Part shown: in pieces, positions 1 through 54,911 of the stretch
Layout: the number at the start of each line of letters is the position of its first letter
Numbering within the stretch: the first letter of the stretch is position 1
Assembly (NCBI GenBank): GCA_947623655.1
Contig: CANQHG010000010.1
Coordinates: forward strand, 1 to 54,911
Reading direction: 5' to 3'
From: an uncultured Clostridia bacterium
Lineage (GTDB): Bacteria; Bacillota; Clostridia; Christensenellales; Borkfalkiaceae
Length of the DNA stretch: 54,911 nt
Notes under the pieces: generated by a model
Databases searched by the model: none
Told to the model about the DNA's origin: nothing
Seen by the model: the letters and a program-made list of their open reading frames with translations, nothing else
Made by a program: the position numbers and the translations under genes

Positions 1-350
1 TTGCTCAAAAGAATTGACAGAAACTGTTTTTGTGTTACAAAAAATCGTTTCTTTCTTATTCCATTTTTAATCTGCGTAAACCGGGCGACAGCCCGACGCT
101 ACCCGTTCCTCAGAGTAGCTTGACAAGTATATCATAAAACGTACATGTGTGTCAAGCAATTTCAGGCACTTTTCAGGAATTTTTTTCGGAAATTTTTCCG
201 TGTCCGTAAAAGCGCACTGTCTCTGTTTCCCGAACAGCTTGTTCATTCTAACACAGTGTTTTTTTAAAGTCAACTGATTTTTACCCCAAAATTACGATTT
301 TTTTCGGAAATTTTTGTCTTTTTTTGCCGAAATTTCAGAGGCACAAGATG
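1..350. other. AT-rich intergenic region with a leftward leader
   Basis: No convincing protein gene is visible here. A leftward promoter at 126-155 would drive a transcript off the left edge of the window. That leader contains a GC-rich nested hairpin (about 70-100) and an AT-rich hairpin (about 21-56). A 68-codon minus-strand reading frame at 67-273 lacks a ribosome binding site and overlaps the promoter, so I do not call it. Confidence 0.4.
126..155 (-). promoter_or_regulatory. Sigma-A promoter reading leftward out of the window
   Basis: On the minus strand there is a TTGACA -35 box (150-155) and a TATACT -10 box (126-131) with an 18-base spacer. The gene it serves lies beyond the left edge. 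The leader is at least 115 nt long and structured. Confidence 0.55.
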
Positions 351-379
351 TTGTGTTTTTTGCGGATATGTGATACAAT
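351..379 (+). promoter_or_regulatory. Sigma-A promoter for the small membrane protein gene
   Basis: TTGTGT (351-356) and TACAAT (374-379) are separated by 17 bases. The predicted transcript start is about 50 bases upstream of the ATG at 434. Confidence 0.55.
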
Positions 380-433
380 TATGCTATCCTGCGGGCCGTG
401 AAGACGAATCGGGCCGTTCGGACGGAGAAAAAA

Positions 434-682
434 ATGAAGACTCTTCGGATCGTTTTTTGTATTCTCGCATGCGCGTGCGTCGCGGCAGTGGTGCCCGTTG
501 CGATTTTTTTCGAATATTACTGCCTCATCCCCATCGCGGGGGCTTTTTGCTTCGGTGCGGCGATGCTTCTTGCAAAACGCGCTTCCGTTCCCAAGACGGA
601 AAAGCCGAGCTTTATGAACTCTGACGAAGAAAACGCCCGCATCAACGAAAAGCTCAGAGAGAAGAGCGACAAAGAGGAGTGA
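434..682 (+). CDS. Small two-helix membrane protein, function unknown
   Basis: I do not recognise this 82-residue protein. It begins with a hydrophobic segment (about residues 4-24) and, after a short aromatic stretch, has a second one (about 27-45). A charged, hydrophilic tail rich in Glu and Lys (about 46-82) follows. I chose the ATG at 434 because a GGAG box sits 7-10 bases before it; an upstream in-frame ATG at 398 has no ribosome binding site. The gene has its own promoter and a strong terminator and so is monocistronic. The topology suggests a small inner-membrane protein with a cytosolic tail. Confidence 0.6.
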   Translation: MKTLRIVFCILACACVAAVVPVAIFFEYYCLIPIAGAFCFGAAMLLAKRASVPKTEKPSFMNSDEENARINEKLREKSDKEE

Positions 683-705
683 CTCTATACATTATTATAT
701 ATAAT

Positions 706-731
706 AAGGAGAGCAGTTGCTCTCCTTTTTT
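706..731 (+). terminator. Intrinsic terminator after the small membrane protein gene
   Basis: A GC-containing hairpin with arms AAGGAGAGCA and TGCTCTCCTT runs directly into a T-run. Confidence 0.8.
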
Positions 732-743
732 GAATGTCCGCGC

Positions 744-900
744 GCTCATTCTGAGCGTAGCGAAGAATCCCCTCATACGGGCAGAGCCTTGGCGCCCCTC
801 GCAGGGGTGCTGTCATGAGCACAGCGAATGACTGAGGGGTTTGAACCCTTTCGGCCCTTGCGGGCCACTTCCCCTAAAAGGGGCAGCAAGGTAAAGATCC
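744..900. repeat. Half copy of the palindromic repeat plus a second repeat type
   Basis: Positions 744-782 match one arm of the CTCATTCTGAG...GAAGAATC repeat seen throughout the window. Positions about 831-890 belong to another intergenic repeat type (CTGAGGGG...TTCCCC...GGGGCAGC) that recurs at 2508, 28832, 30441, 32396 and 34707. No gene is visible. Confidence 0.55.
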
Positions 901-946
901 TGACCTCGAGGGGTGGGTGCCCCATAGGGGCAGGAGGAGTGTGTGC

Positions 947-1090
947 GGCGTCATGCTGAGCCCGAGAGTAAGAACGCAGTCTACGAGAGTAAGTCCGAAG
1001 CATCTCGCCGCATGTTTCTACGGCCCCCGCGAGATTCTTCGGGTTAGGTTGTCTGACTTCGTAATTTCTCACGTTCTCAGAATAACGCGG
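947..1090. repeat. Long-arm palindromic repeat, copy 1
   Basis: An imperfect inverted repeat of about 144 bp. The left arm starts GCGTCATGCTGAG and contains GAAGCATCTCGCCGCA. The right arm contains GCGAGATTCTTCGG and ends CTCAGAATAACGC, which mirrors the left arm. Other copies are at 2664-2805 and, inverted, at 45980-46119. Confidence 0.7.
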
Positions 1091-1125
1091 AGCGACAACT
1101 CAGCATGAGCGCGTGAGCGCTCAAT

Positions 1126-2418
1126 TCATATCTCATTCACGACGCCCGAGAAGAGGACGGTGTCGAAACGGTCGGTGAGGACAAAGCCGAACGCGCGGTC
1201 GAGAATAAAATCGTTGTAGACGGTAAAGTATTCCTCCCCGGGAGGACCGCTCTCTCCGTCCGCCTCTACGATCGTGACGGCCGCGCCCTCAATGCCCTTT
1301 TTGTTGACTTCGAGCTTTGCGACGTGCTGCACCTTTTCGCAGTAGGCGTACTCATCAGTGAGCGTCGAAAAATCGCACTCATCTTTCGAAAACAGCTTAT
1401 AAGTGCCGAATTTTTTCAAGATCTCCTTGATGTCCTCGTCATAGTCGGCCTCAAATTCGGGGAAGAGGCAGCGCGTCTCGTACCGCTCTTTTTTCTCCTC
1501 GTCCACGACGCGATAGTCGCTTAAATCGTTCATAAGTGCGATATTTTCGGCCGTGAACACCTCATCAAGCGTGTGGCCCTCCTTGGGCAGGAGGAATTTG
1601 AGCCGATAGCCGTGATGGGTCGTTGTGAAGAAATGGGTGAAGGTTTCAGCCTCGTAGATCTGACCCTTTTGATAGTAACCGCGCAATAAGTTGCATTTTT
1701 TTGTTTTCCCGCCCCCTTCCGTGAAGTCATATTTCTTCTCGGTAAAGTTGAGGCCGCCATCGTAGTTCCAGATCTCCTTGAGGTAGAGCGTATTGATGAG
1801 GGCAAAGACGGTCTTGTCGGAAAGTTCAAAATCCTGGTCGATGAGGCCGTGGGTCTGCTGCTTGACGAAGTCGCGCACGGCGTCGTTTGCGGCTCTGTTG
1901 TCGTTCCAGAAATCCGCCGCATAGGAATAGCAGAGGTAGTCATTTGAGAGCGCGTCGATGCAGTCCTGCTTGGTTGCAAAGCCCTCTTGTATCTAGATGG
2001 AGTTGCCGACGTCCACGCGGGCCGTGACCTTACCGTGGTTTGTGTGCTCGGCGATGACGGAGCGGTAGAAGTCCGAATAGCCGTTTTTCAGCGACATATT
2101 GTCGATTTTAAGGGTCTGAAGAAGTTCCTCTCTCGTCTCCCCGGCGGCGCACTGCGCGGCAAGGCCGAGGGCGAGATAGACGGAGACGGGCGAGACGGCC
2201 GTGTTCCCCTCCTGCCCCTTGACGGCTTCGGCGGAGAACTGCGCGGCGAAGTCTTTTGCGGCGTCGCGGAGGGTCGCGTCCATGCTATAGGCCTCGGAGA
2301 AAAAGAGCGGCTCGACCTCTTTGGGAATGCCGAGCTCGGTCGCGTTAGAAAGGCCGCCGCATGCCGTGAGCGCGAGCGTAAGTGCAAGCGCCGCCATGAG
2401 TTTGAAAGGGTGTTTCAT
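1126..2418 (-). pseudogene. Serpin-family lipoprotein interrupted by an amber codon
   Basis: Serpins are suicide inhibitors of serine proteases; this one would be anchored outside the membrane. The ATG at 2418 has a good GGAG site and begins a lipoprotein signal with lipobox LTAC. The frame then has serpin helices (AVSPVSVYLAL) up to VGNSI, meets TAG at 1993-1995, and continues in the same frame with typical serpin sequence. The continuation includes AANDAVRDFVKQQTHG, the inhibitory-type hinge GIEGAAVT (near residue 370) and the C-terminal block ending DTVLFSGVVNEI. Family serpins have Trp where the stop falls, so a single TGG to TAG change explains it. Total length, about 430 codons, is normal for a serpin with a signal. 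It may be a fresh pseudogene, a sequencing error, or a suppressed amber codon. Confidence 0.85.
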
Positions 2419-2507
2419 GCTATACTCCTCATCGGGATGTGTCCCTACACATTTATAACGTTTGAGGATACGGCTTTGTCCCGTATGGATGGGAATATTT
2501 TTGGAAT

Positions 2508-2650
2508 GACACCCCCTCAATCACGGCAAGGACAGCCGTGACAGCTCACCCTCAAGGGGGAGCCGAGGGTTCCCCGACCTCCAAAGAGGGGGACGTCCTG
2601 TGCTCATTCTGAGGGAGCGTAGCGACCGAAGAATCCCATTGAACAAGCGG
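2508..2650. repeat. Intergenic repeats upstream of the serpin gene
   Basis: Positions 2508-2568 are a copy of the CCCTCA...AAGGGGGAGCCGAGG repeat type. Positions 2600-2645 are a half copy of the CTCATTCTGAG...GAAGAATCCC palindrome. The reading frames here are repeat shadows. Confidence 0.55.
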
Positions 2651-2663
2651 GTATGTGTGTGCG

Positions 2664-2805
2664 GCGTCATGCTGAGCCCGAGAGTAAGAACGCATTCTAT
2701 GAGAGTAAGTCCGAAGCCTCTCGCCGCACAGTATAACAACCGCCCCGCGAGATTCTTCGGAATTGCCCCCGTACTCCTTATGGGCCCCGTGGCTCAGAAT
2801 GACGC
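2664..2805. repeat. Long-arm palindromic repeat, copy 2
   Basis: About 142 bp, the same structure and orientation as the copy at 947-1090. It begins GCGTCATGCTGAGC, has CGAAGCCTCTCGCCGCA in the middle and ends CTCAGAATGACGC. The AT-rich stretch 2806-2948 that follows holds no gene that I can see. Confidence 0.7.
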
Positions 2806-2948
2806 GGGGCGGTAGGCGCATCGGAAACGTTGCACCCCTCTATCCCCCTCCTACTTCGCGCCTTTGGGCACTCGTGCCGCGCTTAGTGCAATAAATTCGC
2901 GCGGGGCAGGAGAGGGCATTCTTTGCCACAATTTTTAGTTTTTTAATT

Positions 2949-4454
2949 CTAAATTTTATTTGTACTGTTCATGTGGAGAGCCATGCCGCTGCGGCGGCCG
3001 AGCGCCGTGACGGTGAACCCCGCCGCGTTTTGGTTTTGCAGCCAGGCGGGCATCACAACGCCGCTGAAAACGTCGTCATTGGCTTCGATCTCGATATAAT
3101 GTCCGCAAAACAGCCGCCATTTTCCCTTTTTGGCGCCGCCGATCGTGCCGTCGCTCTCGAGCCGCACGCGGACCGCGTTCACCGTGTCGACCCCTTGCTG
3201 CAAAAAGACAGCCTCGAACCGTCCCGCCGAGATCCCCAAAAACTCCTCTTCGGTGACGTCCTGCACCTCTTCGCCCGCGTAGCGGTTGGCATTCATCACG
3301 AGCCAGCCTTCGGCGTTGAAATCGTACAGTCCCAGATAGAGATAATGGAAATTGTTGGAGCGCGAGAGGCCCTTTTCAATGAAATAATTGGTGCGGCAGT
3401 GGTAAGAAATGAGCTTGACCCCGCGTTGCGTCACAAATATATCGTTGTGTCCCGGGCAATAGAAATCGGCAGCGTCCTCAAAGCGGAAAGAGCCGAGCAA
3501 TTTGTTCCCCGTGCCGATATCGGTGGAGCAGACGAGCGGGTTGCCGTTGACGTCCACATAGGGGCCCTCGGGCCGCTCGCTTCTGCCGCAACGGATATTG
3601 TAGGCGGATGACAGCGAGCCATAGGAACACATCAGATAGTAATAATTTTTCTTGACCCAACTCCCGTTTTCGAGAACGGGCACGTCCGCATGATAGCGGA
3701 TGACGCCGCCCTCCATCGAGCCGCTCGCAAGGCGGGTGCCGTAGTAGTCCGAAAAAGTGATGTTCCCCGTGTCGAAATCGTCATATATGTGCGGAATTTT
3801 GCGTTTTCCCGTCTTGGGATCGAGTTCAAGCAAAAAGAGCCCGAGACCGAAAGAACCGTAGATGAGGAACATTCTTCCCTCGGCGAAAAACACTTGCGGA
3901 TCGATGGCGTTTGGCGTTCTCCAGCCCGCGGGAGACTTCACGAGAATCTCTTCGGAGACAAACCCGCCGTCGGGACGGTCGCTCTTGGCAAGCCCGATAC
4001 ACGATTTGGAGCCTCCGAAATAGCCCGTCAGACAGTAGTAGAGCCAAAATTTTCCGTCAGTGCCGCGCACGCAATGGGGCGCCCAAAACGCCATGGAACC
4101 GTCGGGACGGGTGCAGACGCCGTAGCCGACTTCGCGCGGAGAAGTGACGCACCAATCGAACGCTTCCTGCAAATTACAGGCCGCGCCGCCTCTCCCCTCT
4201 CCCTTTCTGACGCGTTCCGCCGTGCCGCGAAGATCGAACGCCGTGCCGAGATATTCCCAATGAAGAAGATCTTCACTTGTTCTGATCTGATAGCCGCCCG
4301 GAGCACCGAAAGTATCCGTCGAAAAGGCGTAATACTTTCCGTCCCACTCGAGAAGAGACGGATCGTGCGCACAGCCTTCCTGCCATGCCGTGTAATCGGG
4401 CGTGCGCATCTGAAGTGGATTGAATTTCGGATTTTTCGGAAATCTTATCGCCAT
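2949..4454 (-). CDS. GH43 glycoside hydrolase, arabinanase type, no signal peptide
   Basis: Predicted inverting endo- or exo-acting alpha-L-arabinanase of family GH43, about 501 residues. Three acidic sites of the five-bladed propeller are visible: the base in HDPSLL (near residue 29), the modulator in IDPQVF and the acid in MEGGVI. The C-terminal 100 residues resemble the small beta-barrel domain that follows GH43 arabinanase domains (WRLFCGHYIEIEA). No signal peptide or lipobox is present, so it probably acts in the cytosol on imported oligosaccharides. I chose the ATG at 4454 because longer versions overlap the upstream GH43 gene. Its Shine-Dalgarno sequence lies within the intergenic hairpin. 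It is co-directional with the secreted GH43 just upstream. Confidence 0.85.
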   Translation of the reverse strand: MAIRFPKNPKFNPLQMRTPDYTAWQEGCAHDPSLLEWDGKYYAFSTDTFGAPGGYQIRTSEDLLHWEYLGTAFDLRGTAERVRKGEGRGGAACNLQEAFDWCVTSPREVGYGVCTRPDGSMAFWAPHCVRGTDGKFWLYYCLTGYFGGSKSCIGLAKSDRPDGGFVSEEILVKSPAGWRTPNAIDPQVFFAEGRMFLIYGSFGLGLFLLELDPKTGKRKIPHIYDDFDTGNITFSDYYGTRLASGSMEGGVIRYHADVPVLENGSWVKKNYYYLMCSYGSLSSAYNIRCGRSERPEGPYVDVNGNPLVCSTDIGTGNKLLGSFRFEDAADFYCPGHNDIFVTQRGVKLISYHCRTNYFIEKGLSRSNNFHYLYLGLYDFNAEGWLVMNANRYAGEEVQDVTEEEFLGISAGRFEAVFLQQGVDTVNAVRVRLESDGTIGGAKKGKWRLFCGHYIEIEANDDVFSGVVMPAWLQNQNAAGFTVTALGRRSGMALHMNSTNKI

Positions 4455-4459
4455 AATAA

Positions 4460-4492
4460 GCGGGCTCTCCCCGCACTGAGCGGAGAGAGCCC
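4460..4492 (-). promoter_or_regulatory. Intercistronic hairpin covering the downstream ribosome binding site
   Basis: A strong inverted repeat (GGGCTCTCCCCGC at 4462-4474 and its partner at 4480-4492) separates the two GH43 genes. It lacks a convincing U-run, so it may be a weak terminator. Its 3' arm on the minus-strand transcript contains the GGGGAGAG sequence that would serve the next gene. Confidence 0.5.
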
Positions 4493-4512
4493 ATTTTCCC
4501 CCCTGTTTTGCT

Positions 4513-6126
4513 TTATGACTTGATGCACCAAAGGCTGCGGCCCGAATTGGATACACCCGTAAACGCATAGGCTCCGCTTGCGTTGGTATACATGTTGAAC
4601 GTGGGCGCAATGACTCCCTTGTAGACGACGGCGTTCAGCGTGATCTCCGCATAGAAGCCCTGTTTGAGCGTCCAGCTCCCCTTTTCCGTCGTCCCGCTCA
4701 TAACTTTGCCGTCTGCCGTGAGCGTGTATGTCTCGGAATTTACAAACGTCTGCGTTGTCTCGGCGCTGTGAAGAACGAACTCATATGCGCCGACGAGCTC
4801 GCTCTCTTCAACCGTGCCCGCTTTTTCACCGACATAAGCGCAGGGCGACATCACGGGCCAACCCTCTTCGTTGAAATAGAGCTGGGAAACGAAGAGATTG
4901 TGCCCCGTCGTGACCTGATCGCCCGATGTCTGGCGGCGGGAATGATAAACGACGAAGTATCTGCCGTTTTTATCTTTAATGACGGAGTTGTGGCCCATGG
5001 CCGCATACCCGTTCGCCGCTGAGAACTTGTAGTTCCCGGCGACCACGTTCCCGTGCTGTTTACCGTTTCTGTTGCTCGTTGCAAGATCGGTGCCCTCGAT
5101 GTCCACATAGGGGCCGTCGGGATTTTTACTTCTTGCAATGCGCATGTTATACGTCGTCATCAGGGCGCCGTAAGAAGTCATGAGATAGTAGTATTCCGTC
5201 GTTGCGTTGTAGAACACATAGGGACCCTCAACGACATCTTCTCCGCCTTTCCAAAGAAGCTTGCCCCAGCCTTCTTCCTTGGGAAGCCCCCATTGATCGC
5301 CCTCATTGTAGAGTTCTTTGATATATACGCCCGCAAAGTGGGATCCGTAGACCATCCAAAGCTTCCCGTCTTTATCGTAGAATAACTCGGGGTCGATGCA
5401 ATTCGGATGATTTCCGCTTTCGCCGACGCTATCCATGAGGACGACGTTGTTGGTGTAGGGGCCGAGAACATTATCCGCTTCCACGCGGCCGATGGCCGAT
5501 TCGTTGGAACCGAATTTCTTGGTGATGGAATAATACATGTAGTATTTGCCGTTGTAGTATTCCACATCGGGCGCCCATGTCGTGGAAATGGTATTATCCT
5601 GACCGTTTTCGATCACAAGCTCGGGCTGAACGATCTGAAGCGTTGCGTCGAGCGTTTTGGGCCATTGCTTTCCCGAATACGTGACGCTCTCCACATTACC
5701 ATACAGCGTTTGCCACTGGTTATCGCGCGCTTCCTGCGTCCACTCGATGAGGTCGTAGCTCGACGCTACGGCAAAGTGCGTGCCGAATGCATAGTACTTG
5801 TTGCCTTTTGCGACGTCCTGGAAGATAGACGGGTCGTGCACGGCGACATTCGTCGAACGGTACTGCGCGTCGTCCTTTGTGGGAAGTTCGGCAGGCTTTG
5901 TGGGAACGAGTTGATCTTTCGTGAGCCAAAGGGTCTCGTTGTGCCATTTCTCCGTCGTGGTCTGCTGATTGTTATTATCGTCGTTATTGTCGTTATTATT
6001 GTCGTTGTTGTTCTGCTCGTTGTTCGTGTCGTCGGGCGGCGTCTTATCGTCGCACGCGGCGAGACCGACGACCGAGAAGGTCATGAGCCCCGCAAGAAGC
6101 AATGGCAGCCATTTTTTGAGTTTCAT
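4513..6126 (-). CDS. GH43 endo-arabinanase-type secreted lipoprotein
   Basis: A 537-residue cell-surface GH43 enzyme predicted to cut arabinan. The signal peptide ends in a lipobox (LAAC, Cys about 25). A long low-complexity linker of Asn, Asp and Gln (about 28-58) holds the enzyme off the membrane. The catalytic propeller shows HDPSIF, a WAPDVEYYNGKYYMYY block, CIDPELF and VEGPYVF, which carry the acidic catalytic residues. The C-terminal barrel domain (about 435-537) matches that of its neighbour. The start is fixed by an AAGGGGG site and a clear promoter 33 bases upstream. Together with the permease genes it forms an arabinan-use locus: surface cleavage, uptake, then trimming by the cytosolic GH43. 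Substrate assignment is inferred from the family. Confidence 0.9.
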   Translation of the reverse strand: MKLKKWLPLLLAGLMTFSVVGLAACDDKTPPDDTNNEQNNNDNNNDNNDDNNNQQTTTEKWHNETLWLTKDQLVPTKPAELPTKDDAQYRSTNVAVHDPSIFQDVAKGNKYYAFGTHFAVASSYDLIEWTQEARDNQWQTLYGNVESVTYSGKQWPKTLDATLQIVQPELVIENGQDNTISTTWAPDVEYYNGKYYMYYSITKKFGSNESAIGRVEADNVLGPYTNNVVLMDSVGESGNHPNCIDPELFYDKDGKLWMVYGSHFAGVYIKELYNEGDQWGLPKEEGWGKLLWKGGEDVVEGPYVFYNATTEYYYLMTSYGALMTTYNMRIARSKNPDGPYVDIEGTDLATSNRNGKQHGNVVAGNYKFSAANGYAAMGHNSVIKDKNGRYFVVYHSRRQTSGDQVTTGHNLFVSQLYFNEEGWPVMSPCAYVGEKAGTVEESELVGAYEFVLHSAETTQTFVNSETYTLTADGKVMSGTTEKGSWTLKQGFYAEITLNAVVYKGVIAPTFNMYTNASGAYAFTGVSNSGRSLWCIKS

Positions 6127-6158
6127 GATGCTTTCCCCCTTATGGTTATTATGGTTTT

Positions 6159-6187
6159 ATTATAAATCATGTCTTTGGAATTTTCAA
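6159..6187 (-). promoter_or_regulatory. Sigma-A promoter for the GH43 pair
   Basis: Minus strand TTGAAA (6182-6187) and TATAAT (6159-6164) with a 17-base spacer. The predicted start is about 26 bases before the ATG at 6126. Confidence 0.75.
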
Positions 6188-6332
6188 GTATTGACGGGAA
6201 AATTTCGGATTTTTCCCTTGTTCCCTCTTACCCTCCCCCCGCAAAAGAGAGGGGGGAGGCACTGAGGAGGACGTTTCCGCAGGGGAGAGACGGGCTCCCC
6301 GCGGAGCACGATACAGTGGCAATGAGACAGCA

Positions 6333-6358
6333 AAACGGGCACATATGTGCCCGTTTTT
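6333..6358 (-). terminator. Terminator at the end of the ABC transporter operon
   Basis: Symmetric hairpin AAACGGGCACAT/ATGTGCCCGTTT flanked by A and T runs, just downstream of the last permease gene. It could work in both directions. Confidence 0.7.
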
Positions 6359-6368
6359 TGTTCGCCGC

Positions 6369-7472
6369 TTATTCCTTGGACCCTGTGAGCATCAAGGAGC
6401 CGATAATGAGCTTCTGGAAGCAACCGAACAGGATAAGAACGGGAAGGACGCACACCACGGAAGCTGCGATGACGGGCGCTTTATCGGAGCTATAGAGGCT
6501 GCGCGAATCCATGAGGTACATTGCGTGAGGCAAGTTGACCCAAATGGAGTCTCCCCGAATGAAGATGTACGATCCGACGTAGTTGTTCCAGCAACCCATG
6601 AAAGACAGGAGCCCCTGCGCCATGATCGCGGGCATTGCGAGCGGAAGAATGAACTGGCAGAAGATACGGAAGTATCCGGCGCCGTCGATCTTCGCGGCCT
6701 CGATGATGGAGGTGGGCATGCCGAACAGGAATTGACGGATGAAGAATGCCGTCATGATGGAACCGAACAGGCCCGGAATGACCATGACCGTCCAATTATC
6801 GATGAAGCCAATCTCCTTGTACATCGCGTACTGCGCGGTCATAATGGAAGGACCGGGAACCATGATCGCCGCGAGCAGGAAGAAGAATACTTTGTTGCGG
6901 CCGATCCATTCGATCTTGGCGAACGCGAACGCCGCGGAAGCCGATGTGATGACGCCGACGACGACGGGAACGATTGAATAGAACAGGTTGTTGAGCACTG
7001 CGATGCCGTAGTTGTAATCGGGGTGGAACGTCTGAACGCCGACGATATTGCCGTTGACGTCGTATTGGTTCTGAAGTCCTCTCGTAAACACTTCGATGTA
7101 GTTGAAGAAGAAGCTTACGCCGGTGACGCCCGAATTGAGCGTGCTGACCTCAGGCCACCAGACGAGGGAAGTGAGCGTATCGCCCTGCACCGTGCCGCCC
7201 GTGTAGGCAAAGGAGCCCGCAAGCATCCACCAGAAAGGATAGACCATGATGAATGCGCCGAAGAGGAGCACGATATATGTAGCGATATCCATGACAAGTT
7301 TTGCACGTTTCTTGCTTGCACGGTGCGTCTTAGACGAGAAACCGAAGAAAGCGAGAACTGCGCCGATCGCATAGCGGAAAGAGGAATAGTGTTTTTCTTC
7401 CTCGGGAGCCGCGTTCTCTTGCACAGTCTCTTGCACGTTCTCTTCGAGGACCATATTTTCGTTATTTTCCAT
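6369..7472 (-). CDS. Carbohydrate ABC transporter permease, MalG/AraQ type
   Basis: Second membrane subunit of a sugar importer, about 367 residues. After an acidic cytosolic N-terminus (1-50) there are about six transmembrane segments. The coupling loop that contacts the ATPase is clear (AAKIDGAGYFRIFCQFILP, the EAA motif). The C-terminus ends SLMLTGSKE, in the style of MalG proteins. The ATG at 7472 has a strong AAGGGGGG site 8 bases upstream; an earlier in-frame start would overlap the previous gene. It lies 13 bases after the partner permease and before a terminator, so it is the last gene of the transport operon. No ATPase gene is present; a shared MsmX-type ATPase is the usual solution. 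Confidence 0.92.
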   Translation of the reverse strand: MENNENMVLEENVQETVQENAAPEEEKHYSSFRYAIGAVLAFFGFSSKTHRASKKRAKLVMDIATYIVLLFGAFIMVYPFWWMLAGSFAYTGGTVQGDTLTSLVWWPEVSTLNSGVTGVSFFFNYIEVFTRGLQNQYDVNGNIVGVQTFHPDYNYGIAVLNNLFYSIVPVVVGVITSASAAFAFAKIEWIGRNKVFFFLLAAIMVPGPSIMTAQYAMYKEIGFIDNWTVMVIPGLFGSIMTAFFIRQFLFGMPTSIIEAAKIDGAGYFRIFCQFILPLAMPAIMAQGLLSFMGCWNNYVGSYIFIRGDSIWVNLPHAMYLMDSRSLYSSDKAPVIAASVVCVLPVLILFGCFQKLIIGSLMLTGSKE

Positions 7473-7485
7473 ATCTCTTCCCCCC

Positions 7486-8688
7486 TTAATCCTTCTTTCT
7501 GGAGTCAAGCCAGAATTGGAACAGCGTGAGCACGAAGATCATGACGGCGAGGATCATACCGTAGGCAGCGCCCGCGGACGGGTTCTTGCCCGAGGACTCC
7601 ACTGCCTGCCCGTGCAGACCGTATTCGTAGACGAGCGAGACATACCCGGAGGTATTGATGTGTTCGCCGAAGAGAAGAACGGGCTCCATGTAGATCTGCA
7701 TGCCGCCGATGACGGACGTGACGATATTATAGAAGATCGTGGGATACAGGTCGGGCATGGTAACTTTCCAGAAGATCTGCCAGCCGTTCGCACCGTCGAT
7801 CTGCGCGGCCTCTTTTGTCGCCATATTGACGCCCGAGAGACCTGCAACATACAGAATGATCGTACCGCCCAATCCTTTCCATACCGACATGATGACGACG
7901 ACCAGCTTGGATATCAGGCCTTGACACCAATATGGATTAGTCAGGAATTGTCCCGACGCCGTTTCCATATTAAAGACGTCTTGCCACCTCAAACCGGAGG
8001 CTGCGTTCATCCACTGCAAATTGCTCCCGAGGAGCTGGTTGATGACGCCCGCCGTATCGAACATGATCTTGAATGTATAGACGACTGAAATCGTACTTGC
8101 GACGCAGGGGATGTAGTACAGCACGCGGAACACGTTGCCGCCCTTGATGTCGCGGGACATGCACACTGCAAAGAACATCGAAAGGATCATACCGATCGGA
8201 ATGCCGATCATGTAGAATACAGTGTTGAACAGATAGCAACCCATCTCGTGGAGAGCGCCCGCATTCGTCTGCTGCTGATATGTAAACGCTTTAACGTACC
8301 AGTGGAACGGCTCGTATGTCACGATCGCGCTCTGCGTATAGTCGGGCAGCCCCGTAATGGGATCTTTGGGCTGAATCTGCTGGGTGAATACGTTGTCGGC
8401 AAGGTGAGCGAGAACATCGCCCAGCGTCTTGCCCTGGCTCATGTCGTAGTTGGAGAAGGAGAGCATGAGCGCCATCACGAATGCCGAATAGACGAACCAT
8501 ACGGTACCGATGATAAGGGGCAAACAGAAGATCCAGCCCCACAGGTTATCCTGCAGTTTTTGCTGGTTGATGGGCTTCCGTTTCTTCTTCATGGGTACCG
8601 CTTCCGCCGCTTCCGCCGTTTGTGCGGAACTCTCGGCAACCGTATCCTCAGCGACCCCCTCCGCCGCCGAAGTTAAGATCTCTTCCAT
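7486..8688 (-). CDS. Carbohydrate ABC transporter permease, MalF/AraP type
   Basis: First membrane subunit of the importer, 400 residues. It has a long Ala/Glu-rich N-terminal tail, then a basic patch (KKKRKP) before the first helix and about six helices in all. The EAA coupling loop reads EAAQIDGANGWQIFWKVTMP. A periplasm-facing insert of about 80 residues follows the first helix, as is common in MalF-type subunits. The start has an AAGGAGG site. It sits between the binding-protein gene (74 bases upstream) and the second permease (13 bases downstream). The pair would form the channel for the oligosaccharide that the solute-binding lipoprotein captures. Confidence 0.92.
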   Translation of the reverse strand: MEEILTSAAEGVAEDTVAESSAQTAEAAEAVPMKKKRKPINQQKLQDNLWGWIFCLPLIIGTVWFVYSAFVMALMLSFSNYDMSQGKTLGDVLAHLADNVFTQQIQPKDPITGLPDYTQSAIVTYEPFHWYVKAFTYQQQTNAGALHEMGCYLFNTVFYMIGIPIGMILSMFFAVCMSRDIKGGNVFRVLYYIPCVASTISVVYTFKIMFDTAGVINQLLGSNLQWMNAASGLRWQDVFNMETASGQFLTNPYWCQGLISKLVVVIMSVWKGLGGTIILYVAGLSGVNMATKEAAQIDGANGWQIFWKVTMPDLYPTIFYNIVTSVIGGMQIYMEPVLLFGEHINTSGYVSLVYEYGLHGQAVESSGKNPSAGAAYGMILAVMIFVLTLFQFWLDSRKKD

Positions 8689-8762
8689 TGATTTCCTCCT
8701 TATTTTTCATGTTCTCTTACCGCTCTCCCTCTCGGCGAGGGAGAGCGGAAGATAGGGATCGC

Positions 8763-11696
8763 TTAATCTTTCGAGCCGCTGAGGTTCTTGAGCGCACCTT
8801 GTTCTGCCTGAATGGCTTCGTTGAGAAGGTTCTGCGCCGTAGCCGTCTTGCGGAGCGCGAAAAGGAGCGGCGTTTCGAACGTGGAACGATCGTCTGCGGG
8901 GTTCTGCTTGATGCGGCCTGCGAAGTCTGTGGCGCTTATGCCTCTTTGACTGCTACCCGAACCTGTCGTGAAGAGCTGCTGGCCTCTGTAGGCAAGCATC
9001 GTGTCGTTCGCGTCACGGGCGTCCACGCCGCCGATCCAACCGTCGTTGAAGGTGTACATCGTACTATCGCGGACGGCGTTGAGACCGTACTGCATGCGGA
9101 GGTTGATCTCACGATCCATTCTCCAAAGGGCGACCATGTTGAGGACTTTCATCGCGTTCGCAAGGTAGTCCGTTGCCGAGCTGCCGACGAAAGTATTGAA
9201 AGAGGTCGTTTCGAAAGCGTGGTTGTATCTGACTGCTTCGCCCGCAACGGTCTTTCCTTCAAGGAAAGCCTTGACCGTCTGAGAAGACTTCGCACGGGCA
9301 AGTTCGCGCATATCGAGAGCGAGTTTGTAGTAACCGTCCCAGATTTCCTTGGCCTTTGCGGCGACCGCCGTATCGACCGAACCGTCTGCCTTATAATACT
9401 TCATGTCGGCAAAGCCTTCGGGCGTAAGGATATCCTTGAATGCGCCGTCGGGATAGTCCTGATAGTTGACGAATTCCACCATCTGGTCGGTGAAGTTGGG
9501 GAACTGTGCGCCGCCGACGGTGAGGGTGATCTGCGCGCTGCGCTCGATCGTGAGCGCCATAACGAGGGAGACCGCAGCCTCTTCTTTCCACGCATGCGCG
9601 CCCTCATAGTTTGTGACCTGTCCGTTGACCGCATAGCCTACGGAGTCCATACGGGCGCCCCATTTATCCTGGCGGAGCGTCTGGTTGGCGATAATGTCGT
9701 CGTGCGAGTATATCTTGAGGCCGTCCGCCTTGTTCGCTCTCTGCACGTTGTCGTTTGCCGCGTCGTTTGCGCTGCCCTTGGAAGTAGCGCCGTTGGAATA
9801 CTCTTCCATCGTGTAGTTTGCGCCCTTGATCTTGCTATAAAGCGCGTATTTTTCGGAAATAGGGGTAGGCATCTGCCCGAATTCGAGCACGGTGGGTTCG
9901 GAGTCGTTTCTCGTTGCGGCGTCCCAGGAACCTGCGCCGTAGAAGAGCGAACGCCCGCCGCGGAAGTACGCCCAACCGTTGTTGGAAGAAGCTGTATCCG
10001 TGTCGCCGCCGTTGTTCGCGTTCCAGTCGGAAGCAAGGCCGAGGAATGCGCCGTATGTCTCGATGAAGTTCTGGGAATTGTAGCCGTATTGAACGTCAAC
10101 TTCGCGATAGGTGCCGTCGAGATTCATCTTCTTTGTCTTGTTGGAAGATGTACCGACATAATCTCTCCAATTTGCCGCAACGTCGATCGCAACTTTGGGA
10201 TCGATGGGCGTATTGCCCTCTTTGAGAGACGTGCAGTAAACGGAAGCCGCGTTGATGAGGTCGGCGTCGTTGCCGTACAGCCAAGGCAAGAGATAGAGCA
10301 CGGAGCCCGGCGCGCCGTTGATACCTTCATACTGCTCGCCGCCGAAGATGACCTTCGCCGAGCCGCTGATGGAAGTGCCGCCGTAGCCGTCTGCCTTGGA
10401 GACGGGTTGACCGTTCTCAAGTCCGCCGCTGCCGGGGAAAGGCTGGCCGTCGAACGTGTTGAGATAATAAGTCATCGCCCAGATAAGTGCGGAATATTCA
10501 CCGTACGTATAGGTGATGTGCCCGATCGACGTATCGTAGGGAGCGTTCGTGTCGACCGCCGTCCCGGAAGCAAGACGAACTTCGTCGTTCGGGAAGCCGG
10601 GGATCGTGACGACGTATCCCTCGCCGTTCGTGTAAGCTTCGACCATGAGCGCCATGGGGTCGCCGCCGTAAAGGGCGTCCGCATAGCTGTTGAAGCGGAA
10701 GAAGTTGAAAGGATAGTAACGGGTAGGCACGCCCACGTTGATGATGGGAGCGGCTTCGCCCGCCGTAGCCGTCATCGGTTCGCCCGTATAAGGATTGGTA
10801 TACGGCCCGGTGACTGCGTATTGGATGACGCTCTTGTCGCCGCCGGTTTCGATGCGGCCCGTATCGGAGTTGTAAACTCTCTGGGAAGCGACGGATCCCG
10901 AAGCTTCGTTGGAAGCGCCCTTGACGTTGCGGTCTGCGGTCGCAAGCGTCGTCGTGACGAGTTTCTTCATCTCATCGGAGAAGAACAGTCTGTTGTAGCC
11001 CGTTGCAAAGCTCGAGTAGTCTTTGGGAAGGCCGTAAACGCCGACTTCCTCGTTGGTTGCGTCGGTGTAGAACCCGAAGTTGTCCTTATTGAAAGAGACG
11101 GGCTGGCCGAGCGTGTAGGCGTCCGCACCCGTCGACTTGCCCCTCTGATAGGAGTAGTAGGAGAGTGCGTTCTTCCAGATGTTGCCGAATGCGAGCGAGT
11201 TCGCCTCTTTCGCGGCGTCGCCCTCGAGCGTGGGATCGGCCGCGACCTTGTCGATATAGTCAGCAAGGTTGAGAACGGAGCCCGTCTCGGCGTAGGTACG
11301 GACATAGCGGGGCGCGACATAAATGACGTCGTACATCGAGTCGGTCGACCAATAGTCGTTCAGATACTCGAAGTATTTCCCCTTATCTGTTTCGGAGTTG
11401 AAGTCGACCTTGTAGCTGGTGCCGTGCTTTGCGTTGTACTGTGCGACCCAATCGTTGCAGATCTGCCTGTTGGTGGCGGTATCAGACTCGTTGCAGAAGA
11501 TGTACACGGTGAGCGTGTTGGGATCGGTCCCTCTGCCGGGCGTCTCTGCTCTGTACCCCTCGGAATTGGTGTTGCCGCCGCCATTATTACCGCCGCCACC
11601 GCCGCCGCAAGCAGCAGCGGCAAAGGCTACGCCCGCCGTCATCACGGCAGACAGCGCTATGACGGAGACGCGCTTCAAAAGTTTGCTCTTCTTCAT
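8763..11696 (-). CDS. Oversized extracellular solute-binding lipoprotein
   Basis: Predicted substrate-capture lipoprotein of the adjacent ABC importer. It is 977 residues, about twice the usual 420-450 of sugar-binding proteins. The signal peptide ends with a lipobox (AAAC, Cys about 30) followed by a Gly/Asn linker. The segment from about residue 50 (TLTVYIFCNESDT) looks like the first beta-alpha unit of a type-I extracellular solute-binding fold, with typical YDVIYVAPRYV and Trp-rich stretches. I see no separate enzymatic domain, so the extra length appears to be insertions or a second lobe. It is the first gene of the operon with its own promoter at 11921-11949 and a 215-nt leader with a candidate attenuator. 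A long reading frame on the opposite strand is a composition artefact. Confidence 0.85.
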   Translation of the reverse strand: MKKSKLLKRVSVIALSAVMTAGVAFAAAACGGGGGGNNGGGNTNSEGYRAETPGRGTDPNTLTVYIFCNESDTATNRQICNDWVAQYNAKHGTSYKVDFNSETDKGKYFEYLNDYWSTDSMYDVIYVAPRYVRTYAETGSVLNLADYIDKVAADPTLEGDAAKEANSLAFGNIWKNALSYYSYQRGKSTGADAYTLGQPVSFNKDNFGFYTDATNEEVGVYGLPKDYSSFATGYNRLFFSDEMKKLVTTTLATADRNVKGASNEASGSVASQRVYNSDTGRIETGGDKSVIQYAVTGPYTNPYTGEPMTATAGEAAPIINVGVPTRYYPFNFFRFNSYADALYGGDPMALMVEAYTNGEGYVVTIPGFPNDEVRLASGTAVDTNAPYDTSIGHITYTYGEYSALIWAMTYYLNTFDGQPFPGSGGLENGQPVSKADGYGGTSISGSAKVIFGGEQYEGINGAPGSVLYLLPWLYGNDADLINAASVYCTSLKEGNTPIDPKVAIDVAANWRDYVGTSSNKTKKMNLDGTYREVDVQYGYNSQNFIETYGAFLGLASDWNANNGGDTDTASSNNGWAYFRGGRSLFYGAGSWDAATRNDSEPTVLEFGQMPTPISEKYALYSKIKGANYTMEEYSNGATSKGSANDAANDNVQRANKADGLKIYSHDDIIANQTLRQDKWGARMDSVGYAVNGQVTNYEGAHAWKEEAAVSLVMALTIERSAQITLTVGGAQFPNFTDQMVEFVNYQDYPDGAFKDILTPEGFADMKYYKADGSVDTAVAAKAKEIWDGYYKLALDMRELARAKSSQTVKAFLEGKTVAGEAVRYNHAFETTSFNTFVGSSATDYLANAMKVLNMVALWRMDREINLRMQYGLNAVRDSTMYTFNDGWIGGVDARDANDTMLAYRGQQLFTTGSGSSQRGISATDFAGRIKQNPADDRSTFETPLLFALRKTATAQNLLNEAIQAEQGALKNLSGSKD

Positions 11697-11755
11697 ACCT
11701 TTTACCTCTTATTTTTTAAATTTTGTGCGGATCGCTTTCGGCATTTGGGGGAAAT

Positions 11756-11801
11756 GCGCAAAAAGACAGCCTCCGCGGAAATGGATCCGAGGAAACTGCC
11801 G
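11756..11801 (-). promoter_or_regulatory. Candidate attenuator hairpin in the transporter leader
   Basis: In the minus-strand transcript, arms GGCAGTTTCCTCGG (11787-11800) and CCGCGGAGGCTGTC (11765-11778) pair almost fully and are followed by UUUUU. It lies between the operon promoter and the first ATG, so it is an early terminator in the 5' leader. No known riboswitch or BglG-type target is recognisable. Confidence 0.5.
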
Positions 11802-11920
11802 TAAAAAAAGAATACACCCGAAAATTCAACGCCGCTTTCCCAACAAAAAAGCGCGTGAAATTAACAGGTGTACCTCTTCTCCATGACTTTTCCCCCATCG
11901 TCATTTCTTGTACTGCCATA

Positions 11921-11949
11921 AATATAGCACGCGACGGGGGCTTTGTCAA
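11921..11949 (-). promoter_or_regulatory. Sigma-A promoter of the sugar transporter operon
   Basis: Minus strand TTGACA (11944-11949) and TATATT (11921-11926), 17-base spacer. The leader to the ATG at 11696 is about 215 nt, unusually long for this window. The remaining stretch to 12072 shows nothing else. Confidence 0.75.
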
Positions 11950-12072
11950 TAGCATTTTTAAAATTTTTTTGTGAAAAGTTCACTTATTTCTCACGAATTT
12001 TTGGGCAAATTCACCGAAAAAATGAATGTAACGACAAAAATATGCCGATTTTTCGCTCCGCGCCCTACCGCT

Positions 12073-13497
12073 CTACATTTCGGGCGTTCGCGAGAAATAA
12101 AAATATGTATCGTCCTTTCCGTCCTCTCTCATGCCGGCGGAAAGCAAGGTCTTGGCCGAGCGGATATTTTCCACGTTGCACTTTGCTTCCACTCTTTCGA
12201 GATTAAGTTTGGAAAAAGCATAATCGGTATACGCTCTCACGGCCTCCTGCGCATAGCCGTACCCCTCGTATTCCTTTAAGAGCCGCATACCGATCTCGGC
12301 CTCGCCGTGATAGCCGAAACGGTGCAGCACGGTCTCCCCCGCGAGCCGCCCGCTCTCTTTGAGGTAGATCCCGAGCGGCATCTCCATTCTGTAATGGAAA
12401 TCTTCCCGCGCAGACTGCAAAAACCAGCCGATATCTGCGTCTTTCGGCATAATCTCCCGATAGTCGAACCCCCAAAACTTGTTGCGGTCCGTATCGCCCG
12501 CAAGTCGCGCATATGTTTCCGCGTCATCGTCTTGGACGGGCCGCAAAATGAGCCGCTCCGTCGTAATTTCGGGGAGTTTTCCAACAGTGTCGATCGCCCG
12601 TCCCGCTATTACATTATATTTATCTACGAGTTCACAAGGCAGATACTGCAATTTCGACTTCCTCAGCCCCAGATCGCCCGCATCGTCCATGCGGTTTAAA
12701 TATGTGATCCCCTCCCCGCAAAAGGCAAGGGCAAACTGCTGTGCGACCGTCTGATAGGCCCCCTCGTAGCTGCGGAGAGCTTTTTCGATGTGAACGACGA
12801 TCATGTCGCCGCACCGCTCGCCCGCCGTGAAAGCGACGATCTTCCCGCCCGTCTCCAGAATGCCCGCAAAGAGCCCGAATTCCTGCAAATGCGGCAAGAT
12901 ATCGTATACCTCCGCGAGCTCTTCGTCGGCAAGACGGTCCTCTTTGCCGAGCTGGACGCTTTCATATTCTTTCAAAAAAGCAACGACCCGCGCCTCGTCC
13001 TCTTTCCGATAGGGCCGAAAACTCAGATCGGGATAAAGTTTTTTGAACTTATTGACGTGATTGCGCCGACCCGCATGCTTTTTCCCGGGGTATGTCTTGA
13101 AATCCTCGGCAAAATAGAGATAGTCTCTCCAGCGTCGGTTGTCGGAGACGGAGACATTCGCCCCGTAGCGCAAAACGAGCGCGGGCAAACGGTCGCGCGG
13201 GACGTTTGTGAAGTGAAGCCTGAAATCGTTGTCGCGGCAAAATTTTTCGATCTCGCCGAGCGCTTCCGTTTCCGCCTGTTCGCCCGAGAGGGAGAGCGGA
13301 TAATAAAAATAATACTTCCCCGCATACAGTTCCCGCAAGATAAGGCAATCGCCGTAGAAAGCGAAGTCGGGCGTGAGCGCCTTGTGCCACATGAATTGGA
13401 AGCCGAGGGAGTAGTCGCCGATGTGCGTTTTCTGCCGTTCGAACCACGGCCTGAAGTGTAAGATATCTTCTTTTTGGGTATGCTCAAATTTCAACAT
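12073..13497 (-). CDS. DUF2156 (LPG-synthase-C-like) plus GNAT acetyltransferase fusion
   Basis: About 474 residues, two acyltransferase-fold domains. The first (about 1-290) matches the DUF2156 type seen at the C-terminus of lysyl-phosphatidylglycerol synthases, with HFTNVP, a GKKHAGRRNHVNKF segment and MDDAGDLGLRKSK near its end. The second (about 308-474) is a RimJ/RimL-type N-acetyltransferase: it begins ITTERLILRPVQ and has the acetyl-CoA loop region EYEGYGYAQEAV. No membrane helices are present, so it is cytosolic, unlike true LPG synthases. I chose the ATG at 13497; a TTG at 13560 would add 21 atypical residues. The ribosome site is weak. Substrates are unknown; an aminoacyl transfer is plausible for the first domain. 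Confidence 0.75.
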   Translation of the reverse strand: MLKFEHTQKEDILHFRPWFERQKTHIGDYSLGFQFMWHKALTPDFAFYGDCLILRELYAGKYYFYYPLSLSGEQAETEALGEIEKFCRDNDFRLHFTNVPRDRLPALVLRYGANVSVSDNRRWRDYLYFAEDFKTYPGKKHAGRRNHVNKFKKLYPDLSFRPYRKEDEARVVAFLKEYESVQLGKEDRLADEELAEVYDILPHLQEFGLFAGILETGGKIVAFTAGERCGDMIVVHIEKALRSYEGAYQTVAQQFALAFCGEGITYLNRMDDAGDLGLRKSKLQYLPCELVDKYNVIAGRAIDTVGKLPEITTERLILRPVQDDDAETYARLAGDTDRNKFWGFDYREIMPKDADIGWFLQSAREDFHYRMEMPLGIYLKESGRLAGETVLHRFGYHGEAEIGMRLLKEYEGYGYAQEAVRAYTDYAFSKLNLERVEAKCNVENIRSAKTLLSAGMREDGKDDTYFYFSRTPEM

Positions 13498-13514
13498 AAA
13501 TCGTCCGCAGGTTC

Positions 13515-13645
13515 GCGGACATGGGTACCTCTTTTTATGTCTCAATAGAATTTCCCCCAACCATGTCCGTTTTTACGGGGAAAATTCCAAAATTCGGACA
13601 TGGTTGGGCTGTTTTTGATTTTGGCGGGGGCATGTCCCGCCATTT
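13515..13645. promoter_or_regulatory. Cluster of CATGTCC inverted repeats
   Basis: The intergenic region holds four CATGTCC/GGACATG occurrences. Two of them form a 14-base inverted repeat (13556-13569 and 13595-13608) and one a short GC hairpin (13623-13642). They may be a terminator for parB, an operator for the downstream acyltransferase gene, or both. Confidence 0.35.
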
Positions 13646-13652
13646 TATTGAC

Positions 13653-14537
13653 TTATTCCATTCTGTCGAGAATGTCGAGGATCTCGGAGAGCCGTTCGAG
13701 ATCGTCGCGCGAGTAGTAATCGATATAGATCCTGCCTTTCTTTTCGGTGCCGATGAGGGAGACCTTTGTTTTAAAGGTTCCGCGCATTCTCTCCACAAGG
13801 TTCTTGAGTTCGACGTTCGCAAGCGCCTTCTTGCGCTCGTTTTCACGCGTAAGGACCTCGGGAGGATTGAGATGCTGCTTCACGGCACGCTCCATTTCTC
13901 GCACCGACCATCCCGACTTCACACATTCCTGCGCCAGCGCCGCCTGTTCTTCTTTGGGAACGGGAACGAGAGTGCGGGCGTGCCCCGAAGAGAGCTTTCC
14001 CTCGCGTACAAGCGCGATGACTTCTTCGGAAAGGGTGAGAAGACGCAACGTGTTTGCGATCGCGGGACGTGATTTACCCAGGCGTTCGGCAAGCACTTCC
14101 TGCGTCAGGCTGTACTCTTCCATGAGCCGCTTCATGCCGTACGCCGCTTCGATCGGGTTGAGGTCTTCGCGCTGCAAGTTTTCGATCAGGGAGATCTCCT
14201 GAATTTCTTTCTCGGTATAACTCCTGACGATGACGGGCATACGCTGAAGTCCCGCCATTTTTGCGGCGCGATAACGGCGTTCCCCCGCAATGATCATATA
14301 TTTGCCGTTTTCGCCGCGGTTGACGACGATCGGGCTGATGACGCCATGCTCGCGAATGGAGTTTGCGAGGTCGTTCATGGCATTCTCATCAAACGATTTT
14401 CGGGGTTGGTCGGGGTTGGGATAGAGATCGTCGATCGAGATCTCCGTCACGCCTGCTTCCGCCCCCCTCGCGTGCTCATAGCTCTCCTCCGTGTCGTTGA
14501 ACAGCGCGGAAAGTCCGCGTCCTAAACCTTTCGCCAT
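13653..14537 (-). CDS. parB: Chromosome partitioning protein ParB (Spo0J)
   Basis: CTP-dependent DNA clamp that loads at parS sites and organises the origin region. The 294-residue protein has all landmarks: N-terminal GLGRGLSALF (the ParA-activating peptide region), the CTP-binding box GERRYRAAKMAG (near residue 86), ENLQREDLNPIEEA-like helix region (NLQREDLNPIEAAYG), and a helix-turn-helix (TQEVLAERLGKSRPAIANTLRL). It ends in a C-terminal dimerisation segment. The start follows the parA stop by 4 bases. Two parS-like palindromes lie about 3 kb away at 17595-17653. It is the last gene of the ftsH-parA-parB group. Confidence 0.96.
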   Translation of the reverse strand: MAKGLGRGLSALFNDTEESYEHARGAEAGVTEISIDDLYPNPDQPRKSFDENAMNDLANSIREHGVISPIVVNRGENGKYMIIAGERRYRAAKMAGLQRMPVIVRSYTEKEIQEISLIENLQREDLNPIEAAYGMKRLMEEYSLTQEVLAERLGKSRPAIANTLRLLTLSEEVIALVREGKLSSGHARTLVPVPKEEQAALAQECVKSGWSVREMERAVKQHLNPPEVLTRENERKKALANVELKNLVERMRGTFKTKVSLIGTEKKGRIYIDYYSRDDLERLSEILDILDRME

Positions 14538-14541
14538 ATTC

Positions 14542-15318
14542 CTATTCTCCTTTCACTTCTGTTTTTTTCAAAAATTCTTCGGTCAATGCGCTGTACGCCT
14601 TCGCCCCCATGCATTTCGGATCGTGCAAAACAATCGGTTTCCCGTGGCTGGGCGCTTCGGAAAGACGAATGTTGCGCGGAATCACGATCTCATACAAAAC
14701 TTTGCTGAAATACTGCTTGATCTCGGCGGAGATCTCTTTTGAAGCCCTCGACCTGCCGTCGTACATCGTGAGCACGATCCCATAGACCTGAATGTCGCGA
14801 TTGAGATGGGTACGGACGAGCGAGATGGAATTCATCAACTGCGAAAGCCCTTCGAGCGCGTAGTACTCACTCTGAATGGGAATGATCACGCCGTCTGCGC
14901 TCGCCAAAGCGTTGATGGTAAGAAGCCCTAAAGAGGGCGGACAATCGATCAAAATATAATCGTAAGCTTTCTTAACTTTATCAAGCGCCCCTTTCAAAAC
15001 CTTTTCTCTGCCCTTTTTATAGACCAATTCAACTTCTGCGCCCGCCAGATCGATATGCGACGGAAGAAGAGACAAGTTCTCGATCTCGGTGCAGAGCACA
15101 TTATCCGCTACGTCTTCCTCTTCGATAAGGACATTATAGACGGACTTCTTCAGCTTGGCCTTCTGAAAGCCCAAACCCGTCGTTGCGTTGCCCTGCGGGT
15201 CAATATCAACGAGCAAAACTTTACGTCCGCTCAGTGCAAGATAGGCGGCCATGTTCACACACGTCGTCGTTTTGCCGACCCCGCCCTTTTGGTTGGAAAA
15301 AGATATGATCTTGCCCAT
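14542..15318 (-). CDS. parA: Chromosome partitioning ATPase ParA (Soj)
   Basis: Walker-type ATPase of 258 residues that works with ParB in origin segregation and influences replication initiation. The deviant Walker A (KGGVGKTT, residues 11-18), the switch segment DIDPQGNATTGLG and the Walker B-like ILIDCPPSLGLL are intact. It follows ftsH by 6 bases and precedes parB by 4, so the three are probably co-transcribed. In most Firmicutes parAB sits with rsmG or noc near the origin; here rsmG is about 9 kb away. Confidence 0.96.
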   Translation of the reverse strand: MGKIISFSNQKGGVGKTTTCVNMAAYLALSGRKVLLVDIDPQGNATTGLGFQKAKLKKSVYNVLIEEEDVADNVLCTEIENLSLLPSHIDLAGAEVELVYKKGREKVLKGALDKVKKAYDYILIDCPPSLGLLTINALASADGVIIPIQSEYYALEGLSQLMNSISLVRTHLNRDIQVYGIVLTMYDGRSRASKEISAEIKQYFSKVLYEIVIPRNIRLSEAPSHGKPIVLHDPKCMGAKAYSALTEEFLKKTEVKGE

Positions 15319-15324
15319 CGCTTT

Positions 15325-17394
15325 TTACTCCTCGCCGTCGCCGTCGGTCGGGTGATTATCCGCCTGCTCGTCTGATTTTGTCTCACTGGCAGGCGCAATG
15401 ATAATATCATTGTTTTCCGTCTTTTTATCTTTGTCGGAAATGTCTTGCGCCGCATGATTATCCTGTCCGCCCGTTGCGCCAAACGGATCATCGGGAACAT
15501 TCTTGTCATGCTTTTCCATATACGCGAGAACTTCTTCATATCCTACGCCGCGCATGAGCATATCGACCTCGGCAGTGTAAATTGTTTCACGTTCAACAAG
15601 GACGCGAGCCATATTGTCGAGGATCGACCTGTTCTCAAGAAGAAGCTTCTTCGCTCTCTGATACGCCGCGTCGACGATAGCCTTCACTTCCTCATCAATG
15701 ATGCCGGCGGTCTCTTCGGAATAGGTATTCCTTTGCTCGAAGTCGCGGCCGAGGAATACAGGTCCGTCGTTTCCGTAAGCGATGGGTCCCAAACGGGAGC
15801 TCATGCCCCATTCCGTCACCATTTTCCGTGCAATCTGCGTTACTTTTTGAATGTCGTTAGACGCACCCGCCGAAACGTCATGAATGACGATCTCTTCGGC
15901 AACACGACCGCCAAGCGCCATACAAATAAAGTCGTTTAGTTTATTGACGGTCATGTCATTGTCGTCGGTATCTGGACGGGTGAGCGTGTACCCTGCCGCC
16001 ATACCGCGGGGGATAATGGAGACCTCATGCACATTGTCGTTTCTCTCGCATAGCTTTGCGAGGATCGCATGCCCGGCTTCATGATATGCAGTGCACTTCT
16101 TGTCTGCTTCCGTTACAACGCGGCTCTTCTTCTGCGGCCCCATGATAACCTTATTGATGCCCTCATAGAGCTCAAGATTGCCGATCATCGTCTTCCCCTG
16201 CCGTGCGGCAAGAATAGCGGCTTCGTTTAAAAGGTTTGCAAGATCTGCGCCCGAGAAACCGCTTGTCATGCGCGCGATCACTTTAAAATTGACATCTGGC
16301 GCGAGCGGCTTATTCCGTGCATGAACTTTTAAAATCGCCTCGCGTCCTTTCACATCGGGTAAATTAACATAGATCTGTCTGTCGAAACGCCCCGGACGAA
16401 GCAATGCATTATCGAGGATATCGGCGCGGTTGGTTGCCGCCATAACGATAATGCCCTCATTTGTTTCAAAGCCGTCCATTTGAACGAGGATCTGATTGAG
16501 CGTCTGCTCCCTCTCGTCATGTCCACCGCCGAGGCCTGCTCCGCGTTGGCGGCCAACCGCATCAATTTCATCAATGAAGATAATGCAGGGCTGATTTCTC
16601 TTTGCGAGGTCGAACAAATCCCTGACACGGGAAGCGCCTACACCGACATACATTTCCACGAAGTCCGAACCGCTGACAGAGAAGAAAGGAACATTCGCTT
16701 CACCGGCAACAGCCTTTGCAAAGAGCGTTTTGCCTGTCCCGGGAGGCCCTACAAGTAAGACGCCTTTCGGAATTCTCGCGCCAAGACCCGAGAACTTTTT
16801 AGGATTTTTCAGGAATTCTACCACCTCGGAAAGCTCTTCTTTTTCCTCTTCGGCTCCCGCCACGTCGGAGAAACGAACCTTTAAATTCGTAGAAACGCGG
16901 GCCTTAGTCTTTCCGAAGTTCATAACCTTGCCGCCACCGCCGCTCGTCGCCCTGAGGATCATAAAGAAAGCAAGGATGCCGACAACAAGAACGGCAATAT
17001 AGAGAAAATTGCCCCATCCGCTGCCTGAATTAGGGTCGGAATACCAAACTTCCTCGACGCCGTTTTCTTTCCACGTCTTCAGTGTGCCCTCGATCTCCTC
17101 GCCGCCGTAGAGGCTCGGAAACGTCGCCCACCAGCTATAGTTGTTGGAGTCAACGCTCGAATAGCCGTATACATTATACCCGTCTATTCGTATCTTCTTG
17201 ATCTGCTCGTTGTCTTTATACTTACCGACAACCGCATCTTCTGTATCGCCGCGTGCGTCTTCGATACGTTCTTTGAACTCAAAGAAGTCGACTTCCTTGC
17301 TATTGTTGATGAGTGTGTTGATCAGGAAATACATCCCGATCCCCAAAGCAACAACAACGACCGCGGCAATAACTGCTTTAACCGTTTTGCTCAA
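15325..17394 (-). CDS. ftsH: ATP-dependent zinc metalloprotease FtsH
   Basis: Membrane-bound AAA+ protease that degrades misfolded membrane proteins and regulators. The 689-residue protein has two transmembrane helices (about 7-28 and 130-147) with an external domain between them. It has Walker A GPPGTGKT (216-223), Walker [12 protein letters not shown], a second-region-of-homology Arg pair (RPGRFDRQ) and the zinc site HEAGH (about 437). The acidic tail is typical. The start is TTG at 17392-17394, chosen because AAGGAG lies about 10 bases upstream and the N-terminus matches the family. A clear promoter lies 60-90 bases upstream. Co-transcription with parA and parB is unusual. Confidence 0.96.
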
Positions 17395-17454
17395 TATCTA
17401 TCATCTCCTTATCGTTTTTTTACTTACATTCAGTATGTACGCAAGCATGATATT

Positions 17455-17483
17455 ATTGTATCATAGTTCGAAGAAATAATCAA
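17455..17483 (-). promoter_or_regulatory. Sigma-A promoter for ftsH-parA-parB
   Basis: Minus strand TTGATT (17478-17483) and TACAAT (17455-17460) with a 17-base spacer. Confidence 0.7.
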
Positions 17484-17594
17484 GACTTTGGTACCACTTA
17501 TTTCCTCTTTTTCATAATTTACACACAATTATCCTTTTGTAGGCCATTTAAGGGGCATTTTGAGACCAAAATGGGGGTCAAAATGAGTAAAAAT

Positions 17595-17610
17595 GTTTCA
17601 TGTGAAACGT
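17595..17610. promoter_or_regulatory. parS-like site 1
   Basis: TGTTTCATGTGAAACG matches the ParB-binding consensus TGTTTCACGTGAAACA at 14 of 16 positions. It lies upstream of the ftsH-parAB promoter. Confidence 0.8.
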
Positions 17611-17637
17611 GTCACAGAATTTTTTTCATAAATCGAT

Positions 17638-17653
17638 GTTTCACGTGAAACAT
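17638..17653. promoter_or_regulatory. parS site 2, perfect consensus
   Basis: TGTTTCACGTGAAACA is a perfect 16-base palindrome identical to the Firmicutes parS consensus. It lies 28 bases from site 1 and about 6.2 kb from the candidate origin. Flanking bases extend the palindrome (ATCGATG...CATCGAG in part). Confidence 0.93.
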
Positions 17654-17761
17654 CGAGTGCAATTATTTATTACGGGTGCAGAACGCTTTTTGACGTATTT
17701 GAAACATAAAAATACCCCGCGAAACCTGTTTTTGCAACTGAGGTAACGCAGGGGATATCAA

Positions 17762-17789
17762 AAGACCCCGATTGCTCGGGGTCTTTGCT
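17762..17789 (-). terminator. Terminator after cvpA
   Basis: Hairpin AAGACCCCGA/TCGGGGTCTT followed by a short U-run on the minus strand, directly after the stop codon. Confidence 0.8.
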
Positions 17790-18298
17790 CAAAATGGCAG
17801 ATAAGATATGAGATTGGAGCGATAAATTGCACCGACGACCGTACTGCTCTCGATAAACGCATGAACGCTTTCGATGGGGAGCCATCCGCAGACGAGCATC
17901 AGGAAGTAGGCGACGATAAACGCTTCGACAAGACCGAGCACTGCGCCGAGGACCTGGTTTGCGATCGCTGCGGGCTTCAGTCCGTTTACGAGAACCGTGC
18001 CGAGTTTCCCGAGCAAGAACGTGCCGACTCTAACCAGAATGAACAGTCCGACAAATGAGATCGCAATAGAGATCCATTCTGCGAGCGTCGCGTTGTTGAG
18101 TGCGTCCGCGATTGCCGTCACCATGCCGAACCAATTTTCGAGCGCGCCCTTAAAAGCAGTGCACCATACAAAGGGAACAAGGATCGAAAGGACCCAACCT
18201 GCGATTTTACACACGCCTTTCAGGAGCCCGACTTTCGCTCCGATCAAACTGCCGATCAGTAGAACAACAAAAAATACGACGTCTAAGATCCAAGCCAT
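17789..18298 (-). CDS. cvpA: CvpA-family membrane protein
   Basis: A 169-residue protein with four hydrophobic segments (about 4-22, 30-50, 72-95 and 112-140) and Gly-rich turns (GAKVGLLKGVCKIAGW), typical of the CvpA/colicin V production family. Family members affect envelope processes and peptidoglycan-linked functions, but no molecular activity is settled. The ATG at 18298 has a strong AAAGGAGG site; a much longer in-frame extension upstream would read through the promoter and is unlikely. It is monocistronic, with its own promoter and terminator, divergent from yyaC. Confidence 0.85.
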   Translation of the reverse strand: MAWILDVVFFVVLLIGSLIGAKVGLLKGVCKIAGWVLSILVPFVWCTAFKGALENWFGMVTAIADALNNATLAEWISIAISFVGLFILVRVGTFLLGKLGTVLVNGLKPAAIANQVLGAVLGLVEAFIVAYFLMLVCGWLPIESVHAFIESSTVVGAIYRSNLISYLPF

Positions 18299-18317
18299 AT
18301 TTTGCCTCCTTTTTATA

Positions 18318-18346
18318 ATTATATCACAACTTCGATCGTTTGTCGA
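18318..18346 (-). promoter_or_regulatory. Sigma-A promoter for cvpA
   Basis: Minus strand TCGACA (18341-18346) and TATAAT (18318-18323), 17-base spacer. Confidence 0.65.
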
Positions 18347-18406
18347 GATTTTTATTATAAAACATGAGAAATGTGGGAACAAATTAGTATCCCTTGGAGG
18401 TCTATT

Positions 18407-18943
18407 ATGGAGTATGCTTTTCATTTTTATAACGCCTTGGCCGAAACAGGCCTGATGATGGCTCTGAACAAGTGTTTGGGAGAACTCACCGCCCCGCCCG
18501 TCATTCTCTGCATCGGCAGCGATCTCGCCGTCGGCGACAGCCTTGGCCCGGTCACCGGGACATTGCTTCGAAAGCGTGGGGAGCTTATGGGCTATGTCTA
18601 CGGCACGCTGAAAAACCCCGTGACGGCGAAAGAAGTAAAATATGTCGACAGTTTCCTCAGAAAAACGCACCCGAACAGCAAGATCATCGCCGTCGACGCC
18701 GCGGTGGGGGAAGAGAGCGACATCGGGCTTATCAAAGTAATCGACGCGCCGCTCAAACCGGGCACCGGCGCAAACAAGAGGCTCGGGCGCGTAGGAGACA
18801 TCTCTATCCTCGGGATCGTGGCGAAAAAGTCGGCGTTCGCGTACTCGCTCATCAACCTCACCCGCTTCAACGTCGTCTATTCGATGTCCGAAATTATTGC
18901 CGGCGCAGTTTCTTCATACTCTCTCCAGCGGGCAGTTGTGTGA
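18407..18943 (+). CDS. yyaC: YyaC-like spore protein (DUF1256)
   Basis: The 178-residue protein matches the YyaC/DUF1256 family, which resembles the germination protease GPR in fold and is confined largely to endospore formers. Typical blocks are ILCIGSDLAVGDSLGPVTG (near residue 36), YGTLKNPVTAKEV, IIAVDAAVG and KRLGRVGDISILGIV. The ATG at 18407 has TTGGAGG 7 bases upstream. It is one of few plus-strand genes on this arm and faces away from cvpA. Its presence suggests that the organism sporulates or descends from a spore former. In Bacillus subtilis yyaC also lies close to the par genes near the origin. Confidence 0.88.
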   Translation: MEYAFHFYNALAETGLMMALNKCLGELTAPPVILCIGSDLAVGDSLGPVTGTLLRKRGELMGYVYGTLKNPVTAKEVKYVDSFLRKTHPNSKIIAVDAAVGEESDIGLIKVIDAPLKPGTGANKRLGRVGDISILGIVAKKSAFAYSLINLTRFNVVYSMSEIIAGAVSSYSLQRAVV

Positions 18944-19029
18944 TTTTTTAACAATTTATTTGTTATGTTTGTGGAAAAATGATAAATTTTTTCATAAAAT
19001 ATCATTTGGAAAAATTTTCCATGCCCGCA

Positions 19030-19058
19030 TTGACGAAACAAACAGAATGGAGTACAAT
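19030..19058 (+). promoter_or_regulatory. Sigma-A promoter for the 76-residue protein gene
   Basis: TTGACG (19030-19035) and TACAAT (19053-19058) with a 17-base spacer. Confidence 0.75.
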
Positions 19059-19089
19059 AGAGAAAAATTCAATAAAGGAGAATAAAACC

Positions 19090-19320
19090 ATGGTAAAAAC
19101 CATCAGAAAAAAGGTTTATGATACCGAGGCTTCCACGATGGTAAAGAAAGTTGCTTATAGTTATTGGGGAGATCCCGCAGGCTATGAGACGACCCTTTAT
19201 CAGACCGAAGACGGCAGCTACTTCCTCTACACGAACGGAGGCGAGGCTTCTCCCTATCCCGTAGAGGATATCGTGTCAATGTCTAAGGCCAACGCGAAGA
19301 AATGGCTCGAAGAGAACTAA
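19090..19320 (+). CDS. Small conserved protein, function unknown
   Basis: A 76-residue soluble protein. The pattern VYDTEASTMV...YWGDPAGYETTLYQTEDGSYFLYTNGGE, ending in a helix KANAKKWLEEN, resembles a family of small proteins common in gut Firmicutes and often carried by mobile elements. It has no assigned function. The real start is the ATG at 19090 with AAAGGAG 8 bases upstream and a near-consensus promoter; upstream in-frame ATGs lie in the promoter region. It is monocistronic with a strong terminator, so it may be well expressed. Confidence 0.75.
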   Translation: MVKTIRKKVYDTEASTMVKKVAYSYWGDPAGYETTLYQTEDGSYFLYTNGGEASPYPVEDIVSMSKANAKKWLEEN

Positions 19321-19336
19321 AGCGCCAACAAAAAAA

Positions 19337-19367
19337 AGAACTCTGCATGAGCAGAGTTCTTTTTTTT
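19337..19367 (+). terminator. Strong bidirectional terminator
   Basis: Arms AAGAACTCTGC and GCAGAGTTCTT around ATGA, with A-run before and T-run after. It can also stop the jag transcript from the other side. Confidence 0.88.
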
Positions 19368-19453
19368 GTTGGTTGCGTTGAAAGGAGCCGTTGCGCGACC
19401 TTGCGCAACAGTTCCAGATAATGGCGTCCCGTCGGTCTCCCACGGGGAAGCCC

Positions 19454-20344
19454 TTATTCTTCGTCTGTAGGTGAAGAGGGGGCCTCGTTCTCTTTTGTCT
19501 CCTCGTCGTTTGCGTTGCCGAGGAATGTGCCGAAGAAGCCCGAGAAGCCGCCCTTCTTATAGCCGGGCGTTCCGCCGCGCGAAAAACTCGTTCCCGACGA
19601 CTCGGGCGTCGCCTCGGAGGGCAGATCTCTGTGCTCGTACGTCTTCTTTCTCTCGCCGCCATACTTGGGGCCTTCCCTTCTCGGACGGTCTTTGGCGTTC
19701 TTTCTGCCGCCTCTCCTGTCGTCCTGCTTCATGTTCTTGGGCGTGATGACGACAAAGCGGTTGGGCTCTTTTCCTTCGCTCTTGGTGAAGACTTCCTCGG
19801 AGTTTGCGAGGGCGGAGTGGATGATGCGCCGCTCATAGGGGTTCATGGGTTCGAGGCGGACGCGTTTTCTGAGCCGCACGGCCTTTGCCGCAAGCTTTTC
19901 GGCGACGCGTTTTAACGTCTCTTCGCGCTCTTCGCGGTAGTTCCCGCAGTCAACGACGACGCGCTTATACTCATGTCTGCCCGTGTTGGCAACGGCGCCC
20001 GCGAGCACCTGAATGGCGTCGATGACTTCGCCGCGCCTGCCGATAATGCCCTTTGCGCCGTCTGCCTGCAATTCAATGACGATCTTCTCGTCCTCGCCGG
20101 CGAGGGTGGGGGCCGCCTCCGTCCCGATCAGAGGCAAGAGCCCCTCGAGGAACTTCACGGCTCTCTGGCCGTCTGTGAGTTTTTCTTTGACCGTAAGCTT
20201 GACCTGCGCGGGGATGGACCCGAAGAGGCGCTTTTTGCCCTCCTCGAGGACTTCGATCTCCACGTCGTCGCGGGTGAGTCCGAGCTCCTTGAGCCCCGCT
20301 TCCACGGCTTCTTCCGCTGTTTTGCCGCTGAATGTCTTTTCCAT
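19454..20344 (-). CDS. jag: Jag/KhpB RNA-binding protein
   Basis: RNA-binding protein linked to cell elongation and to the YidC/SpoIIIJ locus; about 296 residues. Domain order: Jag-N (about 1-50, KTFSGKTAEEAVEAGL), a KH domain with the GxxG loop GIIGRRGE (near residue 99), then an R3H domain (NPYERRIIHSAL). A long basic, Gly/Arg-rich tail carries phase-separation-like character and a short acidic end. The ATG at 20344 has GAGG upstream and gives the family N-terminus; 20 extra in-frame residues upstream overlap the yidC end and are not needed. It is the last gene of the rpmH-rnpA-yidD-yidC-jag operon. Confidence 0.92.
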   Translation of the reverse strand: MEKTFSGKTAEEAVEAGLKELGLTRDDVEIEVLEEGKKRLFGSIPAQVKLTVKEKLTDGQRAVKFLEGLLPLIGTEAAPTLAGEDEKIVIELQADGAKGIIGRRGEVIDAIQVLAGAVANTGRHEYKRVVVDCGNYREEREETLKRVAEKLAAKAVRLRKRVRLEPMNPYERRIIHSALANSEEVFTKSEGKEPNRFVVITPKNMKQDDRRGGRKNAKDRPRREGPKYGGERKKTYEHRDLPSEATPESSGTSFSRGGTPGYKKGGFSGFFGTFLGNANDEETKENEAPSSPTDEE

Positions 20345-20391
20345 AATATTCCTCTTGCGAACCATATTTTCAGGGCGATGCCCCGTATCGA

Positions 20392-21864
20392 TCATTTCAT
20401 CCAAGGCAGTTTTCGGGTATGTTCCTCAACAAACGCCTTTTCTTCTTTTTTCTTGAATATCTTCCCTAAGATGAGATTGGTAAGAAGGGTAACGATGATG
20501 CCGACGATACTGCTCATCGTCATATAAATAGAGAATGCCGCACTGTAGGAGAACGAGAAGAACGCATAGATGAGCGGCATGACGACGAGCATCACTTTTT
20601 GCGTCATGGCGCCCTGCCCGTCGACGGTCTGATATTTATTCGCCGTCTTATTGCTCTTCATCGCGATGAACTGCGAGAGGAGCATAAACCCGATCGAGAG
20701 CACGATGAGGATGAAGTATCCGTTCGCCGCCTCTTTTTCTTCGATCATCGAATAGGTGAGCGCTTCGTATTTTTCGGGCGTGAGAAGGGCGGTGAGGTTC
20801 TCTTTCTTGCCTTCCGCCGTCACGACCTGTACGGTGCGGAACTCCGATTGGAAATCGTCGTAAGAGGGGATCGGGTGATCGTACGAGACGTCGGGATACC
20901 ACACGTTCTTGATCCACAAAAAGCTGGGATCGTCCTCGCGGAACCGCACTGCGGCGGCGTCTGAACCAAGCGCCTTGAGATATTCGGAAGCGGCGGCCGA
21001 CAAATTGTCTTCGGAAGCTTTGTCTCCCGCCGTATAAGCTTGGGCGGCTTCCACCGCTTTTTTGACGTTTTCGCCTTCTTCGGCGGCATGCTTCACGATC
21101 TCGGCCGCAAAACGGTCTAAATCAAGCTTATGTTCGCGCGCCACGGCGTCCGTTGTGAGATTATAATAGTAGAAGATGTAATTGTCGGCGTTTTTGCTCT
21201 TGACGGTGAGATATCTGACGGCGTTTTCACCCTCGCCGATCTCCGTCATCGTATAGGCGATATCCCCCTCAACGGGCAGATCCGCGCCGTTTTGCCACGT
21301 CACGGTGTAAGTTTCCGTCTGTCCGTCGACCGTGCGGGTAAATTCCGTTACGCCGTCGTGTTCCGACATCGAAAAATCGACTGCATCCACGCCCTTCGCG
21401 AGCACGGCCGCATTGTAGCTCTCGGACATTTTCACGAAGTTGTTGAGGTTTGCATATTGCGAATAGGCGCGGAAGCCCTGCCATGCCACGATGAGGATGA
21501 CGAGGGAAACGATCATGGGAAGACATGCGCCGAGCATGCTGTAGCCGCTCTTTTTTTGCAGTTCGAACATCTTCTCGTTGTACATCTGCTTGTCGTTCGC
21601 ATACTGTTTCTGCAACTTTTCGAGCTCGGGCTGCATCTGCTGCATGATGAGATTTTGTTTTCTCGACATCACGCGCTGGTAGATGTCGAAAGGCAGCGTG
21701 ATCGCCTTGAGGACGAGGTTGAACATGATGATGCCGACGCCCACGATGCCGACGCCCTCGATGATGATACGGGCAAAATGACCGAGCCAGTCGAGCCCGA
21801 TCTGATACCCCGTGGGAAGGACCATGATGTCCGCCATTGCGCCCAGCAAAGATAAAAACTGCAT
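20392..21864 (-). CDS. yidC: YidC/Oxa1/SpoIIIJ membrane insertase with a large insert
   Basis: Insertase for membrane proteins, 490 residues. The Oxa1 core is recognisable: the first core helix (about 36-58) followed by the cytosolic helical hairpin rich in Gln, Lys and Met (60-108), then a helix (108-130). Core helices resume at about 381-405, 423-445 and 448-470, followed by a basic tail. Between residues about 150 and 375 is an extra external-side domain that typical 260-280-residue Firmicutes YidC proteins lack. The hydrophilic groove residue of the first helix is Lys (NLVLKAITLPF) where Arg is usual. There is no lipobox. The ATG at 21864 has a GGAG site; longer versions overlap yidD. Confidence 0.93.
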   Translation of the reverse strand: MQFLSLLGAMADIMVLPTGYQIGLDWLGHFARIIIEGVGIVGVGIIMFNLVLKAITLPFDIYQRVMSRKQNLIMQQMQPELEKLQKQYANDKQMYNEKMFELQKKSGYSMLGACLPMIVSLVILIVAWQGFRAYSQYANLNNFVKMSESYNAAVLAKGVDAVDFSMSEHDGVTEFTRTVDGQTETYTVTWQNGADLPVEGDIAYTMTEIGEGENAVRYLTVKSKNADNYIFYYYNLTTDAVAREHKLDLDRFAAEIVKHAAEEGENVKKAVEAAQAYTAGDKASEDNLSAAASEYLKALGSDAAAVRFREDDPSFLWIKNVWYPDVSYDHPIPSYDDFQSEFRTVQVVTAEGKKENLTALLTPEKYEALTYSMIEEKEAANGYFILIVLSIGFMLLSQFIAMKSNKTANKYQTVDGQGAMTQKVMLVVMPLIYAFFSFSYSAAFSIYMTMSSIVGIIVTLLTNLILGKIFKKKEEKAFVEEHTRKLPWMK

Positions 21865-21874
21865 AAATTCTCCG

Positions 21875-22120
21875 TTAAAGGAGCCATTTGCGCTTCCAGA
21901 ATACCTCGGGAGCGGGGTCGATCCCGCCCTTCGAAAGGGGATTGCAGCGCAAAATTCTCCACATTCCAAGCAAAATTCCCACGACGACGCCCCAATTATT
22001 GATGCACCGCTTGGTGTATTCCGAACAGGTTGGGGTGTAGAGGCAGGTGTGTTTCGAAAAATACTTCTGATAGAAGCATATCATACGAATGCACAGTCCC
22101 CGCAAAACGGGCCTGTACAT
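21875..22120 (-). CDS. yidD: Membrane protein insertion efficiency factor YidD
   Basis: Small cytosolic-side membrane-associated protein that aids YidC-dependent insertion. The family signature is complete: FYQKYFSKHTCLYTPTCSEYTKRCI then RILRCNPLSKGGIDPAPE. With the ATG at 22120 it has 81 residues, close to the family size. A TTG at 22177 would add 19 residues and overlap the end of rnpA by 17 bases; that alternative has a modest GAGAG site and cannot be excluded. The gene sits between rnpA and yidC as in most bacteria. Confidence 0.92.
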   Translation of the reverse strand: MYRPVLRGLCIRMICFYQKYFSKHTCLYTPTCSEYTKRCINNWGVVVGILLGMWRILRCNPLSKGGIDPAPEVFWKRKWLL

Positions 22121-22160
22121 GTTCCGCCGCAGATATCTGAGGTTCTCGGCGAAAATTGTT

Positions 22161-22490
22161 TTAAGCCGAATGTTCAATGAGCTTCTCTCTCTCGAGAATT
22201 TTCCCTATGTCTCTATAAAAGGCAGAGAAAGAATACTCCGCGCCGACGTGCGGAATGAGGAGAACGGAGCAAGGCAAAAGATCGGGCGTATACCGCGAAA
22301 AGGCCGCCCTCAGCAGCCGCTTGATGCGGTTCCGCCGCACGCTCTTTCCGTACTTCTTCCCGACGCAGACCGCCATTTTCAGACGGTCGGACGGAACATA
22401 GACGACGGTGAGCGTGGGCGCATAAACCCTTTTTCCGATTCTGTGGACAGAAGCGATCTCTTTCTGCTTCTTCAGCCTCAGACAGCGCAT
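22161..22490 (-). CDS. rnpA: Ribonuclease P protein component
   Basis: Protein subunit of RNase P, which removes tRNA 5' leaders together with the catalytic RNA. The 109-residue basic protein has the RNR signature (VRRNRIKRLLRAAF, residues about 51-64) and the typical N-terminus RLKKQKEIASVHRIGKR. It starts 4 bases after rpmH, in the universal rpmH-rnpA pairing, and its end probably overlaps yidD. Confidence 0.95.
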   Translation of the reverse strand: MRCLRLKKQKEIASVHRIGKRVYAPTLTVVYVPSDRLKMAVCVGKKYGKSVRRNRIKRLLRAAFSRYTPDLLPCSVLLIPHVGAEYSFSAFYRDIGKILEREKLIEHSA

Positions 22491-22494
22491 TTTT

Positions 22495-22629
22495 TTACGC
22501 GGAAATGTGCTTTCTGCCCTTGTTTCTTCTTCTCTTCAGCGTGTTTCTGCCGCCCTGCGTCTTCATTCTCTGGCGGAAGCCGTGCACCTTGCTTCTCTGC
22601 CTCTTCTTGGGCTGGTATGTTCTTTTCAT
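22495..22629 (-). CDS. rpmH: 50S ribosomal protein L34
   Basis: A 44-residue, highly basic ribosomal protein beginning [18 protein letters not shown] and ending in GRKHISA, diagnostic for bL34. The ATG at 22629 has AAGGAG 7 bases upstream. It is the first gene of the rpmH-rnpA-yidD-yidC-jag operon, with a clear promoter at 22665-22693. Confidence 0.97.
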
Positions 22630-22664
22630 GGCATTTACTCCTTGCGATGATGTATTTCTTTTAG

Positions 22665-22693
22665 ATTATAAAGAATTTACCTGTTTCCGTCAA
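22665..22693 (-). promoter_or_regulatory. Sigma-A promoter for the rpmH operon
   Basis: Minus strand TTGACG (22688-22693) and TATAAT (22665-22670), 17-base spacer. The -35 box lies against the 3' end of dnaN. Confidence 0.85.
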
Positions 22694-22697
22694 GCGA

Positions 22698-23795
22698 TTA
22701 TTGTGCGTTTCTCACGGGTAAAATCAAATACAGCGCGCCTTTTTTCTCCGCATTCTGCAAAATAAAGGGAGAAATAGGTCCGTTGAAAGAGAGCGTAACG
22801 CTCTCTTCGTCGAGCGCTTTCAAGGCGTCGAGAAGATATTTCGCATTCATGGAAATGGTGAGATCTACGCCCTCGATACCGGCAGGTACGCTCTCGGCCA
22901 TGTTGCCGAGGTCGGAAAACGAGGATATCTTCACGAGCCCGCCGCCCATGTCGAGCGTGATGAGATTGTTTTTGTCTCCGCGGATGAGCACGGCCGCGCG
23001 CTCCACGCCCGAGACGAGCTCGGCCTTGGAGAGAGTCGCAACGGTGGTGAAGCGGGTGGGAATGACGTTTTCGCGCTTGATGAATTCGCCGTTATAGAGG
23101 CGGGAAAGCACGGTCATGCCGTCCGTATGCACCAAGAGCATGCCCCCTTCCGTAAAGATCGTGATCTCCTCTTCGTCGTCCGTCAGCATGCGGGAGATCT
23201 CCGTGAGCGTACGCGCGGGACAGATGACCGTTGTCTCGCTGCTCTTGGAGACGATGGGGACGTCCGCGAGCGCCAGACGGTAGCCGTCGAGCGCGAAAGC
23301 CGTGAGACAGTCTTTAAACTCCAGAAGACAACCCTTTAAAACGGGACGGGAGTCGTCTTGCGCGCAGCAGAAAACGGTCTGCGCTACGATCTTTTTGAGT
23401 TCGCCCTGTTTTAAAACAGCGCTGTTTTCCCCGATCGAAAGATTGAGCTTGGGAAACTCCTCGGCGGAGATCGTTTGAAGACACGACGCCGCGTCTTTAT
23501 AGCAAATCTCGAGCCCCTTTTCCGTCGTTCCGACGGAGACTTCTTCGTCAGACAGCTTGCCGATATAGTCGGCAAAGAGCTTGCCGGGGACGCAGACGGC
23601 GCCTTCTTCGAAGATCTCGGCCTTGATCGCCTTGGAAATGGCGAGTTCGCCGTCCGTTGCGAGCAACGTGAGCTCGTCGCCGAACGCCTCGAGTTTGATA
23701 CATTCCATGACGGGCGCCGTCGTTCTCACGGCACACGCCTTGCTCACTTTCATGACCGCTTCCGAAAGGGTCAGGCCGTCGCAGACAAATTTCAT
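22698..23795 (-). CDS. dnaN: DNA polymerase III beta sliding clamp
   Basis: Ring-shaped processivity clamp of the replisome. The 365-residue length is standard and three clamp domains can be followed. Typical blocks are PVLKGCLLEF, the central FALDGYRLAL, and a C-terminal YLILPVRNA that matches the usual peptide-binding end (LIMPVR). The start has CGGAGGG 8 bases upstream and a strong promoter. It borders the candidate origin. dnaA, which normally precedes dnaN, is absent, so dnaN is transcribed alone and rpmH lies next to it. Confidence 0.97.
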   Translation of the reverse strand: MKFVCDGLTLSEAVMKVSKACAVRTTAPVMECIKLEAFGDELTLLATDGELAISKAIKAEIFEEGAVCVPGKLFADYIGKLSDEEVSVGTTEKGLEICYKDAASCLQTISAEEFPKLNLSIGENSAVLKQGELKKIVAQTVFCCAQDDSRPVLKGCLLEFKDCLTAFALDGYRLALADVPIVSKSSETTVICPARTLTEISRMLTDDEEEITIFTEGGMLLVHTDGMTVLSRLYNGEFIKRENVIPTRFTTVATLSKAELVSGVERAAVLIRGDKNNLITLDMGGGLVKISSFSDLGNMAESVPAGIEGVDLTISMNAKYLLDALKALDEESVTLSFNGPISPFILQNAEKKGALYLILPVRNAQ

Positions 23796-23901
23796 CTTTT
23801 TCCCTCCGTTGATGATTAGATTTCAATATAAAAATAATATCAGTAATAATAAAGGCTGTGGAAATGTGGACAAGTTTCCGCTTGTCCCGCCCGATGTCTT
23901 T

Positions 23902-23930
23902 ATTATAGCGAAATCGGCCGAAAAAGGCAA
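23902..23930 (-). promoter_or_regulatory. Sigma-A promoter for dnaN
   Basis: Minus strand TTGCCT (23925-23930) and TATAAT (23902-23907), 17-base spacer. A DnaA-box-like TTGTCCACA lies about 30 bases downstream, in the leader, so DnaA could act on this promoter. Confidence 0.7.
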
Positions 23931-24141
23931 GTAAAACGAGCTGTTTTTCACAAAAGCCGACAAGAAAAGATGTGGACAGCCTGTTGACGGAGCTGTGGAC
24001 AGGCTGTTGAAAAAAGAGGGGATGTGGAAAGAAATTTTCGGTGGATTTTACGGAAAGGAAAAAAAGAGGGGAAGCGGAAAAAGTTATCGACAAAGATTTT
24101 CACACTGTGGAAAATCGGGGAAGAGGCAATCCACAAACGGT

Positions 24142-24170
24142 TGATATTCAAAAAAAAGTATGATATAATC
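24142..24170 (+). promoter_or_regulatory. Sigma-A promoter for rsmG, very close to the start codon
   Basis: TTGATA (24142-24147) and TATAAT (24165-24170) with a 17-base spacer. The ATG of rsmG begins only 6 bases after the -10 box, so the message would be leaderless or start inside the gene. Confidence 0.7.
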
Positions 24171-24175
24171 GGAGT

Positions 24176-24874
24176 ATGCAGAATTACATTCCCGATTTTG
24201 CCGCATTGGAGCGGAAAATAAGCGAAAAACGGGCGCAATTTGATGCGTTCTACGATTTGCTCACCGCATACAATGCAAAGTTCAATCTCACCGCCGTCAC
24301 GGGAAAAGAGGAAGTTTTCCACAAACATTTTCTCGATTCGCTCGCGGGAGAGGGGTTCATTCCCCAAAACGCCCGTTGCGCCGAAGTGGGCTCGGGAGCT
24401 GGGTTCCCCTCTCTGCCCCTCAGGATCGTGCGGGAAGATCTCACGCTTACGCTCATCGAGAGCACGGGGAAAAAATGCAACTTTCTTCGGAGCGCCGTCA
24501 GGGAATTGGAGCTTGAGGGCGTGGAAGTCGTCAATGCGCGCGCCGAGGAGCTCGGCAGGGACGAAAAATACCGCAGCGCGTTCGACGTCTGCTTTGCGCG
24601 GGCGGTCGCCCGCATGAACACGCTGGCGGAGTACTGCATGCCATTTGTCGGGACGGGGGGACTTTTTCTCGCCTACAAATCGGATAACGAAGAGGAGTAC
24701 AGGGAGGCGCTGCACGCGCTCAAACTGTTCGGCGGCGGAAAGAGCGGCTTCGTACGCTACGCGCTTCCGCGCGGCTATGGCGACAGAATGTTGATGTATT
24801 GTGAAAAAATCGGGCCCACGCCGTTGAAATATCCCCGCGGGAGAGGTTTGGAAAGGAGGGATCCCGTTCTATGA
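24176..24874 (+). CDS. rsmG: 16S rRNA (guanine-527-N7)-methyltransferase RsmG
   Basis: SAM-dependent enzyme that methylates G527 (E. coli numbering) in the decoding region of 16S rRNA; formerly gidB. The 232-residue length fits. Motif I is EVGSGAGFPSLPL (near residue 70), the substrate segment NLTAVTGKEEVFHKHFLDSL precedes it, and the Asp/Arg-containing FDVCFARAVARM lies at about 137. The ATG at 24176 is just 6 bases after a near-perfect -10 box; a TTG 10 codons later is an alternative. It is the first rightward gene from the origin and overlaps the next gene by ATGA. Confidence 0.95.
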   Translation: MQNYIPDFAALERKISEKRAQFDAFYDLLTAYNAKFNLTAVTGKEEVFHKHFLDSLAGEGFIPQNARCAEVGSGAGFPSLPLRIVREDLTLTLIESTGKKCNFLRSAVRELELEGVEVVNARAEELGRDEKYRSAFDVCFARAVARMNTLAEYCMPFVGTGGLFLAYKSDNEEEYREALHALKLFGGGKSGFVRYALPRGYGDRMLMYCEKIGPTPLKYPRGRGLERRDPVL

Positions 24875-25320
24875 GATGCGCTTTGACGGGCCACAGGAAT
24901 CTGCCGTCGGCGTTCGACGTCAACAAGCTCTACGACTATCTTGAAGCCGTCGTGCTCGAGGGGTACGATACGTTTTATTGCGGCATGGCGCGGGGTTTCG
25001 ACCTGAAAGCGCTCGATTGCCTCGTCGCGCTCGGCAGAAAATACAGACTCAGGCTCGTTGCCTGCATTCCCTATCCCGGACAGGAAAAAAATTTTACCGA
25101 CGAAGACAGGACGCAGTACAGCCGCCTGCTCGAATGGTGCGACGAAAAGATCGTGCTCTATCGGCACTATTGCGTATGGAGCTATCATGCGCGTGACCGC
25201 TATATGGTAGATAATGCGGACCTCGTGATCGCCTATTGCACCAAAGACAGCGGCGGCACCGCCTACACGGTGAGCTATGCGAAAAAAAAGGGCGTGGAAG
25301 TCCGCACCGCCGCTTTCTGA
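24871..25320 (+). CDS. YpsA-like SLOG-family protein (DUF1273)
   Basis: A 149-residue protein with the SLOG (SMF/DprA-LOG) nucleotide-binding fold of the YpsA family. The N-terminus CALTGHRNLP, the GMARGFDLKALD turn (about residue 38) and VDNADLVIAYC followed by GGTAYTVSYAKKKG define it. SLOG proteins bind nucleotides or nucleotide-derived ligands; B. subtilis YpsA has been linked to cell division and stress. The start codon overlaps the rsmG stop (ATGA), so the two are translationally coupled in one operon. Confidence 0.85.
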   Translation: MRCALTGHRNLPSAFDVNKLYDYLEAVVLEGYDTFYCGMARGFDLKALDCLVALGRKYRLRLVACIPYPGQEKNFTDEDRTQYSRLLEWCDEKIVLYRHYCVWSYHARDRYMVDNADLVIAYCTKDSGGTAYTVSYAKKKGVEVRTAAF

Positions 25321-25369
25321 TCGCGGCTTTCAAGAAACGGAAATCTTCAAAAATCGACACATATTGCAC

Positions 25370-25398
25370 AAAAAAGACCGTTTGCGCGGGCTTTTTTC
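25370..25398 (+). terminator. Terminator after the rsmG operon
   Basis: Hairpin AAAAAAG-A-CCG/CGG-G-CTTTTTT with one internal mismatch and a T-run. Confidence 0.6.
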
Positions 25399-25428
25399 TT
25401 TTATACTCCAAGGAAACAGGAGTAGAAT

Positions 25429-26394
25429 ATGGCATACGAAAAACGCATCTGCATTTTAAAACAAATCAAAAAGGGATTTTCGGCGGACGGGAATGCGCTC
25501 TCGGGCGTCGTTTACGCCGAGCGGATCGGCGGCGAACTCGCCGTAACGCTGCGTCTTCCTGGACTTTCTGCGTTGAAAGAGGGCCGATATGTGCTCGTTT
25601 TGCAGATACAAAACAAAAAATTCTGCCTTTCCGCGGAGGGGGAGATGAAACTTCGGGACGCGCCCTCCGTCAAGGACGGGTTTGCGGCCCTCCTTTGTTT
25701 CGTGCGGTCGGAGGCGGAACCCGTCGCATTCGGCCGCTGCGGGGCGGAGCAGGCGGATATGCAGGCAATGGCGCGTTGCCTTTCGGAGACGGGAAGAAGA
25801 AAGCCGATCCCGACCCCGCTGCCGCCCAACCAGATCCCCGCACCCCTTGCGCCGAACGTTCCCTATGCGCCCGGCGTGCCCCTGCCCGAAAGCAGACCGG
25901 AGGGGGAAGAGCCCCCCTTTCGGGAGCAGGCAGTCGCCTACGACGACGAGGCGATCGCCGACGCCGACTACTATGAGCCGTCTCATGCAGCTGAAGTCGA
26001 AGATGATACGGTGCAGGAAGCGGGAGAAAAAGAGGAGAGCGGCGGCGATTCTGCTGCGCATGAAGATGCTCTCTTCCCCCGCGGTACGCTTACATATTAT
26101 AAAGAAGTCAGAGACGAAATAGAGGCGGTATTAAAAAAATACCCGCGGGATACAAGGCTCCTGTGGGCGTTTCCGCAGTCCGAATGGGCGAAGAGCGAAA
26201 ACGCGCTCATCGGCATTATCTACGGCGAGGGGATCCCGCGCTATCTGTGCGTTGCAACGGAGAACGAACCCGACGAAGCGCTCAGGGAGAAGAGCGTATT
26301 CGTCCCCTCTACGCCCTTTTCCGACGAGACGGGCTTCTGGGTCGTCTTTCAGGACGCCGATACGGGCGCCTATGTCCGCGTCGTCATGACGTAA
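25429..26394 (+). CDS. Two-domain protein with Pro-rich and acidic linker, unknown
   Basis: I do not recognise a named family. The 321-residue soluble protein has an N-terminal domain (about 1-105) with alternating beta pattern (SGVVYAERIGGELAVTLRL) and the sequence FSADGNALSG. A Pro-rich stretch (about 125-150) and an acidic, disordered linker (about 160-215) follow. The C-terminal domain (about 218-321) includes YYKEVRDEIEAVLKKYPRD, SEWAKSENALIGIIYGEG and ETGFWVVFQDADTGAYV. Similar two-part architectures occur in gut Clostridia. The start has an AGGAG site. No signal peptide or membrane segment is visible, so it is probably cytosolic, perhaps a scaffold. Confidence 0.7.
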   Translation: MAYEKRICILKQIKKGFSADGNALSGVVYAERIGGELAVTLRLPGLSALKEGRYVLVLQIQNKKFCLSAEGEMKLRDAPSVKDGFAALLCFVRSEAEPVAFGRCGAEQADMQAMARCLSETGRRKPIPTPLPPNQIPAPLAPNVPYAPGVPLPESRPEGEEPPFREQAVAYDDEAIADADYYEPSHAAEVEDDTVQEAGEKEESGGDSAAHEDALFPRGTLTYYKEVRDEIEAVLKKYPRDTRLLWAFPQSEWAKSENALIGIIYGEGIPRYLCVATENEPDEALREKSVFVPSTPFSDETGFWVVFQDADTGAYVRVVMT

Positions 26395-26462
26395 ACCAAA
26401 CGTTTTTCCGACCTCTCCTCCGCAAGTCTTCCCCCCGAGGGGAGACCTGTGTATAAAATACC

Positions 26463-26490
26463 CCCCTTGCCGCGCGGCAAGGGGGGTAAG
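26463..26490. terminator. Bidirectional terminator between convergent genes
   Basis: Long GC-rich hairpin TACCCCCCTTGCCGCG/CGCGGCAAGGGGGGTA between two convergent stop codons. On the minus strand it is followed by TATTTTAT, so it serves the DeoR-family gene best. Confidence 0.65.
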
Positions 26491-26492
26491 CG

Positions 26493-27251
26493 TTACATAA
26501 CGACAATGTTTTTCTGGCGGAACATCTCTTTCATGTCTGCGGGGAAGTTGTCGTCCGTGATGAGCACGTCGATGTCTTCGAGCCGCGCAAACGTATGCGG
26601 CATGATCTTTCCGATCTTGGAACTGTCGAGCATCATATAGAGCGTCTTGGCTTTCTGCCGCGCCATTTTGAGAAGATCGGCTTCCACCATCGAACCGCAG
26701 GAGAACCCGATCTCGGGCGTGAACGCCGAAGCGGAAATGATGGCGAGCTCAAAGTTCGTGTTTTCGAAATAATCTTTCGCGACGGGCGACGCAGTGGAGA
26801 GATTGTCTTTGATGACTTGTCCGCCGAGCACCGTCACGTTGAGATTTTTCTTCTGCGCGAGCTCGATCGCGACGGCGAGCCCGTTTGTGAACACGTGGAC
26901 GTTGAGATCGGGCATCTCCTTTGCAAGGCACATCGCCGTCGTGCCGCCGTCCATAAAGAGGGAGCAGTTTTCGTCGATGAGGTTGGAAGCTTTTTGTGCA
27001 ATACGGAGTTTGGCGTCGGCATTCGCCGCCGTCTTTTTTGCATAGGGTTCGCCCGAAACTTTTTGAACTTCCTTGACGGACATCGCACCTCCGCGTACGC
27101 GAATGATGCGGCCCTGCTGTTCAAGCTGGAGAAGGTCGCGCCTGAGCGTCATCTGCGAGACGTTGGGAAAGAAGTCGTCGAGTTGCTCGAGCGTAAGCCT
27201 GCCGCGTTTGTCCAAAAGGTCGGCAATTTCTTCTATGCGTTCGCGTTTCAT
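26493..27251 (-). CDS. DeoR/GlpR-family transcription regulator
   Basis: Sugar-phosphate-responsive repressor type, 252 residues. The N-terminal winged helix-turn-helix runs from about 5 to 57 (RLTLEQLDDFFPNVSQMTLRRDLLQLEQQG), followed by the family linker IIRVRGGAM. The C-terminal DeoRC sensor domain has DGGTTAMCLAKEM and VFTNGLAVAIEL, where sugar phosphates bind in relatives. No transport or kinase operon is adjacent, so the target is unknown; the arabinan locus on the other arm is a speculation only. It has its own promoter and is transcribed against the local direction. Confidence 0.88.
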   Translation of the reverse strand: MKRERIEEIADLLDKRGRLTLEQLDDFFPNVSQMTLRRDLLQLEQQGRIIRVRGGAMSVKEVQKVSGEPYAKKTAANADAKLRIAQKASNLIDENCSLFMDGGTTAMCLAKEMPDLNVHVFTNGLAVAIELAQKKNLNVTVLGGQVIKDNLSTASPVAKDYFENTNFELAIISASAFTPEIGFSCGSMVEADLLKMARQKAKTLYMMLDSSKIGKIMPHTFARLEDIDVLITDDNFPADMKEMFRQKNIVVM

Positions 27252-27289
27252 GGTATAAACCCCCTATCATTTGATACTTTTCCTGTAAA

Positions 27290-27318
27290 ATAATAACACG
27301 TCTGTTTTCATATTGCAA
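27290..27318 (-). promoter_or_regulatory. Promoter for the DeoR-family gene
   Basis: Minus strand TTGCAA (27313-27318) and TATTAT (27290-27295), 17-base spacer. The 27319-27510 stretch upstream is very AT-rich and shows no gene. Confidence 0.55.
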
Positions 27319-27518
27319 GCAAATTCACAAAATTAGTATGGAAAACTTTGGACTTTTGAGCCGAAAAAAGGAGAAAAAAATAAAATTTGCAAAACTTTTT
27401 GATAAATTTTTTGATAATTTATATCATAAATTGAAAAATGTTAAAAATTAACAAATAATTATAATTTTGTTCAGTTTGTTTCCGAACGAAGATAATGCGC
27501 GGTGCCGAACGAAAACAG

Positions 27519-27547
27519 TTGCGTTTTTCGGCGGGGAATGCTAAAAT
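27519..27547 (+). promoter_or_regulatory. Promoter for the HTH protein gene, leaderless geometry
   Basis: TTGCGT (27519-27524) and TAAAAT (27542-27547), 17-base spacer. The ATG at 27556 lies 9 bases after the -10 box, so the transcript would begin at or next to the start codon. Confidence 0.55.
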
Positions 27548-27555
27548 ATCTCCGT

Positions 27556-28173
27556 ATGAACGTTACGATCTCGGCGCTTGATGAATACTTTATGGCGCAC
27601 TACAGCGACTATGTCCGACTTGCCGCGCTCAAGGGCTATCGGATGCCCGAAACGCTCGGCGTCGGCAAAGACGGCAATGTGGAAAAAAAAGATCCGTCCG
27701 TGATGAAGCTGCTCTATCGGGAAAACAGGGAAGAGCTTCTTGCCCTTCTCAAAGAGGAACAGGCGGACACCGATCTCACGTTCTCATTCCGCTTTCTCAC
27801 GTTTTCCGAAAAAGTGCGCCGTCCCTTTGAAAAATACAGTTTTTCCAAGGTTTTGCCGCACATTCTCTCCGCCCACAAACTTACGGCGGCAGAGGCGGGA
27901 AGCCGTCTCTCCATCGAGCCCGTCTATTGGGGAAAGATCGTGAAAGGGACGCTCTATCCCGAAAAGAACACGGTGCTCGCTCTGGCGCTCGTGTGCGGGT
28001 TCACTGCGCAGGATACCGAAAATCTCTTCAACGCCTGCGGGTATGAATTTGACGACAAGAGCGTGCGCGACGTCGTTGTGCGCTTTCTTCTCGAACAGAA
28101 GATCTTCTCGCCCGAACTTGTGGCGATGTGCCTCGGCGAATATAAGATCACGAGCCTGCCGATTGCGCGGTAA
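27556..28173 (+). CDS. Helix-turn-helix protein of unknown target
   Basis: A 205-residue cytosolic protein. The N-terminal half (1-95) is predicted helical with many charged residues and no recognised fold. From about residue 100 a helix-turn-helix of the XRE kind is suggested (VLPHILSAHKLTAAEAGSRLSIEP), followed by a segment typical of such proteins (TVLALALVCGFTAQDTENLFNACGYEF). No ribosome binding site precedes the ATG at 27556, but a promoter is placed so that the message would be leaderless; an upstream frame to 27502 would overlap this promoter. It is followed at 47 bases by cysE, which it might co-transcribe with. Confidence 0.6.
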   Translation: MNVTISALDEYFMAHYSDYVRLAALKGYRMPETLGVGKDGNVEKKDPSVMKLLYRENREELLALLKEEQADTDLTFSFRFLTFSEKVRRPFEKYSFSKVLPHILSAHKLTAAEAGSRLSIEPVYWGKIVKGTLYPEKNTVLALALVCGFTAQDTENLFNACGYEFDDKSVRDVVVRFLLEQKIFSPELVAMCLGEYKITSLPIAR

Positions 28174-28219
28174 CGCCGCGGTGCACGGCCGCCGCCTCTT
28201 TTTCATACAATAAGGCGGC

Positions 28220-28762
28220 ATGTTTTTTAAAAATCTCCGCGCGGATATCGACGCCGCCATGAAAAACGACCCCGCCGCAAGGACCCGCCTCGAAGTGTAT
28301 CTCACCTATTCGGGGATCAAGGCTCTCGTCTGGCACAGACGCGCGGCGTTTTTCTACAGGATAAGACTCAGACTTTTTGCGCGCATGCTCTCCCAGTGGG
28401 CGAAATTCAGAACGGGGATCGAGATCCATCCCGCGGCAAAGATCGCGGCGGGGGTATTCATCGACCACGGCGCCGGCGTCGTCATCGGCGAGACGGCGGA
28501 AGTGGAGACGGGCGTCGTCATCTATCAGGGCGTCACGCTCGGCGGTACGGGAAAGGAGCGCGGAAAGCGTCATCCGACCGTGCGAAAGAACGCCGTCATC
28601 TCATGCGGGGCGAAAGTGCTCGGCGGGTTCGAAGTCGGCGAGGGGGCGAAGATCGGCGCGGGAGCCGTCGTTTTGCAAGAAGTTCCTCCCTATGCGACCG
28701 TCGTCGGCGTCCCCGCACGCGTCGTAAAAGTTTCCCTGCCCCCCGCTCATCCTGAGCCGTAG
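28220..28762 (+). CDS. cysE: Serine O-acetyltransferase
   Basis: Makes O-acetylserine from serine and acetyl-CoA, the first step of cysteine synthesis. At 180 residues it is the short Firmicutes form. The left-handed beta-helix shows the catalytic and donor-binding blocks GIEIHPAAKIAAGVFIDHG, GVVIGETAEVETGVVIYQGV and TLGGTGKERGKRHP. The start has an AAGGCGG site. The last residues (LPPAHPEP) are encoded by an intergenic repeat that has run into the 3' end and replaced the original terminus. cysS follows at about 150 bases, a common pairing. Confidence 0.93.
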   Translation: MFFKNLRADIDAAMKNDPAARTRLEVYLTYSGIKALVWHRRAAFFYRIRLRLFARMLSQWAKFRTGIEIHPAAKIAAGVFIDHGAGVVIGETAEVETGVVIYQGVTLGGTGKERGKRHPTVRKNAVISCGAKVLGGFEVGEGAKIGAGAVVLQEVPPYATVVGVPARVVKVSLPPAHPEP

Positions 28763-28882
28763 GCGAAAGCTCCCATTGAATACACGGAGTTCGTGGGTTT
28801 GCAGGGATGCTTCGCATACGTCCGGCATGAGCCCCCTCGGCTCCCCTCATAGGGAAGCCGTCACGGAACGCGACTGAGGGGG
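28743..28882. repeat. Short palindromic repeat plus second repeat type
   Basis: Positions 28743-28832 form an imperfect palindromic copy (GCTCATCCTGAGCC at the left, GGCATGAGC at the right, with CACGGAG in the centre). Positions 28832-28882 are a copy of the CTCGGCTCCCCT...GACTGAGGGGG repeat. The first overlaps the end of cysE. Confidence 0.6.
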
Positions 28883-28916
28883 ATCCCCACGATCAACATC
28901 AAAATCAAGGTTCATT

Positions 28917-30305
28917 ATGAAAATTTATAATTCATTGACAAGAAAAAAAGAAGAATTTGTCCCCCTGGAAGCGGGCAAGGTAAAAATGTATGCCTGCGGG
29001 ATCACCGTCTCGGGCGAGGCGCATATCGGACACGCCTTTCAGGCGCTCATCTACGACGTCTTCCGCAAGTTCCTCGAAAAACAGGGCTACGAAGTCACTT
29101 ATGCCCGCAACTATACGGACGTAGACGACAAGATCATCGCAAAGAGCCATGAGACGGGCATTCCCGCCGATCGATACGCCGCAATGATGATCGAAAAGAT
29201 CGACGCAGACATGGCGCGGGCGCACATCGGGGAACCCACCGTATGGCTCAAAGCGACCGAAAATATCGGCAATATCATCGATTTTATTGCCGCGCTTATC
29301 GAAAAGGGACATGCCTATGCGGCCGAAAACGGCGACGTCTATTTCGACGTAGACAGCTATCCCGCCTACGGCGGCCTTTCGGGCAGAGACAAAGAGGATA
29401 TGCTTGACGGCGTGCGCGTCGATAACGACGAATGTAAGAAAAACGCCTACGACTTCGCCCTCTGGAAGGCCGCGAAAGAGGGGGAGATCTCATGGGACTC
29501 CCCGTGGGGCAAGGGACGGCCGGGCTGGCACATCGAGTGTTCGGCGATGAACCGTGCCGCGTTCGGCGACCAGATCGATATTCACGGCGGAGGCCGCGAT
29601 CTCATCTTTCCCCATCACGAGAACGAGATCGCGCAGACCGAGGCGCTGACGGGCAAGCGGTTTGCGAAATATTGGACGCACAACGGCCTCATCAAGATCA
29701 ACGGGCAGAAGATGTCGAAATCGCTCGGCAATGTGCTTCTTCTCTCCGACATCCTCGATAAATATTCGGACGAGGCGCTCAAATTCGCGCTCCTCTCGAT
29801 GAATTACCGCGGCGACATCAACGTCACCGACGCACTTTTCCCCGAGGCGGAAGGGCATCTCGTGCGGTTTTATACGCTGATCGGCAAAGCGGAAAAGGCG
29901 TTTCCCGACGAAGAGGGGATGTATCCCGCCATCGACAAACAGTTCGACGAAGCCATGAGCGACGATTTCAACACCGCGCTCGCGCTCTCCGCTCTGTTCG
30001 GGTATTTTAAAGAAATTTCACGCTTATTGCAGGAAAACGACCCCGCGGCGCGGAAAATGGTCAACCAGATCAGAGAGACGTACGGTCTTCTCGGGCTCTT
30101 TTATCGGGACGCGGACGAGTATCTTTCAAAGTATGCGCCCAAAGAGGAAGATGTGCCCGCCGAAGTGAAGGCGATCGCCGAGGAGCGCTTTCAGGCGCGT
30201 AAGAACAAAGACTGGGCGAAGTCCGACGAGCTCCGCGAACAGCTGAGATCTCTCGGTTATAGCGTAAAAGACAGCAAAGAGGGATATGAAATAATTAAAA
30301 ATTGA
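28917..30305 (+). CDS. cysS: Cysteinyl-tRNA synthetase
   Basis: Class Ia synthetase charging tRNA-Cys, 462 residues, full length. Signature HIGH (36-39), KMSKS (265-269), and the zinc ligands in YACGITV (Cys27), ECSAM and HHENEIAQTE are all present. The C-terminal anticodon-binding bundle follows. The usual CGPTVYD block reads CGITVSGEAHIGHA, a small deviation. Start is the ATG at 28917 in a short AT-rich stretch after the repeats, with no strong ribosome site. It follows cysE. The next 270 bases are mostly repeat sequence. Confidence 0.96.
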   Translation: MKIYNSLTRKKEEFVPLEAGKVKMYACGITVSGEAHIGHAFQALIYDVFRKFLEKQGYEVTYARNYTDVDDKIIAKSHETGIPADRYAAMMIEKIDADMARAHIGEPTVWLKATENIGNIIDFIAALIEKGHAYAAENGDVYFDVDSYPAYGGLSGRDKEDMLDGVRVDNDECKKNAYDFALWKAAKEGEISWDSPWGKGRPGWHIECSAMNRAAFGDQIDIHGGGRDLIFPHHENEIAQTEALTGKRFAKYWTHNGLIKINGQKMSKSLGNVLLLSDILDKYSDEALKFALLSMNYRGDINVTDALFPEAEGHLVRFYTLIGKAEKAFPDEEGMYPAIDKQFDEAMSDDFNTALALSALFGYFKEISRLLQENDPAARKMVNQIRETYGLLGLFYRDADEYLSKYAPKEEDVPAEVKAIAEERFQARKNKDWAKSDELREQLRSLGYSVKDSKEGYEIIKN

Positions 30306-30337
30306 ACGCTCCGCGCTCATCCCGAGGCGCCCCGCCG

Positions 30338-30502
30338 CTCATTCTGAGAGAGCGCCGGCGACCGAAGAATCGCATTGAAAGAGCGGAGTATGTGCTTCCG
30401 TAGGTCTATGAGATGCTTCGCTACACTCAGCATGAGCGGCATCTCGGCTCCCCCTTGAGGGGGAACCGGCGAGGCGTAGCCGGGACTGATGGGGTGTCAT
30501 TC
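30338..30502. repeat. Short palindromic repeat plus second repeat type
   Basis: Positions 30338-30440 are an imperfect palindrome (CGCTCATTCTGAGAG left, ACTCAGCATGAGCGG right, GAAGAATCGCATTGAA inside). Positions 30441-30502 copy the CTCGGCTCCCCCTTGAGGG...GGGACTGATGGGG repeat. No gene is present up to the AT-rich leader at 30520-30574. Confidence 0.65.
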
Positions 30503-30574
30503 CCAATCATGCCCCCACCTCAATTTTTATTTTTTATTTTTCAACTTTGAATTTCAAAAAAGGAAACATATATC

Positions 30575-32386
30575 ATGAAGATCACAGGAAAAGAACTCAG
30601 ACAAAAGTGGTTGGATTTCTATAAGAGCAAGGGGCACACCGATATCGGCGCAGTGTCACTCATCGGCGACGGCACGACGGGCGTCATGTTCAACGTCGCA
30701 GGCATGCAGCCGCTCATGCCCTATCTCCTCGGCAAGCCGCACCCCGCGGGCAAGCGCCTGTGCAACGTACAGGGCTGTGTGAGAACGGTCGACATCGATT
30801 CCGTGGGCGACGCGTCCCACTTCACCTTCTTCGAGATGATGGGGAACTGGTCGCTCGGCGACTATTTCAAGAAAGAAAAGACGGCGTGGACGTTTGAACT
30901 TCTCACGAGCGTCTTCGGGCTCGACAAGGACAAGCTTTGCACGACCGTGTTCGAAGGCAATTCCGCCGCCCCGCGCGACGAAGAGACGGCAAATCTCCTC
31001 ATCGGCCTCGGGATAAAGCCCGAGCATGTCTTCTATCTTCCCAAAGAGGACAACTGGTGGGAGCTCGAGGGCACCGTGGGGACCCCCTGCGGGCCCGACA
31101 ACGAGTGGTTTTATCCCCTCGACGCCGACAAGCCGGATCCCGTCTTCCCCGACGACTATGTGGAGATCGGCAACGACGTCTATATGCAATATAAAAAGCT
31201 CGAAAACGGCTACGCGCCCCTCGAGAATAAGAACGTCGACACGGGCTTCGGCTTCGACAGAATGCTGCTCTTTTTAAACGGCCTGCACGACGCATATCTT
31301 ACCGACCTCTTCACGGCCGTGCTCGCAAAGCTCGAGGAGCTCTCGGGCAAAAAATATTCCGACGGAGGCGAGACGCAAAAAGCAATGCGCATTATCGCCG
31401 ACCACACGCGGACGACGGTCATGCTCATCGGCGACAGGCAGAGCCTCATCCCGTCCAATATCGGCGCGGGCTATATTCTCCGCCGCATCATGCGCCGCGC
31501 CATCCGTTGGTGCAGAAAGCTCGGCGTCTCCTCCGACGCCATGCTCGCCGTCGCAAAAATCTATATGGAAGAAGTCTACAGCGACGCCTATCCGCTCCTG
31601 AAAGAAAAAGAGGAATATATTCTCGGGGAGATCAAAAAAGAGGCCGATAAGTTCGAGGCCACCCTCGTCACGGGCATGAAAGAGTTCGATAAGACGGTCA
31701 CAGGGCTCGAACGCAAGAATGAGTTTATGAAGAAGTCCGACCCCGCCTATGTACCCGAGACCGTCATCGGCGGCAAGGCGGCTTTCCGCCTGTACGATAC
31801 CTACGGCTTCCCCCTCGAACTTACCGAGGAGCTTGCGGCGGAGCGGGGACTCACGGTCGACAAAGACGGGTTCGAAGCGGCCTTTAAGGAACATCAGGAA
31901 AAGAGCCGCGTCATCGCAAAGGGCGAGGCCAAGGGTGGCCTCGAGAGCCACAGCGAACAGGCCACGCGCTATCATACGGCGACCCACCTTCTCAACGCCG
32001 CGCTCAAGACCGTTCTCTCTCCCGACTGCAACCAGAAAGGATCCAACATCAACGACGAGCGCATGCGCTTCGACTTCAATTTCGACCGTCCCATGACGCC
32101 CGAGGAGATCAAGGCCGTGGAGGATCTTGTCAACGAGAAGATCGGGGAAGATATTCCCGTCGTTTACCGTGAAATGAGCCTCGAAGAGGCGAGAAAAGAA
32201 AACTTTGTCGGCGTGTTCGACAGCAAATACGGCGAGGTCGTCAAGACGTACACGATCGGCGATTTTTCAAAAGAGATGTGCGGCGGACCCCACGTTGCGC
32301 GTACGGGCGAGCTCGGGCATTTCAAAATCGTAAAAGAGCAGTCTTCTTCCGCCGGCGTCCGCCGCATCAAGGCCGTGCTGGAGTGA
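30575..32386 (+). CDS. alaS: Short alanyl-tRNA synthetase lacking the C-terminal domain
   Basis: Class IIc synthetase for tRNA-Ala, 603 residues instead of about 870. The catalytic core is clear (FNVAGMQPLMPYLLGKPHP, SHFTFFEMMGNWSLGDYF, DTGFGFDRML). The tRNA-recognition middle follows, then the editing domain with its zinc-type motifs HTATHLLNAAL and CGGPHVARTGELGHF. It stops directly after editing, so the oligomerising and C-Ala domains are missing. The catalytic part resembles the short AlaRS type common in Patescibacteria and some Firmicutes. Whether this is the only AlaRS or a second one cannot be seen here. The start has an AAAAGGAAA site; the stop runs straight into a repeat. Confidence 0.9.
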   Translation: MKITGKELRQKWLDFYKSKGHTDIGAVSLIGDGTTGVMFNVAGMQPLMPYLLGKPHPAGKRLCNVQGCVRTVDIDSVGDASHFTFFEMMGNWSLGDYFKKEKTAWTFELLTSVFGLDKDKLCTTVFEGNSAAPRDEETANLLIGLGIKPEHVFYLPKEDNWWELEGTVGTPCGPDNEWFYPLDADKPDPVFPDDYVEIGNDVYMQYKKLENGYAPLENKNVDTGFGFDRMLLFLNGLHDAYLTDLFTAVLAKLEELSGKKYSDGGETQKAMRIIADHTRTTVMLIGDRQSLIPSNIGAGYILRRIMRRAIRWCRKLGVSSDAMLAVAKIYMEEVYSDAYPLLKEKEEYILGEIKKEADKFEATLVTGMKEFDKTVTGLERKNEFMKKSDPAYVPETVIGGKAAFRLYDTYGFPLELTEELAAERGLTVDKDGFEAAFKEHQEKSRVIAKGEAKGGLESHSEQATRYHTATHLLNAALKTVLSPDCNQKGSNINDERMRFDFNFDRPMTPEEIKAVEDLVNEKIGEDIPVVYREMSLEEARKENFVGVFDSKYGEVVKTYTIGDFSKEMCGGPHVARTGELGHFKIVKEQSSSAGVRRIKAVLE

Positions 32387-32395
32387 CCCCGCGCT

Positions 32396-32456
32396 CATCC
32401 CGAGGCGTCCCCTTTAAGGGGCGTCGGCGTCCTTGCCGAGACTGAGGGGGCGTCGT
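32396..32456. repeat. Intergenic repeat copy after the short alaS
   Basis: GAGGCGTCCCCTTTAAGGGG followed by GACTGAGGGGGCGTCG, a copy of the second repeat type, preceded by a GCTCATCCCGAG arm fragment. Confidence 0.5.
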
Positions 32457-32500
32457 TCTAAAAATTCACCGCTATCATTATCAATTTATAAGGAGTCGCC

Positions 32501-33067
32501 ATGACACAAAAACAAAAACTTCAGGCGGGAGAGCTCTATTGCGTCGACGAAGAACTGCGGGGCGAACTCGCGCATGCGAAGAGGCTGTGCGAAGAGTACA
32601 ACGCGACCCCCCGCGACGACTTGCAGACCCGCCGCGCCATCATGCATGCCCTGCTCGGCAAGCATGGCGAAAATTTCAACATCGAGAGCAACGTATGGTT
32701 CGACTACGGCTACAACACCGAGGTCGGGGAGAATTTTTATGTCAATCACGACTGCGTGTTTCTCGATACCAATAAACTCATTTTCGGCAACAACGTCTAC
32801 ATTGCGCCGCAGTGCGGGTTCTACACGGCGGGGCACCCGCTCGACGCCATGCTCAGGCGGGAAGAGTTGGAATTTGCAAAACCCATCACGGTCGGCAACG
32901 ACGTGTGGTTCGGCGGCGGCGTGAAAGTTTTGCCGGGGGTGACGATCGGCAGCAACGTCGTCATCGGCGCCGGGAGCGTGGTAGTACATGACATTCCGTC
33001 GAATTCGGTAGCGGTCGGAAACCCCGCGAGGGTGATAAAGAAGATTCCCGCCGCCGATGACGAATAA
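32501..33067 (+). CDS. maa: Hexapeptide O-acetyltransferase, Maa/LacA type
   Basis: Acetyl-CoA-dependent sugar O-acetyltransferase, 188 residues, homotrimeric left-handed beta helix. The N-terminal helical cap (1-60, QAGELYCVDEELRGELAHAK) is typical of maltose or galactoside acetyltransferases. The beta-helix has NFYVNHDCVFLD (conserved Asn/His region), APQCGFYTAGHP with the catalytic His (about 115), and the C-terminal NVVIGAGSVVV and SVAVGNPARVIKKI. The start is supported by AAGGAG 9 bases upstream. The exact sugar acceptor is unknown. The last 34 codons and the downstream 26 bases are repeated directly at 33170-33298. Confidence 0.9.
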   Translation: MTQKQKLQAGELYCVDEELRGELAHAKRLCEEYNATPRDDLQTRRAIMHALLGKHGENFNIESNVWFDYGYNTEVGENFYVNHDCVFLDTNKLIFGNNVYIAPQCGFYTAGHPLDAMLRREELEFAKPITVGNDVWFGGGVKVLPGVTIGSNVVIGAGSVVVHDIPSNSVAVGNPARVIKKIPAADDE

Positions 33068-33093
33068 GGGATCCCGAAAAAGGGCGAAGCCGT
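32965..33093 (+). repeat. 129-bp direct repeat, first copy
   Basis: Covers the end of the acetyltransferase gene, its stop codon and 26 bases beyond. It is identical to 33170-33298 except for one base (T at 32995, C at 33200). Confidence 0.9.
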
Positions 33094-33169
33094 TTTACGG
33101 GAAGAGGAGCGACCGGCAAAAGGCAAGGGCGCGGGGAGCGCCCGCCGCTGAAAAGCCGAGGCGCGACGA

Positions 33170-33298
33170 CGGCGCCGGGAGCGTGGTAGTACATGACATC
33201 CCGTCGAATTCGGTAGCGGTCGGAAACCCCGCGAGGGTGATAAAGAAGATTCCCGCCGCCGATGACGAATAAGGGATCCCGAAAAAGGGCGAAGCCGT
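33170..33298 (+). pseudogene. Duplicated 3' end of the acetyltransferase gene
   Basis: A second copy of the 129-bp block, offset by 205 bases, with one mismatch that is synonymous with respect to the gene. It encodes only the last beta-helix turns (SVVVHDIPSNSVAVGNPA...) and has no start or core, so it is a non-functional fragment. The 76 bases between the copies are GC-rich and unlike anything else here. Confidence 0.85.
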
Positions 33299-33445
33299 GG
33301 AGAGAAATCCGGAATTCAATTCGGTTTCCCTACGCCCTCTCTCTCGGACGGGGTTCCCGTCGTTCATGGCGGGAAAACGCAGACTTCCGAGGTAAAATAT
33401 TTTGTCAAAATCCGAAAAAATCTTGCTTTCGCAACTCAAAACAGC
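33299..33445. other. Non-coding stretch before the rplM promoter
   Basis: A 147-base non-coding stretch between the duplicated fragment and the rplM promoter. I see no gene or conserved structure in it. Confidence 0.5.
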
Positions 33446-33474
33446 TTGACGGAACCCTTTTAACGCCCTATAAT
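33446..33474 (+). promoter_or_regulatory. Sigma-A promoter for rplM-rpsI
   Basis: TTGACG (33446-33451) and TATAAT (33469-33474), 17-base spacer. The leader is about 85 nt; a ribosomal-protein leader structure is possible but not clear. Confidence 0.8.
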
Positions 33475-33565
33475 AAAGAAGCAATCGGGTTTAAAGCGGT
33501 ATTTTCCCCGTTTTCCGCCCGCCGACTGTATAAATTACAACATTTCCAAAGTCAAGGAGACGTTT

Positions 33566-33997
33566 ATGAAAACCTATATGGCACATGCCGAGACGGTTGA
33601 AAGAAAATGGTACGTCGTCGACGCGACAGGCGTTCCCCTCGGAAGACTTGCTTCCAAGGTGGCGTCCGTTCTGCGCGGCAAGAATAAGCCCACATTCACT
33701 CCCAATGTCGATACGGGCGATTTTGTCATTGTCGTCAATACCGATAAAGTGCTTCTCACGGGCAAAAAGCTCGAGAAGAAAATTTATCGTTATCACACGG
33801 GCTATATCGGCGGTCTGAAAGAAACTCCCTACAGCACCCTCATGGCGGAAAAGAGCGACCTTGCGGTGTATGAGGCAGTCCGCGGGATGTTGCCCAAAAA
33901 TTCTCTCGGGCGCCAGATGCTCAAAAAGCTCCGCCTGTACAAGGGCGCGGAACATAACCACGCGGCGCAGAAACCCGAAGAGCTTAAATTAGATTAA
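33566..33997 (+). CDS. rplM: 50S ribosomal protein L13
   Basis: A 143-residue uL13, an early-assembly protein of the large subunit. Typical features are [17 protein letters not shown] near the N-terminus, the YRHTGY-like block [13 protein letters not shown] (about 75) and [22 protein letters not shown] near the end. The start follows CAAGGAG by 6 bases. It pairs with rpsI 12 bases downstream, the near-universal L13-S9 operon. Confidence 0.97.
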
Positions 33998-34009
33998 GGA
34001 GAGAGGGAA

Positions 34010-34423
34010 ATGGCTAAAGTAGTTTTAAAGAAAAAATTACAATTCTGGGGAACGGGCAGAAGAAAGAAAGCGATTGCGCGCGTACGCCTGATTCCCGCCG
34101 GCAGCGGCGCGATCGTCATCAACGACCGTCCGCTCGAGGACTACTTCCCTCAGGGCACGACGCAATACGTCGTCAAGCAGCCCCTTGCGGAGCTTAAAGT
34201 CGAGGGCAAATACGATATTTTCGTCAACGTCATCGGCGGCGGCTACACCGGCCAGGCGGGGGCGATCCGTCTCGGCATCGCAAGAGCGCTTCTCGAAGCG
34301 GAGCCCGAGAGCCGTCCCGCACTCAAAAAAGCGGGCTTCCTTACCCGTGACCCCCGCGTCAAGGAGAGAAAGAAATACGGTCTCAAGAAAGCAAGAAGAG
34401 CGCCGCAGTTCTCGAAGAGATAA
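34010..34423 (+). CDS. rpsI: 30S ribosomal protein S9
   Basis: A 137-residue uS9 whose C-terminal tail reaches the P-site tRNA. It has [20 protein letters not shown] near the N-terminus, [19 protein letters not shown] in the middle and the C-terminal [17 protein letters not shown] with the invariant terminal Lys-Arg. The start has GGAGAGAGG upstream. A strong terminator follows 7 bases after the stop. Confidence 0.97.
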
Positions 34424-34430
34424 AAAAATC

Positions 34431-34457
34431 AGCCGTTCCCCAAGGAGCGGCTTTTTT
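34431..34457 (+). terminator. Terminator after rplM-rpsI
   Basis: Arms AGCCGTTCC and GGAGCGGCT around CCAA, then six T residues. Confidence 0.85.
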
Positions 34458-34464
34458 GTTATAC

Positions 34465-34900
34465 GAAAACCACGCGATAGTCGCGTGGTTCAAAAGAGGC
34501 TTTGCCGATAAACATGGACGTTTCTCGGCTACCTCTTGAGGGTCGCAAAACGCAATTCTGCGCATCAGCACGGTGCGCTGTGCGCTGCGTTTTGCGATGA
34601 GTGAGCGCATTATTCCGCGCGAACGGTGACCGAGGACAGGGATCGACCTGCCCGAGACGGCTGTCGAGCAAAGCGAGACTGATGAGGGGCGCTCTAAATT
34701 GGGATGTTCCTCATCCGTCACGGTTACGCCGTGCCACCTTCCCCCTCGGGGGGAAGCTTTCACACCCCTCTGTCACTCGCAAGCTCGTGACGCCCTCGCA
34801 CGCGGGCGAGTAAGGACAAAGCCCCATTCACGGGTAGCAAGCAACAAATGCGTGACCGGAAGGTCAATGCGAAACGCTTGTGCGCCGCCTGTTACGATCG
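34465..34900. other. Non-coding region with hairpin and repeat
   Basis: About 440 bases without a gene. It starts with a perfect hairpin, AACCACGCGA/TCGCGTGGTT (about 34469-34491). GC-rich, partly palindromic stretches (CGCAAAACGCA...TGCGTTTTGCG, 34545-34596) follow. A copy of the TCATCCGTCACGG...CCTTCCCCCTCGGGGGGAAG repeat known from many gut Firmicutes lies at 34707-34760. I see no tRNA-like or riboswitch pattern. Confidence 0.5.
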
Positions 34901-34918
34901 GGATCCCGCCCCGATCTT

Positions 34919-35152
34919 TCATTCTTTTTTCTTTCCGATCTTGCGCACGGTCTCGTCGTGGCGGGAGAGGAAGGACGAGAGCGCCTGCTTGCCGCTTTCG
35001 GCGGTTTTGGCGCCCGTGTAATCGGGCGGAAGAAAGGCGCTGTCCGTCACCGAAGGTTCCGTTTTTTTCTCGGGCGCGGCGGGGACGCCGTTTTCACTGC
35101 CGATGATGGCGGAAAGAGTATCGAGGAGCTCAAAAATCCCGAATTTTTCCAT
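34919..35152 (-). CDS. Small hydrophilic protein, function unknown
   Basis: A 77-residue reading frame beginning MEKFGIFELLDTLSAIIG and ending in a basic KIGKKKE. The N-terminal 18 residues look like an amphipathic helix; a Pro/Glu/Ala linker and a second helix (GKQALSSFLSRHDETVRKI) follow. The start at 35152 has AAGGGTG 7 bases upstream. It is divergent from the large lipoprotein gene and shares a 140-base control region with it. Much larger frames through this position on the minus strand are antisense shadows. Similar small proteins occur in gut Clostridia, but I know no function. Confidence 0.55.
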   Translation of the reverse strand: MEKFGIFELLDTLSAIIGSENGVPAAPEKKTEPSVTDSAFLPPDYTGAKTAESGKQALSSFLSRHDETVRKIGKKKE

Positions 35153-35211
35153 TTTTTCACCCTTACAACAAATTTTTTTACAAGAAAAGTTCAAGTAAAG
35201 GGAGTTTTTGA

Positions 35212-35240
35212 TTGCCAAAACTCTTTCTATAGTATATAAT
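35212..35240 (+). promoter_or_regulatory. Sigma-A promoter for the large lipoprotein gene
   Basis: TTGCCA (35212-35217) and TATAAT (35235-35240), 17-base spacer; ATG at 35294. Confidence 0.75.
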
Positions 35241-35293
35241 TGTATGCGTATCGTTAGAACCAAAACGACGCAAAACAAGAAGGGAAAAGGCCT

Positions 35294-37675
35294 ATGCGCA
35301 AAGGTTTCAAAAAATTTATTGCAGTTGCCTCCGCCGCACTGATGACGGCAGGCGTACTTTCGCTCGCGGCATGCGGCAGCGAATTCAAAACTCCTTCGGG
35401 CATTCCCGAGGGCGCAGTGGAGTCCAACGGCGGATTTGTCGTCGCTAAGGGCGACTATTACTATTTCATCAACGGCATCGAGTCGTACACGGCCGACAAT
35501 ACGTACGGCACGCCCGTGAAAGGCGCCCTCTACCGCATCAAGAAAGCGGACGTCAAGGCGAAAAGGAACACGGCGGAACGCGTCGTTCCCTCGCTCATGA
35601 CGGCGGGAACGTACGATGGCGGGCTGTATATCTATGGCGACAGGATCTATTTCACCACGCCGAACGACGTGCCCGATCCCGTCTCGGGCGAGCTCGACAC
35701 GAGCTATCTCTATTTCAAGAGCGCCAAGCTCGACGGGAGCGACGTCAAGAGCTATTTCGCCCTCGATTCCAACAGCAATCCCTACCGCATCGTCGAAGTG
35801 GATGGCACCGTGTATGTGCTCTATGTCGCGAGCAACGACCTGTATTCCTACAATACGGCGAACGGCCAAAAGACCTTGCTTGCCGACAATACCACGGCCT
35901 ATGCGTTCAACAAGAACGATCCCACCGATCCCATGGTGTACTACACGATGGGAGTGAGCGAGAACCAGGACTCCGATAAAGACGCGCCCGCGCTCTCCTA
36001 TAACCAGCTCTACCGCGTCAAGGCGGACGCCGTGGAAGCGCCCTATACCTACACGTGGGATATGGACTATATCAATGACGAGTTGGGCGGCGAGATGCCG
36101 TATACCAACCTCGGCGAGATCGTCCTCGACGGCAGATCGAACAGTGACAACAAGACGCAGTTCAACCATTCCGACACAGAGCCCTCCGGCTGGCAGGGAT
36201 ACAGCTACACCCTGCGTTCCTATGAAAACGGCGGCGTCTACTACACGGCCGCGCCCGCCAAGAAGCAGAGCAATCCCTCGCAGGGCGACAACGACAACGG
36301 CAAGCTCTACTTCATCGACGCCGAAAAACTGACCGCGAGCTGGGATTCCGTCAAGGTAAATACCGAAGAGGGAACTTCCATCGAAGTCGTCGCCGACGCG
36401 ACGAACCTCTCGGATACGGCCACGACAAGCGCGCTCTACTACAGAGAGAACGGACATCACTATCTCTACGTCAAGAACAACACCATCTACCGCGCAGACG
36501 TCGACGCAGCGGGCAAGCACACCAAAGATCAGGCGGTCGCCTATGCCGTCAGCGGCGCTACCCTTGTGAGCGTGGACCTCACGACGAGCGACAAGTACGA
36601 TTACGTCTACTTCACCCGCTCCAACGGCGCAGGCCATTCCGTGGAGCGCGCGGTCATCAACGGCGACCCCGTCTACTATCAGAACCTTCCCTACGAAGAT
36701 AACGACAACAAGCCCTATCAGCCCGTGAAAGTGCTCAACGTCGAGCAGGCGGACAGCTGGTATCAATACGAACTGATCGGCACCGACCTCTTCTTCGCCG
36801 ACGCCGACAACGAAGTCGCTTCCACGTCGTTCAACTATATCTCCGTCGTCTCTCTTGCGAATGCGGCGGGCACGCTCATGGACAACGCCGAGCTCGCGGC
36901 TTTCACCGAAAAGTACGACTCCATCATGAGCACCGACGCCAAAGTGGGGCTTCTCGCAAAACTTTCCGGCAACGACAACAGCAAGCTCTCCAGAGCGATC
37001 CGCTACTACTTCATGACGGGCGAAACGGAGCAGTTCGACGAGAACATCGATTTCGCAGTCGAAAACGGCAAGAGCGAGACCCATCTCTACACCGAAGACG
37101 AGCAGAACGCTTTCTATGCGTTCAACAGCAACGAAGGCTATACCGACTCCAACGGCGAAGTGCTCTTCAAGGAGAGCGACTTCAACGACAACGGACAGAG
37201 CTATCGCACCTATTCCTATTTCGTGACGAAGATCGGCGAAATGACCGAGGCGGACGTCGAGAAAGAGAATGATTATTGGGAAGGCGCGCTCGAACACTTC
37301 ACCCTTCCTGCCGAGGAAGACGAGGGAACGGAGCTTCCCGCTTGGGCATGGGCGCTCATCGGGATCGGCATCGCCATCGTCGTTGCGGGCTGCGCGGCGC
37401 TCGTCATCGTCCTCGTCCGCAAGAAGAAGCACACCGAGGGTCCCGAGGAAGAAAAGATGGCCGTCGATACGACGGACGACCGCGACGTAGACGTCTACGC
37501 CGAACCCGAGGAAGAACCTGCGGCAGAGCCTGAAGAAGAGACGGCGGCCGAACCCGAAGAAGAAGCTACGGCAGAGCCCGAAGAAGAGACGGCGACCGAA
37601 CCCGAAGAAGAGAAGACGGAAGTTTCCGAAACGCCCGAAACAGAGGCGCCCTCCGGTGAAACGCCCGCAGAATAA
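35294..37675 (+). CDS. Large lipoprotein with C-terminal membrane anchor and acidic repeat tail
   Basis: A 793-residue surface protein of unknown function. The lipoprotein signal ends with LAAC (Cys about 27). Residues about 45-500 are rich in YxYFxN/YxxxYY and GxLYRI repeats, the pattern of beta-propeller or DUF5050-like repeat proteins (GDYYYFINGIESY, GALYRIKKAD, NGVYY-like blocks). A helical part (about 515-660) follows. A hydrophobic helix (about 686-711, WAWALIGIGIAIVVAGCAALV) ending RKKK places the C-terminus inside the cell. The tail is a run of about five Glu/Pro/Ala repeats (AEPEEET). A protein anchored both by lipid and by a C-terminal helix is unusual. It has its own promoter and terminator. 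Confidence 0.8.
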   Translation: MRKGFKKFIAVASAALMTAGVLSLAACGSEFKTPSGIPEGAVESNGGFVVAKGDYYYFINGIESYTADNTYGTPVKGALYRIKKADVKAKRNTAERVVPSLMTAGTYDGGLYIYGDRIYFTTPNDVPDPVSGELDTSYLYFKSAKLDGSDVKSYFALDSNSNPYRIVEVDGTVYVLYVASNDLYSYNTANGQKTLLADNTTAYAFNKNDPTDPMVYYTMGVSENQDSDKDAPALSYNQLYRVKADAVEAPYTYTWDMDYINDELGGEMPYTNLGEIVLDGRSNSDNKTQFNHSDTEPSGWQGYSYTLRSYENGGVYYTAAPAKKQSNPSQGDNDNGKLYFIDAEKLTASWDSVKVNTEEGTSIEVVADATNLSDTATTSALYYRENGHHYLYVKNNTIYRADVDAAGKHTKDQAVAYAVSGATLVSVDLTTSDKYDYVYFTRSNGAGHSVERAVINGDPVYYQNLPYEDNDNKPYQPVKVLNVEQADSWYQYELIGTDLFFADADNEVASTSFNYISVVSLANAAGTLMDNAELAAFTEKYDSIMSTDAKVGLLAKLSGNDNSKLSRAIRYYFMTGETEQFDENIDFAVENGKSETHLYTEDEQNAFYAFNSNEGYTDSNGEVLFKESDFNDNGQSYRTYSYFVTKIGEMTEADVEKENDYWEGALEHFTLPAEEDEGTELPAWAWALIGIGIAIVVAGCAALVIVLVRKKKHTEGPEEEKMAVDTTDDRDVDVYAEPEEEPAAEPEEETAAEPEEEATAEPEEETATEPEEEKTEVSETPETEAPSGETPAE

Positions 37676-37688
37676 AAAAGAATGACAG

Positions 37689-37712
37689 CCCCCGCCGCAA
37701 GGCGGGGGTTTT
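37689..37712 (+). terminator. Terminator after the large lipoprotein gene
   Basis: Arms CCCCCGCC and GGCGGGGG around GCAA followed by TTTT. Confidence 0.85.
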
Positions 37713-37795
37713 GCTGTTTCGGCGAGAGCGTGAAAACAAATCAAAAAAATGTTGTCATTTTCCGCAAAAAATTTCTTAAAAGACCTGCAAAACAG

Positions 37796-37824
37796 TTTAC
37801 AAAAAAACTAAATCTTAATATAAT
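37796..37824 (+). promoter_or_regulatory. Sigma-A promoter for the zinc-ribbon protein gene
   Basis: TTTACA (37796-37801) and TATAAT (37819-37824), 17-base spacer. Confidence 0.7.
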
Positions 37825-37874
37825 TTATTAGCCCGATGGGGCGGAAAAGGGCTGCGGCCGCAGGAGGTGGGAAA

Positions 37875-38366
37875 ATGGTGCATTATATGAAATGTCCTCG
37901 GTGCGAACTTAACTATATCGACGCCGAGAAACAGGAATATTGCGACGTTTGTCTGCGCGAGATGCGCGGGATCGTGACTGACGTCGAAGAGGCGGAAGAA
38001 GAGGAAGTGCCCACCGAGGTTTGCCCGATCTGCGGCGAGAACATGATGCGCGTCGGCGAAAAGATGTGCGACGAATGCAAAAAGAAGGCGGAGTACGAGA
38101 CGGAGGAGCCCGACCCCGAAGAGGACGACGATGAGTGGAGAGAATATCTCGACGACGATACCGACGACCTCGACGAGGAAATGGGTAAACTCGACGAGGC
38201 CATGAGCGGCGATCTCGACGCGGCGGAAGACGAGGAAGAGGAAGAAGAGGAAGAAGAGTATCACGCCGATGACGACGAGGAAGACCTCGACTACGTTACG
38301 GGCGACGAGATCTATTCCCTGTCCGACGACGATGACGACGATGACGACGAAGAGGACGATTTTTAA
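37875..38366 (+). CDS. Double zinc-ribbon protein with polyacidic tail
   Basis: A 163-residue protein. Two short zinc ribbons are visible: CPRC...CDVC (residues about 7-30) and CPIC...CDEC (about 53-75). The rest is almost wholly Asp and Glu, with runs of eight or more acidic residues. A strongly acidic tail with zinc ribbons suggests a partner of basic nucleic-acid-binding or ribosomal proteins, or a chaperone-like role; this is inference. I chose the ATG at 37875 for the AGGAGGTGG site just before it. It precedes comFC, which also carries zinc ribbons, but a terminator separates them. Confidence 0.75.
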   Translation: MVHYMKCPRCELNYIDAEKQEYCDVCLREMRGIVTDVEEAEEEEVPTEVCPICGENMMRVGEKMCDECKKKAEYETEEPDPEEDDDEWREYLDDDTDDLDEEMGKLDEAMSGDLDAAEDEEEEEEEEEYHADDDEEDLDYVTGDEIYSLSDDDDDDDDEEDDF

Positions 38367-38377
38367 AATATTTCAAA

Positions 38378-38399
38378 AGGGGCGCACCGCGCCTTTTTT
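38378..38399 (+). terminator. Terminator between the zinc-ribbon gene and comFC
   Basis: Arms GGGCGC/GCGCC with A-run before and TTTTTT after. Confidence 0.75.
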
Positions 38400-38420
38400 G
38401 TTATTGCGGAAAGGGAGAAC

Positions 38421-39191
38421 ATGAAGATCTTTCAACGTCTCGGCGAGTGGATCCGCGCGTACGACGACGCACACAATTTCACCTGCGATCTGTGCGGGAG
38501 AGAAGTCTTCGGCGGCGAACGGGTGTGCGGCAAGTGCCGCGGGGCGCTGCCGTGGAACGATAAAAACATCTGTCCTCTGTGCGGCAGAAAAGTGGGCGAG
38601 CCGGGGATCTGCCTCGAATGCAAAAAGAAGCGCCTCATCGTCGATAAAGCGCGTTCCGTCCTCTTGCATGAAGGAGAAGCCGCCCGCCTCGTCTCTCTCG
38701 CAAAAAAGACAAAGTATTTTTACCGCACGGCCGCCGAGCTCATGCTTCCCTTTCTCGACGAATTCGGTGCGGACGCACTCATCTTCGTTCCCATGACTGA
38801 AAAGGCATGCAAAAAGCGGGGCTATAACCAGTCCCGCCTGATTGCGGAAGAACTATCCCGCCGCGGCGGCGTTCCCGTGCTGGACGCCGTGACCAAGACG
38901 CGCGAGACGGGCACGCAGAAGTCGCTCGGCCGCGCGGAGCGGGAGAAAAACCTTGAGGGCTGTTTCCACGTCTTCAACCGCAAGGGAGTGAAAAACAAAC
39001 GCTTGCTCATCATCGACGACGCGCTGACGACGGGCTCCACGGTCAGCGAGCTCGCCACCGTTCTCAAACGCGCGGGGGCGAAAGAGGTCGACGCGCTCAC
39101 ATTGACGAGCGTATACGACAAGAACGCGTTCGGCAAGTCTCCCGCAACGGACGGAGGCGTCCGTCGGGCCAAGAGCCCGACCGCAGAATAA
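38421..39191 (+). CDS. comFC: ComFC-like phosphoribosyltransferase-fold protein
   Basis: Competence-associated protein needed for DNA uptake in transformable bacteria; 256 residues. The N-terminus has a double zinc ribbon (CDLC...CGKC and CPLC...CLEC, residues about 22-70). The C-terminus is a phosphoribosyltransferase fold with the PRPP loop LLIIDDALTTGSTVSEL (near residue 195) and the family block KRGYNQSRLIAEELS. A comFA helicase, its usual neighbour, is not present. The start has an AAAGGGAG site. It is followed convergently by degV. Confidence 0.9.
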   Translation: MKIFQRLGEWIRAYDDAHNFTCDLCGREVFGGERVCGKCRGALPWNDKNICPLCGRKVGEPGICLECKKKRLIVDKARSVLLHEGEAARLVSLAKKTKYFYRTAAELMLPFLDEFGADALIFVPMTEKACKKRGYNQSRLIAEELSRRGGVPVLDAVTKTRETGTQKSLGRAEREKNLEGCFHVFNRKGVKNKRLLIIDDALTTGSTVSELATVLKRAGAKEVDALTLTSVYDKNAFGKSPATDGGVRRAKSPTAE

Positions 39192-39206
39192 ACTGAAACC
39201 TACAAT

Positions 39207-40145
39207 TCAAATCCCCGATCTGATGGGCGCATGGCGGTTTGCCTGCGCCTTTTGTGTTGCCTCGGCGCCCCGTCTGTCCTTTCCGAAGAAGAACAGCGCG
39301 ACGGTATCGGGACCGACGTGCGAGCCCGTGCAGATATCGTAATATTCGATGATGACGTCTTTCACGCCCCTGTCTTTGAGTGCGTCGGCGAGGGCAAGCG
39401 CGTCTTCTTCGCAGTCCGCATGGGTAATGGCGACTGTCTGCCCCTCGGGCGATACGGCGTAATTGTCGAATGCCGTAAGAAGTGCGGCGAGCGCCCTCTT
39501 TCTGCCCCGCTCTTTGCCGCAGACGACGAGCTTCGCCTGTTTTTCCCCGTCCGCTTTCAGAATGGGCTTGATGTTCAAAAGGGCGCCCGCAAAAGCGACG
39601 GCGGCGGAGATGCGTCCGCCCTTTCTCAGATATTTCAGATCGCCGACCGTAACATAGCTGTTCATTTTATAGCGGTTATTTTCAAACCATTCGGCACATG
39701 TATCGATATTTTCACCCATATCCCTCAGATCTGCGACGCGGAGAACAAGCAATCCCTCGCCCATCGAGGCGTTCGAGCTGTCCGCTACGACGATCTTCCT
39801 CTCGGGGAATTTTTTCGAAAGTTCTTTGGCCGCCGTCACGGCTTGCGCGTATGTGCCGCTGATCCCCGAGGCGATCGTCACGAAGAAGACGTCTTTTCCC
39901 GCCTCGAGGACGGGCGAAAGACTCCCGAGCAGGCGCTCTTTGGAGATGAGGGAGGTGCGCATTTCCTTGCCCGCGCGCATTTTTTTGTAGTGTTCTTTCG
40001 CGGCCTCGCGCGAGACGTTCTCTCCGCAGCAGTCCTTTTCTTCGCCGCCCTCGAGGATACGATAGGGGATCACGCGAATGTTCCGCTCCTCCAGAAGCCC
40101 GACGGGAATATTGGCCGATGAATCCGTAAAAATTTCAAATTGCAT
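39207..40145 (-). CDS. DegV-family fatty-acid-binding protein
   Basis: Binds fatty acids, in Firmicutes as the FakB partner of the fatty acid kinase FakA. The 312-residue protein has DSSANIPVGLLEERNIRVIPYRI at the N-terminus, TSLISKERL, FFVTIASGISGTYAQA (the conserved Ser-containing fatty-acid loop) and GGRISAAVAFAGALLNIKPIL. No fakA gene is nearby. The start has AGGAGGG 6 bases upstream. The last residues after VALFFFGKDRR form an atypical, Ala/Gln-rich tail. Confidence 0.9.
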   Translation of the reverse strand: MQFEIFTDSSANIPVGLLEERNIRVIPYRILEGGEEKDCCGENVSREAAKEHYKKMRAGKEMRTSLISKERLLGSLSPVLEAGKDVFFVTIASGISGTYAQAVTAAKELSKKFPERKIVVADSSNASMGEGLLVLRVADLRDMGENIDTCAEWFENNRYKMNSYVTVGDLKYLRKGGRISAAVAFAGALLNIKPILKADGEKQAKLVVCGKERGRKRALAALLTAFDNYAVSPEGQTVAITHADCEEDALALADALKDRGVKDVIIEYYDICTGSHVGPDTVALFFFGKDRRGAEATQKAQANRHAPIRSGI

Positions 40146-40177
40146 GGGGCCCTCCTGTTTTTTTGCCTTACACGATT

Positions 40178-40206
40178 AGAATACCGCAATCGTCTTAAAA
40201 ATACAA
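40178..40206 (-). promoter_or_regulatory. Promoter for the DegV-family gene
   Basis: Minus strand TTGTAT (40201-40206) and TATTCT (40178-40183), 17-base spacer. The 40207-40442 stretch holds no gene; it may contain the promoter of the deacetylase. Confidence 0.55.
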
Positions 40207-40442
40207 CCTACCGCTTCCAAACTTTCGGCTACTTCTCAAAACGCGCGCTCCACTGCGGGGAAAAGCGGCTCTACTGTGCGTAGAATGAACGATATTTCTG
40301 CAATATCCGCGCATTTTTACGCATTTTCGGTCATACACATAAGTATTCGGCGGGGGGACATGATTTCCGACGGTATTCGGCAACTGTCGACAAAGAAAGT
40401 CATCATTCCCCCCGTAATCTATGATAGGATACAGGAGATCGG

Positions 40443-41213
40443 ATGAAATTTTTCACTGTGAAGCTGAAAACGCTTCTCGGCGCCTTGGGCGTCGTTCTCG
40501 CCGTCACCGCTGCGCTTCTCGTTGCGAACTTCTCGGGCGCCGTGGAAGTATATTCGAGCACCAACCGCTCTCTCCCCATCTACTGCGTGGGGCGGGAAGA
40601 CAACAAGATCGCCATTTCGTTCGACTGCGCATGGGGCGTGGAACATACGGACGCTATCCTGAAAAACCTCGAAAGCGCCAAGGTGCGTGCGACGTTCTTC
40701 ACCGTGGAATTTTGGGCGAAAGACCATCCCGATTACTTGAAAAAAGTCTCCGACGCGGGACACGAGATCGGCACGCACAGCGCCACGCACTCCTATATGT
40801 CCCGCCTTTCGAAGAGCGAGATCGAGGGCGAACTCAAGTCGTCCGTCGACGCAATCACGGCCGTGACGGGCAAGAGCGTGGAACTTTTCCGCCCTCCTTA
40901 CGGCGATTACGACGATCTTCTTATCGACACGTCCAACGCGCTCGGGCTGTATCCCATCCAGTGGGACGTAGACTCCCTCGATTGGAAAGATCTCTCCGCT
41001 TCGGACATTGCCGAACGGGTGATCTCGCGGGTGAAGAGCGGTTCCATCATCCTGTGCCACAACAACGGCCTGCATACGGCGGAAGCGCTCCCCATCATCA
41101 TCGACACCCTTCGCGCAAAGGGGTATGAGTTTGTCCCCATCGGCGAACTCATCTACCGCGACAACTATACCATCGACTCCACGGGCAAGCAGATCGCCGA
41201 AAACGCAACGTGA
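40443..41213 (+). CDS. pdaB: PdaB-like polysaccharide deacetylase
   Basis: NodB-homology deacetylase of 256 residues, secreted or membrane-anchored by an N-terminal helix (about 8-30). Catalytic blocks: ISFDCAWG (first Asp region, about 59), the metal-binding THSATHSYM (about 117), RPPYGDYDD (about 150) and ILCHNNGLHTAEAL with the final His. PdaB proteins act on the peptidoglycan of the spore cortex or related glycans. Unlike active enzymes with TFDDG, the first motif reads SFDCAWG, which is the PdaB variant. The start has CAGGAG upstream. A sporulation role is likely by homology. A repeat half copy follows the stop. Confidence 0.87.
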   Translation: MKFFTVKLKTLLGALGVVLAVTAALLVANFSGAVEVYSSTNRSLPIYCVGREDNKIAISFDCAWGVEHTDAILKNLESAKVRATFFTVEFWAKDHPDYLKKVSDAGHEIGTHSATHSYMSRLSKSEIEGELKSSVDAITAVTGKSVELFRPPYGDYDDLLIDTSNALGLYPIQWDVDSLDWKDLSASDIAERVISRVKSGSIILCHNNGLHTAEALPIIIDTLRAKGYEFVPIGELIYRDNYTIDSTGKQIAENAT

Positions 41214-41237
41214 ACACGGCCCCCGCGCCGCCCGCCG

Positions 41238-41285
41238 CGCTTATCCTGAGCATACGCGAAGGATCTTATAAACCCGCGGAGTACA
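41238..41285. repeat. Half copy of the palindromic repeat
   Basis: GCTTATCCTGAGCATACGCG AAGGATCT region and AACCCGCGGAG match the left arm of the copies at 52.0-54.9 kb. The right arm is missing. Confidence 0.65.
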
Positions 41286-41340
41286 ATCATTTTCTCAATC
41301 CAAAAATCGACAAGAAATACTCGGAGGTACAAAACATAAC

Positions 41341-42024
41341 ATGGATCACAGCACGGAAAAGAACAACAGAGTGTATTTTTGCGGAGAGATCGTGACGGAA
41401 GCGACCTTTTCGCACGAGGTCTACGGCGAGGGATTTTACGAATTTTACGTAAAAGTGCTGCGCCTTTCGGGACAGGCGGATATTCTTCCCGTCACCGTCT
41501 CCGAACGGCTCATCAAGGGAAACGACCTCACGATCGGCAGCCGTATCTGCGCCGTGGGGCAGTTCCGCAGTTACAACAAGCTCGAGGGCGGAAAGTCCCG
41601 CCTCATGCTCACCGTTTTTGTGCGGGAACTCGTAGAACCCATCTCGCAAAATCCGAACAGCATCGTCCTTTCGGGCTACATCTGCAAGCCGCCCGTATAC
41701 AGAACAACCCCTTTCAACCGCGAGATCGCCGATCTTCTCGTCGCCGTCAACCGCGCCTATAACAAATCCGACTATATTCCCTGCATCGCGTGGGGGAGAA
41801 ACGCGCGGTTTGTACAGACCCTCAAAGTCGGCGACAGGATCGCGCTCTCAGGCCGCATCCAGAGCAGAGAATATCAAAAGAGGCTCTCCGACGAGGAGAC
41901 GGTCACGATGACCGCATACGAAGTCTCCGTTTCCAAGCTCGCCGCGTTCGAAGACGGCGACGCTTTCGACCTCGACAACGAATTCGACCTCTACAGTCCC
42001 GCCGAACAGAGTTTTAACGCTTGA
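41341..42024 (+). CDS. Double-OB-fold single-stranded DNA-binding-like protein
   Basis: A 227-residue protein made of two OB domains. The first (about 8-100) begins NNRVYFCGEIV; the second (about 105-205) begins SIVLSGYICKPPVYRTTPF and contains the SSB-type stretch ADLLVAVNRAYNKSDYIPCIAWGRNA. The C-terminus is acidic (about 205-220) but lacks the terminal DDDIPF tip that recruits partners in normal SSB. A canonical SSB is probably elsewhere, so this may be an accessory SSB. The start has a CGGAGG site about 14 bases upstream. It stands alone after the deacetylase. Confidence 0.8.
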   Translation: MDHSTEKNNRVYFCGEIVTEATFSHEVYGEGFYEFYVKVLRLSGQADILPVTVSERLIKGNDLTIGSRICAVGQFRSYNKLEGGKSRLMLTVFVRELVEPISQNPNSIVLSGYICKPPVYRTTPFNREIADLLVAVNRAYNKSDYIPCIAWGRNARFVQTLKVGDRIALSGRIQSREYQKRLSDEETVTMTAYEVSVSKLAAFEDGDAFDLDNEFDLYSPAEQSFNA

Positions 42025-42049
42025 CAAGTCCGCTTTTTTCGGGTACAAT
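42021..42049 (+). promoter_or_regulatory. Sigma-A promoter for plsC
   Basis: TTGACA (42021-42026) and TACAAT (42044-42049), 17-base spacer. The -35 box overlaps the end of the SSB-like gene. Confidence 0.8.
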
Positions 42050-42078
42050 GACAGAAAAGATAAGGCGGAGCGGAACAA

Positions 42079-42876
42079 GTGGCGCAAAAGAGGACGAACA
42101 ACGAACAGATACGCGGCATACAGGCGGTGCTCGAACGGCATCGCCGTTTTGACTACCGCTATATCCCCCTCATCGGCGAATGGGAAATGCCCGATAAGAA
42201 TTACCGATACCGCCAGAGAGGGTTGGATCTTCTTGAAACGTCAGTCTTGAGATTTTTGCTCAGCATCTTCACGCGGCCGTTTCTGTGGCTCGCCTATGGC
42301 GGCGTGCATGTGGAGGGGAAGAAAAATCTGAAGGCGCTCAAAAAACAGGGCGCGATCTCCGTCTGCAACCATTTCAATTATATCGACACTCTGCTCGTCC
42401 GCACGGCAGTGGGACATTTTAAATCTTTCCATACGATGGCCCCCTGGAACAATAAAAAGGGGCTCGGCGGACACATCATCCGTCACGGCGGCATGTGGCC
42501 GTTTTCCAAAGATCGGGAAGCGACCCGCGCTCTCTACGCCGAGATGGAACGGCAGCTGAAAAAGGGGAGCGTCATCAATTTCTACGCGGAGCAGGCGATG
42601 TGGACGAACTATCAGAAGCCCCGCCCCATGAAAGACGGCGCCTTTCATTATGCGCTCAAATTCGGCGTTCCCGTGCTGCCCGTCTTCTGCACGTTCAAGC
42701 GCAACAAAAAGGGACATCTGCGGAAGATCCGCATTCACATCATGCCCGCGGTCTATGCGGACGAAAATCTCGGGCGGGCGGAGCGCATCCGCGATATGAA
42801 GCGCCGCGCCGAAGAGGCGTGGAAAGAGTGTTACGAAAAGGCATACGGCGTTCCGCTCGAATATCTTACCGAGTGA
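42079..42876 (+). CDS. plsC: 1-acyl-glycerol-3-phosphate acyltransferase family protein
   Basis: PlsC-type acyltransferase that makes phosphatidic acid from lysophosphatidic acid, or a related lipid acylation; 265 residues. The NHX4D catalytic box reads NHFNYID (about residue 95), followed by MWPFSKDREATRAL, the FYAEQAMW block (equivalent of the FPEGTRS motif, but altered) and VLPVFCTFKR. A hydrophobic segment (52-72) associates it with the membrane. The start codon is GTG with a good promoter 30 bases upstream; the GTG gives the most natural N-terminus. The altered third motif leaves substrate open. Confidence 0.85.
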   Translation: MAQKRTNNEQIRGIQAVLERHRRFDYRYIPLIGEWEMPDKNYRYRQRGLDLLETSVLRFLLSIFTRPFLWLAYGGVHVEGKKNLKALKKQGAISVCNHFNYIDTLLVRTAVGHFKSFHTMAPWNNKKGLGGHIIRHGGMWPFSKDREATRALYAEMERQLKKGSVINFYAEQAMWTNYQKPRPMKDGAFHYALKFGVPVLPVFCTFKRNKKGHLRKIRIHIMPAVYADENLGRAERIRDMKRRAEEAWKECYEKAYGVPLEYLTE

Positions 42877-42902
42877 AGCGCGCATGTAAAAATTTACAGA
42901 GA

Positions 42903-42931
42903 AAAAGTGTCACCGCCGGTGACACTTTTAT
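42903..42931 (+). terminator. Terminator after plsC
   Basis: Perfect inverted repeat AAAGTGTCACCG/CGGTGACACTTTT, T-rich end, between convergent genes. Confidence 0.8.
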
Positions 42932-42964
42932 TCGTATAGTCATATTTATAACAAGGCTAAATCT

Positions 42965-44281
42965 TCAACGCGCGTCGTCGGGACCGTCCGATTTTTCGGG
43001 CGGCGTATCATACTCTACGCGCGCGGTCTGTTCCCAGCCTGCGCTCGTATTTTTCTTCGCATATCTGCGGCTGATAATGTAGATCGGCACATACTCCATC
43101 AGATAGAACGGGTTGAAGAGCACGGTGCCGCATTTCTCCCAGAAGCCGAGAGGGGCGAACATTTCGGGACAAGCCAGAAGCGCCAACACGCTGTATCCGA
43201 GAAGAAGGACGTACATCACGCCGATCGGCAGTACGATGAGGAGCATTACCGCCCAAAACCACAATTCCGAGCCCGTCAGCGCATAATATATGGCGATCCC
43301 CGCGCCCGCAAGCCCCGCCGCAAGGGAAAAGACGAGGAAAAGAATGAGCGGGACAACGCCGAAGAAGTATTCCCATTCGCCCGAAGTGAACGAGCCGCGC
43401 TTTTTGATCTGTTCGTAGATCTGCTGTTTGTATTTTTTGTCGCACTGCGAGTAGCCCGTCAGCCAGCGCACGCGGCGATGAAAATTGTCTTTGTGATGGA
43501 GCGCTTCTTCCGTATAGATGACGGCGTAAGGATAGAACATCGAGCGGAAACCCTTTAAAAGGGAGTCGAGCTTGAGTTCGTAGTCCTCGGTGAGCGTGCG
43601 GTACGGCCAGCCCCCGAGACGTTCGATGACGGAGCGGCGCACCATCATGCCCTGTCCGCACATGTTGAGGGGCATGTCTTTCTGCATGCGGTATTTGTTT
43701 CCGAGATCGTCGAGGATCGGCCATGTGAGCGCCGAGCAGTTGGTAAACACAGTCCGCGCTTTCTTGCCGCCGAGATAGTTTTTTACGAATTTACGGGTGA
43801 GATAGATGTCGTAGTCATGCTCGAGGGCGTTGTTGAGCTCGGTTACATAGCGGGCGTCGAGCACGGCGTCGGCGTCGACGATGACGAACGCTTCATACTC
43901 TTTCACCCTCTCCCCGATCGCCTTGAAATAGCCGTCGAGCGCGTCGCCCTTGCACGTCTGCGCGGGGACGACGAATACTTGTGCGCCGATCTCCTTTGCA
44001 AGTTCTATCGTGGGGTCGTCGGGATCCTTGACGATGACGTTGACGTCGAAACGGTCGCGGGGGTAGTCCTGTTTCCGGATGGAAGCGAAGAGATCGCCGA
44101 TCACCGCGCTTTCGCCCCGCGCGGGAATGACGACGGAGATGCGCCGTTTTTCCTTGGCTTTTTTATAGGGCGGCCGCTGAAAAGCATAGCGGAATTGGAC
44201 CAGCTTGGGAATATACAGCAAGATCGCAAGCAGGGAAAGACCGATATATAACCAAAAAGTAATCGCGATGGGGAGACTCAT
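42965..44281 (-). CDS. Membrane glycosyltransferase family 2
   Basis: Processive-type GT2 enzyme of 438 residues. One N-terminal helix (about 6-26) is followed by a GT-A domain with VVIPARGESAVI, the nucleotide-sugar motif VIVDADAVLD (near residue 136), the base motif TEDYELK (about 230) and a RWLTGY block equivalent to QxxRW (about 270). Three or four helices follow (about 305-330, 335-360, 365-390 and 395-415). This architecture matches the cellulose, hyaluronan or poly-GlcNAc synthase superfamily. No exopolysaccharide operon surrounds it, so its polymer is unknown. The start has little ribosome binding site but a strong promoter 30 bases upstream. Confidence 0.85.
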   Translation of the reverse strand: MSLPIAITFWLYIGLSLLAILLYIPKLVQFRYAFQRPPYKKAKEKRRISVVIPARGESAVIGDLFASIRKQDYPRDRFDVNVIVKDPDDPTIELAKEIGAQVFVVPAQTCKGDALDGYFKAIGERVKEYEAFVIVDADAVLDARYVTELNNALEHDYDIYLTRKFVKNYLGGKKARTVFTNCSALTWPILDDLGNKYRMQKDMPLNMCGQGMMVRRSVIERLGGWPYRTLTEDYELKLDSLLKGFRSMFYPYAVIYTEEALHHKDNFHRRVRWLTGYSQCDKKYKQQIYEQIKKRGSFTSGEWEYFFGVVPLILFLVFSLAAGLAGAGIAIYYALTGSELWFWAVMLLIVLPIGVMYVLLLGYSVLALLACPEMFAPLGFWEKCGTVLFNPFYLMEYVPIYIISRRYAKKNTSAGWEQTARVEYDTPPEKSDGPDDAR

Positions 44282-44309
44282 AAGTGCACCGTTTCGTTAG
44301 AATACTCAC

Positions 44310-44338
44310 ATTATAGACAATTTTCAATTTTTCGTCAA
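44310..44338 (-). promoter_or_regulatory. Sigma-A promoter for the glycosyltransferase gene
   Basis: Minus strand TTGACG (44333-44338) and TATAAT (44310-44315), 17-base spacer. Confidence 0.8.
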
Positions 44339-44448
44339 CATATTCACGCAAATTTGTCAGAAAAATATATGACAAATTCCGTTTTTTGAATAAAACCCCG
44401 CACGGGACGCATCTCGGAAGCAGAAACTCGGGTTGCCGTTCGCGCAAT

Positions 44449-44477
44449 AAAAAAACGGCAGTTCGGCCTGCCGTTTT
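44449..44477 (-). terminator. Terminator after glyQS
   Basis: Arms AAAACGGCAG and CTGCCGTTTT around TTCGGC; on the minus strand it ends in seven U residues. Confidence 0.85.
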
Positions 44478-44498
44478 CCAAAATCCGCAATGCATGGT

Positions 44499-45875
44499 TT
44501 AAAATGCGATCTTTTCGGTGAGGAAAGAGATGATGCCCTCTTCGTCGAGGCGTACCTGTTCCATCGTGTCGCGGTCGCGGATCGTAACGGTCTCGTTTTC
44601 GAGCGTCTCGAAGTCGATCGTGATGCAGTAGGGCGTTCCGATCTCGTCCTGACGGCGGTAGCGCTTGCCGATGGAGCCCGCTTCGTCGTAGATGACGGGG
44701 AAGCGGCGTTTCAGGTTGTTCCATACCTCTTTCGCCTTTGGCGCAAGATTTTTCTGGAGCGGCAGAATGGCGGCCTTGTAAGCGGCGATCGCGGGGTGGA
44801 AATGCAAAACGTTTCTCGTCTCCCCGTCTTCGAGCTTTTCTTCTTCGTATGCCTCGGAGAGTACGGCGAGCATGAGACGGTCGGCGCCGATGCTGTATTC
44901 GATGACATAGGGGATAAACCGCGAGCCGTCTACGGGGTCGACATATTGCAGGCTCTTGCCCGAGTATTCCTGATGGCGACTCAGGTCGTAGTCGGTGCGG
45001 TTGTGGATGCCGTTGAGCTCTTGCCAGCCCATGGGATAGAGATATTGGATGTCGCACGCCTCTTTGGCGTAGTGGGCGAGCTTGTCGTGATCGTGGAAGC
45101 GGAGATGCTCTCTGTTGAACCCGAGATCGAGCAAAAATTGCAGAGCTTTCTGCTTGAATTCCTGATAATATTGTTCGTCTGTGCCCTCTTTACAGAACCA
45201 TTGGTGCTCCATCTGTTCGAATTCGATGGTGCGGAAGATGAAGTTGCCGGGGGTGATCTCGTTGCGGAAGGCCTTGCCGATCTGTGCGATGCCGAAGGGA
45301 ACTTTTGCGCGCGTCGTGCGCTGGACGTTGAGGAAATTGACGAATTCCCCCTGCGCCGTTTCGGGCCGCAGATAGATCTTGTTCTGGCTCTCGTCGGTCA
45401 CTCCGCGGCTCGTTTCGAACATGAGGTTGAACGTGCGGATGGGGGTCCAGTCGAACCCGCCGCAGACGGGGCAGTGCACCTGATGTTCCGCGATATATGC
45501 TTCCATTTCCGCGTTCGTCATGAGGTCGGGATTGACCGTTCCCTTGGAATGCGCTTCGATGAGATTGTCGGCGCGGTGACGCGTCTTACACTTTTTGCAG
45601 TCCATTTTGGGATCGGAAAAAGAAGTCGTATGTCCGCTGGCTTCCCACACGCGGGAATTCATCAGAATGGCCGCGTCTACTCCGTAGCTGTTGTCGCTCT
45701 CCTGCACGAACCGCTTCCACCAAGCGCGCTTGATGTTGTTTTTGATCTCCACGCCGACGGGGCCGTAGTCCCACGTGTTTCCCATGCCGCCGTAGATCTC
45801 ACTGCCGGGGAAAATGATCCCCCTTGCCTTGCACAAGGCCACGAGCTTATCCATTGTGACAGCGCTGTTGTCCAT
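44499..45875 (-). CDS. glyQS: Glycyl-tRNA synthetase, dimeric type
   Basis: Class IIa synthetase for tRNA-Gly, single-chain dimeric form, 458 residues. Signatures are GGMGNTWDYGPVG (near residue 30), the CXXC-containing CKKCKTRHRADN, CPVCGG, motif 2 in GIAQIGKAFRNEITP and motif 3 in GADRLMLAVL. The anticodon-binding domain is at the C-terminus (HPAIAAYKAAILPL). It starts with the ATG at 45875, GAGGTGG upstream and a strong promoter with a leader of only about 25 nt, so no T-box riboswitch is present. Confidence 0.96.
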   Translation of the reverse strand: MDNSAVTMDKLVALCKARGIIFPGSEIYGGMGNTWDYGPVGVEIKNNIKRAWWKRFVQESDNSYGVDAAILMNSRVWEASGHTTSFSDPKMDCKKCKTRHRADNLIEAHSKGTVNPDLMTNAEMEAYIAEHQVHCPVCGGFDWTPIRTFNLMFETSRGVTDESQNKIYLRPETAQGEFVNFLNVQRTTRAKVPFGIAQIGKAFRNEITPGNFIFRTIEFEQMEHQWFCKEGTDEQYYQEFKQKALQFLLDLGFNREHLRFHDHDKLAHYAKEACDIQYLYPMGWQELNGIHNRTDYDLSRHQEYSGKSLQYVDPVDGSRFIPYVIEYSIGADRLMLAVLSEAYEEEKLEDGETRNVLHFHPAIAAYKAAILPLQKNLAPKAKEVWNNLKRRFPVIYDEAGSIGKRYRRQDEIGTPYCITIDFETLENETVTIRDRDTMEQVRLDEEGIISFLTEKIAF

Positions 45876-45905
45876 AACCCACCTCTGAGATTTCGTTCAC
45901 GGTAT

Positions 45906-45934
45906 ATTATACAGACAAAATTCCAATCGGTCAA
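45906..45934 (-). promoter_or_regulatory. Sigma-A promoter for glyQS
   Basis: Minus strand TTGACC (45929-45934) and TATAAT (45906-45911), 17-base spacer. Confidence 0.8.
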
Positions 45935-45979
45935 GAAAAATTGAAAAATTCAAAATGAAAAATTAAAAATTGCGGCCCC

Positions 45980-46119
45980 GCGTCATTCTGAGACGCGGAG
46001 AAATTACGAAGTCAGAACATTTAACCCGAAGAATCTCGCGGGGGCCATAGACAGTGCGGCGAGATGCTTCGGGTAAACATCCGTAGACTTCGTACATCTC
46101 CCGTACCTCAGCATGACGC
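45980..46119. repeat. Long-arm palindromic repeat, copy 3 (inverted)
   Basis: Same structure as the copies at 947 and 2664 but in the opposite orientation: GCGTCATTCTGAG at the left and CTCAGCATGACGC at the right. A further half copy (CTACGGCTCAGCATG) lies at about 46150-46175. Confidence 0.7.
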
Positions 46120-46251
46120 CGCACTCTTATACTTCCGTACTTAAAGAGGGATCTCCTCGCCTACGGCTCAGCATGCCCCGCACCGTTGCCCCCCCTCGCC
46201 CCGTGCCCCCGAAAAATTGTGGGTAAAGAACGAGAAAATTGATAAAAATGC

Positions 46252-46281
46252 TTGACGGGGGGGGACAAGGAGGTATACAAT
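46252..46281 (+). promoter_or_regulatory. Promoter for the SipW-type surface protein gene
   Basis: TTGACG (46252-46257) and TACAAT (46276-46281), 18-base spacer with a G-run. Confidence 0.65.
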
Positions 46282-46312
46282 GATAAACGGCAAAAAATAA
46301 GGAGGCAAAATT

Positions 46313-48205
46313 ATGAAAGCAATGGGAAAAGTCGCATCCTCGGTCGCGGCGATCGCTCTCTCCGCCGCCCTCATCGCAGGTTCGACGTTCGCTCTGTTTT
46401 CAAGCAAGGCCGATGTCAATATCGCAATTACATCAGGCAAGGTAGATGTCAAATCTACGGCCGAGCTCACAAGTGTGTATTCGGCACTGTGGAGCGATGA
46501 CGACAACGACTACATTAAAGACAACAAGACCGTCACGGAGAATGTCGGAACTTTCTCCAACGGCGGCACGGCTACATATGCGGGCGACACGCTCACGATC
46601 GAAAACATCTCCCCCGGCGACGGCGTGGAACTCACGATCAAGACCGAAAACACAAGCACGATCGCGATCAAGTATCAGACGGTCGTCACCTACAGCGGCA
46701 CAGAGGGGGACGAGGGCACCGCGCTCTATCGCGCCCTCAACATCACCGTCAAGGGCGAGGACGGGATGGAAAACATCAGTTCCGATCGTTCTACGGCCTC
46801 TTCCGAATGGACGACGGTGACGGAGCCGAACGGCAAAATAAAAGACGTGGCGGTCGACATCGAACTCCCCATCGATGCGGGCAACACTCTTCAGGGCAAG
46901 AAATGCAGCCTTGTGGTCGGCATCTACGCCGTACAGGCGAACGGCCACGACAACACCAATCAAGACGTCTATTTCGTCAATGCCGCTTCCGACCTCAACG
47001 AGGTCGTTCACTTGATCGAGGAGAACGGCACCCTCGCTCTTGCCGAGGAAGTGACGATCGATGAAACAAATAAGTTCACCATCCCCGAGGGCAGGGATAT
47101 CACTTTCGACGTCAACGGCAAAAAGATGAATGTTGTGAAGAACGCTGCAGAGGGGCAAGGGTTTATCGTCGAGAGCGGTAGCTCTTTCACTGTCACCAAC
47201 AGTGCTGAAGAAGGCTCCTTTAATCTCACGGCCAGTGCTGAGGCTGAGAATGCAGGCAAACGGGATGCCGGGAACTATACTCTGCGCGTGGAGAACGACA
47301 GCGCACTTGAGTTTAAAGACGTAAATGTAAATATCAGCGGAAACAGTGGCGGCGATTTCGTCGGATATGTCAAGGGAACAATGAATGCCGACAAGGATAC
47401 CGTCATCGAGATCAAAGGTGAAAAAGATAATCTTACCCGCGGATTCAACGTGCGCGGTGGCGGTGAAGTAAACTTGAACGGAGCAACTGTGGAGTCTGAA
47501 GGAAGCACAACACAGTTCGTTGTCGGATTGGGCACCGACGAAGTAGAAGGTACTCTCAATCTGAATGCCGGGACGGAGATCATCAGTCAAAACTGTTCCT
47601 ATGCGATTAACACCCTTGAGGCTTATCCGGGCGGCACGATCAACATCCACGAAGGCGCAAAGGTAACTTTGCAAGGTGATTTGTCCAATAATGATCCGAA
47701 AAGCCAAAAGGAGCAAACCGCTACGGCGGTTTCGGTTATCGGTGCGGGCAATGTGAACATGGACGGCGGCGAAATCGTCCTTGCCGCAAAGAATGGTTGG
47801 GCGTATGCCTTTTCCGCTATGAACAACAATTTCTACGACCCCGAAGTGCAAGGAGGGGAAAAGAGTGTGGGCATCTACCTTGATGCACACATCGTGCTGA
47901 GCGGAACAGCAAAGGTCACCGCAAACAATCAGGTCAATGCTTTGTTTGGTATGCAGAAGAACGGCAGACAAGGGTACACCTACGATGAAGGAGGAAACTT
48001 GACGGCCAATTACAAGGAAGCAGTATTTACCGAAGAGCCAACACTGATAATCAAAGCCACCGTTGTTATAACAATCAATGGCGTGGAAATCAACAAAAAA
48101 GATATTAAATTCGGTTTGAAGCAAGATGATGAATTTGGCCGCGAACTTGGCAATTATACCCCTGACGCTATCCAAGATGAGCGTGCGATTTCACAAGAAC
48201 CGTAA
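46313..48205 (+). CDS. SipW-dependent-type secreted beta-rich surface protein
   Basis: A 630-residue secreted protein. The N-terminus has the SipW-type signal seen in TasA/CalY proteins: a hydrophobic stretch (VAAIALSAALIAGSTFALFS, about 9-28) followed directly by SKADVNIAITSGKVDVKS. A TasA/CalY-like beta domain (about 30-210) continues to VGIYAVQANG. The rest (about 220-600) consists of short repeats with NINMDGG/VNLNGATVE/TLNLNAGTEI patterns, typical of a right-handed beta-helix as in adhesins or autotransporters. This suggests an extracellular matrix or adhesion protein. No sipW signal peptidase or tasA operon is adjacent. AAGGAGG precedes the start. Confidence 0.82.
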   Translation: MKAMGKVASSVAAIALSAALIAGSTFALFSSKADVNIAITSGKVDVKSTAELTSVYSALWSDDDNDYIKDNKTVTENVGTFSNGGTATYAGDTLTIENISPGDGVELTIKTENTSTIAIKYQTVVTYSGTEGDEGTALYRALNITVKGEDGMENISSDRSTASSEWTTVTEPNGKIKDVAVDIELPIDAGNTLQGKKCSLVVGIYAVQANGHDNTNQDVYFVNAASDLNEVVHLIEENGTLALAEEVTIDETNKFTIPEGRDITFDVNGKKMNVVKNAAEGQGFIVESGSSFTVTNSAEEGSFNLTASAEAENAGKRDAGNYTLRVENDSALEFKDVNVNISGNSGGDFVGYVKGTMNADKDTVIEIKGEKDNLTRGFNVRGGGEVNLNGATVESEGSTTQFVVGLGTDEVEGTLNLNAGTEIISQNCSYAINTLEAYPGGTINIHEGAKVTLQGDLSNNDPKSQKEQTATAVSVIGAGNVNMDGGEIVLAAKNGWAYAFSAMNNNFYDPEVQGGEKSVGIYLDAHIVLSGTAKVTANNQVNALFGMQKNGRQGYTYDEGGNLTANYKEAVFTEEPTLIIKATVVITINGVEINKKDIKFGLKQDDEFGRELGNYTPDAIQDERAISQEP

Positions 48206-48221
48206 ACCGTCAATAAACATG

Positions 48222-48258
48222 CAAACGGCCCGAGGGTTTCCCTCGGGCCGTTTGCTGT
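48222..48258 (+). terminator. Terminator after the surface protein gene
   Basis: Very stable hairpin, arms CAAACGGCCCGAGGG and CCCTCGGGCCGTTTG around TTT, followed by a weak T-run. Confidence 0.75.
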
Positions 48259-48413
48259 TATCCTCGTCCGCCGCCCTTTTCGCCCCGCGCGCGGGCCGTA
48301 AAGCGCCCCTTCCGCACAAAATTCCAAAAAAATCCTATGCAAAGACTATGCAATTTATAAAATATATGATATAATAGACAACGGAAGTATGTTCCTTTTT
48401 TACGGGAGACGTT

Positions 48414-50033
48414 ATGGCTGATAATTTTATCGAACAATTTATAGAGGACGATCTCGCGTCGGGAAAGATCTCCGCCGTGCAGACGAGATTTCCGCCCGAA
48501 CCGAACGGGTATCTCCACATCGGTCACGCAAAGAGCATGTTCGTCAATTTCGGCGCCGCCGAAAAATACAACGGCAAATGCAATCTCTTCTTCGACGACA
48601 CCAATCCATCCAAGGAAAAAACGGAGTATGTCGACGCCATCCGCCGCGACATCGCATGGCTCGGATACCATTGGGAGCGCGAAGTGTACGCTTCCGACTT
48701 CTTCGACACCATCTATGCCTATGCCGAAAAACTCATCGTGGAGGGCAAGGCGTTCGTGTGCGACCTCTCCGCCGACGAGATCCGCGAAACGCGCGGCACG
48801 CTCACGGAGCCGGGCAAGGAGAGCCCTTACAGAAACCGCACGCCCGAGGAGAATTTAAAACTCTTCCGCGAGATGCGCGACGGGAAATATGCCGACGGGG
48901 AGAAGTGTCTCCGCGCCAAAATCGATATGGCTTCGCCCAACGTCAACCTGCGCGACCCCGTAATTTACAGGATCCTGCGCGCCACGCACCACAGAACGGG
49001 CGATAAATGGTGCATCTACCCGATGTACGACTATGCGCATCCCATCTGCGACTTCTTGCAGGGCGTTACCCATTCCCTCTGCACGCTTGAGTTCGAAGAT
49101 CACCGCCCGCTCTACGATTGGGTCGGATACAGTTTAGGCTTTGCTCCCAAGCCGCGGCAGATCGAATTCGCACGGCTCAACCTCACAAACCTCGTCATGA
49201 GCAAGCGTTATCTCAAAAAGCTCGTCGAAGAGGGCTCGGTACACGGTTGGGACGACCCGAGAATGCCGACCCTCGCGGGACTTCGCAACCGCGGGATCCC
49301 CGCCGAGGCGATCAAGGATTTCTGTGCGCGGGCGGGCGTCACAAAGGCGCAGTCGGAGTGCGAGATCGGCTATTTCGAGGCGGTCGTGAGAGATTATCTC
49401 AACCTCCACGCACCCCGCGCGATGGCCGTCGTCGACCCCATCAAACTCACTATCACCAACTATGAGGGGAGCGAGGAGACGGATTTTGAGATCAACCAGC
49501 TCGACGCGAACGCGGGGACGCGGAAGATCGCGTTCGGCAGAGAACTCTACATCGAGCGGAGCGATTTTTCTCTCGACCCGCCGCCCAAGTATCACCGTCT
49601 GAAGATCGGCGGATACTGCAGGTTGAAGAGCGCCTACATCGTCCGCGCCGACGAAGCGGTCACGGACGAAAACGGCAATGTCGTCGAGGTGAAGTGTACC
49701 TACTTCCCCGAGAGCAGATCGGGAAGCGATACGAGCGGCATCAAGGCAAAGGGCGTTCTCCACTGGGTGAATGCAGAGACGTGCGTCGACGCCGAACTCA
49801 GACAATACGACCACCTTCTCCGCGACGCCGATTACAGCGGACAGGATTTCTCGGAGCGCATCGTGCTCGATTCCGAGCACATCTTCTCCGCAAAGGCGGA
49901 ACCGTATCTTGCGGCGGCGGACGACGGCACGGCTTTCCAGCTCATGCGCACGGGTTACTACAAAAAGGCGGCGGAGAACGGCAAACTCGTCCTCTCCGAG
50001 ATCGTCTCGCTCAAAGATAACTTCAACAAATAA
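48414..50033 (+). CDS. glnS: Glutaminyl-tRNA synthetase
   Basis: Class Ib synthetase that charges tRNA-Gln directly, 539 residues. HIGH is at residues 35-38 (LHIGHAKS), the second ATP motif is VMSKR (261-265), and the GlnRS-specific blocks FPPEPNGYLH, FFDDTNP, PMYDYAHPICD and EFARLNL are present. Most Firmicutes use the GatCAB amidotransferase pathway instead, so GlnRS here suggests acquisition or retention of the direct route. The start has GGGAG upstream in an AT-rich region. Confidence 0.95.
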   Translation: MADNFIEQFIEDDLASGKISAVQTRFPPEPNGYLHIGHAKSMFVNFGAAEKYNGKCNLFFDDTNPSKEKTEYVDAIRRDIAWLGYHWEREVYASDFFDTIYAYAEKLIVEGKAFVCDLSADEIRETRGTLTEPGKESPYRNRTPEENLKLFREMRDGKYADGEKCLRAKIDMASPNVNLRDPVIYRILRATHHRTGDKWCIYPMYDYAHPICDFLQGVTHSLCTLEFEDHRPLYDWVGYSLGFAPKPRQIEFARLNLTNLVMSKRYLKKLVEEGSVHGWDDPRMPTLAGLRNRGIPAEAIKDFCARAGVTKAQSECEIGYFEAVVRDYLNLHAPRAMAVVDPIKLTITNYEGSEETDFEINQLDANAGTRKIAFGRELYIERSDFSLDPPPKYHRLKIGGYCRLKSAYIVRADEAVTDENGNVVEVKCTYFPESRSGSDTSGIKAKGVLHWVNAETCVDAELRQYDHLLRDADYSGQDFSERIVLDSEHIFSAKAEPYLAAADDGTAFQLMRTGYYKKAAENGKLVLSEIVSLKDNFNK

Positions 50034-50067
50034 CTTTTTCCGCGCCGTTGGCGCAAAAGGAGGAACT

Positions 50068-51123
50068 ATGGATCCTATTATGATCGCCGTACTCTCGGTT
50101 GGCGGCGGGCTTGCCCTGATCGGAGCGATCTACGGGGCGCTCAGAAGATTTTCCCGTCTGACGTGGATCGGCTGGCAGGTTCTCATCGCTTTCGGGCTCG
50201 ATATTCTCGTTTCCTTTTTGCCCGAGACAATGCCGTTCGCCGTCTGGATCGTGCTGTTTGTCGCCATTGTGGCGCTTCCGCTCATCGGCGAATACTTTTT
50301 GCGGAAAGCGCTCGTCACCGACCGCATTCTGCCTCCGGGGAAAGGGGAAATGATCTTCGACCGCATCTTCGGCGCGGTGACGGCGATCGTCGGCATCCTG
50401 ATGTTCTTTGCCGCTGTCGGCGGCCTCGGGCTCTCCGTTGTGGACGCGATTCCGATGCAAGACGGCGTTTCGCCCCTTGCAAACGTGCCGATCTGGACAA
50501 ATTTCTTCTCCAAATACGCGCTCGACCTCTTCCTCATCTCCCTCTTTATGATCGTGATGCGGGCGGGGTGCAGGCTCGGCGTGTTCAGAGGTTTGTATCT
50601 CGTTCTGATGCTTCTCCTCGTGGCGGGGGCGTTCTTCGGCTCTTTCCTGCTCTTCTCGAAGGTCAGCTGGGCTGCCTCGTTCTCGGGGACCGTAGGCGGT
50701 TGGTTCGGTCTTCACGGCCCGCTCGCCTCGTTCACGGGCTGCGTGACGCTCACATTCCTCGTCTCGGCGATCCTGTTCGTGGGGCTGATGTTCCTTTCCA
50801 AGCTCCTCGACTCGTCCATTCAAAAACTCAATACGCACCGTGCGGTCGCCATTCCCGACGCACTCGTGCTCGGCGCCGTGTTCTCCGTCGTGTTCGTGGC
50901 GGCGGTCATCGGCGTGCAGACGGCGTTCGGCATGCTCGCAAAGGGAGATATGCTCTCCGGGATCGTCAGCGAGTTGACGTCAAACTTCGATTTGGGCGAA
51001 ATGGAGGAGAGCATTGCAAACATCGAGACGACCATTGCCGATATCGGCCGTAACCTCGCGAACTTTGCAACTTCTTCGCCGATCTCCCGCGGGCTGTACG
51101 TCGGCAATCCGTTCATTGCATAG
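50068..51123 (+). CDS. Polytopic membrane protein, function unknown
   Basis: A 351-residue protein with about eight hydrophobic segments (roughly 5-25, 32-48, 52-75, 105-130, 160-180, 185-208, 225-255 and 270-295). Short hydrophilic loops separate them, and the C-terminal helical tail (about 300-351) is amphipathic and acidic (GEMEESIANIETTIADIG). Topology and the region around 265-290 are reminiscent of CvpA-type proteins, but I cannot name the family. The start has AAGGAGG 5 bases upstream. It follows glnS by 34 bases in the same direction. The two small genes after it may be functionally linked. Confidence 0.72.
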   Translation: MDPIMIAVLSVGGGLALIGAIYGALRRFSRLTWIGWQVLIAFGLDILVSFLPETMPFAVWIVLFVAIVALPLIGEYFLRKALVTDRILPPGKGEMIFDRIFGAVTAIVGILMFFAAVGGLGLSVVDAIPMQDGVSPLANVPIWTNFFSKYALDLFLISLFMIVMRAGCRLGVFRGLYLVLMLLLVAGAFFGSFLLFSKVSWAASFSGTVGGWFGLHGPLASFTGCVTLTFLVSAILFVGLMFLSKLLDSSIQKLNTHRAVAIPDALVLGAVFSVVFVAAVIGVQTAFGMLAKGDMLSGIVSELTSNFDLGEMEESIANIETTIADIGRNLANFATSSPISRGLYVGNPFIA

Positions 51124-51194
51124 CCGTAACGCAAGCGCGAAAGGGGCGTTGCGTCGGATAACTTGCCGAAAGCGGGATATAATGATAGAAGAAT

Positions 51195-51572
51195 ATGCTC
51201 GACAAACGCACCCACTTGCTTCTTTCCCGCATCGCCTTCCTTTGCGCGGACGGGAGCTATAAGATCGTAGAGGAAAGAGATCTTCTCGCCTGTTTTCCCG
51301 TAAAACTCAGAACGGACGGGGAAGGGCTCGTCCATATGCTGAATTTTCTCCGCGAACACGGCTATATCGACGTGAAATATGCGGAAGAGGGGGTCTATTG
51401 CCTCTCGCCCTTGCCCGAGGGTCGCATGTACGACGAGAGAATGAGGCGGGAGCGGACGGAAAGCCGCAAGCGCAGGCTGTATCTTTTTGCGTTCACCCTG
51501 CTCGGCGCGTTCACGGGAGCGTTTGCGGGCGCATATCTCGCGGCCGTGTTGGCCCTTTCGGGGGGCGCATGA
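51195..51572 (+). CDS. Winged-helix-like protein with membrane anchor, first of a pair
   Basis: A 125-residue protein. Residues 1-80 look like a winged helix (EERDLLACFPVKLRTDGEGLVHMLNFLREHGYIDVKYAEEGVYCLSP pattern, read in parts). A very basic stretch (80-92, RMRRERTESRKRR) and a hydrophobic helix (93-120, YLFAFTLLGAFTGAFAGAYLA) follow. The DNA-binding-like domain would be cytosolic and tethered to the membrane. The next gene encodes a second protein of the same layout and overlaps by ATGA. No strong ribosome site precedes the ATG. Confidence 0.65.
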   Translation: MLDKRTHLLLSRIAFLCADGSYKIVEERDLLACFPVKLRTDGEGLVHMLNFLREHGYIDVKYAEEGVYCLSPLPEGRMYDERMRRERTESRKRRLYLFAFTLLGAFTGAFAGAYLAAVLALSGGA

Positions 51573-51940
51573 TCAGCGATACGTTAAATAAGCGCGAAGA
51601 CGCGGTGATGAACGCCGTCTGTACGCTCTCCGCGGGACGGGAGAGGCTGATCGCCGCCCCGTACGATCTTCTGGCGCTTCTTCCTCCGAAATTGAAATTC
51701 GACGAAGAGAAGCTCGAGCGCGTGTTACGCGATCTCGGGCTTGACGGCTATTTTGAGCTCATTCTTTCGGACAGAAAGGGGGAGCGGGTCTATGTGTTGC
51801 ATCTGACGGGCCGCGGCATGAACTATCGGCGGGAAGACAGCCAGCTCAAGCGGAGAGTATGGTTCCGCTGGGGGGTCGCCGCCGTTGGCGCGGTCATCAC
51901 CGCTCTCATCGGCATGGTGTTACGGTTGATATTGGGATGA
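51569..51940 (+). CDS. Winged-helix-like protein with membrane anchor, second of a pair
   Basis: A 123-residue protein resembling its upstream neighbour: a helical and winged-helix-like region (1-85, with LPPKLKFDEEKLERVLRDLG and ELILSDRKGERVYVLHLTGRG), basic residues (RREDSQLKRRVW) and one C-terminal transmembrane helix (98-120). The start overlaps the stop of the previous gene (ATGA), so the two are translationally coupled and probably interact. I do not recognise a named family. The ORF extends upstream as an out-of-frame shadow. Confidence 0.65.
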   Translation: MISDTLNKREDAVMNAVCTLSAGRERLIAAPYDLLALLPPKLKFDEEKLERVLRDLGLDGYFELILSDRKGERVYVLHLTGRGMNYRREDSQLKRRVWFRWGVAAVGAVITALIGMVLRLILG

Positions 51941-52040
51941 AGCGGGGCATGTGCGACAACGGAACGCGCACGGTGCGCCGCCGTGTGCTCATCCTGAGCC
52001 AATCGCTCAACCTGCTCCGCCCTTTGCCCCGCCGTGCTCA

Positions 52041-52436
52041 TCCGGCCCCGCCGTGCTCATCCTGAGCGCAAGCGAAGGATCTCATAAACCCACGGAGTAA
52101 CTATGCCTTATACCTACATTATGACAAACAAGTACAATACGGTACTGTATGTTGGTGTGACGAACGATATCCGTCGCCGATACTTTGAGCATTTGTTTAA
52201 GATCAATGACGGTTTTACAAAAAAGTACAACCTCGACAAATTGGTTTATTATGAATGTTTTGAGCACAAAAACGATGCAATAGCTCGCGAAAAATCATTA
52301 AAAGGGAAAAAGCGCGAAAAGAAGATAGCATTGATAAAAGAAATTAATCCTGAGTGGAAAAATCTGATGGAAGAGGACGATTGACGGACTTCGTTCGAGG
52401 GGATTCTTCGGGGGCTACGCCCCCTCAGAATGAGCG
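52041..52436. mobile_element. Palindromic repeat element carrying a GIY-YIG nuclease gene
   Basis: The left arm (52056-52097, CTCATCCTGAGCGCAAGCG ... CACGGAG) and right arm (52386-52436, GACTTCGTTCG ... CCCCTCAGAATGAGCGG) are the two halves of the short repeats that follow. In those repeats only CCT lies between the halves; here 288 bases with the nuclease gene occupy that position. The arms are imperfect inverted repeats (GCTCATYCTGAG, GAAGRATC). Confidence 0.7.
52103..52384 (+). CDS. GIY-YIG domain endonuclease-like protein
   Basis: A 93-residue single-domain nuclease of the UPF0213/COG2827 type. The GIY-YIG-equivalent motifs are YTYIMTN (residues 3-9) and LYVGVTNDIRRRYFEH, including the catalytic Tyr, Arg and His region. 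The metal-binding Glu is in YYECF or REKSLKG, as in the family (LVYYE...AIAREKSLKGKKREKK). The gene is clearly AT-richer than its neighbours, a sign of foreign origin. It lies exactly at the centre of a palindromic repeat. Such domains cut DNA in UvrC and in homing endonucleases. Its neighbour uvrB is probably coincidental. No ribosome site is obvious beyond GGAG 6 bases before the ATG, provided by the repeat. Confidence 0.9.
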   Translation: MPYTYIMTNKYNTVLYVGVTNDIRRRYFEHLFKINDGFTKKYNLDKLVYYECFEHKNDAIAREKSLKGKKREKKIALIKEINPEWKNLMEEDD

Positions 52437-52676
52437 GTTGTGCTCATCTGGCCCCGCCGTGCTCATCCTGAGCGCAAGCGAAGGATCTCATAAACCCACG
52501 GAGCCTGACTTCGTATGAGGGGATTCTTCGGGGGCTACGCCCCCTCAGAATGAGCGGTTGTGCTCATCCGGCCTCGCCGTGCTCATCCTGAGCGTAAGCG
52601 AAGGATCTCATAAACCCACGGAGCCTGACTTTGTATGAGGGGATTCTTCGGTCGCTACGCTTTCTCAGAATGAGCG
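52437..52676. repeat. Tandem pair of short palindromic repeats (120-bp period)
   Basis: Two near-identical 120-base units (52437-52556 and 52557-52676). Each has the left arm CTCATCCTGAGCG...GAAGGATCTCAT, the centre CACGGAGCCTGACTT and the right arm GGGGATTCTTCGG...CTCAGAATGAGCGG. The units differ at a handful of bases. The start codon of uvrB is 10 bases after the last unit. Confidence 0.85.
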
Positions 52677-52686
52677 GTTAACAAGT

Positions 52687-54648
52687 ATGGAACATCATGA
52701 ATTTATTCTGAAATCGCCTTTTCAGCCGACGGGGGACCAACCCGAGGCGATCAAAGCGCTCACCGATGGCGTGCTCGACGGGATCCGTACGCAGGTCCTT
52801 GTAGGCGTGACGGGTAGCGGCAAAACGTTCACCATGGCCAACGTCATTAAAAACGTCGGCCGTCCCACGCTCGTCATCGCCCACAACAAGACGCTTGCGG
52901 CGCAGCTCTGCAACGAGTTCCGCGCCTTTTTCCCCGAAAACAGAGTGGAATATTTCGTCTCGTATTACGACTACTATCAGCCCGAGAGCTATATCCCCTC
53001 GACGGATACTTATATCGAAAAAGATCTCTCGATGAACGACGAGATCGATAAACTCCGCAACGCCGCCACGTGCTCTCTCGGCGAGCGGGACGACGTTATC
53101 GTCGTCTCCTCGGTGAGCTGTATCTACGGCCTCGGCGCACCCGAAGAGTTTTTCCGCCTCGGCGTCTCCATGCGCCCGGGGCAGGAGATGTCGCGCGATG
53201 AGCTCTTGTCCCGCCTTGTGGACATTCACTATTCCCGCAACGACATCGATTTCAAGCGCTCCACTTTCCGCGTGCGGGGGGATGTCGTGGAAGTCTTTCC
53301 CGCGTCTAACTCCGAAGTCGCCATCCGCGTCGAATTTTTCGGCGACGAGATCGACCGCATTTCAGAAGAGGACGTTACGACGGGCAAGATCGTCTCCGAA
53401 CTCAAGCACGCCGTCATCTTCCCCGCGAGCCACTATGCCGTGGGGAGCGAAAAGCTCGCTTTCGCCCTTTCCATGATCGAACAGGACTTAGAGGGCGAAG
53501 TCAAGGCGTTTGAGGATGCGGGGAAACTCCTCGAGGCACAGCGCCTCCGCCAGAGAACGGAACACGACCTTGAGATGATGCGCGAGATCGGCTACTGTTC
53601 GGGCATCGAAAACTATTCCCGCTACTTCGACGGGAGAAGCCCCGGGCAGCCCTCCTTTACCCTTCTCGACTACTTCCCGCCCGATTTTCTCGTCTTTATC
53701 GACGAGAGCCACATGACAATTCCGCAGATCCGCGCCATGTACAACGGCGACAGAGCGAGGAAGATCAATCTCGTCGACTACGGCTTCCGCATGAAGTCCG
53801 CCTACGACAACAGGCCGCTCACCTTTGAGGAGTTCGATGTGCGCGTTCCGCAGCTCATCTGCGTCTCGGCGACGCCCGCTCCCTACGAGCTCGGCGAGGC
53901 GGGCAACGTCGTAGAACAGCTCATCCGTCCGACGGGCCTTCTCGATCCGCCCGTCGAGGTGCGCCCCACCAAGGGACAGATCGACGATCTTTTATCCGAA
54001 GTCAACACCGTTGTAAAGGGCGGCGGGCGCGTGCTCGTCACCACGCTCACCAAGCGCATGGCGGAGTCTCTGACCGATTACATGAAGGAGGCGGGCGTCA
54101 AAGTCCGCTATATGCACTCCGACATCGACACACTGGAGCGCATCGACATCGTAAACGGGCTCAGAAGCGGCGAGTTCGACGTCCTGTGCGGCATCAACCT
54201 CTTAAGAGAGGGGCTCGACCTTCCCGAAGTCAAGCTTGTTGCCATTCTCGACGCCGATAAAGAGGGGTTTCTCAGGAGCGAGACCTCGCTCGTGCAGACG
54301 ATCGGCCGCGCGGCGAGGAATGCCGAGGGGCGGGTCGTCATGTATGCCGACGAGATGACGGGCTCGATGGAACGGGCGATCGGGGAAACCAACCGCCGTC
54401 GGAAAATTCAGCAGGCATATAACGAAAAACACGGCATCGTTCCCAAGACGATCGTCAAAGAAGTGCAGTCCACCCTCTCCATTACAGGCAAGGCAAAGAA
54501 GGGAGCGGACATCAAGCTCAAAGACATTCCCGAGGAGATCGAAAAGCTCAAGGCGCTCATGCGTGTGGCGTCGAACGCTCTCGATTTCGAGCGCGCGATC
54601 GAGATACGGGAAACCATCAACGACCTCAGAAAACGCATGAGAAAGTGA
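52687..54648 (+). CDS. uvrB: Excinuclease ABC subunit UvrB
   Basis: Damage-verifying helicase-like subunit of nucleotide excision repair; loads UvrC for incision. The 653-residue protein is full length. Walker A GVTGSGKT (40-47), the beta-hairpin [21 protein letters not shown] region (about 93-113, read in parts), DESHMTIPQ (helicase DExH), helicase motifs in VSATPAPYE and QTIGRAARN, and the C-terminal UVR domain ([22 protein letters not shown] pattern) are present. Repeat elements lie on both sides; the repeat ends 10 bases before the ATG, and no good ribosome binding site or promoter is visible. Its usual partner uvrA is not in the window. Confidence 0.95.
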
Positions 54649-54911
54649 GGGGGAATGGGGGCAACGAATCCCAAATACGTCATCCTGAGCGTAAGCGAAG
54701 GATCTCATAAACCCACGGAGCCTGACTTCGATCGAGGGGATTCTTCGGGGGCTACGCCCCCTCAGAATGAGCGTATGTGCCCCCTCAGAATGAGCGGTTG
54801 TGCTCATCCGGCCCCGCCCGCTCATCCTGAGCGCAAGCGAAGGATCTCATAAACCCACGGAGCCTGACTTCGATCGAGGGGATTCTTCGGGGGCTACGCC
54901 CCCTCAGAATG
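54649..54911. repeat. Short palindromic repeats after uvrB, running off the window
   Basis: A full short copy (54679-54773) with ATCGAGGGGATTC in its right arm, then a partial right end and a spacer. A second copy (54819-54911) is cut by the window edge. Reading frames here are repeat shadows. Confidence 0.85.

Follow-up and report, generated by a model that had tools for sequence, protein, structure and literature searches.

A GIY-YIG nuclease gene between REP-like hairpin arms as a candidate mobilising system for CGTC-tagged palindromic repeats

Within the 54,911-nt stretch of an uncultured Clostridia bacterium analysed here (hereafter the window), a short GIY-YIG nuclease gene is enclosed by the left and right half of a palindromic repeat, which also occurs without the gene elsewhere in the genome. 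By analogy, the best reading appears to be a REPtron-like element in which a GIY-YIG nuclease takes the part of the RAYT, and the window element is probably the gene-bearing member of a REP-type mobile repeat family, the gene-less relatives of which would be served in trans by the nuclease. We also slightly favour the wider proposal that this single-domain GIY-YIG subfamily is the missing mobilising enzyme of CGTC-tagged REPs across bacteria, in a system that would dispense with a transposase and stand parallel to, and independent of, REP/RAYT.

The gene encodes a single-domain protein of 93 aa, for which a Pfam search detected the GIY-YIG domain only and revealed no HUH tyrosine transposase in the element. 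Conserved residues and the active site are intact, and the predicted structure (pLDDT 91.8) had GIY-YIG folds as structural neighbours, including Slx1 and I-TevI. GIY-YIG nucleases are known from repair, restriction, and intron homing. A typical homing endonuclease, intron-borne or free-standing with an extra DNA-binding domain, was considered for the window gene and rejected, since the 93 residues form a single domain and the gene is located between uvrB and another ORF. As the earlier note had stated, the gene is AT-rich, with a G+C content of 0.36 compared to 0.54 for the window. The source genome revealed two GIY-YIG matches, namely this gene and a 628-aa frame, which we read as UvrC judging by its length. 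Elsewhere in the window, the ORF at 46313–48205 has an N-terminus resembling that of a TasA/camelysin-type secreted protein.

The short, gene-less copies of the repeat measure about 92 bp, and their 3-nt centre CCT corresponds to 289 nt in the gene copy, so that the gene indeed stands in place of CCT between two half-arms, as first noticed from the sequence alone (Table 1). Four short copies were located within the last 2.5 kb of the window, and the gene copy is part of an array, a 25-nt spacer (3 mismatches) being located ahead of both the gene copy and the next short copy. At least 53 matches to the repeat were found in the 1.66-Mb genome, a lower bound given that 40 of the 50 first-look candidates were scored, compared to one gene of this GIY-YIG family. 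Given this number of matches in 1.66 Mb, finding a half-copy within 10 nt of each gene end, with order and orientation also agreeing, goes far beyond what chance would produce.

Table 1. Gene, half-arms, and gene-less repeat copies, given as positions of the window
Feature	Position	Strand	Basis
GIY-YIG nuclease gene, 93 aa	52103..52384	+	ORF list; Pfam PF01541, E 4e-15; conserved residues; pLDDT 91.8
Left half-arm of gene copy (hairpin 52056–52083 and inner segment)	52055..52097	+	43/43 identical to left half of short copy 52461–52552
Right half-arm of gene copy (inner segment and hairpin; stem continues to ~52435)	52387..52432	+	44/46 identical to right half of short copy 52461–52552
Gene-less short copy, halves joined by CCT	52461..52552	+	Reference for half-arm comparison
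Gene-less short copy	52581..52672	+	92% identical
Gene-less short copy	54678..54769	+	93% identical
Gene-less short copy, contig end	54820..54911	+	97% identical
25-nt spacer ahead of gene copy	52031..52055	+	Again, with 3 mismatches, ahead of next short copy, ~52437–52461 (locus L033)
Solitary left half-arm elsewhere in the window	41239..41281	+	86% identical over query 1–43

In regard to its structure, the repeat is a heterodimer of two palindromes. In the left arm, a 5-base stem starting with AT is combined with an inner stem and a tandem GA/GA mismatch, and this plan recurs in the right arm with other stem bases (ATCCT/AGGAT on the left, ATTCT/AGAAT on the right). Each arm forms its own small hairpin, the left one weakly (z −0.94), and the best fold of a short copy consists of local hairpins that are only modestly better than shuffled sequences (z −2.04). 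One large cruciform, a fold that the earlier note had considered for the outer arms, is thus not the best fold of a short copy.

A homologue (E 1e-10) was detected in 33 of 151 genomes of the genus, in 31 of them as a single copy. Searching with a profile of the family (A1) returned its members at E values below 1e-20 and, separated by a gap in score, 34 other matches at 1e-15 to 1e-7, which we take to be UPF0213/YhbQ proteins. Based on these values, the assignment of the window family itself as UPF0213/YhbQ-like was tried and rejected. Most flanks of family members in the genus consist of REP-like hairpins, the spelling of which is specific to the genome. When the core GAG...CGA was fixed and the stem bases were left free, the resulting pattern matched in 63 of the 151 genomes, its reversed control in none of them. 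The free bases were complementary in 81 of 91 distinct matches (10 stem types, 60 loci) where 1.4 were expected; thus, the hairpin is conserved, its letters are not.

For a wider comparison among bacteria, 30 loci of relatives were combined with 80 named-genome loci, the best of 570, and with 16 of the 18 loci from a viral collection. With a strict detector ([GC]TCAT followed by at least five stem pairs, within 150 nt and facing the gene), 44 of 126 loci had arms on both sides of the gene (10/30 of the relatives, 27/80 of the named, and 7/16 of the viral loci), 34 on one side, and 48 on neither; even the loosest detector left 19 of the 126 loci without any arm. Homologues without flanking arms, the outcome that would speak against the earlier note's proposal, were thus observed in part. 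A wider detector, spanning 200 nt with a slightly wider head and run without control, revealed arms on both sides at 32 and on at least one side at 55 of the 80 named loci, the 32 spanning nine phyla with 17 in Bacteroidota. The orientation of the arms around the gene is not uniform: the nearest upstream arm faces the gene at 55 of the 80 loci having one, the nearest downstream arm at 50 of 82, and in some alphaproteobacterial copies the heads point inward. Median flank similarity was higher in direct (35) than in inverted orientation (29) because of the arrays.

Such counts might also arise passively if repeats and gene both piled up in permissive intergenic DNA with no functional tie, and the repeat arrays away from the gene as well as the many family loci without arms would fit such an explanation. 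However, the strict detector found both-side arms at none of 401 other ORFs of the same loci and no arm on either side of the GIY-YIG paralogues in the genus (0/33; 33 of 34 retrieved), and passive proximity accounts neither for the exact replacement of CCT by the gene nor for the co-occurrence of gene and repeats described below. Because of the two control sets, it is already disfavoured, and we regard it as very improbable.

The gene is also carried by plasmids, with 12 records in a plasmid collection, and all four that were retrieved have REP-like arms on both sides; three Rhizobiaceae plasmid loci (S. meliloti, Shinella, and Rhizobium) display textbook CGTC arms at both gene ends. On the plasmid of Rhizobium sp. 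CIAT894 (L411, ~1492–1776), the sequence outside the arms was by eye also an inverted repeat, so that the palindrome extends past the REP arms. On Planktothrix agardhii plasmid NZ_LR882964.1 (L410, 1489–1773), the GIY-YIG element has, according to the annotation, an MmeI-type restriction-modification gene on one side and the DISARM gene drmA on the other.

Forty genomes behind named loci harbor one to five family members each, and members within one genome often differ in the spelling of their arms; among the within-genome pairs compared, two were near-identical (95% and 92%). One alphaproteobacterial genome (G373) carries ten members, all of them diverged (L424–L433). In three multi-copy genomes, the strict detector found both arms at 3 of 20 loci. 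In Seonamhaeicola and Flaviramulus (L095 and L124), inspection by eye placed the gene upstream of seemingly the same ORF, with the same left arm, whereas the right arms differ, as though a swap of one arm had taken place.

Gene and repeats also tend to occur in the same genomes. In the genus, at least three pattern matches were present in 29 of 29 gene-positive compared to 22 of 62 gene-negative genomes. For 88 of these genomes, a uvrB tree implied 18 changes of the gene and 8 of the repeats. A tree-aware test with seven independent pairs on supported branches had no power and gave no significant result; the co-occurrence in the genus is clade-structured and suggestive only. For a second set, the class to which Bradyrhizobium agreste belongs (Alphaproteobacteria) was sampled evenly, giving 190 genomes. 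There, 23 of the 54 genomes with the gene contained a CGTC-type pattern, compared to 5 of the 136 without it (Fisher 1.6e-10, the even draw being the only correction for phylogeny), and among genomes of at least 3 Mb a hand tally gave 18 of 33 compared to 3 of 47. This pattern covers one spelling group only, which may be why 31 gene-positive genomes had no match. The co-occurrence by genome that the earlier note had suggested checking was thus observed in both sets. Conversely, 22 of 62 and 5 of 136 gene-free genomes have repeats, which implies that these can last or appear in its absence, provided that the gene was not overlooked in draft assemblies.

Filled and empty forms of an orthologous site, a criterion for transposable elements, were observed at two sites in relatives of Hanstruepera. 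The first is located between genes that we read from their ORFs as a sensor-kinase-like protein and a LytTR-like regulator: genomes G169 and G174 possess arm-gene-arm, G194 arm-spacer-arm without the gene, and G193 and G195 nothing. At the second, G193 harbors arm-gene-arm as part of an array, on either side of which the same 24 nt from the end of the upstream ORF are repeated without mismatch, and G169 arm-gene-arm with a diverged flanking repeat; G195 revealed a lone palindrome between similar repeats, G194 a remnant, and G174 neither arms nor gene. Of the empty sites and target duplications that the earlier note had proposed to look for, the former were found; a candidate for the latter, a clean flanking direct repeat with an empty relative, was seen at one site only (24 nt, G193), flanking repeats at other loci being mixed with arm arrays and left out of the count. 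In Hanstruepera flava itself, two paralogues of 76% identity, each at its own locus, have a block in common that ends with the right arm.

The first of these sites, gene-less in one genome and gene-bearing in two, would also suit a homing endonuclease that invades existing REP pairs by cutting them and is copied in during repair, the arms then being target, not vehicle. GIY-YIG nucleases include homing enzymes, and I-TevI is among the structural neighbours. A homing gene should fill its targets, though, whereas one gene faces at least 53 repeat matches in its own genome; moreover, the 93 residues leave no extra DNA-binding domain, and a relative at the second site is empty of arms as well as of the gene. 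The copy-number asymmetry speaks against homing, which seems quite improbable to us.

The history of the window copy itself was followed beside uvrB. In four of 12 genomes inspected (the source genome, G010, G032, and G052), the gene and its arms occupy the interval from the same upstream ORF to uvrB. In six, this interval is short, plain, and gene-free, and two are less clear, with a repeat-like hairpin and no gene in G043 and other sequence in G026. Among the four gene copies, dN/dS was 0.02–0.09, similar to uvrB and with dS often above 1, which indicates purifying selection. This copy looks old, inherited in place, and maintained, and by analogy it would resemble a single-copy RAYT gene that has been retained for long rather than a recent insertion. 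In G010 (L035, L163), the left-arm stems read GCT/AGC where the sister genomes have CCT/AGG, a change found on both stem sides and in several copies, i.e., the gene copy and the array.

This locus would suit the serious rival, namely a domesticated nuclease whose task would be the trimming or resolution of REP hairpins, in the service of the host or of stable repeats, and which moves nothing now, the repeats having spread otherwise or earlier. The shared locus in four sister genomes, the low dN/dS, the low copy number, the likeness of the predicted structure to Slx1, and the repeats kept in gene-free genomes would all agree with domestication, which alone leaves unexplained why the gene lies between arms, why gene-bearing and empty forms of sites exist, and why paralogues each have their own arms; overall, we consider it unlikely. 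The autonomous element postulated in the earlier note is partly supported: the recurrent gene-arm unit in several phyla, the gene-bearing, gene-less, and empty forms of one site, the co-occurrence of gene and repeats, and the layout parallel to REP/RAYT speak for it; the window copy looks old and in place.

If the element is mobile as we favour, the arms would form extruded hairpins, for which replication, with its single-stranded DNA, would offer the easiest occasion. The nuclease, with its Slx1-like predicted fold, would recognise a hairpin via the unpaired GTC head and ATC(CA) tail and cut at the hairpin or at a target. Through host replication and repair, a copy of the hairpin unit would then enter the cut, and a direct repeat of some two dozen bases would remain. 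We infer both cutting and movement of the arms by the enzyme, and likewise the recognition of the hairpin and the strand involved. In each genome, its gene would be kept to one or a few copies and the hairpins would multiply, as with REP/RAYT, and gene-less arm pairs and single arms would be non-autonomous relatives, served in trans by the nuclease. Since the gene lies between the arms and relatives in several phyla are often packaged likewise, the enzyme is a good candidate for the spreader of these common repeats.

CGTC-tagged palindromes are widespread, and the question of their enzyme was left open in the defining paper (PMC3733652). A testable candidate can now be named: a tractable nuclease of about 93 aa, for which the candidate substrates are exactly known, many genomes provide matched pairs of enzyme and repeat, and empty sites exist. 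In the literature searched, we found no link between a GIY-YIG nuclease and these REPs. If true, a second hairpin-repeat system would stand beside the RAYTs, and the functions of GIY-YIG nucleases in repair, restriction, and intron homing would be joined by another one.

Compared to known GIY-YIG proteins, homing endonucleases of the I-TevI type have a similar catalytic fold, but the window protein lacks their extra DNA-binding domain and its gene is flanked by repeat arms. Slx1, a structure-specific nuclease with a fold like that predicted here, differs as a eukaryotic repair enzyme that has a partner protein and no tie to repeats. The presumed UPF0213/YhbQ-like proteins are set apart by profile score and by the arms.

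In sequence, the arms appear to lie in or near the superfamily of CGTC-tagged REPs published in 2013 (PMC3733652), so that the repeats can no longer be called undescribed. As defined in that paper, these have a CGTC, TGTC, or CCTC head, a stem of 8–9 bp starting with AT, a loop of 4–5 nt, and a CCA tail; Neisseria dRS3 and Rickettsia RPE-6/RPE-4 are equated with them, and S. meliloti is among the carriers. The arms of our family, of the general form GTCAT-stem...ATCC, share the GTC head, the stem starting with AT, the short loop, the CCA tail, and the inverted dimers. The fit is letter for letter in S. meliloti and Flavobacteriaceae and loose in the window. The head fits in S. meliloti, Shinella, Rhizobium, and most arms of the wider detector, whereas the window arms have a GCTC head before a stem starting with AT. 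Stem, loop, and tail fit in the Hanstruepera arm and, by eye, in S. meliloti; the window arm displays a 5-bp stem, a 2×2 mismatch, an inner stem, and a CTC tail. According to the same paper, whose authors looked at transposase genes, CGTC-tagged REPs "apparently lack a dedicated transposase", whereas here a GIY-YIG gene lies between the arms.

With the REPtron (REP plus RAYT/TnpAREP), as described in PMC3733652, the window element shares a low-copy enzyme gene between inverted hairpins and many gene-less repeats (one gene, at least 53 matches), and the parallel to REP/RAYT drawn from the sequence alone stands, though 48 of 126 family loci had no arms around the gene by the strict detector. Several enzyme-REP pairs can share one genome in REPtrons, according to the same source. 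The differences concern the enzyme, a GIY-YIG nuclease in place of the HUH tyrosine transposase, without which the window element is by definition not a REPtron, and the hairpins, which are of the CGTC and not of the GTAG type.
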